A stretch of 46,572 nucleotides of DNA. Source: a virus. The number at the start of each line of letters is the position of its first letter. The stretch's first letter is position 1. The notes below the pieces were generated by a model. It was given only the letters and a program-made list of their open reading frames with translations, was not told where the DNA came from and ran no database searches. The stretch spans positions 1 through 46,572 of IMG/VR virus record IMGVR_UViG_3300036851_000258; one strand, given 5' to 3'. This document shows positions 1-46,572 of this stretch, piece by piece. The translations under genes and the position numbers were made by a program.

Positions 1-99
1 ACAAGCGGAAACTTGGAACTCAAATTCGCCAGTGAGGTTGCTGGAAGCACAGCGGCAATCTACCCAAACACAATCTTAGAACTCCACAAGATTGCATAA
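1..99 (+). CDS. C-terminal end of a tail fibre protein (partial)
   Basis: Frame 1 is open from the first base and ends with TAA at 97-99, giving 32 residues that begin TSGNLELKFASEVAG and end LHKIA. A closing FASEVAG-type beta-strand module is common at the C-termini of phage tail fibre and appendage proteins. The open tail-fibre frame at the right end of the window ends in GVADDITG, which would continue naturally into this segment. I infer one gene split by the window ends. The direct junction is out of frame, so a few bases (3n+1) would be missing. Confidence 0.65.
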   Translation, partial: TSGNLELKFASEVAGSTAAIYPNTILELHKIA

Positions 100-108
100 G
101 GAATATAC

Positions 109-366
109 ATGGCTGTCACCAGTCTTTTAGTGCTCCCGATAAATGTAAGTTTTGACCCGGCCATAGGAAAGTACAACGCGCTTTGGATAAGCGTTGACGA
201 TGAGAACCAATCTGATTTCGGCGATACGGTATTCGACATCACCGCCAGTACCCCGGTAGTGAACGCACAGATCATCCAAGACGCCAAGGATAGTCACAAC
301 GCGAAGTATGGCAGCAACTTCAATGCGGCCACGCCGTCAGCACTGTTCGGCGGCAAGGTTCTATAG
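109..366 (+). CDS. Small virion-associated protein, unknown function
   Basis: 85 aa, ATG with AGGA at 98-101, starting 9 bases after the tail fibre stop. No Cys, no signal peptide and no membrane segment. The sequence is mixed beta-like, with residues such as ALWISVDDENQSDFGDT. Its place between a tail fibre and the ejection-protein candidates suggests a late virion or assembly protein. I do not recognise the family. Confidence 0.6.
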   Translation: MAVTSLLVLPINVSFDPAIGKYNALWISVDDENQSDFGDTVFDITASTPVVNAQIIQDAKDSHNAKYGSNFNAATPSALFGGKVL

Positions 367-398
367 AATAATGCCGTACTATTCGGAGGCATGAATTA

Positions 399-686
399 GT
401 GGCAATTACTCTTGCGACTCCTGAATCTTATCCTGCGTCTCTCGAAGCGCGCATCGTCTCCCTCGGCGCCAACGTTGAGACCCGCACGCTGGTTATCATC
501 ACACAGATTGGCCGGGTGGTTGACGGCCGCTTCATCGGCGCTCGCGAGGTGCGCTTCGAGTTCAGCGCGGACACGTCGCCATCATTCATCGACGTGGTGA
601 ACGCCGTGCCGGAGTTCCGCAACCTACGCAAGTCACTGGAGACATATTTGGTCGGCCTCGGCCGGTTCGACGGGACCGTGACATAG
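399..686 (+). CDS. Small late protein, unknown function
   Basis: 95 aa. The start is GTG at 399, chosen because GGAGG lies at 385-389 and no ATG is better placed. It contains alternating hydrophobic strands (ETRTLVIITQIGRVVDGRFIGAREVRFEF), followed by an acidic and then helical C-terminus. It ends in TAG, with a ribosome site (AGGAGC) for the next gene directly behind it. Unknown family; probably part of the tail or head-completion set. Confidence 0.6.
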   Translation: MAITLATPESYPASLEARIVSLGANVETRTLVIITQIGRVVDGRFIGAREVRFEFSADTSPSFIDVVNAVPEFRNLRKSLETYLVGLGRFDGTVT

Positions 687-696
687 GAGCAATCAC

Positions 697-1656
697 ATGG
701 CAGATGGTACTGGAGTTCCTGCCTATCAGTTCAATGGCTGGCTCTATCACGATCCAGGCCACACGCAGCCATTTACGGCAGACGAGATGCAGAAGGTTAT
801 CAGCGGATTCAATCAATTTCCGTCCAGTGGCGGCGGCGGAGGATTTCCTGGCGGACCCGGAGTACAGCCGCCGGCTGGAGGCAACGTGCCTATATTTGGT
901 AATCAAGACCCGTTCTTTGGCGGCACCGGGGGCGACTCATTTGGGGGCGACCAGTCCGGCGGTGGCCAGTCGTTCCTCAACTCGGACTGGTTCAAACTGC
1001 TCGCCCAACTTGGTCTCGGCTTGACCGCAGACAAGTTCCTCGGCGGCAGGACCAGCGAGGAAAAGTCGTTGCGCGAGTTCAGCACGGCGCCGTTCGAGTC
1101 CGGCAACATCCAGCAATTCCTGCCTCCGGCCCTGCGTGAGCAGATTACCGGGCCAATCCTTCTGCAAGCCATGAGGCAGATCGGCGAGCTAATCAGCCGT
1201 CCGGGCGGGCTCCAGCCTGGCGTCTCCGAGGCCATTCTGCCAAGACTGGCCGCCGAGTCGGAGTCCATCGCCTCCAACTTCCGTGGGATTCGCGCGAACC
1301 AGGAGGGTGCTTTGACGCGCGGCAACGCACCGGTCAGCATCAAGGGCGCGCTATCATCTGCTCTCGACGTGGCACAGGAGAGGGCACAGCGAGGCGCCAG
1401 GCGTGAGGCCCTCACGGAGAGCGAGGGGCTGCGGCGCGAGGACGTTGGACAGGCTTACAAGCTGCTCGATACGCTACTCCAGTTCACATCATCCGGGCGC
1501 GGGCAGGCGATTCCTGGCCTGAGCGCGGCGGCCAATCTATCCGGCCAGAGGCAGGCGTCCAGGCTGGCCGGGATTGGCAACCTGCTGAGCAACCTAAACT
1601 TCGGCAGCAATAGGAGCGACCAGGGAGTTTCAGACACCCGGCCGATTGTGTTCTGA
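697..1656 (+). CDS. Putative internal virion / DNA ejection protein
   Basis: 319 aa, ATG with GGAGCAATCAC upstream. The N-terminal 40 residues are compact, then residues about 47-90 are a Gly-rich low-complexity hinge (GGGGGF, FGGTGGDSFGG), then a long charged helical region with many Arg, Glu and Ala. It overlaps the next gene by one base (TGATG). Short-tailed phages typically carry three consecutive genes for ejected proteins next to the tail genes, as P22 does with gp7, gp20 and gp16. This gene and the next two fit by position and length. The role is inferred from layout, not from a recognised domain. Confidence 0.55.
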   Translation: MADGTGVPAYQFNGWLYHDPGHTQPFTADEMQKVISGFNQFPSSGGGGGFPGGPGVQPPAGGNVPIFGNQDPFFGGTGGDSFGGDQSGGGQSFLNSDWFKLLAQLGLGLTADKFLGGRTSEEKSLREFSTAPFESGNIQQFLPPALREQITGPILLQAMRQIGELISRPGGLQPGVSEAILPRLAAESESIASNFRGIRANQEGALTRGNAPVSIKGALSSALDVAQERAQRGARREALTESEGLRREDVGQAYKLLDTLLQFTSSGRGQAIPGLSAAANLSGQRQASRLAGIGNLLSNLNFGSNRSDQGVSDTRPIVF

Positions 1657-2888
1657 TGGCCATCGACCTGTCGTTCATCGGGCGGGATATAGCGCCGCTG
1701 GGCGTGTCGAATGTGGACGTTAGCGAGCCACAGGCCGACCCGAACGTGGCCGCCGTCCAGCAATTGTTATCCATGCTGAGTTTCGGCCAGGAGCCACAGC
1801 CGCCGCCACGGCCGGGCCGGCTGAGCGCGATTCTTGGGCCACTTGGCGATGCCATCAGTTCAATGGCCTCCGTGCGGGCGGGCGGCGGGCCGCAGCCGGT
1901 CGGACCGTTCGCCGCAAGGCAGCGCGAGCAGCAACTGGCCTACGAGCAGGAGCGGCAGGCCACGGCGTCGGAGAATCGGCGGGCGAAAAATGAAGCGGTG
2001 ATTGCGCTCGTTAAACAGCGCGGCCAGCAACAGCGCGCATTTCGCCCACAACTCAAGACGTTCAACACGGTAGATGAGTCCGGCAGGCCGGTTGATGTGC
2101 CGTATCTATTCGACCCAAACACGCAGACCCTACAGCCGGTCGGCGGCCACGAGCAGGGATTCTACAAGTTCGTGCGGCCGTTCCTGGCCCAGGGGCTTAA
2201 TCAGGAAACCGGCGAATTGGAGTTCAGGCTGGTTGATCCGTTTACGGGAGGAGCCCCGGCTGGCCCACCTAAGCCAACCGCTACTCCGGGTGGCGCACCA
2301 CGGACAGACAAACCGCCGGCCGAGGCCACACCCGCTGGCGGCGGACTTAGTAATCTTGAGCCCAAGCCGACCACGGCAGAGATGGAATCGGCCGAGTCCG
2401 CCAGTGTTATCAAAGACCAGTTGTCGCAATTCAAGAATCTGGCAGCCGAGTATACCGGCCAAGCACGAATGCTTGGAACCGTGCGCGCTGTCGGGCAAAA
2501 TTTTGTGCGGGACATGCCAGGCGGGCAAGTGATGAGCGAAACGTTTGGCGATCCAGCATTCGAGGAATTATCGACATTGCGCGACAGAATCGGGCAACAG
2601 TTGGCTCGATTGGTCGAAAACGGCAGGCTATCCGACCAGGACCGCGACTTTGCGCTGCGGAATCTTCCAAGAGTACCATCGCTCACCACGCCACAGGGCA
2701 GGTTGTCTGCGGCAGCCAAGATCAACTTGGTCGAGCGCGAGATATCTCTGAGGCTGGAGCGAAAGAAGCGGCTGCGCCCAGGCTTATTCCCCGTGCACGG
2801 AACAACCCAATCCGAGACAGCCCCGGCCAAGGGAACCGCTCTTGACCGCGCCCGCGCGCTCATCCGCCAGCGCCAAGGTGAACGGTAA
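1656..2888 (+). CDS. Putative internal virion / DNA ejection protein
   Basis: 410 aa, start codon overlapping the upstream stop. Residues about 80-130 form an Arg/Glu/Gln-rich helix likely to coil, and residues about 195-235 are a Pro/Ala/Thr-rich linker. The C-terminal 180 residues are helical (for example LRDRIGQQLARLVENGRLSDQDRDFALRNL, a segment also familiar in phage internal proteins). There is no enzyme motif. Tight overlaps at both ends indicate co-translation with its neighbours. The ejection-protein role is an inference from synteny. Confidence 0.55.
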   Translation: MAIDLSFIGRDIAPLGVSNVDVSEPQADPNVAAVQQLLSMLSFGQEPQPPPRPGRLSAILGPLGDAISSMASVRAGGGPQPVGPFAARQREQQLAYEQERQATASENRRAKNEAVIALVKQRGQQQRAFRPQLKTFNTVDESGRPVDVPYLFDPNTQTLQPVGGHEQGFYKFVRPFLAQGLNQETGELEFRLVDPFTGGAPAGPPKPTATPGGAPRTDKPPAEATPAGGGLSNLEPKPTTAEMESAESASVIKDQLSQFKNLAAEYTGQARMLGTVRAVGQNFVRDMPGGQVMSETFGDPAFEELSTLRDRIGQQLARLVENGRLSDQDRDFALRNLPRVPSLTTPQGRLSAAAKINLVEREISLRLERKKRLRPGLFPVHGTTQSETAPAKGTALDRARALIRQRQGER

Positions 2889-4261
2889 TGCCAATCGGCC
2901 GAGAAGAAGCCGACCAGATAGAACGCGAGATGAAGGCGGCCGGCATGTCGGATGATGATGTGGTGCGATTCCTCACCAGCGAGTTGGAGCGCGAAGGGGA
3001 AGCACCGCCAACACTCGGTCAACCAGCAAGCGAGGCGGCCAGGGTTACTAAGCGGCTGGGAAAGTTTGGGCTCGACACGCTGATATTCCGTGGACTTGGC
3101 GGACTAGGCGAACGCGCCGGGGCAACGCTGTTACGACAAGTCGCCCCGCGCCTGGGCCGCTATTTTGGTCGTCTGGCGGGATTTGGTGCCGCTGACATTG
3201 CATCACAGGCAATCAGCAACACACCCGGAGAGCCAATCTCACTTCCGCAGGCCGCCACATCCGCGCTTATCGGCAAGGGCACCGAGAGCATCATCGGCAG
3301 CATTGGACGCGGGGCGGTACGTGCCGGCAGGGTGCCAAAGATCGTAGTCAAGGAAACGATGGCACAACCAACCATCGGACGCGCCCGCGAGATGTTTGGA
3401 GGCGTGTCCGAGGAAGCTCAATTGGCCGAAGCCAAGCGGGTTGGTGCAGGTGTCAATGTGGCGCTGAGAACAAAGAGCCCGGGCCGCGTCGAGGCGGAGC
3501 GCATGATTAAGGTAGCCGACCAGATGCAGGGCCCCGGCGCGGTCAACGGACAGCCAATCAAGGAGCACATACTGTCTCTGATTGATCCGGACGCGGTAAG
3601 CGACACGGCCCTGCGCGAGAACGCGGCGCTGGAACGGTTAGCCGAGCAGATACCCGACCGCATGAGCAACGCCCGCCTGGACAAGCTCATCCGCGAGTTG
3701 GGCCAGCCAGTCAAGGCGCAGATCGGCGCGACGGACGTAAAGGTTCCTGTCCAGCACCGCAAGGCCATTCTCTCAAACGCCAAGACCTATCGTGGTGCGT
3801 TGCTTCCCGGCACCACGCCAGAGTTCGCCAAGGCCGAGCGCTATCTAGACGCTGTAAAGGGGCTCCGCCGCCGGCTGTTTGATGCCAAGGGGAATCTCAG
3901 AGACACCGCGCCTAATATATGGCGCAAATCACTTAGCAAGCCAACTGTCCAAGAAGCGCTAAAGAAGTTTGATGAACAGACGACCGGCAGATTCGGTGCT
4001 TTCGAGAAGGGGCGCATGTTGGCGCGCAAGGCATTCTGGAACCCGGAGGATGGCGACACGGCCGAGGCGGTGCTGCTGGCGTCGGTTGGTTGGTGGGGCA
4101 GGGCATCGTTGTTTGGTGGTCGTGGCGCCGGGAAACTGGCCATTCTTGCATCGCGCCCGGCCGGAGTTCTGGCCGCCGCCGGAACACGCAGCACGCTCGA
4201 TGTTGCCGAGGAAAACCTGCGCGAGAACCAGAAGGCCGCCGAGGAGTTAAAGTCGCCATGA
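2888..4261 (+). CDS. Putative internal virion protein with membrane-active segments
   Basis: 457 aa, ATG overlapping the previous stop (TAATG). After a charged N-terminus (GREEADQIEREMKAAGMSDDD, a binding-helix-like motif) come Gly/Ala/Leu-rich stretches at about residues 55-130. A second hydrophobic region lies near residues 390-440 (LLASVGWWGRASLFGGRGAG, AILASRPAGVLAAAG). Amphipathic Gly/Ala-rich segments in a large late protein next to the tail genes are typical of ejection proteins that cross the host envelope. I see no lytic transglycosylase motif. Confidence 0.55.
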   Translation: MPIGREEADQIEREMKAAGMSDDDVVRFLTSELEREGEAPPTLGQPASEAARVTKRLGKFGLDTLIFRGLGGLGERAGATLLRQVAPRLGRYFGRLAGFGAADIASQAISNTPGEPISLPQAATSALIGKGTESIIGSIGRGAVRAGRVPKIVVKETMAQPTIGRAREMFGGVSEEAQLAEAKRVGAGVNVALRTKSPGRVEAERMIKVADQMQGPGAVNGQPIKEHILSLIDPDAVSDTALRENAALERLAEQIPDRMSNARLDKLIRELGQPVKAQIGATDVKVPVQHRKAILSNAKTYRGALLPGTTPEFAKAERYLDAVKGLRRRLFDAKGNLRDTAPNIWRKSLSKPTVQEALKKFDEQTTGRFGAFEKGRMLARKAFWNPEDGDTAEAVLLASVGWWGRASLFGGRGAGKLAILASRPAGVLAAAGTRSTLDVAEENLRENQKAAEELKSP

Positions 4262-4860
4262 CCCACGTCCCGTCCTGGGCCAAGACCATCGGCGCGCTGG
4301 TGCTCGGCGTGATCGTCCTCGCCGGCTCGTTCGTCAACCGTGTCGAATATGGCCAGCACGTCGATTTGGGCGCCGCGCAGACCTCCGAGGTGATGACCGA
4401 GTTGCGCGATATCCGGAGGGACGTGAAGGATATACTGTGGCGGGTTGGCGGGCGGCGCGATGCATCATTCGAGCAGTCCATCGTTGACCGCGCGGCCATG
4501 ATCGAGTCGGCGTGGCAGGACGCGTTGAGGCGGGCCGCGCTGACCAAGAAGGAGCGCCGCTCCGTCTCGCGCCCGCCGGTCACGTTCCACCCGTCTCGCT
4601 ATTTCATCCGCGACGTGCGCGGCCGGCTGTGCGGGCAATATATCGGGTGGTATGAGAAGGATGGGTCGGGCTGGCGGCTGGTTGTCGAGGTGAGCGTGTA
4701 TGCCGACGGCGAGGCACAGCAGGCGCTAACTCTGCGGCACGAGTTCAGCCATCACTTGTGGTATTACCTGACGCTGAACCGGCCCGGCTTCAAAGAGGCC
4801 AATCCCGACAGCGAGGCGTGGGTGGTCGGGCTGTTTCCTGGGGAGTGTGCGGCAGCGTAG
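4258..4860 (+). CDS. Membrane-anchored HExxH putative zinc metallopeptidase
   Basis: 200 aa. The ATG at 4258 is chosen because it overlaps the upstream stop (ATGA). Residues about 8-28 form one transmembrane segment (TIGALVLGVIVLAGSFV), followed by a charged helix. Near the C-terminus is HEFSHH, a full HExxH zinc motif, followed 18 residues later by DSEAWVVG, whose Glu could be the third ligand as in gluzincins and ImmA-like enzymes. It is the last gene of the late unit. Possible roles are processing of an envelope or virion protein, or help in lysis or superinfection exclusion. The enzymatic call depends on one short motif. Confidence 0.55.
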   Translation: MTHVPSWAKTIGALVLGVIVLAGSFVNRVEYGQHVDLGAAQTSEVMTELRDIRRDVKDILWRVGGRRDASFEQSIVDRAAMIESAWQDALRRAALTKKERRSVSRPPVTFHPSRYFIRDVRGRLCGQYIGWYEKDGSGWRLVVEVSVYADGEAQQALTLRHEFSHHLWYYLTLNRPGFKEANPDSEAWVVGLFPGECAAA

Positions 4861-4867
4861 TTATCGC

Positions 4868-4897
4868 CTCCGGCGGGAGTTTATCTCCGTCCAGCAG
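4868..4897 (+). terminator. Terminator-like element closing the late transcription unit
   Basis: CTCC-GGCG-GGAG hairpin followed by TTTAT, 8 bases after the last stop of the rightward unit. The stem is short (4 bp) and the T-run imperfect. Nearly the same 30-base module occurs in inverted orientation at 5029-5059, where it ends the opposing unit. Confidence 0.45.
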
Positions 4898-4997
4898 CGT
4901 CAGAAATGGCGCGAGCCACGAAAGCGTCGCCGCCGTCGTGGCCCTTGCTGCTGTCCGGCCTCCGGGTCGCTCTCCAGCGTTGCCCGGCACATTGAAT

Positions 4998-5026
4998 AAT
5001 ATACCACGCATCGGCCTCCGCGTCAA
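4998..5026 (-). promoter_or_regulatory. Sigma70-like leftward promoter in the convergent gap
   Basis: On the minus strand, TTGACG (5026-5021) and TATATT (5003-4998) are separated by exactly 17 bases, 5/6 matches to each consensus hexamer. It would transcribe leftward into the gap and antisense to the HExxH gene. No good gene follows directly, so a short antisense RNA is possible. Function unknown. Confidence 0.4.
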
Positions 5027-5028
5027 GA

Positions 5029-5059
5029 CTGCTGGACGGCACATAAACTCCCGGCGGAG
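5029..5059 (-). terminator. Terminator-like element closing the leftward unit
   Basis: On the minus strand this reads CTCC-GCCG-GGAG then TTTAT, two bases after the TAA of the last leftward gene (5062). It is the inverted near-copy of 4868-4897, so both convergent units end in the same module. Confidence 0.45.
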
Positions 5060-5061
5060 CC

Positions 5062-5193
5062 TTATTTCAGATCGCCGCAGCAGTTAACGAGCAAGCTCCC
5101 GCACGCCCCGCACACCACCTTGCCGTGGCTCGCCCGCGTCAGAGACAACCCGCAGGACCAGCAGATTATCAGCGGCGTGTCGGCTAGTTCCAT
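5062..5193 (-). CDS. 43-aa zinc-ribbon-like microprotein
   Basis: ATG at 5193 overlaps the previous gene's end by 10 bases. The product has two CxxC pairs (CWSC and CGAC) followed by NCC, so it probably folds around one zinc. It is the last gene of the long leftward operon, directly before the terminator-like element. Function unknown; such ribbons often bind nucleic acid or a host protein. Confidence 0.6.
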   Translation of the reverse strand: MELADTPLIICWSCGLSLTRASHGKVVCGACGSLLVNCCGDLK

Positions 5194-5366
5194 GACATTC
5201 CGTCCGCATATCTCACTAGCAACCTCAGTGAGTTGTTATGCCAGCCGAGTTCTCCGCCGCACGGGTGATCCGGCTCGGCTATCTGGCCGCAGGACAGGCA
5301 GGCAATCTTGGTCACTCTGACGGCCAGCGGCTTGGACGGACCGCTAAAATCCGTATCCGATTCCAC
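5184..5366 (-). CDS. Small Cys-containing protein, unknown function
   Basis: 60 aa. The GTG at 5366 is chosen for AGGA just upstream. The readable core is VTKIACLSCGQIAEPDHPCGG, with a CxxC pair and a later Cys. It overlaps the previous gene by 23 bases and the next by 10, the dense overlap style of this operon. A later start at the GTG of VTKIAC cannot be excluded. Confidence 0.5.
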   Translation of the reverse strand: MESDTDFSGPSKPLAVRVTKIACLSCGQIAEPDHPCGGELGWHNNSLRLLVRYADGMSWN

Positions 5367-5694
5367 AATATCCTGCTGGCGCGGCCTTAGCATTCCAGTC
5401 CTCTGTGGCGACCACGGCCACCCCGAGCCCGCACGTCGCATGGATGCCAAGCGCTCGCTTCCGCTTTGCCTTGAGCACCGACACCTCGGTCTCCAGGTCG
5501 ATCTTAATCAGCGTCATGGCCGCGTAGTCGCGGATCGTAATACAGCGAAACCCGGCCCGGCACCACTCGGGATTATCGGCGAGTAATGGCTTCGTCTCGG
5601 CACCGAATACAGGCCCGCCCGCGAGCAGACACAGGATGGCGACTAGGATGGCGACACCGACCAGCCTTCTTGCCGCTGTCTCCGTGGCCGCCAT
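5344..5694 (-). CDS. Small secreted or membrane protein near the lysis genes
   Basis: 116 aa from the ATG at 5694. A start at 5730, directly after the preceding TAG, would add 12 residues. Residues about 10-30 form a strong hydrophobic stretch (LVGVAILVAILCLLAGGPVFGAE) that looks like a signal peptide with an AxA-type cut. Then come a Cys pair (CRAGFRC), a helical region (KIDLETEVSVLKAKRKR) and a Gly-rich end. An exported helix with a short Gly-rich tail resembles spanin-like components. I infer a lysis role from neighbours only. Confidence 0.55.
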   Translation of the reverse strand: MAATETAARRLVGVAILVAILCLLAGGPVFGAETKPLLADNPEWCRAGFRCITIRDYAAMTLIKIDLETEVSVLKAKRKRALGIHATCGLGVAVVATEDWNAKAAPAGYCGIGYGF

Positions 5695-5730
5695 GACACT
5701 TATCGCCGACAAAATGTGTGCGGCCGGCAT

Positions 5731-5922
5731 CTATCTGTACCCCGCGCGCTCTTTGCACCACAGGCGATACATCTGGCCGTCCTCGATCACATAGAGCAAC
5801 AGCCGATCTTCGCCGTCCTTTACCTCTAGATTGGGCGGCTTTTGCGACTCGTCGCCGGGACCACATCCGTTTACTCCTTTGCCGACCCATCCCTCGTCCC
5901 ATGTTGCCCGCTCGCGTCTCAT
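5731..5922 (-). CDS. Small protein in the lysis region, unknown
   Basis: 63 aa from the ATG at 5922, which has AGGGA at a usable distance. The ATG at 5928 gives 65 aa. The product is hydrophilic (LEVKDGEDRLLLYVIEDGQMYRLW), with two Cys. It overlaps the upstream gene and abuts the start of the downstream one. Position suits a spanin or lysis regulator, but nothing in the sequence proves it. Confidence 0.45.
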   Translation of the reverse strand: MRRERATWDEGWVGKGVNGCGPGDESQKPPNLEVKDGEDRLLLYVIEDGQMYRLWCKERAGYR

Positions 5923-6131
5923 TTCCATTCCCTATCAATTGTCTCGATATCCCCCGCCTCACCAGCCTTCCGCACGCGGTCCTTACGCGCCTCTCCACTT
6001 GCTCTCGCCGCATCGACCGCCGCCGCCTCCTCTCGCTTGTCGCGGATCACCTTCCACGCAATCACCAGCATGCCGCCGATCATGGTGAGGCCGATCCACA
6101 GAACCTTAAGCAATCGTCTTAGGCGCTCCAT
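5919..6131 (-). CDS. Single-pass membrane protein, i-spanin-like
   Basis: 70 aa. The ATG at 6131 is chosen for GGGAG six bases upstream. Residues about 9-28 are one transmembrane segment (LWIGLTMIGGMLVIAW), followed by a Lys/Arg/Glu/Ala-rich helix likely to coil. An N-terminal anchor with a charged periplasmic helix is the plan of inner-membrane spanins (Rz type), and the gene directly follows a holin candidate. The length is short for Rz. Confidence 0.5.
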   Translation of the reverse strand: MERLRRLLKVLWIGLTMIGGMLVIAWKVIRDKREEAAAVDAARASGEARKDRVRKAGEAGDIETIDREWK

Positions 6132-6342
6132 TACCGCTCCCATTCTTCGCTTCGGCCGCCGCCTTATATGCCCCGCCCGCCACCACCGTTCCAACCGCCG
6201 CAGTCACCACCGCCGCGAACCCGATGAGCACCGCCTGGTCGCGCAACAGATAGGCCAGCAGCGCCCCGAGCGCGGTCGCCAGATACCCAAGGCCGACGAT
6301 ACCTTCCCCCTTACCGAGCCACGCCAGCGGGCGGTCAGCCAT
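6106..6342 (-). CDS. Holin-like protein with two transmembrane segments
   Basis: 78 aa from the second of two adjacent ATGs (6345 or 6342), with GGGAG upstream. There are two hydrophobic helices, about residues 17-36 (GLGYLATALGALLAYLL) and 40-65 (VLIGFAAVVTAAVGTVVAGGAY), then a charged tail ending KNGSGNG. Small size, two segments and a charged C-terminus match class II holins. It sits in a cluster with the M23 endolysin and spanin-like genes. Confidence 0.6.
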   Translation of the reverse strand: MADRPLAWLGKGEGIVGLGYLATALGALLAYLLRDQAVLIGFAAVVTAAVGTVVAGGAYKAAAEAKNGSGNGAPKTIA

Positions 6343-6415
6343 CATATCGCTCCCGCAGAATCCACCCGCCAACCAGCCCGAACACGAACACGATTAGATA
6401 GCCGAGGAAGGTCAT
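6335..6415 (-). CDS. 26-aa membrane microprotein in the lysis cassette
   Basis: ATG at 6415 preceded by AAGGAGATTCC, a strong ribosome site. The product is one hydrophobic helix (FLGYLIVFVFGLVGGW) with a short RERYDG tail. Its stop overlaps the start of the holin-like gene by 8 bases, so the two are probably co-translated. It could tune lysis timing, as an antiholin or pinholin would. Very small but well supported by signal and context. Confidence 0.55.
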   Translation of the reverse strand: MTFLGYLIVFVFGLVGGWILRERYDG

Positions 6416-6469
6416 GGAATCTCCTTGTTCGGGCGTTCAGGATGACATTTCGCTGGACGCGCTCCGTGC

Positions 6470-7228
6470 CTACGGCCCATACAAAATTCCATCCGGCCCG
6501 ATAAATTTATGCGCGAAGATGCGCGAAACGTAAAGGTTATACGCTCCATTCGGCTGTACAAACATAGTTGTCACGGCCTGTTGCCAGTTATGAGGAGCCC
6601 CGCGCATGTACCGCTGCGAGTAATTGCACAGGCAACCGAGACTTCCACCCTCAAGTGTCTTGTCATCTCCGTGCCGCACCTTGGGGAAGAAAGAAACGTC
6701 ATGTGTGTGCCCGAAATACACGCAAACCCCATAGTGATCTACCATGCGCGATGCGGCATACTTCCCTGTTAACAGCCCATGTGTGAAATAGGCGTTTCCA
6801 ATCTTGTACAATTCGCCCTTCTCCCACGACCTCACCCACTTAATCCCGCGCTCTTTCAGCCGCAGGTTGGTTGCCACGTCTAGATGCTTCTTGAGCCCAG
6901 GGTGCTTCTCGGCGTAGGCCACGGCGCGATAGTCGTGATTGCCCTGCAACAGCACCATCTTCGCATCGGGGTTCTCGCGGACGATATTCTGGTGCTTGTC
7001 CAGTATGCGATTGCCGGCCTCGAATGTCTCCGCCACGCCAGCCAACACCGACCCTGGCTTGCCCTCGACATATGTGCTCAACGCATCGAAGTCCAGGAAA
7101 TCTCCCAACTGTAGCCAGCCATCCCACCGATGCGCCAACATATACTTCTCGACGGCCGCGAGGCTGCGCTTGTCCTCGAAGGGCACCTGTAAATCTGGCA
7201 ATATTATATATCGACTGGTTAACCCCAC
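6470..7228 (-). CDS. Calcineurin-like metallophosphoesterase
   Basis: 252 aa. The GTG at 7228 overlaps the TAG of the endolysin gene. Metal-binding motifs appear in order: DLQVPF (in place of the usual DxH), GDFLDF, GNHD, FTHG and GHTH. These define the calcineurin-like phosphoesterase fold with a two-metal site; the substrate cannot be read from sequence. The His-to-Gln change in motif I is, as far as I recall, shared by some phage members. Placement between endolysin and holin is curious, because phage copies are usually linked to DNA or RNA processing. Confidence 0.8.
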   Translation of the reverse strand: MGLTSRYIILPDLQVPFEDKRSLAAVEKYMLAHRWDGWLQLGDFLDFDALSTYVEGKPGSVLAGVAETFEAGNRILDKHQNIVRENPDAKMVLLQGNHDYRAVAYAEKHPGLKKHLDVATNLRLKERGIKWVRSWEKGELYKIGNAYFTHGLLTGKYAASRMVDHYGVCVYFGHTHDVSFFPKVRHGDDKTLEGGSLGCLCNYSQRYMRGAPHNWQQAVTTMFVQPNGAYNLYVSRIFAHKFIGPDGILYGP

Positions 7229-7656
7229 TAACTCACCAACCGCTCAGGATCGGTAATCACCATAACTTCCAAATGAACGTGCCCTACCATTCGTCCCGGC
7301 CTCGGCTCCTTGTTCTGCCAATATGCCGCGACATCCTGAGCCGTCCCGATGACTTCCCCACGGGTGACAGCCTGACCCGCCGCAACGGACGGCTTGACAT
7401 AGAGGAGCTTGAGGCGGTAGCCTGGGCCGGTGATTTCCAGCCCAGCCAACGTCTTATCATCCGGGTAGACTTGTATGGTGCGCGTGACCATCCCATCCGC
7501 CGGAGCCACAACCGAGTCGCCCACACAAGCAATGTAATCCCGACCCAGGTGAACGCGCGTTCCGCCATCCCGGCTCGCTCCGAAGGTGCCGCTACCGTAT
7601 GCGTCCGTGTTCCGCAGCCCGCGAGACGGTTGAATAGGCGCAACAATCTTGAGCAT
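7228..7656 (-). CDS. M23 family peptidase, putative endolysin
   Basis: 142 aa. It has HLGRD (the HxxxD zinc half-site) near residue 37 and GHVHLEV (HxH) near residue 125, so the LytM/M23 catalytic set is complete. VVAPADGMV and the GxVxxxG turn region are also typical. M23 enzymes cut peptide cross-bridges of peptidoglycan. There is no signal peptide or separate wall-binding domain, so export through a holin is likely. The length equals a bare catalytic domain. Confidence 0.85.
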   Translation of the reverse strand: MLKIVAPIQPSRGLRNTDAYGSGTFGASRDGGTRVHLGRDYIACVGDSVVAPADGMVTRTIQVYPDDKTLAGLEITGPGYRLKLLYVKPSVAAGQAVTRGEVIGTAQDVAAYWQNKEPRPGRMVGHVHLEVMVITDPERLVS

Positions 7657-7657
7657 T

Positions 7658-8122
7658 TCATTTGCTAATATACATCACCGGCCGCACAATTGCAAGAACC
7701 GTGCCGAAAAAGGGTTGCTGTGGATTGCCGTTCTTGCCGACTATCGCCTTGCCCTGATACTCGAAGATGATGCGCTTGCGGAATGGCCGCCACGACACGC
7801 GCGGCGACTCGTAGAGCAGGCGGTACCAGTCCTTGTCCACGAAGGCCGGCAGCAGGAACACCGTCATGTTGGGCAGCGGCAACAGCATGTGCACGAATAG
7901 CTCTATATTGCTGTACGGTGGATTACAGTAGACTCGATGGCCAGCGTCAATCGTGGCTGTCTCGATGTGGTGGGCAAATAGACGGCACTTCGAGTTGGAC
8001 GGTGTGGCCGCCGCGTCGAACGTGAACCCAAATTCGGCGTCGAGTGCCTGGAACAGCCAGCCGGGCGTCTCCGCCTCGTCGTTCTGGTTGCCGTGGCCCC
8101 GAGCCAGCAAACCGTTGTTCAT
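7658..8122 (-). CDS. dam: DNA N6-adenine methyltransferase (Dam-type, phage family)
   Basis: 154 aa from the ATG at 8122, chosen for its ATGA overlap with the upstream stop; a GTG lies two codons earlier. The TPGWLFQALDAEFGFTFDAAATP region and the catalytic motif CNPPYSN (N/DPPY) mark the short phage Dam family. It would methylate adenine in phage or host DNA, often as protection from restriction. The compact single-domain length is normal for this family. Confidence 0.85.
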   Translation of the reverse strand: MNNGLLARGHGNQNDEAETPGWLFQALDAEFGFTFDAAATPSNSKCRLFAHHIETATIDAGHRVYCNPPYSNIELFVHMLLPLPNMTVFLLPAFVDKDWYRLLYESPRVSWRPFRKRIIFEYQGKAIVGKNGNPQQPFFGTVLAIVRPVMYISK

Positions 8123-8337
8123 CGCCACACCTTCGGGTCCTTCCTGTTATAGAGCCTTAGCGGCGGCGGCTCCAGCACCACCACAATCGGCTCAACCCTG
8201 CGATCCACGCTCACCACGATATACTTCTTCCCGGCCACCCACACATCTTCGCCAACCTTCGGCTCATTTTCCAGCGTGACCGGCGCCACCGAGTCTACGC
8301 TGGTCCGGTGCCATCTGAACGTGTAGGCGCGTTTCAT
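8119..8337 (-). CDS. Small basic protein, unknown function
   Basis: 72 aa. The ATG at 8337 overlaps the TGA of the upstream gene. Beta-rich pattern (EDVWVAGKKYIVVSVDRR, EPIVVVLEPPP), without Cys or membrane segments. It could be a small SH3-like barrel. No family recognised. Confidence 0.55.
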   Translation of the reverse strand: MKRAYTFRWHRTSVDSVAPVTLENEPKVGEDVWVAGKKYIVVSVDRRVEPIVVVLEPPPLRLYNRKDPKVWR

Positions 8338-8591
8338 CTCCGCCCCCACGACACGAAAGCATGGGCGGCTATCGCCACGCCAATAACGCTGTGCAACATC
8401 TGTGCGTAGATCGGCCTGCCGCTGAATACCGCCAACGATGCCACCACGAACCAAAGCACGCCACCTACAATCTCCACTATCCACCCAGCCCTGATTCTGC
8501 GGCCGAGCGCCCACTTGCCGGACAGCGTGAAGGTTGCCGCCACCCAATCCAGGTGATGCAGCAGAATGTGTAGCGGGTTATCGGCGTTCAT
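8334..8591 (-). CDS. Small membrane protein with two to three helices
   Basis: 85 aa, ATG overlapping the neighbouring gene. Hydrophobic stretches lie at about residues 15-30, 38-57 and 65-82. The pattern LDWVAATFTLSGKWALGRRIRAGWIVEIVGG resembles the small PnuC-like membrane proteins that are frequent in phages. Transport of a nicotinamide compound is not established at this size. It may also act in lysis or exclusion. Confidence 0.55.
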   Translation of the reverse strand: MNADNPLHILLHHLDWVAATFTLSGKWALGRRIRAGWIVEIVGGVLWFVVASLAVFSGRPIYAQMLHSVIGVAIAAHAFVSWGRR

Positions 8592-8821
8592 TTGCCCCCC
8601 GGCCCGATTTCAATCACCCCCGCCACATACCGCGCATCTCCGCTCAGCGTCGTGCACATGATGAACGGCATGCCGATCTGCCCGTACTTGCGCCAGATGG
8701 CGAGCGCGGCTTCCATCGCGTCCTCACGGCTGTCGTACTCGTCGCGCCGCGCCGGCAACGCACCCGGAGGCACGAACGCGTCCGCCTTGGCATCCAGCAA
8801 ACCTCTGTATATCTCGGTCAT
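8588..8821 (-). CDS. Small protein, unknown function
   Basis: 77 aa. The ATG at 8821 is favoured by GAAGG just upstream; an ATG at 8833 also exists. A helical charged region (SREDAMEAALAIWRKYGQ) is followed by strands (RYVAGVIEIGPGG). It overlaps the next gene's start by 4 bases. Confidence 0.55.
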   Translation of the reverse strand: MTEIYRGLLDAKADAFVPPGALPARRDEYDSREDAMEAALAIWRKYGQIGMPFIMCTTLSGDARYVAGVIEIGPGGK

Positions 8822-8822
8822 G

Positions 8823-9239
8823 TTAGCCTTCATTGGCGATGGCGCGGAGCGCGCGGGCGGCTTCCTTGGGGGTGCGGACCGCGATCATCCCCACTTTATC
8901 CAGCGGGGTAAAGGCTTTGCTGAATTGTCGATGATCCATGCCGAAGAATCCGCGTGAGTTCCCGACAACCTGACCACAGCTCAGCCTAAGCTGCGGAAAT
9001 ATCGCCGTTGCCCACCCAAGCGCACAGGCGGCGGTACCACAGTGGGCCTTATCCAACCCAACCCTGTTCGGGTAACCATAATGATGCTTTCTCTCCGCCT
9101 CATTATTGTTCCACTGGCACCACGTAATCATATCAAACTTAAACCGCCCCTTGCGCCGCGCCTTGGCGTCCGCGCGCGCCACCGGCCCCGCCAGATACGC
9201 CGCCAACTTACGAATCCGCTTCTTGTGAATCGCTCTCAT
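8823..9239 (-). CDS. Conserved phage protein with CGTAACxxGWA motif, unknown function
   Basis: 138 aa, ATG with AGGAGACGATC upstream. A basic N-terminus is followed by FKFDMITWCQW and then CGTAACALGWATAIFPQ, and a C-terminal TPKEAARALRAI. This motif order is, to my knowledge, widespread in small proteins of phages and their hosts, without an assigned function. Starting just downstream of a perfect palindrome and a first small gene, it belongs to the middle part of the leftward operon. Confidence 0.7.
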   Translation of the reverse strand: MRAIHKKRIRKLAAYLAGPVARADAKARRKGRFKFDMITWCQWNNNEAERKHHYGYPNRVGLDKAHCGTAACALGWATAIFPQLRLSCGQVVGNSRGFFGMDHRQFSKAFTPLDKVGMIAVRTPKEAARALRAIANEG

Positions 9240-9251
9240 GATCGTCTCCTG

Positions 9252-9506
9252 TTAATCCTCGCCCTCACCGCTGCTACACCACTTCATCACCCTCTCCGTC
9301 CGCCGCAACCTCCGCAGGAACGCCTCGGCCGCCAGCGGATTGCGATTGTCCAACTTGCTCACCGTGTGCACCAGACTCTCGGCCAACTCGGCGAACGACC
9401 GTCGCAGCCGTATCGCCTCCATCTCATACTTGCTGCTATCGCTCAGGCGGCGGTAGAGGTCATTGCCGCCCACCCCGTCCATTCCTCGCATCTCGTCGGC
9501 TAGCAC
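9252..9506 (-). CDS. Small helical protein, unknown
   Basis: 84 aa from GTG at 9506, chosen because GGAGG sits 4-5 bases upstream. Almost entirely helical and charged (YEMEAIRLRRSFAELAESLVHTVSKL). A 19-bp perfect palindrome lies directly upstream of its ribosome site, so this gene may be separately controlled. Confidence 0.6.
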   Translation of the reverse strand: MLADEMRGMDGVGGNDLYRRLSDSSKYEMEAIRLRRSFAELAESLVHTVSKLDNRNPLAAEAFLRRLRRTERVMKWCSSGEGED

Positions 9507-9517
9507 GCGGCCTCCGC

Positions 9518-9536
9518 TATAACAACGGTTGTTATA
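9518..9536. promoter_or_regulatory. Perfect 19-bp palindrome, possible operator
   Basis: TATAACAACGGTTGTTATA is a perfect 9+1+9 inverted repeat. It is AT-rich in GC-rich surroundings, lies in one of the few intergenic gaps of the operon and ends next to the GGAGG of the gene at 9506. A dimeric repressor site fits best; a weak RNA hairpin is the alternative. Confidence 0.5.
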
Positions 9537-9569
9537 ATTTCAAGTGCTGGCGGCCGGATACCCACCCGG

Positions 9570-9662
9570 CTACTCGACTTGCTGTCCGTAACAGTTCACG
9601 CAGCATGACGGACCTCGCAGTCTCGCTCTATCCACCCGCGCTGCATCGCGGCACCAGCACAT
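9570..9662 (-). CDS. Possible 30-aa Cys-rich microprotein
   Basis: ATG at 9662, TAG at 9572-9570. It has five Cys, in CWC and CCVNC groups. GAGGAG lies immediately before the ATG with almost no spacing, which is a poor initiation geometry, so translation is doubtful. Listed because it fills the gap and resembles the other zinc microproteins. Confidence 0.25.
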   Translation of the reverse strand: MCWCRDAARVDRARLRGPSCCVNCYGQQVE

Positions 9663-9666
9663 CTCC

Positions 9667-9996
9667 TCAATCCCAATCAGACCATTCGCCGCTCGCATCC
9701 GCGCTCAGTGGATCGCGCCGCTCGGTGTGGCGGATGGGCGGGAGCAGCGAGCCGGCGGATTCAGTTGACACCCGGACCACCAACGGAGCATTTTGTCCCA
9801 CCTGCGCGAGTGGATCGGCAACCTTGGATACGGCCGCCCCACGCTTCTCTTCGGCTTCGAGGGCGGCGAAAAACTCTTGATATACTGGGTCCTTGCTTCT
9901 CCACCCGCACCAATAATTTACCATCTTCCTGCACGCCTCCACCAGCGTCATGCTCGCCTCCTCCGGATTCATTAGAAATTTACCCAGCTTGCTCAT
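9667..9996 (-). CDS. Hypothetical protein
   Basis: 109 aa, ATG overlapping the upstream TGA. The helical N-terminal half (EEASMTLVEACRKMVNYWCGW, YQEFFAALEAEEKR) is followed by a Pro/Ser-rich flexible end. No recognised domain. Part of the replication/recombination stretch of the leftward operon. Confidence 0.55.
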   Translation of the reverse strand: MSKLGKFLMNPEEASMTLVEACRKMVNYWCGWRSKDPVYQEFFAALEAEEKRGAAVSKVADPLAQVGQNAPLVVRVSTESAGSLLPPIRHTERRDPLSADASGEWSDWD

Positions 9997-10181
9997 TCCA
10001 CCACCCCATCAAACACCGTCGTCCGTGCCTCGACGAGCTTACCGCCCGGCACGGCTTCAAGCGCCTTTCCGATTGCACGGGCTAGCTCGGTTTCCATTAC
10101 TAATAGATCGAGCCTGTGCACGCCCTTCTCGTCACGCGTACTCAGGCCGATGTTGTAGACTGTCCCGCGACGAATGCTCAT
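9993..10181 (-). CDS. Hypothetical protein
   Basis: 62 aa with GGAGG six bases before the ATG. A beta-hairpin-like start (TVYNIGLSTRDEKGVHRLDLLVM) is followed by a helix. It overlaps the ERCC4 gene by 4 bases and the next gene by 4 bases. Confidence 0.6.
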   Translation of the reverse strand: MSIRRGTVYNIGLSTRDEKGVHRLDLLVMETELARAIGKALEAVPGGKLVEARTTVFDGVVE

Positions 10182-10648
10182 GGCTTGCCTCCGCTGAGAT
10201 GTTCAAGGTACGCGCCTAATATCCTCAATGTCACCCTCTCGGCCTCACGCCGCCCGTGACAGAACCACACCGGAATCCGATAGCGCACGGACCACGAGAC
10301 GAACGAGCCGACGGCTTGGGCCGCGACAATCCGTGTGTATGGCGGCGGCGTGGCGAAGTCGGCAAGATCGGCTTCGATGACGATGGCCGGGCACTCAAAC
10401 TTGGCGAGCCGCTCCAGTTCGCGCTCGAAGCGTTCTCGGTTAGCGCCCACCACCCCGTAAGCATCCCCATGCTCCTTTCGTTCTACCGTGACCCGCGATT
10501 CGTGGCCGAGAATCGAGTAATCGCCGGTCTCTAGTTTCTGTCTAACCGTCTTGAATCCGGCGAACTTATAGGCGGTTTCGACGGGCTCGCGGGTGTCGAT
10601 GACAATTTCTGTCCGCTCGGCCCTGCGCTTACGCGATGCCGCTGACAT
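10178..10648 (-). CDS. ERCC4-type (XPF-like) nuclease
   Basis: 156 aa from the ATG at 10648; a GTG ten codons earlier also exists. IVIDTREP, LETGDYSILG and VERKEHGD are the ordered acidic and ERKxxxD motifs of the ERCC4 nuclease fold, followed by the RFERELERL and PAIVIEAD elements. The XPF/MUS81 fold cuts branched or flap DNA. As a stand-alone phage enzyme it probably processes replication or recombination intermediates with the Sak4-like and PD-(D/E)XK proteins encoded just upstream. Confidence 0.85.
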   Translation of the reverse strand: MSAASRKRRAERTEIVIDTREPVETAYKFAGFKTVRQKLETGDYSILGHESRVTVERKEHGDAYGVVGANRERFERELERLAKFECPAIVIEADLADFATPPPYTRIVAAQAVGSFVSWSVRYRIPVWFCHGRREAERVTLRILGAYLEHLSGGKP

Positions 10649-10788
10649 GCTGCGTGATCCTCGCTGCCGTTGTAACACACCGGCTTCCAGGGATTATCGT
10701 CACAGCCGGCGCACATCGCACAGTGGCGCTTGCTAGTGCGCCGCCCTCCCATGTGACCCGGCCAAGGACTGCTTATGTTGATTGGCAC
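10531..10788 (-). CDS. Possible Cys-rich zinc-binding protein
   Basis: 85 aa from GTG at 10788, just after AGGTGA. The N-terminal half has CAMCAGC, a later CYN and a final AAC, a plausible zinc site. The C-terminal half runs for 118 bases out of frame over the ERCC4 gene and looks unconstrained there. Either the overlap is real or the gene has been truncated by a frameshift. Confidence 0.4.
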   Translation of the reverse strand: MPINISSPWPGHMGGRRTSKRHCAMCAGCDDNPWKPVCYNGSEDHAACQRHRVSAGPSGQKLSSTPASPSKPPISSPDSRRLDRN

Positions 10789-10792
10789 GTGC

Positions 10793-10918
10793 TCACCTAT
10801 CAAACCAATCTTCTACCGTGTTCCACCACCAATCAATTATACGAAATGCAAGCGGGGCCAGGATAGCCAAGACGAATGCCGCAGCCACGAATATTAGCAA
10901 GGTATACAATACAACCAT
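10793..10918 (-). CDS. 41-aa single-pass membrane protein
   Basis: ATG at 10918 with GGAGGCAAAG upstream. One hydrophobic helix (LYTLLIFVAAAFVLAILAPL) is followed by a Trp-rich acidic tail (DWWWNTVEDWFDR). The frame stays open and protein-like for 20 more codons upstream, to a CTG at 10978 that has GGAG six bases before it, so a 61-aa form is possible. Function unknown. Confidence 0.55.
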   Translation of the reverse strand: MVVLYTLLIFVAAAFVLAILAPLAFRIIDWWWNTVEDWFDR

Positions 10919-11052
10919 CTTTGCCTCCGCTTTCCATTGCCCGATGGTCGCCGCAACCGCATCGAGAACGTGAGCCAGCGCTCACTCCTGCGGCGTTGCC
11001 TCTTCGGCCGTCGGGCGCGGCCGTGTAGCCTGGGGCAACCCGACTGGCAGAA

Positions 11053-11802
11053 TTATGGCCTGTAATCGTTCTTCGCCTGCCAGTACGCCAACAGCGCCTC
11101 AAACATCTGCCACCCGCGCTGCCTGTCCTCCTCTGTCTGCACCACAGCTTTCGCCTTTCCCGGCAGCGTCCGGCTCACGAACACGATGGCGCACCGTGCC
11201 TCGGCCGGCAACTCCAGCCCGGCCGCATACGCCGCCAACTGCATGTGGTGTTCATCGTATAGCTCGACTTCCTCCACACATCCGTCCTTCGTCTTGAAGT
11301 CAACCACCGCGTTGGCCGAGTGCAGGTCCACCTTGCCGCCATAGCCGAGCGGCGAGGCGAACGACTTTTCTGGTAGCCATGCCTCACCGGCAAACACCTC
11401 GTCCACCGCCTTGCGCGCTGCCCAAACTTCCTGCTGAAACTCGCCGGCCGGCTCCTCTCCGTAGGATCGCTCAATCGCCGCGTGAATCGCCGTCCCGCGC
11501 TCGGCGGCCTTCGCCGCTTGCTGCTTACTATCCTCCGACACCCTGGACAGCCACGACTTCTCGCTTTCATCCTTCTCGCGTGGCAACGTGAGCCCGGCGA
11601 GCAACAGTTGATTCGCTTTCCACTGTTCTAGCCCGGGCGCCGACGCACACTTGATGATCGACGTGACGCTCGGCAGGTATCCGAACTTGCGGGCATCGCG
11701 CAGGGTGGTATTGCGCTCGGCTCCGTTGGCTCCGACAATCGTGTATTGGGGCGAGCCATCGCGCGCATACCAATGGCCCGCCTGACTAGCAAACTCATTC
11801 AT
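11053..11802 (-). CDS. PD-(D/E)XK superfamily exonuclease (RecB/Cas4-like)
   Basis: 249 aa, ATG nine bases behind the previous stop. RGTAIHAAIERSYG is the conserved N-terminal helix; GYGGKVDLH and AVVDFKTKDG carry the catalytic D...(D/E)xK; MQLAAYAAGL is the QxxxY-type motif. These features match phage exonucleases of the PD-(D/E)XK group that resect DNA ends for single-strand annealing. It is operonic with the Sak4-like ATPase, supporting a recombination module. Confidence 0.85.
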   Translation of the reverse strand: MNEFASQAGHWYARDGSPQYTIVGANGAERNTTLRDARKFGYLPSVTSIIKCASAPGLEQWKANQLLLAGLTLPREKDESEKSWLSRVSEDSKQQAAKAAERGTAIHAAIERSYGEEPAGEFQQEVWAARKAVDEVFAGEAWLPEKSFASPLGYGGKVDLHSANAVVDFKTKDGCVEEVELYDEHHMQLAAYAAGLELPAEARCAIVFVSRTLPGKAKAVVQTEEDRQRGWQMFEALLAYWQAKNDYRP

Positions 11803-11808
11803 GTGAAG

Positions 11809-12090
11809 TCAAGCCGACTTAACGGCCACCGATGCGAAGGCCGCGATAGCTATAACCGTCTCGTCCGTGGCCTTTGGGAAGTCGCGGGCCGCCTTGATTA
11901 GCAGCGCGGCAGGATTGGGGCGCGTTGAGCCATTCCCATCCTGGCCATCAAGCGATTCGATGTTCCAGGCGAAGCCCCTGCCACCGAACTTCCCGTACAC
12001 CTTCTTCGCCTTGATCTTGCCGGTGCGAATGCGATAACACACGCCCTCTGTGGTCATTCCAAGAACCTTTGCAGCCTGACTTGCCGTCAT
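11809..12090 (-). CDS. Small helix-turn-helix DNA-binding protein
   Basis: 93 aa from ATG 12090, with GGAGG four bases upstream inside the tail of the previous gene. MTASQAAKVLGMTTEGVCYRI followed by KVYGKFGGRGFAW is a winged or excisionase-like HTH: a helix pair, a recognition helix, then a basic wing. It may regulate the operon or load proteins at an origin. The C-terminal 50 residues are helical without known motif. Confidence 0.65.
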   Translation of the reverse strand: MTASQAAKVLGMTTEGVCYRIRTGKIKAKKVYGKFGGRGFAWNIESLDGQDGNGSTRPNPAALLIKAARDFPKATDETVIAIAAFASVAVKSA

Positions 12091-12101
12091 GGTGCCTCCT
12101 G

Positions 12102-12599
12102 TTAGTAGGGGATTTCGCTCAGGTCCGCCGCCGTCTGCGTGCTGGCCTGCCCGATCTGATCCTTCGGCAGAATCGCCACGATCCGAATAAACCCACCCTT
12201 GCCGTCCGCCTTCACCTTCGTCTTGACCGTCTTGACGCGCAGAACGTCGCCGCTCTTGAGCCCGTCCACCGTTTTGCCATAGTGCTTGATGGTCGCCTCG
12301 CCCAAGCGAATCGCGCCAGCAATCGCCTTCCGCTTGCCCGGCTCCCACGACGCCATCTGGTCCTTGATGACGCTGGCCGGCGGCGGGGGACTCCAGGTGA
12401 AATCGCACTTGGCCTGCGCGGCCGTCAACAGCACCCCGTCCACCTTCACATACGGGTCTTGGCTGCCGTTCGGTGTCAGGTCGGCCCATCGGCCGGTCGT
12501 CACCGAGTTGACCAAGAAATCGTGGTCCCCAACCCGCGTGTCCTTGTCCAGTTCATCCAGCAAATCCTTGTAGCCTTCATACCCGCCGTTCTCGCCCAT
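12102..12599 (-). CDS. Hypothetical protein, possible recombination partner
   Basis: 165 aa. The ATG at 12599 overlaps the ATPase stop (TGATG), with AAGGAG upstream. N-terminal acidic helix (YKDLLDELDKD), a central region with SPPPPAS, then a basic strand-rich part (VLRVKTVKTKVKADGKGGFIRIVAIL). Immediate coupling to a Sak4-like ATPase suggests a single-strand DNA binding or accessory role. No OB-fold signature is clear, so this is a guess from context. Confidence 0.55.
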   Translation of the reverse strand: MGENGGYEGYKDLLDELDKDTRVGDHDFLVNSVTTGRWADLTPNGSQDPYVKVDGVLLTAAQAKCDFTWSPPPPASVIKDQMASWEPGKRKAIAGAIRLGEATIKHYGKTVDGLKSGDVLRVKTVKTKVKADGKGGFIRIVAILPKDQIGQASTQTAADLSEIPY

Positions 12600-13405
12600 C
12601 ACGTCTCCTTGGCCGCGCTCGGCGGCTTTAGCGATTCAACGAACTTCGCCAAGTTAAAGTGCTCCTGCCTCGTCGGCACCTTCACCCAATTCCAGTCGTC
12701 CCGCGCCTTGGATTTAACGATCCGCCCGCTCGGATCATGCGTCGCCACCACCATTTCGCCGTCCGACCCCTCCCTTGTCAGCCTAAGTATGAAATCGAAC
12801 GTGCCATAGATGGCCTGCCGCGACCCCTTTCCAAGCGCATCCACAGTCCACGGCACCCCCTTTTTGGCCTCGTTAATCCAGGTCTCGTCCTCCCAAAATG
12901 TCCAGTAGTGATTGCACGGCAGCTTGACCCACCGATTCATTTCATGATCGGCGTCCCATGCAATGCTCATCCATTGCTTGCGGGAATCAATGTTGCCGTC
13001 GGAGGTGATATAACGCAGCCACGGCCTGAGAGGGGAGGGTAATTCGTGGCGGCCCGCGCCGGTCGCCAGCCTGATGAACGCCTCGTCCGTGCCCTGGAGA
13101 ATATCGTTTGAGCCCCACTGGAGCGCCCGCGTGCCGCCGTCGATGCACACCCACTTGTCGCGGCCCGAGTAGTTATCCTGCGCCCACTTCCAGGCGTCCT
13201 TGAACTCGGCTAGATTGCCGGGCTCGCGCTTGCCAACACCATCGAGCGATGACTGTATCGTTCCAAGCCCGTGCTCACACGACACGATGCCGACGTTCGC
13301 CGCCCCATAGGCCTCGATGAGGCTGCGGATTTGCAGCGTTTTGCCTGAACTGTTGGCCCCGAAGCACGCAACCTTCGTCGTCTCTGGCGCTGGATTTTCC
13401 GTCAT
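12599..13405 (-). CDS. RecA-fold ATPase, Sak4-like recombinase
   Basis: 268 aa from ATG 13405, with GGAGG four bases upstream. GANSSGKT (Walker A) begins about residue 18, and WVCIDGGTR serves as Walker B. The trimmed RecA core without extra domains matches the phage Sak4/AAA_24 group, which anneals single strands with an exonuclease partner. The exonuclease gene follows two genes later. It has its own strong promoter inside the upstream gene. Confidence 0.8.
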   Translation of the reverse strand: MTENPAPETTKVACFGANSSGKTLQIRSLIEAYGAANVGIVSCEHGLGTIQSSLDGVGKREPGNLAEFKDAWKWAQDNYSGRDKWVCIDGGTRALQWGSNDILQGTDEAFIRLATGAGRHELPSPLRPWLRYITSDGNIDSRKQWMSIAWDADHEMNRWVKLPCNHYWTFWEDETWINEAKKGVPWTVDALGKGSRQAIYGTFDFILRLTREGSDGEMVVATHDPSGRIVKSKARDDWNWVKVPTRQEHFNLAKFVESLKPPSAAKET

Positions 13406-13665
13406 CACTCCTCCATTGCGCCACAATTGTATGTCGCCGCCGGTCGGTTGTCAATAACTATTTTCGGTCGCTCCCAGTGAATCCGGAAGTTCTCGCATTC
13501 GCATAATTTACACTCGGCGCCGCCGCCCGAGTCGGCACCGACAGCGATGATATGGGCCTCGCCATGGTGCCCGCACACACACACGCGTCCGCGCCTCCGC
13601 TCATTCCTGGCGGACTGGCTCATGCCGAAGTCGGGGATGGCGTAAGAGCGTCGGCCGCGCCTCAT
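13405..13665 (-). CDS. Small zinc-ribbon protein
   Basis: 86 aa. ATG at 13665 overlaps the upstream TGA; an internal ATG (MSQSARNE) is possible. It has CVCGHHGEAH and CKLCEC, two Cys/His knuckles spaced 20 residues apart, with a basic N-terminus. It probably binds nucleic acid or a protein partner. A promoter for the next gene lies in its 3' end. Confidence 0.6.
   Translation of the reverse strand: MRRGRRSYAIPDFGMSQSARNERRRGRVCVCGHHGEAHIIAVGADSGGGAECKLCECENFRIHWERPKIVIDNRPAATYNCGAMEE
13424..13454 (-). promoter_or_regulatory. Strong sigma70 promoter before the Sak4-like gene
   Basis: On the minus strand, TTGACA (13454-13449, perfect) and TACAAT (13431-13426, 5/6) with a 17-base spacer. The predicted start is about 13419, followed by GGAGG and the ATG at 13405. 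It would boost the recombination genes independently of the operon promoter. Confidence 0.65.
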
Positions 13666-14078
13666 TTATCGTCCGTGGCAGGCGCGGAGGTTGATGCCGT
13701 GAGTCTTTCCCTCGCGGCGGCGCGCGCCTGCTCGCACACAACATCTGTGTATGGATGATGATGCCAGCCCACGTTGTCTGGCCCGCCCGCGTTCTCACAA
13801 TCATCTGACCCGTCTCCGTCATGGCACCAGCAACCGACGTGGTGCCACGCCTCCACGATCTCCCCCAGCGTCTCCCGCAGGCATGCGGCGGCGGCGTGGC
13901 CGGCCCAGAGGCAGTCGGCGGAGATGTTCCCTGGATAGCGGGCTTTGTCACACAAGCAAGGACGAGAGCAGCCGATACCTATGGCGTCGTCCTTACACAG
14001 CGGCGTCATTCGACAGGGACACGCCCTATCCATCTCCCTCAGCGCGTCGGCTGCGCGGCCGATCAGGTCAGCGAGCAT
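13662..14078 (-). CDS. Cys/His-rich protein, unknown function
   Basis: 138 aa from ATG 14078, overlapping the preceding stop region. It contains about ten Cys (CPCRM, CSRPCLC, CWCHDG, DDCEN) plus a HHHPY run, so it probably binds metal. The first helix ADALREMDRA precedes the Cys part. No family recognised. It belongs to a run of seven small Cys-rich genes. Confidence 0.6.
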   Translation of the reverse strand: MLADLIGRAADALREMDRACPCRMTPLCKDDAIGIGCSRPCLCDKARYPGNISADCLWAGHAAAACLRETLGEIVEAWHHVGCWCHDGDGSDDCENAGGPDNVGWHHHPYTDVVCEQARAAARERLTASTSAPATDDK

Positions 14079-14295
14079 CGTCCACCCACACGATCTCGTT
14101 GCATGACGGATGACAGTCCACATGAATCGTCTTGAACTGTTCCAGCGAGTCGTAGATGCCGATGGTCTTGTGCGGCGGACGCCACTCCACGAACACGCGA
14201 CCGCTCTGCGTTACGACCCCTTCCAGAACGCGCCCTGTCCGGCTGATACCCGTCTCGTCCTTGACGCGCCTCAACCAAAATCGGCGCATCGGCAT
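14068..14295 (-). CDS. Small protein, unknown function
   Basis: 75 aa from ATG 14295 (a second ATG lies two codons later). Basic start (MRRFWLRRVKDETG), then strands (VVTQSGRVFVEWRPPHKT), and a C-terminal HVDCHPSCNE. It overlaps the upstream gene by 25 bases and the next by 11. Confidence 0.5.
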   Translation of the reverse strand: MPMRRFWLRRVKDETGISRTGRVLEGVVTQSGRVFVEWRPPHKTIGIYDSLEQFKTIHVDCHPSCNEIVWVDDAR

Positions 14296-14780
14296 ACTAT
14301 CACACTGCTCAGATCGGTAAGCGCCGCCCGCAGCCCATTGACCTCGCGCTCCAGCTCGGCGATGCATGCCTCAGCCTCGTTGATAAAGTTATTGTGGACG
14401 ATTCGCGCCTCCTCGGCGCGCTTCTCTGCGGCGGCACGCTCAGATTGCGCCTTGAGGATTTGACACGACATACAGCGATGAAGGCCAATACCCGGCGGAT
14501 CGGGCGTTTCTTCCGCGCACTTGTTGGTCTCGCCACCATCGTAGTTTTCGCAGGACATCATCTTGGCGAACCCGTCCGCCCTCCTGCCCTCCGACTCCGC
14601 GAACGCGGCGAGGGCAGCAATCGGTTTGTGAAGTGCCGAGCAGCACTCAACAATAGTGCCTCCACCAGACACAATGAAATGCACGCCGTCCTTCCAGTAC
14701 GCTGTCATACCTCCCTGACTATTAATAGGGCAAGTTTCGTGTGCCTCCCTCACCAACTCATCCAGCGGCTTCTCGGTCAT
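14271..14780 (-). CDS. Cys-rich protein with C-terminal coiled coil
   Basis: 169 aa from ATG 14780, with GGAGGAGACGTC upstream. The first 110 residues contain Cys at CPINS, ECCS, SCENYDG, KCAEE and CMSC. Residues about 112-155 (KAQSERAAAEKRAEEARIV, EAEACIAELEREVNGLRAAL) form a clear coiled coil, so it probably dimerises. Function unknown. Confidence 0.6.
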   Translation of the reverse strand: MTEKPLDELVREAHETCPINSQGGMTAYWKDGVHFIVSGGGTIVECCSALHKPIAALAAFAESEGRRADGFAKMMSCENYDGGETNKCAEETPDPPGIGLHRCMSCQILKAQSERAAAEKRAEEARIVHNNFINEAEACIAELEREVNGLRAALTDLSSVIVCRCADFG

Positions 14781-15169
14781 GACGTCTCCTCCTCCAGCGG
14801 CAGGGCGCGGATGGCGATAGCGTCTTTGCTGTGACAATCTTCTTCGTGCTGCATGGCTGTGCACGGTTCGATATCTCGTATAACGTCCGCTGGATGCTCA
14901 CACAAGACCGCCGCCCTCTCCCGCATCGCCTCCTGCCCGCGCCTGAACGCCTCGCGCGCGGTCACCTCGTGATAGGAGCAGATGTTTAGCACGTCCATCC
15001 GGCCATCGTCATAATAGCGAAAGCGACAGATACAACCGTCATCCTCAAACGCCCCCTTCGGATCGCTCATAGCGTCTGCCTCCTCGATGTGGTCGCACAT
15101 GCAATAGCCGCCACACGAACACTCGTCATCAGTGACCCGCACAAGATGGCAGCCACACGCTTTAGCCAA
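14777..15169 (-). CDS. Cys-rich small protein, unknown
   Basis: 130 aa from a TTG at 15169, which has GGGAG seven bases upstream and overlaps the preceding TAA. An internal ATG at 15070 has an even better GAGGAGG but would lose the clearly protein-like CGCH, CSCGGYCMCDH part. Both could be used, giving a long and a short form. Further Cys-His groups follow (CICRF, CSYHE, CEHP). Confidence 0.5.
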   Translation of the reverse strand: MAKACGCHLVRVTDDECSCGGYCMCDHIEEADAMSDPKGAFEDDGCICRFRYYDDGRMDVLNICSYHEVTAREAFRRGQEAMRERAAVLCEHPADVIRDIEPCTAMQHEEDCHSKDAIAIRALPLEEETS

Positions 15170-15416
15170 GCCCAATCTCCCTGAGCAGCGCAGCGCGGCA
15201 GGCGGCGTGATCGTGTTTCTTGGCCCCCTCGAACTCATAACGCTCCTCGAAGGAGAACCGAGCGTAGCACTCCGCATCCGCGAACGCCTCAGCGGCTTGG
15301 CGCACCAAATGGGCCATTTGTTCTCGCTGCGGCGTTCTCGGTGGCGGGTTGTTAAGAGCACATACCATCGCGTCTACGAATATCTCTCTCGGCGTCTGGC
15401 GCTTCGGCTCACTCAT
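15162..15416 (-). CDS. Small helical protein, unknown
   Basis: 84 aa from ATG 15416, with AAGGAG upstream. MSEPKRQTPREIFVDAM, then a mostly helical sequence (MAHLVRQAAEAFADAE, FEERYEFEGAKKHDHAACRAALL). It shares the MSEP/MSDP-type start with neighbouring genes, which hints at duplication in this operon. Confidence 0.6.
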   Translation of the reverse strand: MSEPKRQTPREIFVDAMVCALNNPPPRTPQREQMAHLVRQAAEAFADAECYARFSFEERYEFEGAKKHDHAACRAALLREIGLG

Positions 15417-15759
15417 GGCGCGGCTCCTTCTCGCTCGGGCATGGATCGACTTTGTGGCATGGGCATCCAATGAGAGAATCCATCTCCTTCGGCAGCCAGG
15501 ACGGGAGCGCACAGCGTGTATCTACCGCTACCGGATGGCCCCGTGGGTGGTACACCGACTCAGCGTGGGCTTGCGAACAGGAGAGCGTTAAACATCGGCA
15601 GCCCGCAATGTGTCCACGCTCCTCGAACGCTGCCCGCACGGCGGCGTCCAAAGCAGCGTGTACTGCGGGAAGGATGACACCTCCGCGCGAACAACATCCA
15701 GTCTTGGAGTGTGCCTCCCGCCACTTCCTCTTCGCTTCGGTCGGGCGATGGGTGGTCAT
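15409..15759 (-). CDS. Cys-rich small protein, unknown
   Basis: 116 aa, ATG overlapping the upstream TGA. Helix VHAALDAAVRAAFEERGHI is followed by CRCLTLSC, and near the end GCPCHKVDPC. Similar (helix plus CxC) layouts occur in three adjacent genes. Confidence 0.55.
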   Translation of the reverse strand: MTTHRPTEAKRKWREAHSKTGCCSRGGVILPAVHAALDAAVRAAFEERGHIAGCRCLTLSCSQAHAESVYHPRGHPVAVDTRCALPSWLPKEMDSLIGCPCHKVDPCPSEKEPRHE

Positions 15760-15971
15760 CTTCCGTCGCCGTCATGGCGTGGACATGGGCGCCCATGTTG
15801 CAATACGCAGTAGCACGGTATGGTCAGCCTCCGCAGCGAGCAGGCGATGTCGGCGAGCAGGTGATTCGTTACCCAACCTTCACCGCCGCCGGTGGGGTTG
15901 TGGATGACCATTTTAGGACTGCATGGGCATCCCTCCATCCCGCATCTCAGACACTTCGTCGGCTCGCTCAC
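15756..15971 (-). CDS. Zinc-knuckle-like small protein
   Basis: 71 aa from GTG 15971 (GTGA overlap), with AGGTGA upstream. CLRCGMEGCPC near the start and CYCVLQHGRPCPRH near the end make two metal-binding groups around a helical centre. Unknown role. Confidence 0.55.
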   Translation of the reverse strand: MSEPTKCLRCGMEGCPCSPKMVIHNPTGGGEGWVTNHLLADIACSLRRLTIPCYCVLQHGRPCPRHDGDGR

Positions 15972-16267
15972 GGCTTCACCTCTCCGGACTCGATAAACAA
16001 GACCATGCTTTTACACATCGCAGCCGCGACCTCGTCAGTCCAGCCGCCGTCCCACTCAGTGACGTGGCGCCCCGGTGCACTCATCATGTCGTGCACGGTT
16101 TCCGCATCATATTTCCTCTGCTCTACCGCTCCGGCCGCTAGCCCCTTGGCATAGGCGGCGCGGACCGCAGCGCGGCTAAAGAACCTTACGGCTTTGGTGT
16201 GTTCAAGGATGGAATCGCACTCCTCATCCGTCAACGTCAGAGTCGGCGGCTTCGTGTCAGCGGTCAT
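15968..16267 (-). CDS. Small protein with LTLTDEE N-terminal motif
   Basis: 99 aa, ATG overlapping the upstream stop. TLTLTDEECDSIL followed by FFSRAAVRAAYAKGLAAGA, a frequent phage pattern (short helix, then RxAIRxAxxxG). A similar start (PTLTDKDFRCYI) appears in the gene at 20039-20248. Function unknown. Confidence 0.6.
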   Translation of the reverse strand: MTADTKPPTLTLTDEECDSILEHTKAVRFFSRAAVRAAYAKGLAAGAVEQRKYDAETVHDMMSAPGRHVTEWDGGWTDEVAAAMCKSMVLFIESGEVKP

Positions 16268-16578
16268 TTCTTCCCCCTTTTCTGCGCGGCGGCGCGCTCT
16301 ATGGCGTGACGCTTAATCCAAGCAACATACCTCTGCTCGCTGCCCCAGCACCCTGACGGAGCCTCGTTGTAGAAATAGGCAACGTAGACGTGCAGAAGCC
16401 GGATGTTCTCGTTGTCGGCTCGGCCACAAGCTTCGGTGAGATCGTTGCAGATGACGGCCCGGAGAAAATCGCCGGGCTCGATTCCCTGCCTGATGTAGCG
16501 TTCGATATCCCCGCACATCCGTTCCGGGATGCGCTGGCCTTGGAAGATGAAATCCGCTGGCACGTGTTCAGGGGGCAT
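16264..16578 (-). CDS. Conserved phage protein (IPERM...GRADxEN family), unknown function
   Basis: 104 aa from ATG 16578, with GGGAGGG four bases upstream. IPERMCGDIERYIRQGIEPG, FLRAVICNDLTEACGRADN and YFYNEAPSGCWGS are the conserved blocks of a small protein family I recall from many phages and some bacterial genomes. No biochemical role is known to me. Overlaps its neighbours by 4 and 11 bases. Confidence 0.7.
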   Translation of the reverse strand: MPPEHVPADFIFQGQRIPERMCGDIERYIRQGIEPGDFLRAVICNDLTEACGRADNENIRLLHVYVAYFYNEAPSGCWGSEQRYVAWIKRHAIERAAAQKRGKK

Positions 16579-16906
16579 CTTTCCCTCCCAGCACGCTCGC
16601 GCGACGGGCGAGCCACGGCCTATACCACATACCAAACCAGTCCTCGACTTCAGAACGAAACGCGGCTTGCCTAAGTGATTCCGGCGCCTGCCGCAGCACG
16701 GCCTCCATCTCCCCTACCTCCACAGCGAGGGCGTGGCCGGGCCAGCTACATGGCTTGCCGCTACCAACGCGCGCCTTGTCCTCCTCGTATGCCTGCTCCA
16801 GGTCAGGCTTGACCGTCTTGACCTTCTTGGTAAGTCGCTCCACCTCGGCCCGCGTCAACGGTGCATCATTCAGAGTAATTCGCGGCCTCCCGTCCCACAC
16901 CGCCAT
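16568..16906 (-). CDS. Small helical protein, unknown
   Basis: 112 aa from ATG 16906 with AGGAGGGGGCA upstream. Strand-rich first 20 residues (RPRITLNDAPL) are followed by long helices (RAEVERLTKKVKTVKPDLEQAYEED). No recognised domain. Confidence 0.6.
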   Translation of the reverse strand: MAVWDGRPRITLNDAPLTRAEVERLTKKVKTVKPDLEQAYEEDKARVGSGKPCSWPGHALAVEVGEMEAVLRQAPESLRQAAFRSEVEDWFGMWYRPWLARRASVLGGKDAP

Positions 16907-16922
16907 TGCCCCCTCCTGCGTT

Positions 16923-17294
16923 CTAGCGGCTATCATATAGCCTGTCGTTGTGTGCTGCTGCCATGGCGTGAACTGCCCCGACGCCTATGAGAACCCATAC
17001 AGCCGCGCGGGGGTGGCGCTGCCGTATCTTCCTCGCGGCCACCCACACCGCCACATTGAACACCGCAGCCTGCGCGAAGAACCGGCTGTCGGTGGGGCGG
17101 GTGGGCATGGCCGGATTCTTCTCGATGAAGCCGACATCAAAGCCGCGCTCACTTGTGTAATAGTCCGAGGCCGTGGCCGCCACGTACCACGTCGTCGCCG
17201 CGCGCCAGGGCCACTCGCGCTCGTGGGCCGCCGTGGTCGCCGTGGGCACCACGAGTCCCGCCAAGATCGTGCAAGCCGCCACCAACCGCCTCAT
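16923..17294 (-). CDS. Exported membrane protein, first gene of the long leftward operon
   Basis: 123 aa from ATG 17294 with GGAGG upstream. Signal-like start MRRLVAACTILAGLVVPTATTAAHE, then DYYTSERGFDVGFIEKNPAM, then two hydrophobic helices near residues 75-90 and 100-115. The Gly-phe-glu-x-NP block recalls small DUF5658-like membrane proteins. As the first product after a strong promoter it could act at the envelope early in infection. Confidence 0.6.
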   Translation of the reverse strand: MRRLVAACTILAGLVVPTATTAAHEREWPWRAATTWYVAATASDYYTSERGFDVGFIEKNPAMPTRPTDSRFFAQAAVFNVAVWVAARKIRQRHPRAAVWVLIGVGAVHAMAAAHNDRLYDSR

Positions 17295-17316
17295 ATGTCC
17301 TCCGAAAGTTGGCCCG

Positions 17317-17345
17317 AACATAGCGCGGACCACACCCATTGTCAA
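17317..17345 (-). promoter_or_regulatory. Main leftward operon promoter
   Basis: On the minus strand, a perfect TTGACA (17345-17340), 17-base spacer, TATGTT (17322-17317, 4/6). Transcription would start near 17310 and reach the GGAGG and ATG at 17294. It can drive all genes down to 5062. Confidence 0.7.
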
Positions 17346-17405
17346 GCACAATCTTCGATTATTTTGTTCGCCACTCGTTCGCCACGGCTAGCCTTCGCAC
17401 TCCAC

Positions 17406-17434
17406 TTGTATGTATGCTCTGAAACTTGTAATAT
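17406..17434 (+). promoter_or_regulatory. Rightward promoter for the RepA-like unit
   Basis: TTGTAT (17406-17411) and TAATAT (17429-17434) with a 17-base spacer, 4/6 matches each. It points away from the leftward promoter 60 bases to the left and reads into the leader ORF and ATPase. Confidence 0.5.
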
Positions 17435-17461
17435 ATTGTCAGTTTAGGAGAACATCTACAA

Positions 17462-17527
17462 ATGACTCCAGAAGCGCTCCTCTTGCAAGATTACCACAAC
17501 TTTGCTATATTACCTCCACGGGGCTAG
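17462..17527 (+). CDS. Possible 21-aa leader peptide
   Basis: ATG at 17462, TAG at 17525-17527, with AGGAG at 17446-17450 (spacing long, 11 bases). The sequence is MTPEALLLQDYHNFAILPPRG. Its stop codon lies inside the first arm of a hairpin whose second arm shares bases with an SD-sequestering stem. Ribosome position on this ORF could therefore control the ATPase. Translation is not proven. Confidence 0.35.
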   Translation: MTPEALLLQDYHNFAILPPRG

Positions 17528-17603
17528 GCGCACCCCAAGCGCCGAAAAGCCGCTAGCCTCCTGGCGGCCTGCCCTATAAAGTCTCTCAGGCGGCGGCAGG
17601 AGG
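17522..17603 (+). promoter_or_regulatory. Leader with mutually exclusive hairpins covering the ATPase ribosome site
   Basis: Stem 1 pairs GGCTAG (17522-17527) with CTAGCC (17553-17558), with an inner GGCGC/GCGCC stem (17527-17531 with 17539-17543). Stem 2 pairs CCTCCTG (17557-17563) with CAGGAGG (17597-17603), plus GCCTG/CAGGC (17567-17571 with 17587-17591). Stem 2 hides the AGGAGG of the next gene. C17557-C17558 belong to both stems, so they compete. Confidence 0.5.
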
Positions 17604-17609
17604 CGCGCG

Positions 17610-18392
17610 CTGGCAACAATCCCCACAGACGAGATATTCACCGACACGGAACCCGAACCCGACTGGCTTGTACCGGACGCTATCCACAAGGGCAGCACAA
17701 TCATCCTGTGTGGGCTTCCCGGTGTGGGCAAAAGTTTCTTCTCATACGCATTCGCCACGGCCCTGGCGACCGGCACGCCATTTATTGGCAGCGGTATCGA
17801 TCCCAAGCGCATATTATATTTCGATGAGGAGAATAGCCGCGCCGACCTATCCGCATATGCCCGCTGGACATGGCGCGGACTAGGATCGCCGTCCCGCGAT
17901 CTGCTCCGCTCGAACCTGCGCATCGAATCGCGCACCCTAACCGCCTCATCAAAGTGGAGCCTCGCCATGCGCGTCACGGCCGAAGCGTTCAAGCCGGACC
18001 TCATCATTGTGGACACGGCCACGCCGGCCTGCCACATTCTCAACGAAAACGATAACTCCGAAGCATCCATCGCCGCTCAGCAAATCAGACAGGCCCAGGA
18101 CGCTTCCGGGCACCATTGCGCCGCCCTGATACTCAAGCACCTGCGAGTTGACCAGCACACCGGCTCTGTTGACGTGCGGGGGGCCAAGCATTGGAAGGGC
18201 GCGGTTGATGCTATCTGGTACCACCTGTTTCGCCCGGGCCGCCCGCGCGGCGACGGCTGGCGCAATACCCACATTCGGCCAGAAAAGACGCGCGCCTATG
18301 GGCTCAAGGACGAGCTACTGATCACCCCCGAACCGAAGCCCAATATTATTAGGCTCATAATTAACCGGCGTGTAACTCCTTTAGAATCATAG
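17610..18392 (+). CDS. RepA-like RecA-fold ATPase (AAA_25), likely CTG start
   Basis: 260 aa. Walker A GLPGVGKS at about residues 35-42, YFDEEN after the second strand, Walker B LIIVDTATP, and the late VRGAKHWKGAVDAIW motif fit the RepA/AAA_25 group of hexameric replication ATPases. The only ATG/GTG/TTG available is a GTG inside the P-loop at 17724, which would destroy it. The frame is open upstream to a stop at about 17578, and CTG at 17610 lies 6 bases after AGGAGG, so a CTG start is most likely. It probably aids replication initiation or helicase function, since no other replicative helicase is seen. Confidence 0.75.
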   Translation: MATIPTDEIFTDTEPEPDWLVPDAIHKGSTIILCGLPGVGKSFFSYAFATALATGTPFIGSGIDPKRILYFDEENSRADLSAYARWTWRGLGSPSRDLLRSNLRIESRTLTASSKWSLAMRVTAEAFKPDLIIVDTATPACHILNENDNSEASIAAQQIRQAQDASGHHCAALILKHLRVDQHTGSVDVRGAKHWKGAVDAIWYHLFRPGRPRGDGWRNTHIRPEKTRAYGLKDELLITPEPKPNIIRLIINRRVTPLES

Positions 18393-18412
18393 GCCCCAGG
18401 AAACAGTAATTA

Positions 18413-18437
18413 CCCGTGCCCTTTAGGGCACAACGGG
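18413..18437 (+). terminator. Hairpin between ATPase and endonuclease VII genes
   Basis: CCCGTGCCC-TTTA-GGGCAC-AA-CGGG folds into a tight stem with a small bulge. No U-run follows, so it may be an attenuator or processing site rather than a full terminator. Confidence 0.35.
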
Positions 18438-18447
18438 TGATAAACGA

Positions 18448-18864
18448 ATGGATAGACGGGCAGGAAATGGTAAATGGATAAGGTGCCGCATTTGCTCAAA
18501 ATCGTTTCGCCGCTCGACCACAAAACGCGGACGAAGAAGGGTTATATGTTCTCCTACTTGTTCTAGAAAATCTTGGCGAGTGCGGAACCCAAAAAGTTAT
18601 AGATTGAATAGTTGGCGCTGGCGTCTAAAAAGGTTCGGGTTAACAATTGAGTCATATAGCGCCATTTTAAATCAACAGGGCGGGGCCTGCGCTATTTGTC
18701 TAAGCCGACCATTAAGGCGCCGACTTGCCGTCGATCACAATCATAGAACCGGAAGGGTTAGGGGTCTGTTGTGTTTTCGTTGTAATTATTCCATTGGACT
18801 GTGGCGTGATAGCTCGAAGCTTTTGCGCCTCGCCGCCGATTACCTAGATCGCAATTCAGGCTAA
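18448..18864 (+). CDS. Recombination endonuclease VII-like HNH nuclease
   Basis: 138 aa. The N-terminus carries a zinc knuckle (CRICSKSF, CSPTCS). The C-terminal 75 residues hold YSAILNQQGGACAIC, LAVDHNHRTGRVRGLLCFRCNYSIG and LRLAADYL, the exact block order of T4 endonuclease VII-type HNH proteins, which cut Holliday junctions and branched DNA. The gene is more AT-rich than its neighbours, so it may be a recent arrival or homing-type gene. Alternatively it is the phage resolvase. Confidence 0.8.
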   Translation: MDRRAGNGKWIRCRICSKSFRRSTTKRGRRRVICSPTCSRKSWRVRNPKSYRLNSWRWRLKRFGLTIESYSAILNQQGGACAICLSRPLRRRLAVDHNHRTGRVRGLLCFRCNYSIGLWRDSSKLLRLAADYLDRNSG

Positions 18865-18866
18865 CG

Positions 18867-18891
18867 CGGGCGGGCCTAGCGCAACCGCCCG
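18867..18891. terminator. Hairpin between convergent genes
   Basis: CGGGCGG (18867-18873) and CCGCCCG (18885-18891) form a 7-bp GC stem with an 11-base loop, immediately behind the endonuclease VII stop and overlapping the end of the opposing microprotein gene. There is no T-run; a bidirectional terminator is plausible. Confidence 0.35.
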
Positions 18892-18974
18892 GCCCTGACC
18901 AGCCAACAGTAGACCGCCACGCCGACGACTTCTAAGGCGGCCAGGAAGGCGGCGACTACAAATAGGGCCATCAT
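18876..18974 (-). CDS. 32-aa membrane microprotein
   Basis: ATG at 18974 overlapping the preceding TGA. One hydrophobic helix (LFVVAAFLAALEVVGVAVYCWLV) is followed by a basic RAGRLR tail. Last gene of the small leftward unit. Function unknown. Confidence 0.5.
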   Translation of the reverse strand: MMALFVVAAFLAALEVVGVAVYCWLVRAGRLR

Positions 18975-19096
18975 CGCGCCACCATCCCACCAATCATCAC
19001 CACGGCCGAAATCACCAGCCAGATGATTGCGGCTTCAAGCCAGGGTTGGTCGGCGTCGGGTTTACGGATGCGCGGCGGGCCCCACGGGCCGGTCAT
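18971..19096 (-). CDS. 41-aa membrane microprotein
   Basis: ATG at 19096 overlaps the upstream stop (ATGA). A polar, Pro-rich 20-residue head (MTGPWGPPRIRKPDADQPWL) is followed by one membrane helix (AAIIWLVISAVVMIGGMVA). It is translationally coupled to both neighbours. Confidence 0.5.
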   Translation of the reverse strand: MTGPWGPPRIRKPDADQPWLEAAIIWLVISAVVMIGGMVAR

Positions 19097-19422
19097 TTTG
19101 TACGCCGCTCGTAACCGTTCAATTCAGACAGCCAGTTATCGGCGACCTCATGGTAATCGATCTCCGACACGGCCGCCCCCAGCAGGTCGGCCCACAAGGA
19201 TGCGCCAAGGTCCGGCTCATTCTCCTGCGCCCACTCCTTGAGCCAGCCGGCTAGCGCGATTCTGGCGGTCTGCGAACGGTCGCAATATTCCCGCTGCGTG
19301 TTTTTGGCTTCCTCCCACAATTCCGCCGCCTTAGCGCATCGCTCACGATAAAGCGGCTTATCGTTGTCAAACCACAGCGCAAACGCCCATGTCTCGTAAT
19401 TGCTCCAGCCGTTGTATGGCAT
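19093..19422 (-). CDS. NGWxNYETW-motif phage protein (DUF7249-like)
   Basis: 109 aa from ATG 19422 with GGAGGCCACC upstream. YNGWSNYETWAFALWFDND at the N-terminus is the signature of a small protein family common in phages, unknown function (recalled as DUF7249). Helical, charged remainder. Early-gene location suggests a host-takeover or regulatory role. Confidence 0.7.
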   Translation of the reverse strand: MPYNGWSNYETWAFALWFDNDKPLYRERCAKAAELWEEAKNTQREYCDRSQTARIALAGWLKEWAQENEPDLGASLWADLLGAAVSEIDYHEVADNWLSELNGYERRTK

Positions 19423-19447
19423 GGTGGCCTCCTGTTTGTCTAACGGT

Positions 19448-19756
19448 TTATAGCACACCCGCCTTGCGGAGAGCGGCGCGGGCGATAACTATGGTTGCGT
19501 CGAGACGATCATACTGAACGCTGTCGGCCCTAAAGGCGTCGTGCACCACCGGATGTTCGAGGCGCTCAAGTGCTAAGCGCAGCGCCTCCGCCATCTCCGG
19601 GGCGGCGGCGATGACCTGGGCGTTGGCCGCACGATTCGGGTCAATCGGGTACTGCCCGGTCCACGCCGTTGCTGCTACGGCTTCACCGTGCGGCCCGCGT
19701 ACTAGGCTGTCATTAACAGCCGTCCACGGCCCTGGCGTCCACTTCGGCGTATCCAT
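19448..19756 (-). CDS. TPGPW-motif phage protein, unknown function
   Basis: 102 aa from ATG 19756 with AAGGAGG upstream. WTPGPWTAV near the start and ANAQVIAAAPEMAEALRLALE in the second half are the conserved blocks of a small family that is frequent in phages and prophages. Function unknown. Confidence 0.7.
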   Translation of the reverse strand: MDTPKWTPGPWTAVNDSLVRGPHGEAVAATAWTGQYPIDPNRAANAQVIAAAPEMAEALRLALERLEHPVVHDAFRADSVQYDRLDATIVIARAALRKAGVL

Positions 19757-19757
19757 G

Positions 19758-20042
19758 TCAATCCTCCTTGTCTGCCAGCGCGAGAGCGGCGCGGGCGTCC
19801 TTAACAAGTGTCTGGCCATCAACTGGTATGTCGTCTAACCCCTCATCCTCCAGATACGCAAGGCACTCGCGCAGCGCCTCCCGCATCGCCCCGAAGGCTT
19901 CCAAGCGCTCGCGGTACGGCGAGTCCAGGTCAGCGGCGAATACAGGCACAGGATTATCACCACCGCCATCCTGCACGTTGACCTCGCCGATCTTCGTGTT
20001 GTACGGGTCCGGCGTCGGTGTGTGCTTCGTCTTGTCGCTCAT
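19758..20042 (-). CDS. Small early protein, unknown
   Basis: 94 aa from ATG 20042 with AGGCGAAGC upstream. A Pro/Asp-rich start (TPTPDPYNTKIGEV) and a helical end (MREALRECLAYLEDEGL, ARAALALADKED). The C-terminal pattern resembles the preceding TPGPW protein's end, so both may derive from one ancestor. Confidence 0.55.
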   Translation of the reverse strand: MSDKTKHTPTPDPYNTKIGEVNVQDGGGDNPVPVFAADLDSPYRERLEAFGAMREALRECLAYLEDEGLDDIPVDGQTLVKDARAALALADKED

Positions 20043-20248
20043 GCTTCGCCTCCTAGTTCGCGCATCAGGCGCCTTGCTACTGACTCCGCCACAATCCACC
20101 CGCCGCTGACCTTTTCGTGGCGCGTCACGGCATCCTTGAGCCTCTGCACCGTTACGCGCCAATCCCATTTGCCCTCATTGGCAGAAACTGGAATCGGCTT
20201 GATGTAGCAACGGAAATCCTTGTCCGTCAGAGTCGGCACGTCGCTCAT
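20039..20248 (-). CDS. Small early protein, unknown
   Basis: 69 aa from ATG 20248 with GGGAGGG upstream. PTLTDKDFRCYIKPIPVS, then a helix (RVTVQRLKDAVTRHEKV) and a final helix (SVARRLMREL). It shares its LTD start with the gene at 15968-16267. Confidence 0.55.
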   Translation of the reverse strand: MSDVPTLTDKDFRCYIKPIPVSANEGKWDWRVTVQRLKDAVTRHEKVSGGWIVAESVARRLMRELGGEA

Positions 20249-20382
20249 GCGCCCTCCCTCTGCGCCGCTTGGCGCGGACTACGAATGCAGTTCACCCACC
20301 ACCCCGGCGCGCATCGCTCGCCGCGATAGAGCGGCCACACGAATAGCGGGCGGCCACACACGGGGCAGCTATCGGCCTTCAC
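20245..20382 (-). CDS. 45-aa zinc-ribbon microprotein
   Basis: GTG at 20382 with GAGGTGAAGC upstream; the stop overlaps the next ATG. CPVCGRPLFVWPLYRGERC has a CPxCG knuckle and a second Cys pair (RC, NC). It probably binds one zinc. Function unknown. Confidence 0.55.
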   Translation of the reverse strand: MKADSCPVCGRPLFVWPLYRGERCAPGWWVNCIRSPRQAAQREGA

Positions 20383-20593
20383 GCTTCACCTCAATGCGAC
20401 ACTGGCCGTGTACGGCAATGTGCGACACCGCGCCCGGAAAAGTTAAGCCGTCATTCATTGGCCTATGACAGACGGCACACGTCGGCACGGCAAGTGGACC
20501 ATGGCCCCAACACCAGAACGACCCTGCCCGCGTTGGCAATCCGCAATCTGGACGTTGGCATACCCCAACGGCCGCCGGAAGATTACCGGGCAC
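20369..20593 (-). CDS. Small zinc-binding protein
   Basis: 74 aa from GTG 20593. CQRPDCGLPTRAGSFWCWGHG and CAVCHRPMNDG form two metal sites. An N-terminal ten-residue lead precedes the first knuckle. It overlaps both neighbours by 11-14 bases. Confidence 0.55.
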   Translation of the reverse strand: MPGNLPAAVGVCQRPDCGLPTRAGSFWCWGHGPLAVPTCAVCHRPMNDGLTFPGAVSHIAVHGQCRIEVKREGR

Positions 20594-20759
20594 GCCTCAC
20601 CCCCACGGGCCGCACGTCGTGGCCGGCGGCGCGGTGCTTGTCCGCTTCGGCTGCCGTGTGCATTGTTGACGGCGGATGTTCGGTGCGTAGGCCCATCCTG
20701 TCTAGATTGATGAGCCACGGGCAGGTCCAGCACTCCGCGACGATCTTCTGCTCGGTCAT
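20583..20759 (-). CDS. 58-aa small protein, unknown
   Basis: ATG at 20759 with AGGAGG nine bases upstream. The start MTEQKIVAECWTCPWLINLDR has a CxxC and resembles the MTEQKQYP start of the gene at 20883. Its C-terminus is basic. It is short but the ribosome site and spacing are convincing. Confidence 0.5.
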   Translation of the reverse strand: MTEQKIVAECWTCPWLINLDRMGLRTEHPPSTMHTAAEADKHRAAGHDVRPVGVRRAR

Positions 20760-20765
20760 GGTCGT

Positions 20766-20864
20766 CTACCTCCTATCGAGAGTGATCATCGCCCACATCG
20801 CCAGACAGACCATTCCGAACGCCAGCAACGCAACCATTAGGTCGAGCATCCATGCTGAGTTCAT
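20766..20864 (-). CDS. 32-aa membrane microprotein
   Basis: ATG at 20864 with GAGGAGGCGACC upstream, the same ribosome site string as the gene before it. One Met-rich helix (MLDLMVALLAFGMVCLAMWAMI) ends in LDRR, and AGGAGG of the next gene lies in its stop region. Function unknown. Confidence 0.5.
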   Translation of the reverse strand: MNSAWMLDLMVALLAFGMVCLAMWAMITLDRR

Positions 20865-20882
20865 GGTCGCCTCCTCGGGCTC

Positions 20883-21095
20883 CTATTCATCGCCGCTGTG
20901 GATTTCGCGGCAGTCAGGACAATATGGGTAGCGTCCATGCTCGACCGGATCGAAGTGTGTGCCGCATTCTCTGCACTCGACCGGCGAGCGCCGGCATCCC
21001 GTCTCGTGGCAGTAGACTCCGTTGATCATGAGCGCCTCGCACGAATCGCAGCGCCCGCTTTGCCGTGTCTGTGGATACTGTTTCTGTTCTGTCAT
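20883..21095 (-). CDS. Zinc-ribbon protein, first gene of the small leftward unit
   Basis: 70 aa from ATG 21095 with AAAGGAGGCGACC upstream. Four metal pairs: CDSCEALM, YCHETGC, CRECGTHF and CPDCREI, so two zinc knuckles are likely. Sited right after a strong promoter, it is probably made early. Could be an antirepressor, RNA-polymerase modulator or other host-takeover factor; this is inference. Confidence 0.65.
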   Translation of the reverse strand: MTEQKQYPQTRQSGRCDSCEALMINGVYCHETGCRRSPVECRECGTHFDPVEHGRYPYCPDCREIHSGDE

Positions 21096-21118
21096 GGTCG
21101 CCTCCTTTCATTGCCACA

Positions 21119-21146
21119 ATCATACGACGATTGCGCCGCCGGTCAA
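21119..21146 (-). promoter_or_regulatory. Promoter of the small leftward unit
   Basis: On the minus strand TTGACC (21146-21141) and TATGAT (21124-21119), each 5/6, separated by 16 bases. Transcription would start close to 21112 and reach AAAGGAGG before the ATG at 21095. Confidence 0.6.
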
Positions 21147-21267
21147 CATGAATCTTCACCAACCTAATCATTTTACATAGTTTACATCTTACGCGCCGCC
21201 CAGCAACCGCCGTGCCACATCACCCCATCGGCATAGACTGTTACAAAAGGTAACTGTGCAGATTCTT

Positions 21268-21312
21268 GGACATATGTGGCTATTTATGGACAGTTGTCCT
21301 CCGCAGAGGACA
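21268..21312 (+). repeat. Three GGACAnWTGK repeats at exact 20-bp spacing
   Basis: GGACA begins at 21268, 21288 and 21308. All three copies share GGACA, any base, A/T, TG, then G/T. A 7-bp inverted repeat (TGTCCTC...GAGGACA) lies across the last two. Spacing of about two helical turns puts all sites on one face, as in iterons or cooperative operators. Confidence 0.45.
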
Positions 21313-21335
21313 CTTGGCATGATTCTTGCGCAGCT

Positions 21336-21590
21336 ATGAGTGCACAATACTCAATGTCCGATAACGGCCGTTATGTAAACCGTCGTGATTGTGCTAACCT
21401 GTTGGTGGTAAATGAGATAGGCAGGCGCACACGATTATGCGTGGCCTGCCGGCCGCAGACATGCACGCGGTCGCATTATCATAGGTGGTATGAAGTGATT
21501 GATAACATTGAGGTTAGCGATTGTGTCATCTATGGTGGACACCGTACAGTGGGGAGGGTGTCGCGGTCGGGGCGTCAGCGGAGCCGTTAA
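21336..21590 (+). CDS. Possible small protein, unknown
   Basis: 84 aa from ATG 21336; the frame extends to a GTG at 21276. LCVACRPQTCTRSHYH could be a metal site, and the C-terminus is Arg/Ser-rich. There is no ribosome site before either start and it covers the repeat region, so it may not be translated. Confidence 0.3.
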   Translation: MSAQYSMSDNGRYVNRRDCANLLVVNEIGRRTRLCVACRPQTCTRSHYHRWYEVIDNIEVSDCVIYGGHRTVGRVSRSGRQRSR

Positions 21591-21622
21591 TTACCCCAGA
21601 CATTTTGCGCTAAAATATTCAC

Positions 21623-21651
21623 CCGGCAGTGGTTATCGGCTAATATGCCGG
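21623..21651. terminator. Inverted repeat between converging units
   Basis: CCGGCA (21623-21628) pairs with TGCCGG (21646-21651), with further CGGC/GCCG pairing possible inside. It lies just behind the last stop of the glycosyltransferase unit (21657). There is no clear T-run. Confidence 0.35.
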
Positions 21652-21656
21652 TAGAA

Positions 21657-21938
21657 TCACCCGCCAGGCGCCAGTTTACGGGCCTCGCGGGCCTTCCTGA
21701 GCGCGTCGATGGATGCCTGTGAGATGGCCGATTTTCGCTTGGCGCGCCTGATTGTGATCAGGGATTTTTCGAGGATGTACGGGCCGGCGACGTTAGCACC
21801 GTTGGGGCGGTGTCCGAGGCTGGAAAGCCTTGATTGGACAGACGGGCTGAACGTCCAGATGCTGGCCGTGCCTTCGGCGTCGTTGAATATAATGCTGGTT
21901 TCGCGCTCCAGGCGCGTTCTACCAGGCAATTTGCTCAT
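21657..21938 (-). CDS. Small protein (RLERETSIIFNDAEGTASIWTF), unknown function
   Basis: 93 aa from ATG 21938 with GGAGG upstream, overlapping the glycosyltransferase stop. The N-terminal block LERETSIIFNDAEGTASIWTFS is a pattern I recall in small proteins of several phages; the C-terminus is basic (SLITIRRAKRKSAIS). Last gene of the cassette. It could be a regulator or virion-associated factor. Confidence 0.6.
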   Translation of the reverse strand: MSKLPGRTRLERETSIIFNDAEGTASIWTFSPSVQSRLSSLGHRPNGANVAGPYILEKSLITIRRAKRKSAISQASIDALRKAREARKLAPGG

Positions 21939-22708
21939 AAATGCCTCCAAATCGTCCGATTTATGCCGAATTCGACCCGACGTTGCACCGCGCTGATTGG
22001 TCTGACCGTGCCATGCTTCCGCAGGATGAGCGTCTGGTTGCGCGCAATGGCCGCCTGCCCGGCCCGGGTGTCCAGAACTGGCCGTTCGTGGTGTAGGTGG
22101 ATGCCGCTGATGGCGTCGTCGAACGCGAAATCCAGCCCGGTTTGCCACAACCGGAAGTAAAAGTCGTCGTCGTCGAACCACAGCCCGTCAGCGAACCCGT
22201 CGTCCATCCCGCCGACCTGCCGCACGTTCGCCATCGGCCCGGCCCAAATGAACCCGAGCGGGCGGGGGTGGGCTGCGTCCACCAGCAGGTTGCCGGGTGC
22301 GGTACCACCCCAATCCACCTCGCGCCCGCCTGGCCCGCACGAACATTCCGCCTTGCCGAACACAATCGACTTGGGCTCGCGCTCTAGCCACGCCCGCACC
22401 CGCTCGACGTTACCGGCCTTCTGCACCGTCTCGCTGCTGAACGCGAACAGGTGGTCGCCGGTCACGGCTGCAAACCCGGCATTCCACGCCAGCACGGGCG
22501 ACCTCCACCCCTTCGGCCCATCGATCTCAACGAACCGCGTGCGGGGGTCGTCCGTCCACCACGTCCGAATGAAGTCAACCAGCGCGTTCGGTGTCCGGTC
22601 GAGCACAATCACAAACTCATCGTGTGTCTGATCGCGCATGGACTCGAACACGGTTTGCATTACGGATATGTCGCGGTCGTGGATGGTGATCAGAGCCGAC
22701 AATTTCAT
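21935..22708 (-). CDS. Glycosyltransferase, GT-A fold (family 2-like)
   Basis: 257 aa. LSALITIHDRDISVMQTVFESM and FVIVLDRTPNAL form the nucleotide-sugar binding half; WRSPVLAWNAGFAAVTGDHLFAFSS replaces the usual DxD region; DGLWFDDDDFYFRLWQTG is the late acidic motif. It transfers a sugar from an activated donor; acceptor unknown. Starts 4 bases inside the radical SAM gene, so the two are co-translated. Confidence 0.75.
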   Translation of the reverse strand: MKLSALITIHDRDISVMQTVFESMRDQTHDEFVIVLDRTPNALVDFIRTWWTDDPRTRFVEIDGPKGWRSPVLAWNAGFAAVTGDHLFAFSSETVQKAGNVERVRAWLEREPKSIVFGKAECSCGPGGREVDWGGTAPGNLLVDAAHPRPLGFIWAGPMANVRQVGGMDDGFADGLWFDDDDFYFRLWQTGLDFAFDDAISGIHLHHERPVLDTRAGQAAIARNQTLILRKHGTVRPISAVQRRVEFGINRTIWRHL

Positions 22709-23802
22709 GGAAACTCCGCATGCTTCGGCCTCGCGCCGAGGATATATGCCGCCGCCCGATTTTTGCTATTGAACTGACACCGCTCGCATCCCCTCGCGTT
22801 GAACTTGGCGAAGTCAGCCTTCCGCTCCGCGCTGTTCCAGAACTCGTCAAATGGTCGCGTGGTCAGATTGCCTCCGTCGATGAGCCCGCGCTTATTATAC
22901 GCCAGCACGCAGCAGCGGTAGGCGTTCAAATCCCCGCCCACATACGCCGTGAAATGCTGGTACGCGCACACGTCGTAGTCCGGCGGTCCGTCGAACAGGT
23001 CTTGCAGGCGATCGGTGAATAACTCGTACACGGTGAACGCCGGCGAGTCGTAATCCGCCTTCACGTCGCGCACCGCCTTGAGCACGTCCTGGTAAATATC
23101 TTGGTAGGGGAGTGCATTGTCGGGGCTGAACATGGCCGACAACCGAATGTATGCCGCCCCGGCCTCGCGCACTAGATGAGTCGCCTGCCGCACCTCGCTC
23201 CAGTTATCCGGCGTCACCACGTAGCCGACGCCGAGCACGCAACGTTCTCTGTTGGCAATGGTTGCCAGCCTGCGCACGTTATCAAGCACGCGCTGAAAGT
23301 TGCCGGGTGGTGTCTGCCGGATTCGCGCATACGTCTCTGGCGTGCCGGCGTCCAGGCTGACGCGTACCCACGCGAATTCGCGCAACTGGGCTATAAGAGC
23401 GGGCGACCACGCAACGCCATTGCTTACCAGCGAGCACGAGAATCCGAGGTCGAGCGCGCGTTGGAATATCTCCACGTGCTGCTTGTGGACCGTGGGCTCC
23501 CCGCCGCCCGTGAATTGTAGCCCCTCGACGCCAAGCCGCTTGCACTCGTCCAGCAGAGAGAACGCGCGCGGCCCCGGCATCTGCCGCACGGGATTATTCG
23601 TGCCGTACTTCGCCTTCTCCGACTCGCCGACGAACAATTCGTTAGACGTGTATCCATCCATGCGATAGGCGCAGAAGCTGCAATTTTGGTTGCACAAATC
23701 ACTGAGAATAATTTGCACCTGTTTGGGCGCGTCCGGCAACCCGCCATCGCGTAGCATGTGCCACGCCATTTTTAGATCGCTGTAGATGCCGCTTTGGCTC
23801 AT
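22705..23802 (-). CDS. Radical SAM enzyme with SPASM-like C-terminus
   Basis: 365 aa. CNQNCSFC (Cys 37, 41, 44) is the CX3CX2C cluster motif. FTGGGEPTVHKQ is the SAM-binding GGE motif, and a TIM-barrel pattern follows. The C-terminus has YRCCVLAYNKRG and GCERCQF, the extra Cys set of SPASM/twitch enzymes that modify peptides or sugars. It would hold at least two Fe-S clusters. Partnership with glycosyltransferases suggests sugar or peptide tailoring. Such an enzyme is unusual in phages. Confidence 0.85.
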   Translation of the reverse strand: MSQSGIYSDLKMAWHMLRDGGLPDAPKQVQIILSDLCNQNCSFCAYRMDGYTSNELFVGESEKAKYGTNNPVRQMPGPRAFSLLDECKRLGVEGLQFTGGGEPTVHKQHVEIFQRALDLGFSCSLVSNGVAWSPALIAQLREFAWVRVSLDAGTPETYARIRQTPPGNFQRVLDNVRRLATIANRERCVLGVGYVVTPDNWSEVRQATHLVREAGAAYIRLSAMFSPDNALPYQDIYQDVLKAVRDVKADYDSPAFTVYELFTDRLQDLFDGPPDYDVCAYQHFTAYVGGDLNAYRCCVLAYNKRGLIDGGNLTTRPFDEFWNSAERKADFAKFNARGCERCQFNSKNRAAAYILGARPKHAEFP

Positions 23803-23838
23803 CCCCGCGCCGCGCTCCTCTCTGGGTCAAACTTTAGA

Positions 23839-23934
23839 GGTCTGCTGGCGCGATTCGAACGCGCTCTGCCGGTGCAAGCACGCTTATCACCGGTAGGGGG
23901 TGCTTCCCGCCTGCTCCTCCAGGCCGCAGCAGAC
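23839..23934 (-). tRNA. Unusual tRNA-like element (96 nt)
   Basis: It fills the gap between two cassette genes. On the minus strand: 8-bp acceptor stem GTCTGCTG/CAGCAGAC (23934-23927 with 23847-23840); D-like arm GCCTG/CAGGC (23924-23920 with 23913-23909); a 6-bp arm CCGGTG/CACCGG (23893-23888 with 23874-23869); and a canonical T arm GCGCG-TTCGAAT-CGCGC (23864-23848). The 8+5 bp acceptor/T geometry and length resemble bacterial tRNA-Sec. The anticodon arm is degenerate: one fold gives the loop CCCTACC with CTA in anticodon position. U8 and A14 are missing and CCA is not encoded. Not a normal tRNA; possibly a decayed, suppressor or regulatory tRNA mimic. Confidence 0.5.
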
Positions 23935-23938
23935 CACA

Positions 23939-24580
23939 TCATCGAGTCGTGCTCCTGTCCACGTCAAACTTGTAATGGTAAAGCGTCTCGCCCAACTGCA
24001 CCTCCGTCTTGGCGCGCCCGCACGCCACATCAACCCAGCCCACATCCTCGCCGAATTGCTGCTCGGGGAAGCGAATGTCGGCAACCATCTCCCGCCTCCA
24101 CACCATCGTATGCGCGGGCGGCCCGGTCCACAGCAGGGTGTTGGGTGACGCCTGGCCGTTGCCGTCTACCTTCGGCGCCAACTGCCTGCGGCTCTCCGGC
24201 GGCCGGTTGCGCCAGTGGTCGAGCGAGTACGAGCACTCGTGGACGATGCCGTGCGGCGCGAGCGTGGCGCGCTGGCCGAAGCAAATCACGTCGGCCGGCG
24301 GCACCTCCTTCCGCGTCTTGGCAATGGCGCGGTGGATGCGGCTGACGTAATCGGCGGCCACCTCGTCGTCGTCGTCGATCTGCGAAACATACTCACCACG
24401 CGCCGCGCTCAACAAAACATTCCTTTTCTCGCCGACTGTCCGTCGTTTGTTATCCAAAAAGAAAAGTAACTCTATATCTGGGATTCTGGCGACAGACTGC
24501 GTCTCTAGCAATGAGTAGAGCAGAGGTTGCACAAGATGGTAGCGTTCTGGCACGCCGCAGATTAGGATTGACCAGAGCGT
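23939..24580 (-). CDS. Glycosyltransferase family 2-like, apparent ACG start
   Basis: 213 aa if started at 24580. TVGEKRNVLLSAARGEYVSQIDDDDEV (split motif: GEKRN, then DDDD metal site) and EQQFGEDVGWVD define a GT-A glycosyltransferase. A GTG at 24553 gives 204 aa but removes LWSILICG, the first beta-strand of the fold. The longer frame has AAGGAGG seven bases before an ACG codon where ATG is expected, and no other start. Either ACG initiates or an ATG has mutated. Confidence 0.75.
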   Translation of the reverse strand, partial: TLWSILICGVPERYHLVQPLLYSLLETQSVARIPDIELLFFLDNKRRTVGEKRNVLLSAARGEYVSQIDDDDEVAADYVSRIHRAIAKTRKEVPPADVICFGQRATLAPHGIVHECSYSLDHWRNRPPESRRQLAPKVDGNGQASPNTLLWTGPPAHTMVWRREMVADIRFPEQQFGEDVGWVDVACGRAKTEVQLGETLYHYKFDVDRSTTR

Positions 24581-24768
24581 ATGTAATCCTCCTTAGACAT
24601 GAGAACGCCAATCATGTATTCCTGTGCTTTAGCATGGCTGACTAGACCGCCACCGCCACATGTCCTGCATTGAAATTGACAACCAGGATGCCCGCCTCCA
24701 CATGTATCGCAACCAGTTCCGCCACAGGCCGGGCACTCGTCCTCATCGTGCTTGGGCAGATGCAGCAT
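24562..24768 (-). CDS. DnaJ-type zinc-finger protein
   Basis: 68 aa from ATG 24768 with AAGGAGG upstream. CPACGGTGC, CDTCGGG and CRTCGGGG are CxxCxGxG repeats as in the DnaJ central domain. There is no J-domain. It may help fold or hold a partner protein, or bind nucleic acid. It lies between two glycosyltransferases. Confidence 0.7.
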   Translation of the reverse strand: MLHLPKHDEDECPACGGTGCDTCGGGHPGCQFQCRTCGGGGLVSHAKAQEYMIGVLMSKEDYIRSGQS

Positions 24769-25687
24769 TCTCAACCTCCTTGATCAGAGCGGCCCACTTC
24801 GCCTTAATAACCGGCTTGTCAAATTCAGCGCGCCAGTAATATCGAATTGCCTCTGGATCTATATAAGCAACAAGCGCCTTGCGAACGGCCTCCGTGAAGT
24901 GCTTTGGATCATTAACGGTGAGCCCAGGCATGCTATCGCGTTCCCAATAAACGCCAACCTCAGGAGCAACTATTTGCAGCCCGCACGCCCCCATCTCGAT
25001 GCCGGCGAGATGCTGACTCTCGCTCCGGCTGGTGCATAGTCCCACGCGGCACGCGCCAATCACCCCGACCAACTCCTCATGGGTAAGCCTCACATACACC
25101 CGCAGGTTGGGCGGATAGACTTCCGGCGCCGCGTCCTTGAGCACGGCCACGAACGGAATGTCGGGGTTCTGACGCACCACCCGGATGAAGATATCCCACC
25201 CCTTGATGTGCCCGGCAGCGCCCTGCGCCGCCCCAACCCAGCACACGCATCCATCCGGCAGCCCGAGCGCCTGTTGGCAGCCCATCGCGTTTTGCGGCTC
25301 GAATGTTGAGAAGTCAACTGGCAGGGGGATAACGTGACCATCCGGCAAGGTTGGGTACTTGGACTTACAAAACTCGCTGTTAAACACTACGACCCTGCTT
25401 GTATTAGCTACGTCGATCTGCATCTTCCTCTGCGGCCCGTCGGCGATTGTGTCTTGGAGTAAACCAATCGTGGGTACATGCTCGCTCGCCTTGAGCGGCG
25501 GGAACCACGTGGCGTTACGGATGATGAGCGAAACTCCTCCATCGCCCGCCATCGAATCTGCCACAGTTGCCAGGGTTGCATAGTCGCCTCCGATAAATTC
25601 TGCGCCGGCCCACTCCTGCAAATCGTGCCAAAACGTGCGCGTGCCGGGGATTTGAGTTAGCGCATCGTTCACCAGCAGCCGCCTCAT
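24743..25687 (-). CDS. Glycosyltransferase, GT-B fold (family 4-like)
   Basis: 314 aa from ATG 25687, overlapping the FkbM stop (ATGA). VVVFNSEFCKSKYP and the PLPVDFSTFEP region, CVCWVGAAQGAAGHIKGWDIFI, then CTSRSESQHLAGIEMGACGLQIVAPEVGVY (the E...E donor motif) are typical of family 4 enzymes. It transfers a sugar from a nucleotide donor to an unknown acceptor. Confidence 0.75.
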   Translation of the reverse strand: MRRLLVNDALTQIPGTRTFWHDLQEWAGAEFIGGDYATLATVADSMAGDGGVSLIIRNATWFPPLKASEHVPTIGLLQDTIADGPQRKMQIDVANTSRVVVFNSEFCKSKYPTLPDGHVIPLPVDFSTFEPQNAMGCQQALGLPDGCVCWVGAAQGAAGHIKGWDIFIRVVRQNPDIPFVAVLKDAAPEVYPPNLRVYVRLTHEELVGVIGACRVGLCTSRSESQHLAGIEMGACGLQIVAPEVGVYWERDSMPGLTVNDPKHFTEAVRKALVAYIDPEAIRYYWRAEFDKPVIKAKWAALIKEVENAASAQAR

Positions 25688-26271
25688 CGCACGAACGTCC
25701 AATTGCTCTGTCCTCCAGAGCTATATGTCGGCAATTCCATCGACCGCCTGAATCCACGATCAACTAGAAACTTGTCAACATCATCGGCCATTCCTCTGTC
25801 ACCGCGCGAGCCGTCATGATTCACTTCGCAATAGATAATCTTGATGCCGTCCAGCAACGCGCCGCACCCGCGCAGCACATCCATTGTACAGCCCTCAACG
25901 TCGATGATTAACGCATCTGGCGATAGATCGTGCTTCCAGCAGAAAGTGTCCAACTTATATTGCGGCATCTGTGCTTTAATCTCGCTGCCATCACCGCGCG
26001 CCACCTTACTGCTCAGTCCGGGAATGGCGTATATATAGAAGTCCACGACCGAGTTTTCTTCGCCGATCACCGCCTCATGGAACTCAATGCCGGAGGACAC
26101 CGGCCCGCACTTTGGGTCCGGCTCGATACAGATGGCGCGGCACCCGGTCGCCTTGCGAATCTCGTCGGCCTCGTAACCATCCTCGGCGCCGACGTGGACG
26201 AGCGTTTTGACCTCAAGGCGCCTGCACAGGTCGATGAGAGCGGCGATAACGTGCGGCTCCTCTACGGCCAT
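25684..26271 (-). CDS. FkbM-like SAM-dependent methyltransferase
   Basis: 195 aa from ATG 26271 (TAATG overlap with the microprotein before it). TLVHVGAEDGYEADEIRKAT is the SAM-binding loop, CIEPDP follows, and ALIIDVEGCTMDVLRGCG is the characteristic FkbM DVEG block. FkbM enzymes methylate sugar or polyketide hydroxyls, which fits the flanking glycosyltransferases. Confidence 0.75.
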   Translation of the reverse strand: MAVEEPHVIAALIDLCRRLEVKTLVHVGAEDGYEADEIRKATGCRAICIEPDPKCGPVSSGIEFHEAVIGEENSVVDFYIYAIPGLSSKVARGDGSEIKAQMPQYKLDTFCWKHDLSPDALIIDVEGCTMDVLRGCGALLDGIKIIYCEVNHDGSRGDRGMADDVDKFLVDRGFRRSMELPTYSSGGQSNWTFVR

Positions 26272-26351
26272 TATGCGAAACAACAAAGTACGGCTGCAAA
26301 CGCGGCAGCAAGAGACGCAACGAACAGTGTCGGCATCCACATCCTAATCAT
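26271..26351 (-). CDS. 26-aa membrane microprotein
   Basis: ATG at 26351, with GGAGG eight bases upstream. One helix (TLFVASLAAAFAAVLCCFA). An in-frame ATG at 26378 overlaps the preceding stop and would give 35 aa. TAATG couples it to the FkbM gene. Possibly tethers the modification enzymes to the membrane. Confidence 0.45.
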   Translation of the reverse strand: MIRMWMPTLFVASLAAAFAAVLCCFA

Positions 26352-26374
26352 TGATGATCCTCCAGCAGATAGAC

Positions 26375-26554
26375 TCATGGCAACGTGTCTGGCGCCTCTC
26401 TTTCGCCACACCCACATACCTGATACATGGCGGTGTCACGAATAATAAGCCCGCGCGCGGAAAAACAACGCAGGCAGAACATGAGTTCGTGAGTCGCCAA
26501 TACAACCGCTCCGAGCGACACGGCGATTATTAGACACAAAACCACAATGTCCAC
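26375..26554 (-). CDS. 59-aa membrane-anchored zinc-ribbon protein
   Basis: GTG at 26554 with AAGGAG six bases upstream. One transmembrane helix (IVVLCLIIAVSLGAVVLA) is followed by FCLRCFSARG and VCGCGE, a CxxC...CxC ribbon. It ends four bases inside the next frame. Unknown function. Confidence 0.5.
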   Translation of the reverse strand: MDIVVLCLIIAVSLGAVVLATHELMFCLRCFSARGLIIRDTAMYQVCGCGEREAPDTLP

Positions 26555-26576
26555 CTATTTCTCCTTTTGGAGAGTT

Positions 26577-26945
26577 TCATTTTGTTGCGCCACCACCACA
26601 CACACGGCAGGTTCTTCCAAAAATCCACTTTGGAGTATGCCCAAACATCTCACATTTAGACAGAGGCGGTCTCTTTTTGCCACTCTCATCAAGTCCGTAC
26701 CAAGAGTATCGGTTTCTTGGGATAATCCAAGAACAGTCAGGATCGTCGTATAGTTGTTCGTATCTGCGTTCGTTTGCTGGTATCTTTAGTGGGCATACGC
26801 GCTGTTCTCCATTTGGACCAATGTGCTGATGTCCTTCGCTGCCGTCGTATGATACCGCACTTCTATAGTCACCTGGGCGACTATTAGCGATCTCGATTTC
26901 GTCTACCACAATCATTGCCGGGACTATCCATTCAAGCAGGCTCAT
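26577..26945 (-). CDS. Protein with C-terminal zinc knuckle, AT-rich
   Basis: 122 aa, ATG with AAAGGAG upstream. A hydrophobic N-terminus (LLEWIVPAMIVV) is followed by a polar middle and a C-terminal CEMFGHTP, CRVCGGG ribbon. Codon use is clearly more AT-rich than in the flanking genes, a sign of recent transfer. Function unknown. Confidence 0.55.
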   Translation of the reverse strand: MSLLEWIVPAMIVVDEIEIANSRPGDYRSAVSYDGSEGHQHIGPNGEQRVCPLKIPANERRYEQLYDDPDCSWIIPRNRYSWYGLDESGKKRPPLSKCEMFGHTPKWIFGRTCRVCGGGATK

Positions 26946-27654
26946 GTGTTCTCCTTTGTGGCCACCTTGTCTCGCCCTCCTGCGCGTGATACCACACGCT
27001 GCCCTTGCACGTCACCCACTCGTACCCGGCCGCCACATATCGGTCGAACAGGATGCGGTCGCCGCTGGTGCTGCCGATATTCCCGTGCGGGTATCCGCCC
27101 ATGTCGGCAAACTCCTGCCGGTCGAATAGCACGGGCTGGAACAGGCGGCCGGGCTCCGTCTCGTATGTTCGCCTGATGGAGTCGGCATACTTCACGAACG
27201 CGTCGCGCTGGAAGTTGTCTGGGTTGGTGCCGAAGTCGCGCACGTGTTCTGGCATACCGCTGTTGATGCGTCCGTTCTCCACTAGCAGCCCACACGGCAA
27301 CGAGCGCGGCTTGGTCCGTTTGCACCATACTAGTTGATCGATTGCGTGGTCGGTCGCCATCATGTCGCTATTGAGCAGTATACACAACTGGGTCGGCGAG
27401 TTTAACACGCCCTCATTCCAAGCGCGGTAGACGCGGGCGATATAATGTTCGCCTGGGTCAATGTTCTGCCAATCCACGGTCACGCGCGGGCTAAGCCGCA
27501 CCTCGTCCGTGCCGTCATTGGCGACCACGCACCACCGATAGCGCGTTTCATTGATCGTCGCATCCACGCCGTCCATGCACCATTCGAGCCAGCGCAGTGA
27601 GCGATAGACCAGCACGACAAGCGTGACCTCCGCGTCCCTCTCAACCCTTGGCAT
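26932..27654 (-). CDS. Glycosyltransferase family 2-like
   Basis: 240 aa, ATG 27654 lying inside the 3' end of the regulator gene. VTLVVLVYRSLRWLEWC, CVVANDGTDE, NEGVLNSPTQLCILLNSDMM (nSD metal motif) and FADMGGYP fit a GT-A enzyme. First enzyme of the cassette, directly behind its regulator. Confidence 0.75.
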   Translation of the reverse strand: MPRVERDAEVTLVVLVYRSLRWLEWCMDGVDATINETRYRWCVVANDGTDEVRLSPRVTVDWQNIDPGEHYIARVYRAWNEGVLNSPTQLCILLNSDMMATDHAIDQLVWCKRTKPRSLPCGLLVENGRINSGMPEHVRDFGTNPDNFQRDAFVKYADSIRRTYETEPGRLFQPVLFDRQEFADMGGYPHGNIGSTSGDRILFDRYVAAGYEWVTCKGSVWYHAQEGETRWPQRRTHEPA

Positions 27655-27859
27655 TCATCGGCCCGAAAAAGTAATTCATCGGCTTTCCCAGCACCTCAAT
27701 CAGCCGATCCAGATCGTCCGCGCCGGGGATGTTCGTGTCGTGCTCCCAATTGTAGATGGTCTGCACCGTCACGCGCATCCGGTCGGCCAACACCCGCCGC
27801 GACATACCAGCGCCCTCCCGCGCCTCTCGCACCAAACCACCGCTGAATCGCCTCATCAT
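27641..27859 (-). CDS. XRE-family HTH regulator, probably leaderless
   Basis: 72 aa from ATG 27859. LVREAREGAGMSRRVLADRMRVTVQTIYNWEHDTNIPGADDL is a full Cro/CI-type helix-turn-helix. The predicted -10 element ends at 27866, so transcription should begin at or next to this ATG, as for lambda cI from PRM. It probably binds the promoter region 27866-27916 and controls both directions. Confidence 0.8.
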   Translation of the reverse strand: MMRRFSGGLVREAREGAGMSRRVLADRMRVTVQTIYNWEHDTNIPGADDLDRLIEVLGKPMNYFFGPMNAKG

Positions 27860-27865
27860 TGGCAA

Positions 27866-27894
27866 ATATAATCCAACATTCTTATATTTGTCAA
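27866..27894 (-). promoter_or_regulatory. Leftward promoter of the XRE/glycosyltransferase unit
   Basis: On the minus strand a perfect TTGACA (27894-27889), 17-base spacer and TTATAT (27871-27866). The predicted start coincides with the ATG at 27859 (leaderless). Its -35 overlaps that of the rightward late promoter. Confidence 0.65.
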
Positions 27895-27916
27895 GTGTCT
27901 AATTAGCATATATATT
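27888..27916 (+). promoter_or_regulatory. Rightward late promoter
   Basis: TTGTCA (27888-27893, 5/6) and TATATT (27911-27916, 5/6) with an exact 17-base spacer. It drives the virion genes from 27936. The palindrome CTAATTAG (27899-27906) lies in the spacer and could be an operator half. Confidence 0.65.
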
Positions 27917-27935
27917 AGGCGCTGGACGGATATGT

Positions 27936-28610
27936 ATGCCAATCAACCACACCTGTAAGAGTTTGCGGCTTGACCTGGACGCGGCCATGTGCGGCAAAAC
28001 GTGGCTGTTGCTGCCCGAGGGCCACCGGGACCAGCAATTCGGTCACGTTTACCAGCTACCGACGCGGCGCTCGGAATTGCAGAAATTGGTGAGCATCCCG
28101 ATCCCGATGTACAAGCGGGACGCCGGCACCATCTACCTCCGCCGCGCGCTCACCAGTTGGAAGTCCAGGATGGCGGTCAAACCTGTCCAGAAGAAGCTGA
28201 CCGAGGAGATGCAGCGGCGGCTGGCCCAGGCCCAAAACAGCAAGGAGGCGTTCCAGTGGCGGCTGACGGAATATGCGAATGACGCGCGGTTGCTCGTAGC
28301 CCAGGTCCACCAGGAGGCCGAGAAGGCCATTGCCAGCCTAACCGACCTGTTCGCGCTCGGACGCGAGGGGTTGGCCGGGCAGATGCGGGCCCACCTCGAC
28401 GGCGCCGAATGGCAGGGCGAGCGCATCAACGCCTCCGCCTTCCGCAACTGCTTCCGCATGGTCACGCAGGCGGTCAAGGGGCTCGGGTTGCCGTCGGACC
28501 AGCGTGTGAGGGCCCAGGCGGTCATCATGGAAGAGGCGGCCGAGGCAATCAAGGCCACCCAGGACGCCGTGGCTCTGGCGCCTGGCAGCCCGGACGAGAC
28601 GAAGAATTGA
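27936..28610 (+). CDS. First late gene; candidate terminase small subunit
   Basis: 224 aa. An N-terminal mixed part includes CGKTWLLLPEGH and PTRRSELQKLV, followed by a long Gln/Ala/Glu-rich helical centre (KKLTEEMQRRLAQAQNSKEAF) that may coil. Position before the large terminase suits a small terminase subunit, but no HTH is evident. Treat as position-based. Confidence 0.5.
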   Translation: MPINHTCKSLRLDLDAAMCGKTWLLLPEGHRDQQFGHVYQLPTRRSELQKLVSIPIPMYKRDAGTIYLRRALTSWKSRMAVKPVQKKLTEEMQRRLAQAQNSKEAFQWRLTEYANDARLLVAQVHQEAEKAIASLTDLFALGREGLAGQMRAHLDGAEWQGERINASAFRNCFRMVTQAVKGLGLPSDQRVRAQAVIMEEAAEAIKATQDAVALAPGSPDETKN

Positions 28611-28656
28611 CGGCGCGGCGCGGAGAGGTCGGTCCGACCCCGGCTGCTGCCACCAC

Positions 28657-28830
28657 ATGACGCCCGAGGACGTACTGATAGAGGCCATAGCCGCCGCATC
28701 GCTTCACGGCGATTCGGACGCCCTGCGCCGCCTGATGTGCGCCAAACTGGCCGACAGCATTCGGCGAGCGGGCGCTTATTACGCCGTGCCCTTTGAGTCG
28801 GAGAACGCGATGAGCAATGGCCGCACGTAA
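28657..28830 (+). CDS. 57-aa protein before the terminase, unknown
   Basis: ATG at 28657, TAA at 28828. One helical sequence (PEDVLIEAIAAASLHGDSDALRRLMCAKLADSIRRAGA). It overlaps the terminase start by 14 bases. The ribosome site is weak. It might be a minimal small terminase or regulator. Confidence 0.5.
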   Translation: MTPEDVLIEAIAAASLHGDSDALRRLMCAKLADSIRRAGAYYAVPFESENAMSNGRT

Positions 28831-30592
28831 ATCGTCGGCGCCCGATCCGTCCATTCTACTCGATGCCGCCATCTCCGTCGAACGCGACCTGTCCATCCTG
28901 ACGGGCTCGGAACTATCGGTCAAATACTCGCTCGCCGAAGATTCCAAGCTGGTATTTGACCACATCGTCGGCAAGCCGGTGGACGAGGTTGCCGCCAATC
29001 ACAATCCGTTCTGGCACTACGCGCTCCAGACGTGGTATGCGAAGCCGCAGTACCGCGCGCTGCTGCACCCGCCCCGTCACCGCGACGAAGTCGCCAAGAC
29101 CGTGCTGCTGCTGGCGACCGGAGAACTCGACAAGTACGATGGCGTGCATCACCAGTATCCGCGCCGCGCCCTCAAATCCTTCTTTATGAAGATGATGGCG
29201 GACTGGCTGCCCAAGCGGCACAAAATCCGCGACGACCTGGACATCCTCCTGTTCTACTCGCACAACCTGGAATCGCGGTCCTATGGCGCGCTCGAATCCA
29301 TCAAGAACATGAACCGGCACAATCGCTACATCCGCAAGCACTTCGCCAAGGATTGCGTGACGGTGAGCGGCAAGCCGGCCAATTTCGTTCTGCCCATGAC
29401 CGAGTGGGGCGAGAAACAGCAATGGGACTGGCCGTGCCGCGACAAGGAGTTCCTGGCCGACCAGAAGAACATGACGGCGGCGGCGGCTCTCTCCCGCAAG
29501 GCCGGGGCCGGCTTCAACTATAAGCTGCTCGACGATTGGGAGGCTGAGGATTCGCGCAACAGCGACCAGGTGCGCGAACAGTTGAAGGACTGCTACGACC
29601 AGTTGCGCCAACTGAACGCTCCGCCATTCGACCGCGAGTGGTCCGGCGGCACGCCCTACCACATCCAGTCGCTCTACAAGCCGATGCTGGAGGAAAAGCA
29701 CGACGACGGGACGCTGCGCTACTACGTCATCAAGACCCCCGCGCTGACCGATGACAACAAGCCGAATTTCCCGACCATCCCGCGCCTGAGCGTCGCCAAC
29801 CTCGCCAAGGAGCGCGCCAACGAGATTCGCCGACGCGGCACCGACAGGTTCTGGTATCTCCAGTACCAACTCGACCCGACTCTGACCGGCGAGCAGGCGC
29901 TTCAATGGGAGTTCTTCACGCCACTGACGCCGGCCGACTTCGCCAAGAAATTCGGCGTGCTGCCCAAGTTCCGCGCCATCTACTGCGACCCGGCGTGGAA
30001 GGGTGACGACAATCATCAGGAAGGCTGCGACGCGGCCATCGGCTGCATCGACACCTACAATATCGGCGGCCAGATGGACAACGTGCTGCTCGATCTGGCC
30101 GTCTCGAACGACATGGAGAGCGACGAAGGCGCGGACGAGATGCTCCGGATGATGAACGTGTGGCACACGCACTTCTATTCCGTCGAGCAGCAATCCGACA
30201 AGTCAATGGTCGGGCTTATCAAGCGCGTGTGGAAATCGACGCCGCACGAGGCGCGCCCCATCAACATGCCGCGCTTCATCGACGTGAAGGCGTGGAACAA
30301 GCGCAGCAAGAACGACCGGATCAGCACGGTCGCCGGGCAGGCCAAGACCGGCCACTGGTATTACCTGACGACCATCCTGGAGCAGCATCTTCGCGTGCTG
30401 CGCACCACCGTCAACGAATACCCGGCCAGCGTCAAGCGCGACACGCTCGACATGATGGCGCAGGCGCACGCGGACGAGATACTCGCCCGGTGGGTGCCGG
30501 TGGCCGTGCCCGTGCGCGAGCCGGCGATTGAGCGCGAGCCGATAATGTATGTGTCTAGATATACAGGTTTGCCTGCCATAGGGGTCCATTGA
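28817..30592 (+). CDS. terL: Terminase large subunit
   Basis: 591 aa. The ATPase half has QYPRRALKS (residues about 113-121) in the place of the usual PRGxGKS Walker A, then ILLFYSHNLESRSYGALESIK, and LLDDWEAED near residue 236 as Walker B. The nuclease half has IYCDPAWKGDD near residue 390 and the VEQQSDKSM region. It packages DNA into proheads and cuts it. Only Lys-Ser of the P-loop remain, a degenerate but family-typical form. Confidence 0.8.
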   Translation: MAARKSSAPDPSILLDAAISVERDLSILTGSELSVKYSLAEDSKLVFDHIVGKPVDEVAANHNPFWHYALQTWYAKPQYRALLHPPRHRDEVAKTVLLLATGELDKYDGVHHQYPRRALKSFFMKMMADWLPKRHKIRDDLDILLFYSHNLESRSYGALESIKNMNRHNRYIRKHFAKDCVTVSGKPANFVLPMTEWGEKQQWDWPCRDKEFLADQKNMTAAAALSRKAGAGFNYKLLDDWEAEDSRNSDQVREQLKDCYDQLRQLNAPPFDREWSGGTPYHIQSLYKPMLEEKHDDGTLRYYVIKTPALTDDNKPNFPTIPRLSVANLAKERANEIRRRGTDRFWYLQYQLDPTLTGEQALQWEFFTPLTPADFAKKFGVLPKFRAIYCDPAWKGDDNHQEGCDAAIGCIDTYNIGGQMDNVLLDLAVSNDMESDEGADEMLRMMNVWHTHFYSVEQQSDKSMVGLIKRVWKSTPHEARPINMPRFIDVKAWNKRSKNDRISTVAGQAKTGHWYYLTTILEQHLRVLRTTVNEYPASVKRDTLDMMAQAHADEILARWVPVAVPVREPAIEREPIMYVSRYTGLPAIGVH

Positions 30593-30708
30593 TGCCGCGA
30601 CCGTTGGCTCAAACAGACCCGGCGAAGCTTTCCATTATATCAAGTACCACAAACAAGCCACGACAGACGGCCAGCGGACGCCGACCAAGGACCGCAGAGG
30701 AGAGTTAG
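30592..30708 (+). CDS. 38-aa protein, unknown
   Basis: ATG overlaps the terminase stop (TGATG) and TAG abuts the next ATG. Basic and Ser/Thr-rich (TTNKPRQTASGRRPRTAEES), with no domain. The next gene's GAGGAG lies in its tail. Could simply be a coupling ORF. Confidence 0.4.
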   Translation: MPRPLAQTDPAKLSIISSTTNKPRQTASGRRPRTAEES

Positions 30709-31599
30709 ATGGCTTTCGACAAGGTTGTTGAGGCAAGGCTGTGGGGGGTCACGAACCAGAACAGTGATACCCGCATCACGATGGGCGATTCGTCCGGCGG
30801 CACATTCACCGGGCAGCCCAACCGCTTGCGCGGCTCGCTGGTTTGGGATGACTGCTTCTACGTCTTGCAAGGCGTGTCGGTGGCCGGCGGGGCGACCGGC
30901 GGATCGTACACCATCACGGTTGAAACCGACGCGGTGTCCGGCTATACCGGCCTGCCCATCGCCCGTGTCAGCGGGATTGGCCGCAATTCGCTGGCCACCA
31001 TCGTCCTGACCAATTTGCACAACGCCCCGGGCTCTCCTCTGCCGACCCACCTGTTCATCGACCAGACGGCAACCGGCGGCGGCATCTGGTTCCAACTCCA
31101 CGCGGTCGCCAAGCAATATCGCGGTGTGCTCGCCACGCCGGGAATCAACACGGCCGAGCGGGTCATCATGGGCGACCTCGTTCGCGGGGCGTCCTATTCC
31201 GGCGGCGCATTCGTCAGCGGCAAGGGCTTCGTCGCCGATGAGACGGTTTCACTGACCGGCGCGAGCGCGTCGGATCGCGGTATGCGCCGGATGCGCCTCT
31301 ATGACAGCGCCTTCTATTGGGCGGTTGCCGGGAACTCGGTCAGCGGCTCGCACGATATCAACATCGTCGGGCGCGCGCCCGTGAGCGGGACCACGTTCAT
31401 CATCGCAACCACAACCGGGACATCCGCCGGGACCGGGCTGACGGCGGCCGGCCAGAAATCGGCTATCGCCTCCAACCTGTTCGGCGCCTCACCCAACCCG
31501 ACCGCGATTATTTGGGATGTGATCGCGGCCGGCGGTGTCTCCGACGCCAGGGTGGTCGTGCTTGCCAAGACCGGGCGCGGCAGCAAGGCGAAGGAGTGA
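30709..31599 (+). CDS. Beta-rich virion protein with two repeated domains
   Basis: 296 aa, GAGGAG upstream. Residues about 40-140 and 195-290 share the layout (R-L-W/Y-D-F-Y, long GVS/GNS strands, a Gly/Thr-rich middle, a closing VAKxxRG/LAKTGRG), so it is an internal duplication. The next gene carries a third version. Beta-sandwich proteins between terminase and portal are candidates for capsid decoration or head fibres. Confidence 0.55.
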   Translation: MAFDKVVEARLWGVTNQNSDTRITMGDSSGGTFTGQPNRLRGSLVWDDCFYVLQGVSVAGGATGGSYTITVETDAVSGYTGLPIARVSGIGRNSLATIVLTNLHNAPGSPLPTHLFIDQTATGGGIWFQLHAVAKQYRGVLATPGINTAERVIMGDLVRGASYSGGAFVSGKGFVADETVSLTGASASDRGMRRMRLYDSAFYWAVAGNSVSGSHDINIVGRAPVSGTTFIIATTTGTSAGTGLTAAGQKSAIASNLFGASPNPTAIIWDVIAAGGVSDARVVVLAKTGRGSKAKE

Positions 31600-31602
31600 C
31601 CG

Positions 31603-31974
31603 ATGGCTAACTGGAACGGGCTTGTCGCATCGCTCGCCAAAGCTTCGCTCACCGGGGTCAGTTCGGTCGGGGTCAACCAGGCCTTCCCGTCCAAGTTTTT
31701 CGAGAACGGGCAATTTGCCGCGCTATTGACCGGCGTGTCCGGGGTCATCGCAATCAACGTGATTGGCTCGGTCGGCGGGGCCACATTTACCGTTGCCGGC
31801 CGCACCAACATTTCGGCGGCGGGGTCGTTCCCGATCCCATTGCTGATTTACGGTTTCTCTGGAAACCCGGTCAATCAGGGCATTCCGCGTCCGTACTCAG
31901 TGGACTTCGCCTCAGCCTCCGCCCTTGGCAACAGCTTCACGGCCAGCGTGTTCTTCGCGGGAGCGTACAACTAA
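31603..31974 (+). CDS. Beta-rich single-domain paralogue of the previous gene
   Basis: 123 aa, ATG after GGAG, 4 bases behind the previous gene. FFENGQFAALLTGVSGVIAINVIGS matches the repeated domain pattern of its neighbour. Probably a decoration-type virion protein; the overlap in pattern is visual, not computed. Confidence 0.55.
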   Translation: MANWNGLVASLAKASLTGVSSVGVNQAFPSKFFENGQFAALLTGVSGVIAINVIGSVGGATFTVAGRTNISAAGSFPIPLLIYGFSGNPVNQGIPRPYSVDFASASALGNSFTASVFFAGAYN

Positions 31975-32159
31975 TGCCACACGAACACATGGGAAGTCGG
32001 CGCAAGCGCGGATTGAGTCCAGAGAAGGCCAAGAAGATGTTGCGCGACGATTCGGCACAGGGCCATCCGCTCACCGACAAGCAGAAGGGGTTGTTTGACT
32101 TGGTTGCCGGCGGAGGCACGCCAACGCGCACGAAGCGGAGGCGCCGTGGCAGATACTAA
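31974..32159 (+). CDS. Small basic protein (SPEKAKKML), unknown
   Basis: 61 aa, ATG overlapping the stop before it (TAATG). LSPEKAKKMLRDDSAQGHPLTDKQKGLFDLVAGG is a pattern common in small phage proteins near head genes: a helix, then PLTxKQxxxF. The tail is Arg/Lys-rich. Function unknown. Confidence 0.65.
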   Translation: MPHEHMGSRRKRGLSPEKAKKMLRDDSAQGHPLTDKQKGLFDLVAGGGTPTRTKRRRRGRY

Positions 32160-32316
32160 GCACAACGCGCCAATCGGAGTCGCTGAATTGCCCGAGGACC
32201 TGGTGGAAGCGCTGCGCGAGTACACGGCCGAGGGGATTGTCGCAATTGTGCGGCTGTGGCGACCACTGGAGCCCGACATTCCGGTTGTCGATTGTAGCCG
32301 CAGAGACGACCACTGA
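32146..32316 (+). CDS. 56-aa protein, unknown
   Basis: GTG at 32146 chosen because GGAGGCGCC precedes it. APIGVAELPEDLVEALREYTAEGIVAIVRLW is helical; the C-terminus ends CSRRDDH. It overlaps the upstream gene by 14 bases and the glycosyltransferase by one. Confidence 0.5.
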   Translation: MADTKHNAPIGVAELPEDLVEALREYTAEGIVAIVRLWRPLEPDIPVVDCSRRDDH

Positions 32317-33155
32317 TGGCCACCGTCCGTAAACAGCGGCAGGGCCAGTTTGCTTCCTCGCCGCCCGCACCCGTCGTCAACATCGCCGACCGGCGGTCCA
32401 AGCGCGAGCCGCTCCAGGCAGGCCGCAAGCCGATCATCTTCCTGGCCGTGCCGAGCACGACCGGCAAGCTCAACTTCACCATCGCCATGCTGTTCGGCCG
32501 CGTGATGGCGTCCAGCGCCCTAGATGAGTGCCCGTTCCGGTTCATCGTCCACACGGAGGTTGGCAAGCGCGGGATTGATTACGCACGCAACAGCATAGTC
32601 CGCACGTTCCTGCACGATACCGACGCCGACTGGCTCTACATGATCGACGACGACCAGGTGGTGCCGGACAATTTCTGGCAATTGTGCACGGTGCGGGACG
32701 CAGACGTGGTGAGCGGCCTGACGCCCGTATGGGTCGGCAACATGGATGCCGAGACGATGCTGCGTGTCAACAACTACGCGGTGGACAGCGAGCACCGCTG
32801 CTACAACCTGCCGGCGCCGGACGAGTCGGTGAAACAGCCCTATCGCGTGCCCATCCTCGGGACTGGCTGCATCGCCATTCATCGGCGGGTGTTCGCGCCC
32901 AAGCCGCACGGGGTCGGCGACGCCCCGTTCTACTTCACCTTCATGGACGACCGCAAGGTGCGCGGCGGGGAGGACATCAATTTCAGCGTCGAGTGCAACC
33001 GCGCCGGATTCGTCCTGGCCGTCCACCCAGCCGTCTGGTTCGACCACATGAAGGAAATGCCGCTGATGCAGATCGAGCGCTATTACCAGGCGCGCAAGGC
33101 AATGGAGATGGCCGGCAAGCAGCCGACCGAGATGCAGAGGCTGAGCATTGGCTAA
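32316..33155 (+). CDS. Glycosyltransferase inside the head gene cluster
   Basis: 279 aa. IIFLAVPSTTGKLNFTIAM, GIDYARNSIVRTFLHDTDADWLYMIDDDQVVP (the DxD-type metal motif) and RGGEDINFSVECNRAGF are typical of GT-A phage glycosyltransferases. Location between terminase and portal is seen in other phages, suggesting modification of a virion protein or of a host surface in late infection. It is separate from the leftward sugar cassette. Confidence 0.75.
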   Translation: MATVRKQRQGQFASSPPAPVVNIADRRSKREPLQAGRKPIIFLAVPSTTGKLNFTIAMLFGRVMASSALDECPFRFIVHTEVGKRGIDYARNSIVRTFLHDTDADWLYMIDDDQVVPDNFWQLCTVRDADVVSGLTPVWVGNMDAETMLRVNNYAVDSEHRCYNLPAPDESVKQPYRVPILGTGCIAIHRRVFAPKPHGVGDAPFYFTFMDDRKVRGGEDINFSVECNRAGFVLAVHPAVWFDHMKEMPLMQIERYYQARKAMEMAGKQPTEMQRLSIG

Positions 33156-35118
33156 CTTCGGGTTCCGCCAGCGCGACAAGGCCGCCACCGACTTTATGAA
33201 CGATTGCGTCGAGCAGGCCAATTCCGACCGGCAGGAGCGCGAGCCGGGCTGGCACGAGAATTGGGCCAACTACAGGGTCGAGTCGCTGGCCGCACAGGGA
33301 TTGCCGAACAAGACCTATCCGATGGCCTCGCCGGGCGGACGGTTCGAGTTGTCTCCTATCAATTTCCTCAAGACGCCGGAGTCGCATCAGGGCGTTAACA
33401 CGCTGCGAGCGCTGCTTCTGGCCGGCCTGTTCGGCACGCGCGACTACGTTCAGGCCGACCCGGTCGGCGACGAGGACGTGGAGGCGGCCAAGCGGGTGAG
33501 CCGGCTGGTCATGTACGGGCTGGAGCGGCCGGGCAACTTCCGCACCAACTTCGAGACGCTCGGGGACTCGCTCATATTCGGGCTTGGCTCCTATACGGCG
33601 AGGTGGAAGAGGCAGATACGGCTGGTGCCGCGCCGCATACCGGTCCCCGATCCGCTCACGCCCGGCCAATTCCTCCGCAACCCGCAGACCGGCTCGATTA
33701 TGACCGTGCTCCAGAACATCCAGGCGCCGATCTTCGACGACCCGGTGCTCGAAACCGATGACCTGTTCGACACCTGGTTCGACCCGTCGGCCAATCGCTT
33801 CGATCAACTCAACTGGAAGGTCAAGCGGTTCCGCATACGCGACGAGGAATTGCAGGAGTTGATGAGCGACTCCAATTGGGACGCGGCGGGTATCCAGCAC
33901 GTGCTGGAAGGGGAGCCCGATTCCGTGGCGACCGGCCCCGACCGCACCGACCATCCCAAGCTGCTGACAGAGAATCTGACGCTGGAGGACATCAAGGACA
34001 TCAAGGATTACGGCTACTACGGCGGCTGGATGTTCGAGGGCATGGTTCCCAAGGACATCGCCGAGGAAATCGGCGGTATTGACCCGCGCGGCACCATCAT
34101 CCTGCGAACGGTCAACGGCACGGTCATCCAGTCGATTCAGTCGCCACAGCGCAACGGGCACATTCAGGGCGGCGCCATCACCATCCTGCCGACCGGGCGC
34201 GGCGTCTATGGGCTGTCACCGCTGACCGTCGTGCGCTATCTCCAGGATGTGAGCGATACTCAACTGATTCTCACCGTCCAGGCGCTGATCGAGTCGGTGT
34301 ACCAGAACTATGTGATCGGCGGCGACCAGGGACCGTCATTCGCCCGCGACCTGGAAACCCGTCGCCCGCGCGAGGTGTTCACGCTGCAAGGCGATATCGA
34401 CCAGCTACAGCCGCTCCCGAAAGATTATACCGGTCTCGGCATAGCCATCCAATCGCTCTCCGTCATCAGCCAGACCATCCGCAACGCCATGAACGCCCGC
34501 GACCCGGTGCAGGGAATCATGAAGCAGACCGGCGACACGACCGCCACCGAGTCGCAGATCGTGGCGGCCAGCGCGCTACAGAACACGGATCAGTTGGCCG
34601 TGCTGATTGAGCGGGACGAGTTGCCGACGCAGGGGCGCCTCATCAATGACCTCTATTACATCGAATTGGACGACGAATCCAAGGTGTTCCGGCGGGTGGG
34701 GGAGACGGAGACGACCAGCGTGTCGTACCTCGATATCGACAGCACCACAGACATTACGTTCGTCGGGGCGCGGAGCGTGCTCACTCGACAGGCGAAGGCC
34801 AACCAATTCCGCGACTTCGCTATGATGCTGTCGAGTAATCCGTTCACGGCCGCCGCAACCGACTGGCACGAACTGGTGCGTCGATACGGCGATGAGGCGC
34901 TCGACTTGAAGGGGCTCGAACGCTTAATGCTGACCGATCCAGAGGAAATTGTGGCTCGTATGCAGGCGATGGGGCTGGCCCAGACCACCGGCCAGAGCAT
35001 TCGCGGCGGGGCCGGAGCCGGTGGCGGGGCACCATCTAAGAAGGGCCGCTCCTCTCCGGGCAATGGTGGGCGCACGGGCGGCTTAAACGCCTCTCAAGCA
35101 TCTGGTGAGCCACAGTGA
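33148..35118 (+). CDS. Portal protein (podovirus-type head-tail connector)
   Basis: 656 aa, the length range of P22-like portals. A helical stem (SLSVISQTIRNAMNARDPVQGIMKQTGDTTATESQIVAASALQN) lies near residues 430-480, and the wing and clip regions precede it. The C-terminus is Gly/Ser-rich. It forms the dodecameric DNA gate and contacts the adaptor. The 3' end overlaps an inserted HNH gene (GTGA). Confidence 0.75.
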   Translation: MANFGFRQRDKAATDFMNDCVEQANSDRQEREPGWHENWANYRVESLAAQGLPNKTYPMASPGGRFELSPINFLKTPESHQGVNTLRALLLAGLFGTRDYVQADPVGDEDVEAAKRVSRLVMYGLERPGNFRTNFETLGDSLIFGLGSYTARWKRQIRLVPRRIPVPDPLTPGQFLRNPQTGSIMTVLQNIQAPIFDDPVLETDDLFDTWFDPSANRFDQLNWKVKRFRIRDEELQELMSDSNWDAAGIQHVLEGEPDSVATGPDRTDHPKLLTENLTLEDIKDIKDYGYYGGWMFEGMVPKDIAEEIGGIDPRGTIILRTVNGTVIQSIQSPQRNGHIQGGAITILPTGRGVYGLSPLTVVRYLQDVSDTQLILTVQALIESVYQNYVIGGDQGPSFARDLETRRPREVFTLQGDIDQLQPLPKDYTGLGIAIQSLSVISQTIRNAMNARDPVQGIMKQTGDTTATESQIVAASALQNTDQLAVLIERDELPTQGRLINDLYYIELDDESKVFRRVGETETTSVSYLDIDSTTDITFVGARSVLTRQAKANQFRDFAMMLSSNPFTAAATDWHELVRRYGDEALDLKGLERLMLTDPEEIVARMQAMGLAQTTGQSIRGGAGAGGGAPSKKGRSSPGNGGRTGGLNASQASGEPQ

Positions 35119-35660
35119 CACAAACGTGTGTGCGCTGCCACATAGAAAAGCCTCTTGAGGATTATGCTCTTTGGAAAAACTCAAAACGAAGTAAAAAGTG
35201 TCGCCCGTGTCTCGCAAAATGCTGCAAGGAATGGAGGCGGCTTAATCCAGATAAGTCGAGAGCAATCTCGGCGCGTTCTTATGAAAAGCAGAAGGCCAGA
35301 CTAAAAATAGATATTGACTGCCAGCGCAGAAAGCGTGATGCGCAAAATCGTCTAAACAGGAAATTAAGAGAGTCAGCATTTAAAATACTTGGTGAGTTTT
35401 GTGCTTGTTGTGGCGAGTGGAGAAAAGAATTTCTGCAAATAGATCATATTAAAAATGATGGAGCAAAACATAAGAGACTTCTCGGTTCTGCTCGACCCAA
35501 TGGCAGACCATATGGCGGTGATTTATACAAGGAAATTGTATCTGGACGAACACACGGATTACAAACTTTGTGTGGTTCATGTAACTGGGGGAAACACATC
35601 AATCATGGAATTTGCCCACATGAGGAGGAGCGCGTTGCATCGGCGCTACTTATCGCATGA
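35115..35660 (+). CDS. HNH endonuclease, mobile insertion next to the portal
   Basis: 181 aa, GTG start overlapping the portal stop. N-terminal knuckle CVRCHIEKP, CRPCLAKCC; basic helical linker (YEKQKARLKIDIDCQRRKRDAQN); then FCACCGEW, LQIDHIKNDGAKH and LQTLCGSCNWGKHIN, an HNH motif with zinc Cys pairs. Strongly AT-rich codons against its GC-rich neighbours. Likely a homing or free-standing intron-type nuclease. Confidence 0.8.
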   Translation: MTQTCVRCHIEKPLEDYALWKNSKRSKKCRPCLAKCCKEWRRLNPDKSRAISARSYEKQKARLKIDIDCQRRKRDAQNRLNRKLRESAFKILGEFCACCGEWRKEFLQIDHIKNDGAKHKRLLGSARPNGRPYGGDLYKEIVSGRTHGLQTLCGSCNWGKHINHGICPHEEERVASALLIA

Positions 35661-35971
35661 CAATTCCACGTCCCGTTGGCAAGGTTGTGGACATGGTACG
35701 AGAACTCATCTCGCAGCGTCGTAACCGAGTTAACAAAGACGAGGTTGCGCTCGGCATTCATCTGCGCACCAACGAGGAATTATACCGAACCTTGGTCAGC
35801 ATTATCACTTCTCGCATTGCGGGTCGGGCTACAGTGGTTGAGCCCAACAACCCGATTGACTGTAAGACGCTTCTAGCAAGAGACGGCGAATGTCGCTGGT
35901 TTCTCAATATTCTAGAAGGCGCCTATAAGTCACCAGTTCAACCACCAGAGTCTGACGAGCAACCGGCCTAG
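35657..35971 (+). CDS. Small protein between portal and scaffold, unknown
   Basis: 104 aa, ATG overlapping the HNH stop (ATGA). Contains ELYRTLVSIITSRIAGRATVVEPN and RWFLNILEGAYKSP. It may be a head-assembly accessory protein. The original portal neighbour before the HNH insertion could be this gene. Confidence 0.5.
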   Translation: MTIPRPVGKVVDMVRELISQRRNRVNKDEVALGIHLRTNEELYRTLVSIITSRIAGRATVVEPNNPIDCKTLLARDGECRWFLNILEGAYKSPVQPPESDEQPA

Positions 35972-35994
35972 CCGGGCCGTCGAGGAGAACCATC

Positions 35995-36930
35995 GTGCCA
36001 CAGACAGAGAAGGTCACGGAAGCACAAGCGGCCGAAGCGTTGCGAGCCCTCATTGCCGACGGTAGCGAATCGGATGAGCCGCAGGCGGCGGTAGAGGCTG
36101 CACCAGAACCAGCGGCGGCGCCCACGGAGCCGGAACCACCGGCCGCCGGGGCCACAGCCGAGCAGCCGACCGAGGTCGCAGTCGCCGAGCCAACTCCGCC
36201 CGATGGCGACGATGTCACATCACTCAAGAAGCGGCTTGATGAGCGCGACGCGCAAGTCAAGCAGGCGGAGGAGCAGTTTAACGCCCGCATCAAGGCGTCG
36301 CAGGAGCGCTATCAGCAGAACGAGAACATCTTGCGCAATCGTTTCCTCCGCAAGGCCACCGTAGCTGACAAGGCCCTCCGCATCCTCAAGGCGACCCGCA
36401 CAGAATCTGGCGTGCCCGAGGCGGACGTGGACAGCGCGATCCGAGAAATCGAATCGACGATGAATCCGGCGTCCAGTACCTACGTGCCGCCCGAGCCAGC
36501 GAGCATCGCTACCGAGGATCAAGCCATCGTGCTCAACTCGTTCCTGAACGAGAAGGGCATGACCACACCGGAGGCAGATGAGTTCGGCAAATGGATCAGG
36601 TCCGACGGAGCAACAATCCTGAGCGAACGCGAGCAGGACTTGGCCCGGCGCGATCTGGACGGATTCCTGCGTGTGGCTCACACCCGCTATCTTGACGGGA
36701 TGCGCGAGAAGGACAAGCAAACGCGGCGCAACGATGCGGTGGAAGCCGTCCGCAGCGTCCAGCGGGTGCAGAAGGAGGCGGCCCGTGCCGCATCCGCCCC
36801 CGCCGCCGCACCGAAGAAACAACCAACCGCGCCTAAGCCGGGCACCGTCGATTGGGCCAAGATGAGCAAGGCCGAGCAGAAGGATATGGTCGGCAAGCTC
36901 TTGCGGCAATCAGTCGAACAGTACCACTAG
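35995..36930 (+). CDS. Scaffolding protein
   Basis: 311 aa from GTG 35995 with GAGGAG upstream. An acidic Ala/Pro/Glu-rich first 70 residues is followed by a long coiled coil (SLKKRLDERDAQVKQAEEQFNARIKASQERY) and a basic, helical C-terminus (AAPKKQPTAPKPGTVDWAKMSKAEQKD). Position directly before the major capsid protein and this charge plan are typical for scaffolds that guide prohead assembly and leave later. Confidence 0.7.
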   Translation: MPQTEKVTEAQAAEALRALIADGSESDEPQAAVEAAPEPAAAPTEPEPPAAGATAEQPTEVAVAEPTPPDGDDVTSLKKRLDERDAQVKQAEEQFNARIKASQERYQQNENILRNRFLRKATVADKALRILKATRTESGVPEADVDSAIREIESTMNPASSTYVPPEPASIATEDQAIVLNSFLNEKGMTTPEADEFGKWIRSDGATILSEREQDLARRDLDGFLRVAHTRYLDGMREKDKQTRRNDAVEAVRSVQRVQKEAARAASAPAAAPKKQPTAPKPGTVDWAKMSKAEQKDMVGKLLRQSVEQYH

Positions 36931-36947
36931 GCGCATAGAGGGTAGCA

Positions 36948-38039
36948 ATGGCAGTATTGACAGCAACAACCGGAGGCCCGCAGGGAATCCTTCGCAACTA
37001 CTGGAAGGAGCAACTGCTGGGCATCCTGGAAAACGAATTGCTGGCCGGCGATCTTGTCGAACAGCAAGTCATTCCGGCCAACAGCGGTCGTGTAATCGAG
37101 TTCCACCGCATCAACTCGTTCAGCAAGCAGATGACCGGCATCTCGTTCTTCCTCGGCTACGCCACGTTCGGCGGGCTCAAGGGGCGGTCGTTCACCGTCG
37201 ATTCGGTCGTCTACGCGCTCGACCTGCTCGGCAATGACCTCCAGTTGGAGGAGCGGGCGATCATCTGCTCCGAGCCAAACCCCGTTCCCACTCTGACCGA
37301 GCGGTTCCTGTATAACGCCAAGGACACGCTCGACCAGTACCTCATCAATATCATGGTGAGCAACGACGGGAACACGCAGTCGGCGACCGCGCCATCGGTC
37401 ACTTACTTCGGCGCGTCCGTGTCCACCGCAACGACCTGGGGGGACGGCAGCCAGACGCTTACCGAAGCGACCCTGGACGCCGACAATCCCAGCCACCGCA
37501 TCGCCGCCGAGTCGTTCAACACCTGCTACACGGCGTTGCGCAGTCGCTCGGCCAAGCCGCCCAACGGCCGCCAGCGATACGTTTCACTGATTTCGCCGGA
37601 GTTGGCCGGCGATCTTCGCACCGACGCAACCTTCCAAGATATCGCCCTGAAAGGCGCGCAGCGAGGCGAGGACAAGTTTGAGCGGGCGCGGGTCGGCACC
37701 GTGTTCGGCGTTGACGTTATGGAAGATGAGAACGTCGGCGTGGGCGTTGCCGGCACGGTGGACGCGACCAACGATCAGATCGTGCGGTGCCCGGTTGTGG
37801 GCGATGGGTATGCCGCGCGCATCAGTCACTCCAAGGGTGTCGGCGTTCCGCAGGTCAATTTCATCCCGCCGAGCAAGGCCGACAAGAACGATCCCTACGG
37901 CCTCGTCGGGATCATGACCTGGAAGTTGTATGTCGCGGACGGTGGGGTGCTCAATCCGCTGGCCGGCCAGCTACTCAAGGTGGCCACCACGCGGCTCAAG
38001 AACACCTCGCAGGACGACGACAGCACCTGGAACGTGTAA
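36948..38039 (+). CDS. Major capsid protein (N4 gp56-like)
   Basis: 363 aa, GAGGGTAGCA upstream. LVEQQVIPANSGRVIEFHRIN, FLYNAKDTLDQYLINIMVS and RQRYVSLISPELAGDLRTD...FERARVGTVFGVDVMEDENV follow the N4-gp56 family order of an HK97-fold shell protein. Length is in the family range. A strong terminator follows directly, as expected after a highly expressed capsid gene. Confidence 0.75.
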   Translation: MAVLTATTGGPQGILRNYWKEQLLGILENELLAGDLVEQQVIPANSGRVIEFHRINSFSKQMTGISFFLGYATFGGLKGRSFTVDSVVYALDLLGNDLQLEERAIICSEPNPVPTLTERFLYNAKDTLDQYLINIMVSNDGNTQSATAPSVTYFGASVSTATTWGDGSQTLTEATLDADNPSHRIAAESFNTCYTALRSRSAKPPNGRQRYVSLISPELAGDLRTDATFQDIALKGAQRGEDKFERARVGTVFGVDVMEDENVGVGVAGTVDATNDQIVRCPVVGDGYAARISHSKGVGVPQVNFIPPSKADKNDPYGLVGIMTWKLYVADGGVLNPLAGQLLKVATTRLKNTSQDDDSTWNV

Positions 38040-38055
38040 GTTAGTTAGCGTGGCG

Positions 38056-38097
38056 GGGGCCGCCGTTCAGCGGGACTGGCGGCGGTCCCAAATTTTT
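38056..38097 (+). terminator. Rho-independent terminator after the major capsid gene
   Basis: GGGGCCGCCG (38056-38065) pairs with CGGCGGTCCC (38080-38089), 10 bp with one G-U pair, followed after AAA by TTTTT (38093-38097). Probably partial, reducing transcription of the tail genes behind. Confidence 0.7.
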
Positions 38098-38110
38098 CTG
38101 CGGGGGATTC

Positions 38111-38473
38111 ATGCCGAACGGCTCACTTTATCACGGCGACATAATCAGCGCGTTTCAGCGGCACGTGCCGGATTGCTACGTGCGCGACTATCGAGGGTCG
38201 GGCGGGTTCATAACTGTCTGCCGCAATTACCGCACTATCAAGTGGGGCGGGCAGACCACGACCACGCCGGTTGAGAAGTCGGTGCCGGCCATCACTCTGC
38301 TCAACCTGCCGCGCGGCAACGTGACCGCTAAGACGCTGTATATGGGGCTCAAGCTGCACAGGCCAGGGTGGCGACAGGAATTCAGGCGGGCCAGGCGGCA
38401 TCTGACCACCGGCCAGATTAAAGCCATCGAGCGCACCCTGCGCATGCCCGGCGCGTTCTCCGAGAGCGGCTGA
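38111..38473 (+). CDS. Small head-completion or tail protein, unknown
   Basis: 120 aa, ATG with GGGGG upstream. The middle is strand-rich (GGFITVCRNYRTIKWGGQTTTTPVEKSVPAITLLNLP), the end basic and helical (FRRARRHLTTGQIKAIERTLRMP). Next to the adaptor gene with a one-base overlap. Role unknown. Confidence 0.5.
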   Translation: MPNGSLYHGDIISAFQRHVPDCYVRDYRGSGGFITVCRNYRTIKWGGQTTTTPVEKSVPAITLLNLPRGNVTAKTLYMGLKLHRPGWRQEFRRARRHLTTGQIKAIERTLRMPGAFSESG

Positions 38474-39168
38474 TGCCAACCTTCGGCGGGATTGTCGTAT
38501 CGACCGGCAGCGAGGCCAGCGGGCGGCGGACGCTTCTGGAAGTGGTGGACGAGTTGGCGCGACCGATTGACGCCAGCGATACGACCGTGCGGGCGCTGTG
38601 CGGTGACGCCTTCCGCGCCGCCGTCCGCACGATGAACCGCAAGGGTAACTGGCCGTGGGAGTATCAGGAAGAGGATATGGCCATCACGGCCAACAACGCC
38701 TACTCGTCCGTGACCAGCGCAGTCAAGAAGCCGCTGTCCATGCACTTGCTGGCGACCGTGGCCGGCGCCGAGGAGCGCCGCCTTCATTACATCCCATATG
38801 ACATCTTCCGCGAGAAGTACACGCTGAATATCACCAGCGAGCCGTATTGCTACACGCTACCTAATCTGTTCGAGACAGGACAGGTCCGCTGGTATCCGAC
38901 GCCGGGAGCCGCCTACAACGCCCGCTTCGCCTTTCACCGCGTCACGCCGGCCCCGCAGGCCGAGAGCGAGACGGTCGAGGTGCCGGACTATGCGATGGAG
39001 GTATATACCAGCCGGGCGTGGTACGAGATGTGCAAGCGGTTGCCGCTAGGGCAGCGCCCCATGCCGATTGAGGTGGCCATCGCCGAGTTCCGGCAGGCGT
39101 TCCGCGAGTTGAGCGCGCAGGTGGCGTCGGCCGGCGACCGCACGCGGACCACGCACGGGGAGTATTAG
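38473..39168 (+). CDS. Head-tail adaptor / tail accessory protein (gp4-like)
   Basis: 231 aa, ATG overlapping the previous stop. RAAVRTMNRKGNWPWEYQEEDMAI, HYIPYDIFREKYTL and VEVPDYAMEVYTSRAWYEMCKRL resemble podoviral adaptor proteins that bind below the portal. The N...WPW signature is characteristic of this group in my experience. It closes the channel and accepts the nozzle. Confidence 0.6.
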   Translation: MPTFGGIVVSTGSEASGRRTLLEVVDELARPIDASDTTVRALCGDAFRAAVRTMNRKGNWPWEYQEEDMAITANNAYSSVTSAVKKPLSMHLLATVAGAEERRLHYIPYDIFREKYTLNITSEPYCYTLPNLFETGQVRWYPTPGAAYNARFAFHRVTPAPQAESETVEVPDYAMEVYTSRAWYEMCKRLPLGQRPMPIEVAIAEFRQAFRELSAQVASAGDRTRTTHGEY

Positions 39169-40406
39169 TGGCCAGCATACCCTGGACACGATTCAACATC
39201 ACAGGCGCATCGGGTAGCCAGGGGCTGCTGTCGCCCAAGCAATCGTGGCGCTGCTATGTGCTGCCGAGGGGCGGCCACGCGGCACAGGATAGTAGCGGGA
39301 CGCTGATTACATTCGACAGCGCGTCGGTGGCCAGCCGGTTCGCCGCCAACAACTGGATACAGGTTGGGCTGTCCACGGCCAACATCCGCAAGGTGAGTGC
39401 GGTTGGCGGTAACAGCCTGAGCGTGTCGGGATCGGCCGTCACCGTGACCGAGAACGACCGCGTGTTTCTCGTCGGCAATACGCAGCCCACGGTCAGCGGC
39501 GGGTCGGCAACCTACCTGACCCCGCAGTCGGTCATTCGCACGCGCGACGACGACGGCGCAGACATCATCACCAACAGCATGGTGACGAGCAACAGCGACG
39601 GACTTATAGAGTTCGGCAGCGACCCGTCACTCTACGACTGCATCATCCAGGACGGCAATCGATCCAACCAGGGCAGCATAGTCGATCTGGCCGTGGGCGC
39701 GGTCGAGGGCATCAGCACGTCCAGCGCGTCGGTGTTCGGGGCGACGGTCACGTTCCTGGCCGGCGTGAGCATGAATACCACGCTTATCGTCGGCCAGAGC
39801 GCGACGTTCAACGGGGCGATTGGCGTGACCGGGTGGGCGACGTTCGGCTCGACCGTCACGATGAACGCGAACGTGGGCGTGACAGGAACGCTTGCCGTCG
39901 GAGGGCGCGCATCATTTGGTAATAGCGTCAGCATTGACGGTGCGCTTGGGATCACTGGGTCGTTGATGGGGACCACGGCAACCTTTACACGACAGATAAC
40001 CGGTACGTCAGCGACATTCACCAACGACGTATCTGTGCGACGTATACTTGTCGAGCAGGGAACAGCCTTGGTCAACGGAGATTTTACGGTTGGGGCATCT
40101 TGGGGCTCCGGCTCCCTATTCTCGGTCGCGGCCGGATCGACTGATATGTGGGGGTTGTTTACGGTCACAAGTGGTACGACTGTGTCGGCCAACCCGAACG
40201 TAACTCTCAATTTCAAGGACGGGGCGTTTCCATTCGCGCCAACGGCCCTATGCAACAGGGTTGCTGTCAGTACAGATAACCAACCGACGGTTCCGTTCTG
40301 CGTTGAGTTGGTCGGTACAACGCAGACTCGATTTAGGTTCATCGGTACGCCGGCAGAAAGTACGGCGTACAGTTGTCGTTATCTAGTGCTTGGGAAGAAA
40401 TCATAA
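39168..40406 (+). CDS. Tail spike/fibre paralogue A
   Basis: 412 aa from GTG 39168 (TAGTG overlap). An N-terminal ~185 residues (ITGASGSQGLLSPKQSW...) is shared with the next gene and probably attaches to the virion. After it come repeated short strands (GVTGWATFGSTVTMNANVGVTG) typical of trimeric beta-spiral stalks. The C-terminal 120 residues differ completely from the partner gene and likely bind the receptor. Confidence 0.65.
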   Translation: MASIPWTRFNITGASGSQGLLSPKQSWRCYVLPRGGHAAQDSSGTLITFDSASVASRFAANNWIQVGLSTANIRKVSAVGGNSLSVSGSAVTVTENDRVFLVGNTQPTVSGGSATYLTPQSVIRTRDDDGADIITNSMVTSNSDGLIEFGSDPSLYDCIIQDGNRSNQGSIVDLAVGAVEGISTSSASVFGATVTFLAGVSMNTTLIVGQSATFNGAIGVTGWATFGSTVTMNANVGVTGTLAVGGRASFGNSVSIDGALGITGSLMGTTATFTRQITGTSATFTNDVSVRRILVEQGTALVNGDFTVGASWGSGSLFSVAAGSTDMWGLFTVTSGTTVSANPNVTLNFKDGAFPFAPTALCNRVAVSTDNQPTVPFCVELVGTTQTRFRFIGTPAESTAYSCRYLVLGKKS

Positions 40407-42295
40407 TGGCATCCATCCCAGGATTCCAGACCAACATAACCGGCGCGAGCGGCAGCCAGGGGTTGCTATCACCAAAGTCCGGATGGCGCGGTTATGTCTT
40501 TCCGCGAGGCGGGTATGCGGCCCAAGACTCCACGGGGACGCGGATCACCTTCGACTCAGCCAGCGTCGCTTCGCGCTTCGCTGCACTCAACTGGGTCCAA
40601 GTCGGACTCAGCACCGCGAACATTCGTCAGGTCAGCGCGGTGGGCGGGAACAGCATCGCGGTGAACACGGCCGTGACGGTGAGCGAGAATCAGCGGATCT
40701 ATCTCATCGGAAATACCGAGCCGACGGTGAGCGGCGGATCGGCCACCTATACCACGCCCAACACGCTCGTTCGCCAGCGCGACGATGACACGGCCGACCT
40801 GTACACCAACAGCATGATCACCACGAACGCCGACGGGCTGATTCAGGGATTCGCCGCCACCGGGCTCTATGACGTGATCGTGCAGGACGGGAATCAGGCC
40901 AACCAGGGCTCGCTCATCGACCTGATAGTCGGCGTGCCAGATGGCATCAGCGTCAGCGATTGGGCGCACTTTGGGTCCACGGTCACGCTTCATGCTAACG
41001 CTGGCATTACTGGCAGTCTGGTAATTGGTGGAAGCCTTACTGTTCATGGTGCCATCGGAGTTACTGGATGGGCCACTTTCGGCTCTACGGTCACTATAAA
41101 TGCCGCGCTCGGCGTAACCGGAACAGCAATCTTTGGTGGCTCTCTTTCGGCAACAAACATAGGTCAAGTCAGATATGCCGAGAGATTCTCTGGGACCAAT
41201 CTCGGAGCAAAAGTTACTGCTGCATTAGCAGATTTGCCATCCAGCGGTGGCATTGTTGATGCTCGCGGCCTGGTTGGCGGAGAGACTATATCCTCCACTC
41301 TTACAATTGCTGCTGGACAGACCGTCCTGCTTGGATATGCCAGGATTAATTGCTCAGCCAAGACAACTGTTAGAGAGCGCGGCGCGCTTATAGGTTCTGG
41401 CAACGGAACATCAGACAATACCGGAACCAAACTTGTCGCTGCCAACTCTCTAAACGATGATGTGGTTCTTTGTCAGAACTCAGCAGGGGCCGGAGATTGG
41501 TGGCACGGTGGGCAAGTCGAGAACCTTAGCATCAATGGAAACTCAGCCAACCAGACTAGCGGCAGCGGCATCCGCGTAAATCGCCCAGGAGAAGTTAGTA
41601 TAATTCGTAATATTTCAATTGTCGGCTGCAAAGACGACGGATTTGTTGCTGTTACTAACGGAGCAAATGGATGCGGGTTTGAAAATCTGTCTGTATTCAC
41701 CAGCGGCCGATATGGATTCAATTTCAGCAATTTTAGTGGCGTCGGGTTCATCAAGAATCTCAGCGGAGACAATAACACCAGCGGACTATTGCGCGTGAAT
41801 GGCAACAACTGTATGGTGACTGTTGCCGGTTTCAAGGCAGAAACCACAATTACCGGAGCGCACGATCCTTGCGTTTTAATTGATTCAGTTGGCAATCAGC
41901 CAACAATCACAATTATCAATGGAAGCGCCAAGGGTGTCGGGGTTGCGTTGGCGAGCTTTTGCAGTATCACAACGGCCGACGCCCGCCTTCAACTGATTGG
42001 GTGTGAGATTACCGGCTACACGAACTGGATAAGCGATGGTGTCAATGGCGTGACCATAACCAATTCCGGGTTCACCAAGGCCACGCCGATACTTTATGGA
42101 TTCGAGTCATCCATGCTTTATGTGCCTCGCGGCATCATCCATTCCAGCGACCGCATACAGATGGAGGAGCGCAGCGATCCATCGGCCCCGACATCAAATC
42201 GCGTGCTTATATATGCTAGAGACACTGGTGGCAAGACAGAGCTTGTGGCAAGATTCCCTACTGGAGCAATTCAGCAAATAGCGATTGAACCATAA
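40406..42295 (+). CDS. Tail spike paralogue B with parallel beta-helix
   Basis: 629 aa, ATG overlapping the stop of paralogue A. The N-terminal domain and stalk match A. Residues about 265-570 form coiled repeats with regular G/N/S turns and short strands (VENLSINGNSANQTSGSGIRV, IRNISIVGCKDDG, FENLSVFTSGRYGF), a pectate-lyase-like right-handed helix, probably a polysaccharide depolymerase. The C-terminal 40 residues are a trimerising foot. The beta-helix part is lower in GC than its neighbours. Confidence 0.7.
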   Translation: MASIPGFQTNITGASGSQGLLSPKSGWRGYVFPRGGYAAQDSTGTRITFDSASVASRFAALNWVQVGLSTANIRQVSAVGGNSIAVNTAVTVSENQRIYLIGNTEPTVSGGSATYTTPNTLVRQRDDDTADLYTNSMITTNADGLIQGFAATGLYDVIVQDGNQANQGSLIDLIVGVPDGISVSDWAHFGSTVTLHANAGITGSLVIGGSLTVHGAIGVTGWATFGSTVTINAALGVTGTAIFGGSLSATNIGQVRYAERFSGTNLGAKVTAALADLPSSGGIVDARGLVGGETISSTLTIAAGQTVLLGYARINCSAKTTVRERGALIGSGNGTSDNTGTKLVAANSLNDDVVLCQNSAGAGDWWHGGQVENLSINGNSANQTSGSGIRVNRPGEVSIIRNISIVGCKDDGFVAVTNGANGCGFENLSVFTSGRYGFNFSNFSGVGFIKNLSGDNNTSGLLRVNGNNCMVTVAGFKAETTITGAHDPCVLIDSVGNQPTITIINGSAKGVGVALASFCSITTADARLQLIGCEITGYTNWISDGVNGVTITNSGFTKATPILYGFESSMLYVPRGIIHSSDRIQMEERSDPSAPTSNRVLIYARDTGGKTELVARFPTGAIQQIAIEP

Positions 42296-44172
42296 TGGCA
42301 ACTTTTTCGCCCGACTCTGGCGTTAACGAACGCGAGCCGACGCTCATCCCAGATGGCACGATGCAGGACTGCGACGGCGCGGAATACCGGGTAGGGGAGA
42401 GCGGGCCGTTCGTGGCGCGCGGGCGGGACCAGTATGGCGACGTGGGCGGCGTGACCGGAAGCGGGCTGTACGAGGCCGGCTTCGACTCCAGCGCGGGCTA
42501 CGTCGTGGCGCACGAGGGCAATAGTCTGCACGCCGCGTTGGTGGCCGCCACGCTGTCGTTCTCGCTGATCGACAACCTGCCGAGCGGGTCGAGTGCCGTG
42601 GTCGGCACCCACTATGCGAATCGCCATTATGTAGCGAGCGGCGTGGCTAACCGGAGGATAGAGCGGGTATCGCTGGCCGCCGGGCTCACGTCGCTACCCA
42701 TCGGCATGAGCGCGGCCACGTTCACGGTAGGCGTGAGCGTGACGGCCGGCGCGGGCAGCATGAGCGCGACAACCGGGTTGGTCTATTGGGTAACTGAGTA
42801 CGACAGCGCGCGCGGCATCGAAAGCGTGACCGGGAGCAGCGCGAATACCGGGGCGTTCAGCGGAATCACGTCGGTTGTCGTGACCGTGACCGGCGTATCG
42901 CAGAATCCGCGCGCGGACCAGCTTAGGTGGTACCGGAGCGTGGATGGCGACGGCTGGCCGGACGGCGGGCTTATCCAGACGACGGCTATCGGCACCACGC
43001 AGATAACCGACACGCTCACGACCACCGGCAGCCTGAATGTCCCCAACTACGGGCTGATTACCGTAGGCGGCCTCGACACCGAGCGCGACGAGGCGCCGCC
43101 TGTGTTCTCCATCGTCTTCGGCCCGTTCCAAGACAGCCTGTTGGCGGTGAGCACCGCCGAGCCGCGCGTGCTGCGATTCACCCCGTCCGGCTATCCGGAC
43201 TCATGGCCGTCTCAATATGGGATTCCACTGGAAACACATAGGCGAGATGAGATAATTGCTGGTGTGGTAATGCAAAACCGCATAGGCGTGTTCTGCAACG
43301 ATAGTGTCCACGTCATCTATCGCCTGCCGAGGGACAGCGATTCCATATTCGCGGCGGGGGAGATGAGCGAGGTGCTGACGGATGCGCGCGGGTGCGTGAG
43401 CCGGCGAGGGGCCACCGTGTTCACGCCGCCGGGCAGCGCGGGATTGGCCGCCTGGGTCGCCCGCGACGGCATATGGGCCAGCAGCCTCGCGTCCTCGCCG
43501 TTCCCGCTCACCGACATGGTGGATTGGGACGGGCGCGTGAGCATCGCCAACCTGCCTTCCTGCCGGTTGCTGGACGACCCCGCCAACCGCCGGCTTGTCT
43601 TTATTCACCGCCGTGCCAGCGACACCACCCACAACACCGGAATTTGGTATCTAGATTACCAATTGTGGCAACAAGTCGGCATCAGAGTGACATTCGCGGA
43701 CCACGGGCCGCTGGCAGACGCCATAACCATCGGCGGCACGAACGGCAAGCGCACGGTCGTATCAATTGACTCGCGCTCCGGCAACGGACAGGTCTATCAG
43801 GAATCCGTGCAGGATGTGGATGATAGCCAGTTGAGGGATTCCAGCGGCAGCGTGCGCTTCCGCATGCGGACCAAGGAATTTATGCCTGCCGGGGTACGCG
43901 GCACCGCCCACATGGGCAAGGCAACCTGGATGCACGGTGCCGGGCCGGCGGCAATCACGCACCGTTTCTACTTCAACCGGCGCGACGATAACCCGGAAGT
44001 CAAGCCAATGGAAGATACGACTACGCGGAACGCCAGCGAGGTTTATCTTGGCCGCGACGTGAACAGCCTGTCGGTGGAAATCGAGAGCGTCGGCACGACC
44101 AGCTATGGCGTCCACTGGATAGACATCGAGGGGCTGGAGCTAGGCTTGCTGGCCGGCAGGAAGGGCGCGTAG
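42295..44172 (+). CDS. Tail nozzle-like protein (beta-propeller type)
   Basis: 625 aa, ATG overlapping the previous stop. The long strand-rich sequence has repeated blade-like blocks (VFGPFQDSLLAVSTAEPRVLRFTP, GRVSIANLPSCRLLDDPANRRLVFIHR, IWYLDYQLWQQVG), as in P22 gp10-like nozzle proteins. It would form the needle-end of the short tail. Call is based on fold pattern and place. Confidence 0.55.
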   Translation: MATFSPDSGVNEREPTLIPDGTMQDCDGAEYRVGESGPFVARGRDQYGDVGGVTGSGLYEAGFDSSAGYVVAHEGNSLHAALVAATLSFSLIDNLPSGSSAVVGTHYANRHYVASGVANRRIERVSLAAGLTSLPIGMSAATFTVGVSVTAGAGSMSATTGLVYWVTEYDSARGIESVTGSSANTGAFSGITSVVVTVTGVSQNPRADQLRWYRSVDGDGWPDGGLIQTTAIGTTQITDTLTTTGSLNVPNYGLITVGGLDTERDEAPPVFSIVFGPFQDSLLAVSTAEPRVLRFTPSGYPDSWPSQYGIPLETHRRDEIIAGVVMQNRIGVFCNDSVHVIYRLPRDSDSIFAAGEMSEVLTDARGCVSRRGATVFTPPGSAGLAAWVARDGIWASSLASSPFPLTDMVDWDGRVSIANLPSCRLLDDPANRRLVFIHRRASDTTHNTGIWYLDYQLWQQVGIRVTFADHGPLADAITIGGTNGKRTVVSIDSRSGNGQVYQESVQDVDDSQLRDSSGSVRFRMRTKEFMPAGVRGTAHMGKATWMHGAGPAAITHRFYFNRRDDNPEVKPMEDTTTRNASEVYLGRDVNSLSVEIESVGTTSYGVHWIDIEGLELGLLAGRKGA

Positions 44173-45638
44173 TGGCCATCCAGTTCAGCGAACTGCCGCC
44201 GGAGGTGTTCCCGGAGACGGCGCGCCCATACATCGGCCGCTTCAACCGCCAGATGCGCGATCTGTTCGGTCTGGAGAGCGTGCTGCGGAATCCAATTCTG
44301 GCGCGCCGGAGTGACAATACCATCGTACGGCGGTCGGAAGCGCAGGTGGACGTGAGCCGGATTACGCCGTCCATCGTGCAGGTGGTCTCTGGCCAATCCA
44401 CGGTTGTCGGGCTGCCCAATCTGACGTTAGGCACGGCCAATACGGTCGGCAGCACGACCACGGCGGTATCAGTCAACTCGGCCATCGCCCTGTTTGGAGT
44501 CGGGCTGCCGGCAGGACTATCTAGCGCAGCGGCCACCGGCTCATCGGCGTTCGCGTCCCGCTCCGACCACGTTCACCTGTTCCCAACCAGCCTGAGAAGC
44601 ACTGCCAACGCCTCGACTTTGGCGCTGACCGACGATGCCGTGAACCAGACGCTCGCCGGCTCCATTGGCGATCTGTTGCTCAGGCCATCGAGCAAAGAAT
44701 TGAGTCTGCCGATGTTTACGGGCTCCGGCGACGCTCAGTCCAACACGGCCATTCTGAGGTTCGTGGCGCGCACCAATGCAGCCGCATCGTTTCCGTATGA
44801 CAATACCGTGCGCTTTGGCATCGACTCCAGCCTGACTATAGACGATGTTAACACAACATATACGTCACAGACGCACACGCTTTTCAGGGGCTCGCTCACC
44901 ACCACGGCCAATCAGTTGACGGGCTCGACGTTCACCAGCGAGACGAACAGGGTAATTGATCTGACGTTAACTGGTGTGGTTGTCGGAAGCGGGGCCGGTG
45001 TGCATTCTTGGACCGAGCGTACAGGCGCGCTTATCGCTATGAATACCCCTGGCGCGACCGGCACTGGCAACGTGACCGTGACCGACCAATATGGCCTGCG
45101 GATCACCCATGCGCTGCCTGTCGCCACCGGTACGGTGTCCTATGTGAATACGCGCGGCATACAGGTTCAGATGCCGAGGACCGGCAGCACCATCAAACGC
45201 GGTATCGAGTTGGTGACTGATACCACGGGGAGCGGCACGGCGCCGGTCAACAGCGAGGGGTTCTATTGCCAGAAAGTAGCCATCGGCAACACGCGCACAT
45301 CGTATTGGGGCGAGGGCGCGACAACCGGCACCCCGGCCCTGGTTCGCATATTCTTCGCCGATGCACACGCGGTCGGCACTAGCCGCTATTCGTTCTTCGG
45401 AGTGTCCGACACGGCCTATTTCGGCGGCGTGGCCGAGATTGGCGGCGCCCTGCGCCACCTTGGCGCGCAGATTGGCTTGCACGGCAACTCGTCAATCGCG
45501 CAATCAACCGGCTGGAGTGTGAGCAATATCACGTCCACCAAAACACTGAACGGCAGCAGTTTCACGCTGAACGACGTGATGAATACACTTGGGACTGTCT
45601 TGACGTATTTACAGAATCGCGGGGATATCGCAGCCTAA
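44172..45638 (+). CDS. Tail appendage / fibre protein
   Basis: 488 aa from GTG 44172 (TAGTG overlap). An N-terminal helical part (PYIGRFNRQMRDLFGLESVLRNP) is likely the virion anchor. SSAFASRSDHVHLFPTSL is an HxH trimer motif common in fibres; the remainder is strand-rich, ending in a helical STKTLNGSSFTLNDVMNTLGTVLTYLQNRG. It may link nozzle to fibres. Confidence 0.6.
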   Translation: MAIQFSELPPEVFPETARPYIGRFNRQMRDLFGLESVLRNPILARRSDNTIVRRSEAQVDVSRITPSIVQVVSGQSTVVGLPNLTLGTANTVGSTTTAVSVNSAIALFGVGLPAGLSSAAATGSSAFASRSDHVHLFPTSLRSTANASTLALTDDAVNQTLAGSIGDLLLRPSSKELSLPMFTGSGDAQSNTAILRFVARTNAAASFPYDNTVRFGIDSSLTIDDVNTTYTSQTHTLFRGSLTTTANQLTGSTFTSETNRVIDLTLTGVVVGSGAGVHSWTERTGALIAMNTPGATGTGNVTVTDQYGLRITHALPVATGTVSYVNTRGIQVQMPRTGSTIKRGIELVTDTTGSGTAPVNSEGFYCQKVAIGNTRTSYWGEGATTGTPALVRIFFADAHAVGTSRYSFFGVSDTAYFGGVAEIGGALRHLGAQIGLHGNSSIAQSTGWSVSNITSTKTLNGSSFTLNDVMNTLGTVLTYLQNRGDIAA

Positions 45639-46572
45639 TGCCCGGCGCACTCGGAACGACACCGGCCACACAGTCCATCGCCTACGAAGGTGAGGGCGGC
45701 GGCGCGCCCACGACCGCACAGTATATCGTCGGTGCGATTGATGCCGGATTGAGCGCCGAGCGGGTTGTGACTGGCAATACTTGGATCGTCGGTGATACCA
45801 GTGTCGCCGGGCAATGCAAGTGGAACATCGTTGACGCCAGCATAGGCACAACGCAACTGGAGAATCTGTAGGTGACGACCGGCAAGATCGCGGCCGACGC
45901 CATCACCTATGCCAAGTTGCAGAATGTGAGTGCAACGAACAGGCTGCTTGGGCGGTCCACGTCGGGCGCTGGAGACGTAGAGGAAATTGGTTTGGTGGGC
46001 GACGTGACGGTGGCCGGTAACATCGCCACTATAGCGAATGATGCCGTGACGTTCGCTAAGATGCAGAATCTATCCGGTAGCACGCGGTTTGTCGGCAGGT
46101 TCTCGACGGGTGCTGGCGATGCGGAGGATTTAAGCGGCGCGTCGGCCACGCAGATGCTCTCGGCGGTCACATCGGCGGCACAGGGCGTGGCTCCAGCATC
46201 CGGTGGCGGCACGACTAACTTTCTGCGGGCCGACATAACGTGGGCGGCACCACCCGGAGGTGGCGGTGCGGACGCAGATATAACCAGAATTTCCGGTAAT
46301 TCCGGGGTTGCTGGTAACACGATTACTTGGCAGGTGTTGACCGGAAGTTCCACTACATCCGGCGTAACACCCGGCATAGTAATGACTACCAGCGGCGTCG
46401 GCTCTGGAACCTGGAGATTCAATTACCTGCTGCGCTTTGGTACTTCCGCCACAACCACTGGAGTCAAGTTCAATGTGAACCATACGAACACAACGACAAA
46501 CTTTGCTTCGGCGTGGAGGTATGTTGATTCTGGAGCCGCAGCCTCAACTGGAGTAGCCGACGATATTACCGG
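45638..46572 (+). CDS. Tail fibre protein, 5' part, interrupted by an amber codon (partial)
   Basis: ATG 45638 overlaps the previous stop. The frame has TAG at 45869-45871, giving a 77-aa product, then continues from GTG 45872 to the window end in the same frame. The two parts look like one protein: IGTTQLENL-stop-VTTGKIAADAITYAKLQN is a normal fibre repeat (…AKL/AKM, LLGRSTSGAGD, FVGRFSTGAGD) with one codon replaced. Readthrough, reinitiation at GTG (GGAG nine bases before it) or a sequence error are possible. The 3' end probably continues at base 1. Confidence 0.6.

Follow-up and report, generated by a model that had tools for sequence, protein, structure and literature searches.

The minus strand of the virus record analysed here, a stretch of 46,572 bases referred to throughout as the window, carries at positions 23935 to 23839 a tRNA-like RNA of 97 nt that folds as a five-helix cloverleaf, perfect T arm included (GTTCGAATC), and has no usable anticodon arm. 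The element is non-coding, sits between two genes of a sugar-modification cassette at a site where related phages carry other cargo or none, and is not alone in lacking an anticodon arm, as smaller elements consisting of an acceptor stem and a T arm recur after stop codons in other phages. Retention of a tRNA fold from which the decoding arm is missing implies a function outside translation, and the role that we favour, with a confidence that falls a little short of even, is that of a tRNA mimic which may serve as a processing mark for RNase P and RNase Z.

Structure of the element

Read 5' to 3', the element has the layout GGTCTGCTG-CG-GCCTG-GAGGAG-CAGGC-GGG-AAGCAC-CCC-(variable arm)-A-GCGCG-TTCGAAT-CGCGC-CAGCAGACC, and the coordinates of its parts and neighbours are listed in Table 1. 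A tRNA-like RNA on this strand, with a canonical T arm, a D-like arm, a long extra arm and a long acceptor/T stack, had been predicted from the letters of the DNA, and folding, pair probabilities and shuffled controls bear this out, with the stack amounting to 9/5 or 8/5. The acceptor, described in the original prediction as a perfect 8-bp stem, is indeed perfectly paired; its length is 9 bp, and the element starts one base before the coordinate noted there. The T arm has the 5-bp stem and TTCRANY loop of a canonical tRNA and is the only T arm in the whole window whose 5-bp stem is full, the acceptor and T stems form the coaxial stack with a T loop that is typical of RNase P substrates, the loop of the D-like arm offers a GG for elbow contacts, and the variable arm has at least 6 bp. 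At the anticodon position there is only a stub, which can form a 3-bp stem in any of three registers and in none of them the 5-bp stem and 7-nt loop with U33 of a canonical tRNA.

Table 1. Positions in the window of the tRNA-like RNA, its parts and the adjoining genes
Feature	Position	Strand	Basis
Downstream gene, radical SAM/SPASM protein	22705..23802	-	Pfam PF04055 + PF13186
47-codon ORF, ATGA overlap with both neighbours	23799..23942	-	Judged non-coding by codon usage
36-nt leader of radical SAM gene, Shine-Dalgarno-like GAGAGGAG at 23822-23815	23803..23838	-	Sequence
97-nt tRNA-like RNA, five-helix cloverleaf without usable anticodon arm	23839..23935	-	Folding and chance tests
Acceptor stem, 3' strand CAGCAGACC; CCA not encoded	23839..23847	-	Sequence
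Canonical T arm, GCGCG-TTCGAAT-CGCGC, perfect	23848..23864	-	Sequence; T stem pair probability at least 0.959
Long variable arm, CCGGTG/CACCGG with inner and outer pairs	23866..23896	-	Stem pair probability ~0.97
Stub at anticodon position, GGG-AAGCAC-CCC, 3 bp	23897..23908	-	Folding
D-like arm, 5 bp and 6-nt loop GAGGAG	23909..23924	-	Folding; D stem pair probability at least 0.996
Acceptor stem, 9 bp, 5' strand GGTCTGCTG	23927..23935	-	Sequence; partner 23839-23847; pair probability at least 0.967
Upstream gene, family-2 glycosyltransferase	23939..24553	-	Pfam PF00535

The minimum free energy of a 96-mer covering the element is -48.3 kcal/mol (z = -3.35), and none of 200 shuffled sequences was equally stable. 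In shuffled sequence, strict T arms that have a 5-bp stem number 0.13 per window, and when a Watson-Crick acceptor of at least 7 bp is required as well, the combination was seen once in 3000 shuffled windows (~3 in 10,000; an earlier, smaller run had given 0.0025). As the element was presumably picked among many windows, this per-window figure is not overwhelming alone; the case against chance is strengthened by the D-like arm, the variable arm and the stability of the fold, which come in addition to the T arm and acceptor. Hence, the element is confirmed as a real tRNA-like structure.

The possibility of an unusual tRNA

ARAGORN finds no tRNA in the element and no Rfam family matches it at the gathering score, the highest sub-threshold match being to tRNA-Sec (RF01852) at 21.7 bits against a gathering threshold of 47. 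A model made from the single sequence of the element in turn gives ordinary tRNAs up to ~22 bits. Both programs thus reject it as a tRNA, and of the likeness to tRNA-Sec that had been pointed out earlier, the stack and the extra arm stand while membership of the family does not. It had also been considered that one fold might present CTA in the anticodon position, and that the RNA might then read a UAG codon in a tail fibre gene. However, the CTA (CUA) loop has a pair probability of 0.0003, forcing it while keeping the D arm gives a fold of -40.9 kcal/mol compared with -50.8 kcal/mol for the best one (~10 worse), and the loop, in which position 33 is C instead of U, also lacks a purine at 37; there is therefore no CUA anticodon in a stable arm.

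The in-frame UAG itself does exist. A tail-fibre-like frame (45638-45871) ends with TAG at 45869-45871, beyond which 233 codons remain open to the end of the window (46572), with a clear coding signal in the first 75. A GTG directly follows the TAG and has GGAG 9 nt upstream of it, so the interruption can be accounted for without a suppressor: re-initiation would suffice, as would a gene split in two or a simple nonsense mutation. The tail-fibre frame has no match among 13 related records, and in Prochlorococcus phages the match covers only 35 aa downstream of the UAG (query residues 19-53). A suppressor reading UAG through the CTA loop was accordingly rejected on the pair probability, the energy penalty, the missing U33 and the GTG restart. 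More broadly, that the element is a functional but unusual tRNA, be it tRNA-Sec-like, an allo-tRNA or an amber suppressor, is very unlikely; the long stack, the long variable arm and the split tail-fibre-like frame would suit such a tRNA, and the program scores, the unstable CTA arm and the restart signals all speak against it.

Coding potential

The element lies within an open reading frame of 47 codons, and the small genes found in relatives likewise have ATGA overlaps on either side, as would be expected if this were a small protein gene and the tRNA-like fold an accident of its DNA. The codon usage is, however, that of a wrong frame. The ORF scores -13.3, compared with 8.3 +/- 5.7 in pieces of true genes, none of which scored that low, and its GC content at the three codon positions is 0.54/0.77/0.60 compared with 0.61/0.47/0.77, lacking the rise at the third position. 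No phage homologue of the ORF was found, and an open frame at this site has a 28% likelihood of arising by chance, against the roughly 3 in 10,000 per window for the structure. A small-protein gene was rejected on codon usage and is the least credible of the explanations considered, barely deserving of consideration, and the region of the element is treated as non-coding.

Genomic context

The exact fit of the element between two cassette genes, noted previously, proved correct: the glycosyltransferase stop codon ends at 23939 and the element begins 3 nt later, and 36 nt separate its end from the ATG of the radical SAM gene (23802). The surrounding cassette is made up of glycosyltransferases and an FkbM-type methyltransferase, and relatives of it are present in other virus contigs. 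No relatives of the radical SAM protein were found in bacterial genomes. A cysteine-rich, zinc-knuckle-like stretch at 24562-24774 of the window forms a separate small ORF and in one related locus (L002, 2974-3720) is found inside the glycosyltransferase.

Among relatives, the glycosyltransferase/radical SAM junction varies. In two (L143 and L144) it is empty and the two genes overlap by ATGA; two others (L063 and L064) share a gene of ~77 codons at this point, and the remaining ones carry a zinc-ribbon-like ORF (L061), a short basic ORF (L060), or one ORF together with a second that, from its sequence, is apparently an HNH endonuclease (L062). With no insert in some relatives and unrelated small genes in others, the junction is a cargo site into which the element has been inserted, and the RNA belongs to the cargo of this phage rather than to the conserved part of the operon. 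Conservation of the element within the operon was rejected for the same reason.

Searches of 50,697 phage and 72,556 plasmid records yielded no credible sequence homologue of the element, its exact 3' pattern did not occur in viral contigs, and a model (R1) run against relatives and 39 virus records matched only the element itself. As it is a single sequence within the data searched, it offers no covariation. The signs of a mere structured spacer that had been set out beforehand were thus found in part (a low covariance-model score and no homologue of the element), but that description is inadequate because a canonical T arm is joined to a perfect 9-bp acceptor.

A location at a cargo site and an overall plan resembling tRNA-Sec are also what might be left by an acquired tRNA with a long variable arm (of the Ser, Sec or allo-tRNA type) that is decaying, has lost its anticodon arm first and now has no function, and irregular allo-tRNA genes and pseudogenes are known from soil bacteria (PMC7609411). 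We regard such a relic as unlikely. The acceptor, D and T stems do not contain a broken pair, decay should not remove the anticodon arm alone, and no intact parent was present in the phage and plasmid records searched.

Minimal tRNA-like elements in other phages

A scan requiring no more than the D-loop and T-loop motifs led to the contig IMGVR_UViG_3300043754_000046 (loci L150 and L245), in which about a dozen elements join a 5-7-bp acceptor to a canonical T arm through a short linker or hairpin; most of them follow a stop codon at a distance of 0-12 nt, and ARAGORN calls none of them. BLAST searches revealed further unannotated minimal elements in Mycobacterium phage HINdeR, Streptomyces phage Dagobah and several Gordonia phages. 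Overall, such elements are ~41-71 nt long, unannotated and found after stop codons in many phage operons, and have an acceptor that is mostly 6-7 bp and GCCC-type, a short linker and, mostly, A73-C74. Among the matches listed for the compact form in viral contigs, at least 34 were inside ordinary tRNAs and at least 50 were outside them. Of 52 compact elements in the loci fetched, 22 begin 6-9 nt after a stop codon, the commonest distance being exactly 7.

The Gordonia phages VanLee (L371, NC_073474.1 35000-84560, with elements in L371 36500-47500) and Morgana (L370) were examined over stretches of 49.5 kb. Though these stretches are 91-92% coding, the elements are intergenic bar one, lie on the same strand as the flanking genes and are typically followed by the next start codon 29-53 nt away. 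Acceptor helices of at least 6 bp are far more frequent than in shuffled flanks, with 12 found and 0.72 expected in VanLee, 7 and 0.32 in Morgana, and 7 and 0.12 in L150. With a covariance model built from 36 minimal elements (R2), the number of sites matched was 16 for VanLee, 9 for Morgana and 10 for the 109-kb L150 contig, and at least one site was matched in 32 of 38 records, most of which had been chosen for carrying the pattern. Covariation is strong in the alignment of the minimal elements, the members of which were selected partly by pairing. No Rfam family matched the VanLee region, and R2 found no match in five bacterial genomes (150 candidates scored per genome). Minimal elements also occur in L367 and L369. 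A role as attachment sites is not favoured, as there are many copies per genome and most are beside a stop codon. No description of such phage elements was found in the open literature searched. In VanLee, the genome richest in minimal elements, a tRNA-Arg adjoins a gene for a Ro-like RNA-binding protein (L371 30455-32368).

Like the element in the window, the minimal elements of VanLee, Morgana and IMGVR_UViG_3300043754_000046 combine an acceptor with a T arm and have no anticodon arm. The window element differs from most of them in having no A73-C74 after the acceptor and in its length (97 compared with ~41-71 nt), and R2 does not match it at E values up to 1. The gap in size is narrowed by longer forms of 68-77 nt with extra hairpins (L248, L252 and L325) that begin 6-8 nt after a stop. 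A 98-nt form in L245 (11906-12004, reverse complement; 82798 of the contig, minus strand) combines a perfect T arm and an intact 7-bp acceptor with a D-arm-like sequence and a long hairpin replacing the anticodon arm, and is negative with ARAGORN; irregular tRNA-like sequences similar to it are present in L302 and L318. Minimal elements typically lie within ~13 nt after a stop and ~30-50 nt before a start, on the strand of the genes, and the distances of 3 and 36 nt in the window fall within this pattern. Judged from these features, the window element is outside the minimal class by sequence and model and inside it by placement and logic.

Proposed role in transcript processing

The element keeps those parts of a tRNA that processing enzymes need (the acceptor-T stack, the T loop and the D-like arm) and loses the decoding part. 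We infer that it is transcribed and cleaved and that this affects expression of its neighbours. In such a scheme, the RNase P of the host would cut the polycistronic sugar-modification transcript at the 5' end of the element, right behind the stop of the glycosyltransferase gene, and the 3' end of the element would be formed by RNase Z or 3' exonucleases. The upstream mRNA would thereby be parted from the radical SAM mRNA, which would be left with a leader of 36 nt and its own ribosome-binding site. A role in punctuation by RNase P and RNase Z is favoured because the RNase P RNA of E. coli efficiently cuts an acceptor-T stem-loop alone, and RNase P also acts on the phage RNAs M3 and C4 (PMC11143913).

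In addition, the fold and chance tests, the non-coding signal, the geometry of 3 and 36 nt, the Shine-Dalgarno sequence in the leader, the junction that is empty or differently filled in relatives, the many phages with minimal acceptor and T-arm elements right after stops and the longer forms with extra hairpins argue for a processing mark. Against it are the absence of an R2 match, the single sequence within the data searched, the missing A73-C74, the fact that related phages manage without the element, and an acceptor which, at 9 bp, exceeds that of usual RNase P substrates. The retained acceptor and elbow are equally what enzymes of the tRNA acceptor end or elbow see, and a decoy binding such enzymes, or an antisense or regulatory RNA of the C4 RNA kind, would have precedents among the regulatory RNAs of phages that RNase P cleaves (PMC11143913). 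No target or partner was found and related phages do not conserve the element, and we consider this explanation improbable, somewhat more so than that of a decaying tRNA.

The wider proposal, which we put forward with slightly more reserve than that for the window element itself, is that phages may punctuate polycistronic transcripts with tRNA mimics devoid of an anticodon arm, host tRNA-processing enzymes cutting between the genes; the window element would then be a single, elaborate example, and the operons of actinophages would carry arrays of the minimal form. If so, many unannotated intergenic gaps in phages would be explained. As named phages (Gordonia VanLee and Morgana, Mycobacterium HINdeR) carry the elements, the idea of punctuation is directly testable.

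Comparison with known systems

Like tRNA-Sec (RF01852), the element combines a canonical T loop and an enlarged D arm with a long variable arm and an acceptor/T stack of the 8/5 type. It differs in the ninth acceptor pair, in a D arm of 5 bp and 6 nt, and in having no UCA arm, as UCA does not occur in any anticodon-like loop. As described in a review of the work of Mukai et al. 2017 (PMC7609411), allo-tRNAs have an anticodon and a 12-bp branch of the 8/4 or 9/3 form. The element resembles allo-tRNA-like genes in its long variable arm, long acceptor and extra G-1 pair, and shares structural irregularity with those irregular members that, according to that review, are unused for translation in E. 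coli (PMC7609411). Unlike allo-tRNAs, it has a T stem of 5 bp and hence a 9/5 or 8/5 branch, has no anticodon and is located in a phage operon. Since it lacks defining features of tRNA-Sec, of allo-tRNAs and of canonical tRNAs, it is classed as a variant of tRNA-like RNA distinct from these families.

With the M3 and C4 RNAs and the model substrates of RNase P, the element has in common an acceptor-T stack of the kind recognised and a phage origin, and cleavage, established for those RNAs, is predicted for the element. Mitochondrial transcripts are punctuated by tRNAs located between the genes of a polycistron, and the placement of a tRNA shape between polycistron genes is the same in the window, though mitochondria use working tRNAs whereas this operon has one element, which has no anticodon. 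If host RNase P does cut phage mRNA gene by gene at such sites, this would be a viral form of mitochondrial tRNA punctuation.
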